In this document: one piece after another, positions 1 through 5,762 of the stretch
Layout of the letters: each line of letters opens with the position of its first letter
How positions within the stretch are numbered: the first letter of the stretch is position 1
Assembly (NCBI GenBank): GCA_030622125.1
Contig: JAUXGM010000138.1
Span: 1-5,762, forward strand
Origin: a bacterium
GTDB lineage: Bacteria; AUK180
Length of the DNA: 5,762 bases
Direction of reading: 5' to 3'
Made by a program: the position numbers and the translations under genes
The notes under the pieces: generated by a model
What the model was told of the DNA's origin: nothing
The model's database searches: none
What the model saw: only the letters and a program-made list of their open reading frames with translations

Positions 1-62
1 GACACACGATGCAAGCAATGTATGTCCCACCTGTTTTCTGAATTTAATATTTTTTTACTTAT
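1..62 (+). repeat. Partial copy (A) of dispersed hairpin repeat, 3' part only
   Basis: The window opens inside a repeat unit. GACACAC (1-7) can pair with GTATGTC (20-26), and TGTCCC ends at 28. After a 9-base spacer, positions 38-62 match the tail box of the right-hand copy (minus strand 5586-5562) at 24 of 25 bases, with the core TTTAATATT.TTTTACTTAT. The hairpin is shorter than in copies B and C: the stem apex is missing and the loop is about CAAG. The 5' module of this copy lies outside the window. Confidence 0.75.
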
Positions 63-64
63 TC

Positions 65-94
65 CCTTATTTCCTTATTTTCTTATTACCTTGT
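65..94 (+). repeat. 8-bp tandem array, unit CCTTATTT
   Basis: Two exact units, CCTTATTT at 65-72 and 73-80, are followed by a degenerate unit TCTTATTA (81-88) and then CCTTGT, which runs into repeat copy B. The right-hand copy has one such unit before CCTTTGTCTATA on the minus strand (about 5706-5686). The array is therefore part of the repeat module and its unit number differs between copies. Confidence 0.6.
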
Positions 95-225
95 CTATAC
101 TGTTCTCGGGTGGTCTATCGTTATCTAATGAAGAATCCGGGACACACCTCAACTTTAAAAATCAGAAAGTTGAGGTAATGTCCCTCTTTTGTGGCTTTTC
201 GGAGATTAATATTGTTTTTCACTAA
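91..225 (+). repeat. Complete copy (B) of dispersed hairpin repeat
   Basis: This copy has a 5' module (91-138, including GGGTGGTCTATCGTT and GAAGAATCC), a long hairpin (139-184), a short T-rich spacer and a tail box (202-225, core TTAATATTGTTTTTCAC). Positions 91-153 match minus-strand 5694-5632 at 59 of 63 bases, counted by eye. The copy lies about 50 bases upstream of the queD promoter and points towards queD. Palindromes with GGGACA/TGTCCC ends resemble REP-type elements mobilised by Y1 (TnpA_REP) transposases, but no such transposase is in the window, so that origin is inference. Confidence 0.85.
139..184 (+). other. Long hairpin within repeat copy B
   Basis: The left arm GGGACACACCTCAAC plus TTT (139-156) pairs with AAA plus GTTGAGGT, AA and TGTCCC (166-184), enclosing the loop AAAAATCAG (157-165). 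Pairing is complete except for one position near the base, where C faces A with an extra bulged A. TCTTTT follows the stem, so weak terminator activity against read-through from the left is possible. The T tract is short, and the repeat nature of the site makes a REP-like role at least as likely. Confidence 0.8.
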
Positions 226-251
226 CCTCTAACCTCAAACTTCTAACCTCT
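222..251 (+). repeat. 7-bp tandem array, unit CTAACCT
   Basis: The units are CTAACCT (222-228), CTAACCT (229-235), CAAACTT (236-242) and CTAACCT (243-249), followed by CTGTATTTTTT. The string CTAACCTCTGTATTTT also precedes the 8-bp unit of the right-hand repeat on the minus strand (about 5722-5707). Positions 243-260 therefore look like the start of a further repeat unit that breaks off where unique sequence begins. Confidence 0.7.
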
Positions 252-277
252 GTATTTTTTATTCAAGAGACGATGAT

Positions 278-305
278 TTGATTTTTTTAATAATTTTGGT
301 AAAAT
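278..305 (+). promoter_or_regulatory. Probable sigma70-type promoter for the queD operon
   Basis: A -35 box TTGATT (278-283) is followed by a 16-base spacer and a -10 box TAAAAT (300-305). TGG directly before the -10 gives an extended -10 (TGnTAAAAT). The box lies about 20 bases before the queD start, so the 5' leader would be very short. It sits in unique sequence just after the repeat block. Chance AT-rich matches are common in such DNA, but spacing, extended -10 and position all agree. Confidence 0.6.
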
Positions 306-324
306 AAAATAGATGGAGTGAATT

Positions 325-693
325 ATGTATAAGATAAAGATCTATGATCATATCTCAAGTGCACATCAATTAAGAGAATATGAAGGGAAATGTGAGAATC
401 TGCACGGACACAATTGGAAGATTGAAGTAGAATTCTCAGGTGAGAAACTTGATAATACCGGTATGCTTCTTGATTTTAAGGTAGCGAAAAAATATTTAGG
501 GGAAGTAATTAATCAACTTGATCATAAATTTTTAAATGAATTAAGTCCATTTGATAAGATCAATCCTACTGCTGAGAACATAGCAAAATTTATCTATGAT
601 CTTATTTCAAAAAAGATCAAATCCAAAGATTATAAGGTCAGTTCGGTTACCGTGTGGGAGACAGAAAGAAATTGTGCCGTTTATGAAGATTGA
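325..693 (+). CDS. queD: QueD-type 6-carboxy-5,6,7,8-tetrahydropterin synthase (PTPS family)
   Basis: This is a cytoplasmic T-fold enzyme. The family converts 7,8-dihydroneopterin triphosphate to 6-carboxytetrahydropterin, the second committed step towards preQ0 and queuosine. The 122-residue length is normal. The zinc ligands are H14 (SSAHQL) and H27/H29 (LHGH). The catalytic residues are C23 in CENLHGH, the D66-H67 pair (LDHKFLN) and E112 (WET). PTAENIA (81-87) is the usual family motif. The ATG at 325 has GGAG (315-318) six bases upstream. Because C23 is followed by E24, the protein satisfies both CxxxHGH (QueD) and ExxHGH (the PTPS-III type linked to folate synthesis), so a folate role is an alternative. 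No queC, queE or queF is visible. It is the first gene of the operon and overlaps rnhC by 11 bases. Confidence 0.93.
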   Translation: MYKIKIYDHISSAHQLREYEGKCENLHGHNWKIEVEFSGEKLDNTGMLLDFKVAKKYLGEVINQLDHKFLNELSPFDKINPTAENIAKFIYDLISKKIKSKDYKVSSVTVWETERNCAVYED

Positions 694-1318
694 AGAATTT
701 AACGAAATATTACATGCCGGAATTGATGAATCGGGGAAAGGCGATGTCTTCGGCTCACTCATTATTGCCGGGGTAGTGGTATCTCCGGAACAATGTCCCC
801 TTCTTATTGAAAAAAATATCCGAGATAGTAAGATAATATCGGCAGGGGTAATAAAAAAATTAGCATCATTTCTCGAAGATACCCTAATATATGATATTGT
901 TGTTATCAGACCTCAAAAATACAATGAACTTTACTCAAAAATGAGAAATATAAATAAGATACTTGGATGGGGACACCAAACGGTAATAAAAAATCTTTAC
1001 AAAAAGAAATCATTTAAATATGCGGTAAGTGATAAATTTTCTAAAAAAAATCGCATTAATATTTCAAAGATCAATGTAGAACTTTTTGAATTTGAAAAAG
1101 GAGAAAGAGATATTGCTGTTGCATCGGCAAGTATATTGGCAAGGGCAAAATTTTTGAAGGAGATGGATATGATGTCGGAAAAATATCATCTCAATTTTCC
1201 AAAGGGAGCAGGACCTCAAATAGCACCGGCACTAATAAATTTTGTAAATACCTACGGGAAAAAAAGATTAAATGAGGTCGCAAAGATAAACTTTAAAAAT
1301 GTAAGGCAATATGAATAA
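683..1318 (+). CDS. rnhC: Ribonuclease HIII, short form lacking the N-terminal domain
   Basis: It should cleave the RNA strand of RNA-DNA hybrids in the cytoplasm, for example at R-loops and primers. The start GIDESGKGDVFG (13-24) is the HIII signature: HIII has GKG where RNase HII has GRG. Acidic residues D15, E16 and D117 (SDKF) fit the active site, with the fourth ligand likely in ERD (141-143) just before ASILAR. IRDSK (46-50) and PKGAGPQ also fit HIII. I chose the ATG at 683, giving 211 residues, because the reading frame upstream lies wholly inside queD and shows no family similarity. Usual HIII proteins are about 300 residues and start with a TBP-like substrate-binding domain. Here only 12 residues precede the catalytic signature. 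No clear ribosome site is seen, so coupling to queD (11-base overlap) is likely. It overlaps xer by 8 bases. Confidence 0.88.
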   Translation: MKIEEFNEILHAGIDESGKGDVFGSLIIAGVVVSPEQCPLLIEKNIRDSKIISAGVIKKLASFLEDTLIYDIVVIRPQKYNELYSKMRNINKILGWGHQTVIKNLYKKKSFKYAVSDKFSKKNRINISKINVELFEFEKGERDIAVASASILARAKFLKEMDMMSEKYHLNFPKGAGPQIAPALINFVNTYGKKRLNEVAKINFKNVRQYE

Positions 1319-2189
1319 CAATGAGTTGATCGATCATTTTACTTCCTTTCTAACGATGGAAAAAGGACTTAGCCCAAATTCCGTCATCTCTTATCAAATG
1401 GATGTTCGGCTGTTTTTTGATTATGATAGGGCAAAAAATAAAGGGGTTGAAAAGATAAATAAGAATGATATTCTCCTCTATTTTCAAGACCTAAAAAAAG
1501 TCGGGCTTACATCTACAAGTATTGCAAGAAAATTTTCATCCCTGAAAGCATTTTTTAATTTCCTGATATATGATAATTATCTTCAAAAAAATCCGCTTGA
1601 ACTTATGGAACCGCCAAAGATATGGAAGAGGCTGCCGAATATTCTAAATTTTCAAGAGATAAAACAATTGTTTTCCGTCTTTGATATTAATAAGGTCTGG
1701 GAATTACGGAATCTAACTGCTGTAAAAATACTCTACTCGTCGGGATTAAGGATATCGGAACTAATAAATCTTCAAATGAAGGGTATCCTATGGGATCTTG
1801 AGTTCTTGAGAATCCTCGGAAAGGGAAATAAAGAAAGATTAGTTCCAATAAATACTGATACACTCGATACTATTAAGGGCTTTATAATTCAAACAAAAGA
1901 GATACGGAATTGCGATAATGTTATTATAAATAGAAGGGGAAATGGAATATCAAGACAGTATATATGGCAGATGCTAAAAAAAGCCGCTTTAAGGGCGGGA
2001 ATATCTAAAAAGATCTATCCTCATATTCTTAGACATTCCTTTGCCACTCATCTGATTGAAAATGGTGCGGATATTAGAAGTGTTCAAGAAATGCTTGGAC
2101 ATGCGGATATTTCAACTACACAAATATACACACATATATCCCGAGAATATATAAAAGAGGTCTATAAAAGATGTCATCCAAGAGCATAA
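1311..2189 (+). CDS. xerD: XerC/XerD-family site-specific tyrosine recombinase
   Basis: This 292-residue protein has the normal Xer length. The N-terminal SAM-like DNA-binding domain (about 1-95) contains KGLSPNSVISY and KFSSLKAFFNFL. The C-terminal catalytic domain carries all six residues: R147 (SSGLRISEL), K171 (GKGNKER), H238 and R241 (PHILRHSFATHL), H264 (LGHADISTT) and the nucleophile Y273 (QIYTH). The spacings R-K of 24, H-R of 3 and H-Y of 9 equal those of E. coli XerD. The expected role is resolving chromosome dimers at dif with FtsK. XerC and XerD cannot be told apart here, and it may be the only Xer of the genome. Its housekeeping operon position and standard length argue against a phage integrase. 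The ATG at 1311 follows AAGG at four bases, overlapping rnhC by 8. The gene overlaps rlmN by 19. Confidence 0.92.
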   Translation: MNNNELIDHFTSFLTMEKGLSPNSVISYQMDVRLFFDYDRAKNKGVEKINKNDILLYFQDLKKVGLTSTSIARKFSSLKAFFNFLIYDNYLQKNPLELMEPPKIWKRLPNILNFQEIKQLFSVFDINKVWELRNLTAVKILYSSGLRISELINLQMKGILWDLEFLRILGKGNKERLVPINTDTLDTIKGFIIQTKEIRNCDNVIINRRGNGISRQYIWQMLKKAALRAGISKKIYPHILRHSFATHLIENGADIRSVQEMLGHADISTTQIYTHISREYIKEVYKRCHPRA

Positions 2190-3193
2190 TATTTAATTTT
2201 ACACGAAATGAACTTATTGAAATTCTTACAAAAAAAGGCTTTCCGCCATACCTTGGAGGACAGATATTCTCATGGGTATATACAAAACACGAATTAAATC
2301 CCGACAATTTTACCAATATATCAAAAGAAAACCGAAAAAAGATAGGAGAATTATTTGATTTTTCACCTTTGAAGGTAATAGATTCTCGGAAATCTGTTGA
2401 AGAAGAGACTGAAAAATTCTTATTGCGGGTAAAAAACGGTTATATTGAAACCGTTCTAATGAAGCAAAATGACTACTATACACAATGCGTTAGTAGTCAA
2501 GTAGGGTGCAAACTCGGGTGTAAATTTTGTGCAACAGGAGAAATCGGCTTTAAAGGTAATTTATCCGCTGATGAAATTGTTTCTCAGGTAGCAACAGTAA
2601 AAAAGGCTACTAATATTTTACCCAAAAATCTGGTTTATATGGGAATGGGAGAACCGCTTTTGAATTATGAAAATGTTTTAAAAAGCATTGAAATATTATC
2701 AGATAGAGAAGGATATGATTTTGGAATAAGGAGAATTACAATATCAACAATCGGTATATTGGATAACCTAAAAAAATTGGTAAACAGATACCCAAATATC
2801 GGCATTGCGATCTCATTAAATGCAATACCTGAAAAAAGAACAGCAATCATACCTGCGGAAAGAAAATATCCGATAATGGATATCATAAATTTTTATAGAG
2901 AAAATAAAAGGATTGCAAGACCTACATTAGAATATACCTTAATGGATGGCATTAATTCATCCAAAGAAGATGCAAAGAAATTACTTAAACTTTTAAAAAA
3001 CATACGATGTAAGATCAATCTGATTCCCTATAATGAAAATCCCAAATTGCCTTATAAAACCGTATCGGAAGAAACATTGAACGATTTTATTAAGATATTA
3101 TTCAAGGGAGATAATGCCGTTACGGTAAGACGAAGCAAGGGAAAGGATATACTTGGCGGTTGCGGACAGTTATCCGGAGAGATGTATGATTGA
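2171..3193 (+). CDS. rlmN: RlmN, dual-specificity 23S rRNA/tRNA adenine-C2 methyltransferase
   Basis: This radical SAM enzyme methylates C2 of A2503 in 23S rRNA and, in characterised members, A37 of some tRNAs. It is 340 residues long, typical of the family. The 4Fe-4S cysteines are C113, C117 and C120 (CKLGCKFC). C106 in CVSSQVGC and C331 in GGCGQL match the two mechanistic cysteines C118 and C355 of E. coli RlmN, the second being the methyl carrier. E93 in YIETVLM corresponds to E. coli E105. GMGEPLLNYENV (158-169) is the family GEPLxN motif. A small accessory domain (about 1-95) precedes the barrel. The ATG at 2171 has AAGAGG (2155-2160) ten bases upstream, inside the xer end. The motif set favours RlmN over Cfr. 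It overlaps the GH3 gene by 8 bases. Confidence 0.97.
   Translation: MSSKSIIFNFTRNELIEILTKKGFPPYLGGQIFSWVYTKHELNPDNFTNISKENRKKIGELFDFSPLKVIDSRKSVEEETEKFLLRVKNGYIETVLMKQNDYYTQCVSSQVGCKLGCKFCATGEIGFKGNLSADEIVSQVATVKKATNILPKNLVYMGMGEPLLNYENVLKSIEILSDREGYDFGIRRITISTIGILDNLKKLVNRYPNIGIAISLNAIPEKRTAIIPAERKYPIMDIINFYRENKRIARPTLEYTLMDGINSSKEDAKKLLKLLKNIRCKINLIPYNENPKLPYKTVSEETLNDFIKILFKGDNAVTVRRSKGKDILGGCGQLSGEMYD
3176..3181 (+). promoter_or_regulatory. Ribosome binding site that sets the GH3 gene start
   Basis: GGAGAG lies inside the last codons of rlmN. Its GGAG part is six bases before the ATG at 3186. This supports 3186 over an upstream TTG at 3153, which has no comparable site and would add 11 residues read from inside rlmN. 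The ATG at 3182 is in the rlmN frame and stops at once. Confidence 0.7.
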
Positions 3194-4025
3194 AAGATGT
3201 GTTTTCGGCTGGAATGTTGATGAGGACCAATTATTACTTGATTCGGTCAAAAGGTATAAGATCGGTGGAATAATCGTTTACAGAAAAAATATACGGAATA
3301 ATTTTCAAGATTTTTTAAGCAGTATCAAGAAAAATTCAATAAATAAAGATATTATTATTGCTGTCGATCAAGAGGGCGGAGAGGTAAGAAGGTTCAGAGA
3401 TGAGGATATCTTTGTAATGTCAGCACGGGATGCCTCGGAGCTTTTAAATCCGATCCAATATGAAATAAGTGTTGAGTATATGGCTCAAAAATTAAAAAAA
3501 ATCGGGATAACACTTATACTTGCTCCCGTTGTTGATCTCGTATTTTTTGAAAATTCGATCCTCTATAATCGAAGTTACGGAACTATTCATGATACGATAA
3601 AGTTTTCCAACGGTTTTTTAAATGGGCTAAAAAAAGCAGGAATGGCGGGTACTTTAAAGCATTTTTTCGGCTATGGTTTACTTCCGAATGATCCTCATAA
3701 AGAAGATTTCATTATAAAAGATGAACCTAATATTCAATTGATATTGGAACCATTCACAGATGCTGTAAAAAATGGATTCAACGGCTTTATAATGTCCGCA
3801 CATACGAAATTTCAGGGCGAGGTAATAACCTACTCTCATTCCTGGCTTTCTCAATTCTTAAAAAACAATCTCAATTTTAAGGGAAAGATAATTACAGACG
3901 ATCTGATGATGGCGGCAGCAGGTAATTATTCGCTTAAAAAAAAGGTGGAAATGGCTCTTGATGCAGGAAATGATTACTGCATTATATCGGGAAATTTAAA
4001 GGATTCCCTTGCTGAGTTAAAATGA
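3186..4025 (+). CDS. nagZ: Glycoside hydrolase family 3, NagZ-like beta-N-acetylhexosaminidase (short)
   Basis: Cytoplasmic NagZ enzymes remove N-acetylglucosamine from anhydro-muropeptides during peptidoglycan recycling. This 279-residue protein has no signal peptide. Family marks in order are GGIIVYRKNI (27-36), IAVDQEGGEVRRF (58-70), NRSYGT (128-133), GTLKHFFGYG (155-164), FIMSAHTKF (201-209) and GKIITDDLMM (233-242). D238, the first Asp after the Thr of the GH3 signature, is the likely nucleophile. The NagZ loop KH(F/I)PG(H/N)Gx4D(S/T)H is present as KHFFGYG-LLPN-DPH. P, H and S/T are replaced by F, Y and P, but the D169-H171 dyad stays. It is somewhat shorter than typical NagZ (about 340), ending soon after the nucleophile strand. 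Substrate is therefore inferred. The gene is coupled to rlmN (8-base overlap) and to the protease (ATGA, 4 bases). Confidence 0.85.
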   Translation: MIERCVFGWNVDEDQLLLDSVKRYKIGGIIVYRKNIRNNFQDFLSSIKKNSINKDIIIAVDQEGGEVRRFRDEDIFVMSARDASELLNPIQYEISVEYMAQKLKKIGITLILAPVVDLVFFENSILYNRSYGTIHDTIKFSNGFLNGLKKAGMAGTLKHFFGYGLLPNDPHKEDFIIKDEPNIQLILEPFTDAVKNGFNGFIMSAHTKFQGEVITYSHSWLSQFLKNNLNFKGKIITDDLMMAAAGNYSLKKKVEMALDAGNDYCIISGNLKDSLAELK

Positions 4026-4819
4026 AAAAGCGAAAATTGTTTACAGAGATCCTAATTGTTTTTGGCAACCTCTGGCTTGCAGAGATCATAGCAGGTCTCT
4101 TTGGAATAACATTAATACGAGTTTTCTACGGGAATATTGATGAAGAACTGGTTAGAAAAGTAGCCTTCTTATTGGCGCCGCTTATTCTTCTTTTAGTAAT
4201 TCACAGAAAAAATGACAGGACAATTTTTAGCATTAGAACAAAAGAGATTTTTTACGGTATTTTAATTGCGGTTGTTATTCTGTTAATATCGTATATCTTA
4301 ATTTTTATGGTTCAGAATTTTAAAATTATTCATAACAACTTTTCGGTTGTAGAATTACTTTTTTACACGGCAATGTTACTCAATGCAGCGCTTATTGAAG
4401 AGGTAATTATCCGTTATATGATCCTTGGGATCTTTATAAAAAGAAATAAGATAAGAATAGGAATTGTCATCTCATCTCTTATCTGGGCTGCAATGCATCT
4501 TGGAAATCCATCCGTAAATATTTTACCTATCGTTAATATTTTCTTGATTGGGATACTTTTAGGAGGTATTTATGTGAAAACAAAAAATCTTTCGCTTCCC
4601 TTCTTTTACCATTTCTTCTGGAATTTTACCATTAGCATAATTTTCGGAACAAATGTAAGCGGTATTGATACACCTTCTATTTTTAAAATCTCATTCAAGG
4701 ATTACGAAGCAATTAATCCCCTTTTAAGCGGTGGTGGTTTCGGCATAGAAGGCTCTCTCTTTATTACACTCACAATTATTTTGATAACATTTTTTTATCG
4801 TCAAAAGATCAATCTTTAA
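4022..4819 (+). CDS. CPBP (Abi/CAAX prenyl protease 2-like) intramembrane metalloprotease
   Basis: This 265-residue membrane protein has about eight predicted hydrophobic segments (roughly 7-29, 45-60, 74-97, 108-122, 145-160, 167-186, 190-208 and 242-258). The three CPBP motifs are clear. EEVIIR (126-131) is the EExxxR motif. WAAMH (155-159) is the FxxxH-type motif, with H159. HFFWN (197-201) is the HxxxN motif. These glutamates and histidines are the presumed metal site and catalytic centre in the membrane. Some family members process prenylated or other membrane peptides and some are linked to bacteriocin immunity. No such partner is nearby, so the substrate is unknown. The start codon overlaps the GH3 stop as ATGA and has no strong ribosome site, which suggests coupled translation. 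It is the last gene of the operon, ending five bases from the converging gene. Confidence 0.88.
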   Translation: MKKRKLFTEILIVFGNLWLAEIIAGLFGITLIRVFYGNIDEELVRKVAFLLAPLILLLVIHRKNDRTIFSIRTKEIFYGILIAVVILLISYILIFMVQNFKIIHNNFSVVELLFYTAMLLNAALIEEVIIRYMILGIFIKRNKIRIGIVISSLIWAAMHLGNPSVNILPIVNIFLIGILLGGIYVKTKNLSLPFFYHFFWNFTISIIFGTNVSGIDTPSIFKISFKDYEAINPLLSGGGFGIEGSLFITLTIILITFFYRQKINL

Positions 4820-4824
4820 AATAT

Positions 4825-5241
4825 TCATTTGGCATTCCAATCAATATTGTCGGAAAATTTGAATTTTTTATCTTTTACATCATAAATATAGATATCAACA
4901 CTATTTTCTTTTATAACAAAGAATTTGTTACCCGAATATGCAAGCTGTGAATTTTCCATTGGTTTTGACAATGTATTTCCATTTGTTATTTTTTCAACAA
5001 ACGAAACCGAAACTCCCCTATCCCGTAAATGAACGATCGTGTTATCATCCGCAAGTAAAAAAATATCCTTTCCCACCTTTGTAATTCTTGAACCTTGTGC
5101 GGGAACAACCTTTACAATAAGCGATGGCAATGTGATCATAAAACCAATTAAAAAAAACAGCAGTATCAACGACCAATTTAGCTGCCTTGATGGCTTAGTT
5201 TTTAGATCATTCTTTTTTACTTTATTATTTTTCTCTTCCAT
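4825..5241 (-). CDS. Single-pass membrane protein of unknown function
   Basis: I do not recognise this 138-residue protein. It has a charged, lysine-rich N terminus (1-20), one hydrophobic segment (about 24-45, LILLFFLIGFMITLPSLIV) and a C-terminal part of about 90 residues rich in beta-type residues. That part contains two similar stretches, GKDIFLLADDNTIVHLRD (57-74) and GNKFFVIKENSVDIYIYD (104-121), which could be blade- or hairpin-like repeats. The lysine-rich N terminus suggests it stays in the cytoplasm with the C-terminal part outside (positive-inside rule). The ATG at 5241 directly follows the TAG of the upstream gene and has GGAGG five bases before it, which strongly supports the reading frame. 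The antisense frame covering it has no comparable support. It converges on the CPBP gene with a 5-base gap. Confidence 0.75.
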   Translation of the reverse strand: MEEKNNKVKKNDLKTKPSRQLNWSLILLFFLIGFMITLPSLIVKVVPAQGSRITKVGKDIFLLADDNTIVHLRDRGVSVSFVEKITNGNTLSKPMENSQLAYSGNKFFVIKENSVDIYIYDVKDKKFKFSDNIDWNAK

Positions 5242-5424
5242 CTATGCCTCCATAAAAAGTTTATTTATTATATCTCCAAATATATCTTTAAATCTAAATT
5301 CCTTAGTTCCGAATTCGCCTTTTACGAATTTACCGTAAACATTAAGACAAGAGGCTGTCTTCAAAAAATTTGCAATATCACCGAGTAAAATATAACCATT
5401 TTCTTTTCTAAAATTCTTTTCCAT
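5242..5424 (-). CDS. Small protein of unknown function, 60 residues
   Basis: I do not recognise this protein. It starts with a polar MEKNFRKENG, followed by a mixed hydrophobic stretch (GYILLGDIANFLKTASCLNV, 10-29) that is too polar for a confident membrane span, then KFVKGEFG and FKDIFGDIINKLFMEA. It has no signal peptide and only one cysteine (C26). The case for a real gene rests on context. AAAGG (5435-5431) lies six bases before the ATG at 5424, a near-consensus promoter lies just upstream, and the stop codon abuts the start of the membrane protein gene. A two-gene operon is likely. The product is probably soluble or peripheral, and its role is unknown. Confidence 0.65.
   Translation of the reverse strand: MEKNFRKENGYILLGDIANFLKTASCLNVYGKFVKGEFGTKEFRFKDIFGDIINKLFMEA
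5247..5251 (-). promoter_or_regulatory. Strong ribosome binding site for the 138-residue protein
   Basis: GGAGG on the minus strand lies five bases before the ATG at 5241-5239 and within the last codons of the 60-residue upstream gene. It fixes the start of the membrane protein and indicates that the pair is translated from one transcript. Confidence 0.75.
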
Positions 5425-5441
5425 TTTGCACCTTTGATTTT

Positions 5442-5469
5442 ATTATACATTTTTTTATTAAAATTTCAA
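5442..5469 (-). promoter_or_regulatory. Near-consensus sigma70 promoter for the minus-strand pair
   Basis: On the minus strand a -35 box TTGAAA (5469-5464), a 16-base spacer and a perfect -10 box TATAAT (5447-5442) precede the 60-residue gene. Transcription would begin near 5435, which leaves a leader barely longer than the ribosome site. The -10 is the best match in the window, which suggests substantial constitutive transcription unless repressed. Confidence 0.72.
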
Positions 5470-5514
5470 AATTAAGACATTTAGTTTTTTGCGAAATGAG
5501 AAATATAATAACCA

Positions 5515-5535
5515 CAGCCCCTTGTAAAGAGGCTG
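5515..5535 (-). other. Short hairpin between repeat copy C and the promoter
   Basis: On the minus strand CAGCC, T, CTT pairs with AAG, G, GGCTG around the loop TAC: eight Watson-Crick pairs and one T-G wobble. No T tract follows on either strand, so it is a poor terminator candidate. The neighbouring ACCACAGCCCCTT (5511-5523, plus strand) recurs as ACCACAGCACCTT at 5745-5757, so this hairpin is probably another module of the repeat mosaic. Confidence 0.5.
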
Positions 5536-5543
5536 GATAAACA

Positions 5544-5562
5544 GTTGAGAGTTGAGAGTTGA
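5544..5562 (-). repeat. 7-bp tandem array, unit TCTCAAC (plus strand GTTGAGA)
   Basis: On the plus strand GTTGAGA occurs at 5544-5550 and 5551-5557, followed by the partial unit GTTGA. The array directly follows the tail box of repeat copy C, the same relative position that the CTAACCT array holds after copy B. A further unit and a half lies at 5734-5745, and the related GGTTAGA lies at 5716-5722. Confidence 0.65.
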
Positions 5563-5694
5563 TAAGTAAAACAATATTAAATTCAGTATCCCATTAAAAG
5601 AGGGACATACCTCATCAAACTGATTTTTTTTGTTGAGGTGTGTCCCGGATTCTTCCTTAGACAACGATAGACCACCCGAAAACAATATAGACAA
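5562..5694 (-). repeat. Complete copy (C) of dispersed hairpin repeat, inverted
   Basis: Read on the minus strand, it has a 5' module (5694-5647), a hairpin (5646-5602), a 15-base spacer beginning TCTTTT and a tail box (5586-5562). It matches copy B at 59 of 63 bases over the first part and copy A at 24 of 25 in the tail box. It points towards the minus-strand operon, about 180 bases from its first start codon, just as copy B points towards queD at about 140 bases. Confidence 0.85.
5602..5646 (-). other. Long hairpin within repeat copy C
   Basis: On the minus strand GGGACA-C-ACCTCA-A-CAAA pairs with TTTG-A-TGAGGT-A-TGTCCC: 16 Watson-Crick pairs, one C-A and one A-A mismatch. They enclose the nine-base loop AAAAATCAG (5628-5620), the same loop as in copy B. 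Read on the plus strand, the C-A becomes a T-G wobble, so the plus strand folds slightly better. Confidence 0.8.
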
Positions 5695-5762
5695 AGGAAA
5701 TAAGGAAAATACAGAGGTTAGAGGCAGTAAATGGTTGAGAGTTGACCACAGCACCTTTCCAA
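5695..5762. repeat. Repeat-mosaic DNA at the right edge
   Basis: No gene is seen here. On the minus strand it reads GTGCTGTGGT, TCTCAAC-type units, CTCTAACCTCTGTATTTT and then a CCTTATTT unit leading into copy C. The edge sequence AGCACCTTTCCAA resembles the first half of a hairpin like that at 5515-5535. Together with 5425-5694 this accounts for the gene-free right flank of about 340 bases. Confidence 0.55.

Follow-up and report, generated by a model that had tools for sequence, protein, structure and literature searches.

A dispersed intergenic hairpin with two opposite paired apices and ends that match a Y1 transposase element

Two hairpins with opposite apex triplets

Two copies of a hairpin in the stretch of DNA analyzed here (the window; 5,762 nt of genome G000, a draft of 2.08 Mb in 192 contigs) close the same loop with opposite triplets, which raises the question of what keeps the apex paired while its sequence is swapped. 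The initial annotation had reported the swap, and it is real: the copy at 139-184 (+) reads GGGACACACCTCAAC-TTT-AAAAATCAG-AAA-GTTGAGGTAATGTCCC and the copy at 5602-5646 (-) reads GGGACACACCTCAAC-AAA-AAAAATCAG-TTT-GATGAGGTATGTCCC. A simple inversion of the apex was ruled out because the loop is not reverse-complemented. Single-stranded DNA folding predicts the described hairpin for both copies, at -15.5 kcal/mol (z -6.2 versus shuffles) for 139-184 and at -12.9 kcal/mol (z -4.9 versus shuffles) for 5602-5646, whereas artificial cross-combinations of the two reach only -10 and -12 kcal/mol. The stem of the 5602-5646 copy also has one A.A mismatch (CAAC/GATG), two pairs down from the apex triplet, which the initial annotation lacks. 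The features of the window that belong to the composite repeat are as follows.

1-28, plus strand: class C hairpin (gacacacgatgcaagcaatgtatgtccc) that shares the base stem and is truncated at the contig start; whole class C copies are known in the genome
79-138, plus strand: left module of the composite repeat, with GAATCC as its terminal foot; it precedes most copies and has many polymorphic sites near linkage equilibrium
139-184, plus strand: hairpin A of the TTT/AAA class (copy B in the initial annotation); covariance-model match of 74.3 bits
185-219, plus strand: right module TCTTTTGTGGCTTTTCGGAGATTAATATTGTTTTT, whose TGTCCYTCTTTTRTGGCTTTTC core also adjoins hairpins in genome G002
222-257, plus strand: degenerate heptamer repeats of CTAACCT type, which come after many copies
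5567-5601, minus strand: right module, second copy
5602-5646, minus strand: hairpin A of the AAA/TTT class (copy C in the initial annotation), with one A.A stem mismatch; 71.9 bits
5647-5706, minus strand: left module, second copy

The heptamers at 222-257 and in many repeat flanks are degenerate and AACCTCT-like.

Apex pairing among the copies of the genome

A 21-nt pattern from the left end matches 105 places in G000 at ≤3 mismatches compared to none for the reversed control pattern, which excludes chance for the element, and the covariance model finds ∼74 intact hairpins genome-wide (with many of the places reported for both strands). Copies were read from stretches fetched around the repeats, and contig ends frequently fall in these repeats. 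The hairpins are dispersed through intergenic DNA in both orientations, with neighboring genes also in both orientations and without a dominant arrangement. Exact matches to the 21-nt pattern were absent from GTDB contigs and viral contigs, a search from which near records were possibly left out. A search with RlmN returned only distant hits of Desulfomicrobium/Desulfovibrionales type (37-40%). The foot of the hairpin is GARTCC in hairpin A and TCTT in most of hairpins B-D; the foot tetranucleotide GT[AG]G is absent.

The apex of 72 intact copies falls into two classes, 38 with AAA/TTT and 33 with TTT/AAA, with pairing kept in 71/71 copies; the remaining copy has a longer paired apex, and none is unpaired. 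A degenerate copy beyond the 72 (C160, L196) carries TTT/AAA as well. The claim of an unchanged loop holds for the window pair and for the 43/72 copies with AAAAATCAG (23 of the TTT class and 20 of the AAA class), but not genome-wide, where 11 loop variants occur. Unpaired apices or a freely varying loop had been named as observations that would count against a selected fold; the former were found in 0/72 copies, while the loop does vary around a nearly constant 5' AAAA. The A.A mismatch is present in 26/38 AAA-class copies, and the arm start is the complementary GTT in 33/33 copies of the TTT class versus 12/38 of the AAA class (Fisher p 2e-10).

Linkage was analyzed in an alignment of 58 full-length copies (left module, hairpin, and right module), every one of which is distinct. 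The median r2 between polymorphic sites is 0.064 at 7-9 nt, 0.022 at 10-15 nt, 0.016 at 16-30 nt, and 0.008 at 31-60 nt; linkage thus decays within ∼10 nt, and most sites farther apart than about that distance are near linkage equilibrium. At 31-60 nt, all four site combinations are present in 165/165 other pairs. A set of nine well-spaced sites fits linkage equilibrium. Some linkage persists locally, and the variance ratio for all 47 sites exceeds expectation (I_A 1.07), so equilibrium is near but incomplete. The apex triplets have an r2 of 1.0, and the next best pair, at 11 nt, has 0.54. The result was unchanged in the 37 copies that lie 300 bp or more inside the fetched stretches. Assembly chimerism is unlikely to account for decay below ∼30 nt, a distance presumably shorter than a read, and the interior copies agree. 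Taken together, 58 distinct copies near equilibrium with fully linked apex triplets make shared ancestry a poor explanation and argue for an apex pair that is held together across copies.

Covariation among the copies supports the initial interpretation in part. The share of paired cells is 97.2% versus 89.4% in shuffles and ≤47.2% in slid controls, but pairs with double changes show no excess (3 versus 2.9 in shuffles). Compatible stem changes (T.G/C-G/T-A) occur at columns 9-38 of alignment A1, and of 111 hairpins from several classes sharing the GGGAC...GTCCC base, 86 have A-T at stem pair 6, 23 have G-C, 2 have G.T, and none has A.C. The apex swap is essentially one event, a linked block of three adjacent pairs.

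Ends shared with a Y1 transposase element

Four genes of G000 score over the Y1_Tnp family cut-off, and each lies between inverted repeats starting with GGGAC. The gene on contig C172 has the ends GGGACACACCTCGC...GCGAGGGGCGTCCC, the first 12 nt of which are common to hairpin A. This element is 915 nt long, and its terminal inverted repeats match the base of the hairpin stem (GGGACACACCTC...GAGGTATGTCCC); the hairpin ends, GGGACACACCTC...GTCCC, match the ends of this Y1 (HuH) element. The other three genes (L097, L098, and L099) have different ends, GGGACGGTGG...CCACCGTCCC, and miniature versions of the GGGACGGTGG ends were absent from the fetched loci. The C172 ends AGGGACAC and the other ends GGGGACGG each match 7/8 positions of the TIR motif GGGGWSAS. 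In the C172 protein, the Y1_Tnp domain is accompanied by a Bac_DnaA_C match (E 2e-5, and 8e-6 in the orthologue from G002; both matches lie under Pfam's curated cut-off). His60, His62, and Tyr119, at the positions of the HuH and tyrosine motifs, are invariant in the alignment. A profile search against solved structures gave weak C-terminal matches only, with none for the Y1 domain.

The G002 orthologue, from a second genus, is 66% identical and occupies the same operon site between the ends GGGACACACCTCGC...GCGAGGTGTGTCCC; its left end is identical to that of C172 and its right end is better matched. In G001, G003, and G004, which are of the same family, the element is absent and the two flanking genes abut directly, with the element borders at GGGAC/GTCCC or within a few bases. 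This comparison points either to a gain of the element in the G000/G002 line or to its loss elsewhere. As a single copy at one orthologous site, the C172 transposase may be domesticated. G002 is the only source of a close homologue outside G000, the next best proteins being 39-48% identical over part or all of their length. Of the seven related genomes, only these two carriers of a C172-type transposase give matches to the hairpin model, with 126 in G000 (many on both strands), 3 in G002, and 0 in the five other relatives. An isolated G002 hairpin (L198, G002:C72, 490-543) has TA on both sides, like the C172 and G002 transposase elements.

Explanations for the paired apex

Our current hypothesis, which we consider probable, is that the hairpins are REPIN-like non-autonomous miniature elements of a TIRYT transposase and that the apex swap reflects maintenance of a single-stranded DNA hairpin. 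The folded single strand would be the transposase substrate, bound and cut by the HuH enzyme by analogy with REP/TnpAREP (PMC8266576, PMC3116915), and copies with an unpaired apex would be neither amplified nor kept. A single template switch across the arms may have produced the swap itself, and recombination among copies would then have spread the apex variants. We infer that the C172 transposase moves the hairpins and that single-stranded DNA, not RNA, is the selected form. Several observations weigh against this hypothesis. Insertion polymorphism was found for the transposase element and for none of the hairpins; hairpin A lies mostly within a larger mosaic, the outer parts of which have no counterpart in the transposase element; TA flanks the transposase element and the one G002 hairpin but not hairpin A; the co-occurrence of hairpin and transposase is limited to two genomes; and 26 of the 38 AAA-class copies tolerate the A.A mismatch.

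The initial annotation had considered the swap hard to explain unless a DNA or RNA fold is selected. A single-stranded fold does seem to be maintained, as apex pairing is kept while neighboring sites assort almost freely, yet selection is not the only explanation: the swap is one linked block, and the class-specific GTT arm start is what copying one arm from the other in a single template switch would leave behind. Pairing could then be kept by mutation alone, with quasi-palindrome correction copying arm onto arm at replication whatever the use of the hairpin. Such a mechanism has been proposed from the histories of RNA genes (PMC8794818), and the constant GTT arm start of the TTT class, expected of a joint rewriting of arm and triplet, makes template switching a credible origin of the swap. 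As a full account it is a minority possibility, since the lasting A.A mismatch indicates that correction is not fast, and the abundance of the hairpins and the match of their ends to the transposase element are left unexplained. Template switching and maintenance of the DNA hairpin can act together.

If instead each of the two hairpin versions had a single origin and was then propagated as one block, the apex linkage would reflect only ancestry and physical proximity. Nine linked column pairs over 16 columns do act as one block, and loop variants are partly class-specific. However, loop AAAAATCAG is common to both classes with no TTT/TTT or AAA/AAA recombinant, and for other sites 10-15 nt apart the median r2 is 0.02 and the maximum 0.54, so that descent seems unlikely. 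In 39 aligned copies with the same loop, the apex is concordant in all and is moderately linked to a nearby arm site, which leaves room for exchange of a block. An RNA role, in which the transcribed hairpin (terminator, mRNA stabilizer, or leader) is selected for host gene regulation, appears more doubtful still. The repeat is intergenic, the stem is followed by TCTTTT, and such roles have been proposed for REPs (PMC3733652). Against this, the neighboring genes show no preferred arrangement, no Rfam match was found at gathering thresholds, the terminator scan does not call the hairpin (a weak point, as its loop limit is 8 nt), and the match to the ends of the Y1 element would be unexplained.

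Relation to known repeats

The best reading is that the hairpins are a TIRYT/REPIN-like miniature element and so belong to a known kind. TIRYTs and TIRtrons were named, and dispersed TIR families reported, by Di Nocera et al. (2013, PMC3733652); TnpAY1 subclass 2.1 is probably TIRYT/TIRtron, with no REP-like sequences near its genes (Quentin et al. 2018, PMC6006769). The likeness includes a Y1 HuH transposase whose C terminus carries an HTH/DnaA-like domain, flanking inverted repeats (TIRs, not GTAG REPs), and, as in some known genomes, TIR-related dispersed repeats; the ends here are one position off the TIR consensus GGGGWSAS. In contrast to TIRtrons and subclass 2.1, the dispersed units here are hairpins with two interchangeable apices inside a larger mosaic. 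REPINs are likewise short intergenic hairpins with conserved ends, a variable middle, and a link to a Y1 transposase, and compensatory changes are common in them (Bertels & Rainey 2011, PMC3116915); they differ in the GTAG foot, which is absent here, and in that the present transposase is of the TIRYT type and the copies are measurably near linkage equilibrium. Y1 HuH chemistry on single-stranded hairpins is also expected by analogy with IS200/IS605. However, the ends here are long inverted repeats, and the Y1 proteins are of 280-299 aa (280 aa for the C172 type) and occur as single divergent copies, unlike TnpA of ∼150 aa in multicopy, nearly identical insertion sequences. Bacterial interspersed mosaic elements (BIMEs) are mosaic intergenic repeats of palindromic units and shared linkers; the present repeats share the mosaic intergenic organization but not the sequences or the foot.

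The unusual part is the combinatorial mosaicism near linkage equilibrium. A search by title and abstract, mostly without subscription papers, revealed no obvious precedent for intragenomic REP recombination. We propose only tentatively that copies swap ∼10-nt tracts so often that most of the unit nears equilibrium while a paired apex is held, with Y1-transposase-driven single-stranded DNA exchange behind it; if true, such exchange would represent a previously undescribed type of intragenomic recombination. Through this family, a TIRYT-type transposase is connected with a population of miniature hairpins that can be measured, and a repeat near equilibrium offers a covariation test largely free of shared ancestry, which ordinarily weakens such tests when they are applied to repeats.

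Other arrangements were also seen. Tandem copies with 71-72 bp spacing contain the left module and only the left half of hairpin A (G000:C74:2496-2843, L096), and similar tandems are present on C69, C103, C152, and C161. On C21, C34, C50, C96, and other contigs of G000, a half-hairpin A or a short TCCGGGACACAGTCTT foot precedes hairpins B, C, or D, so that the hairpins are nested or chained. In G002, a different repeat, of the CCCATTTACTCATA type, comes after hairpins (L102, 201-530).
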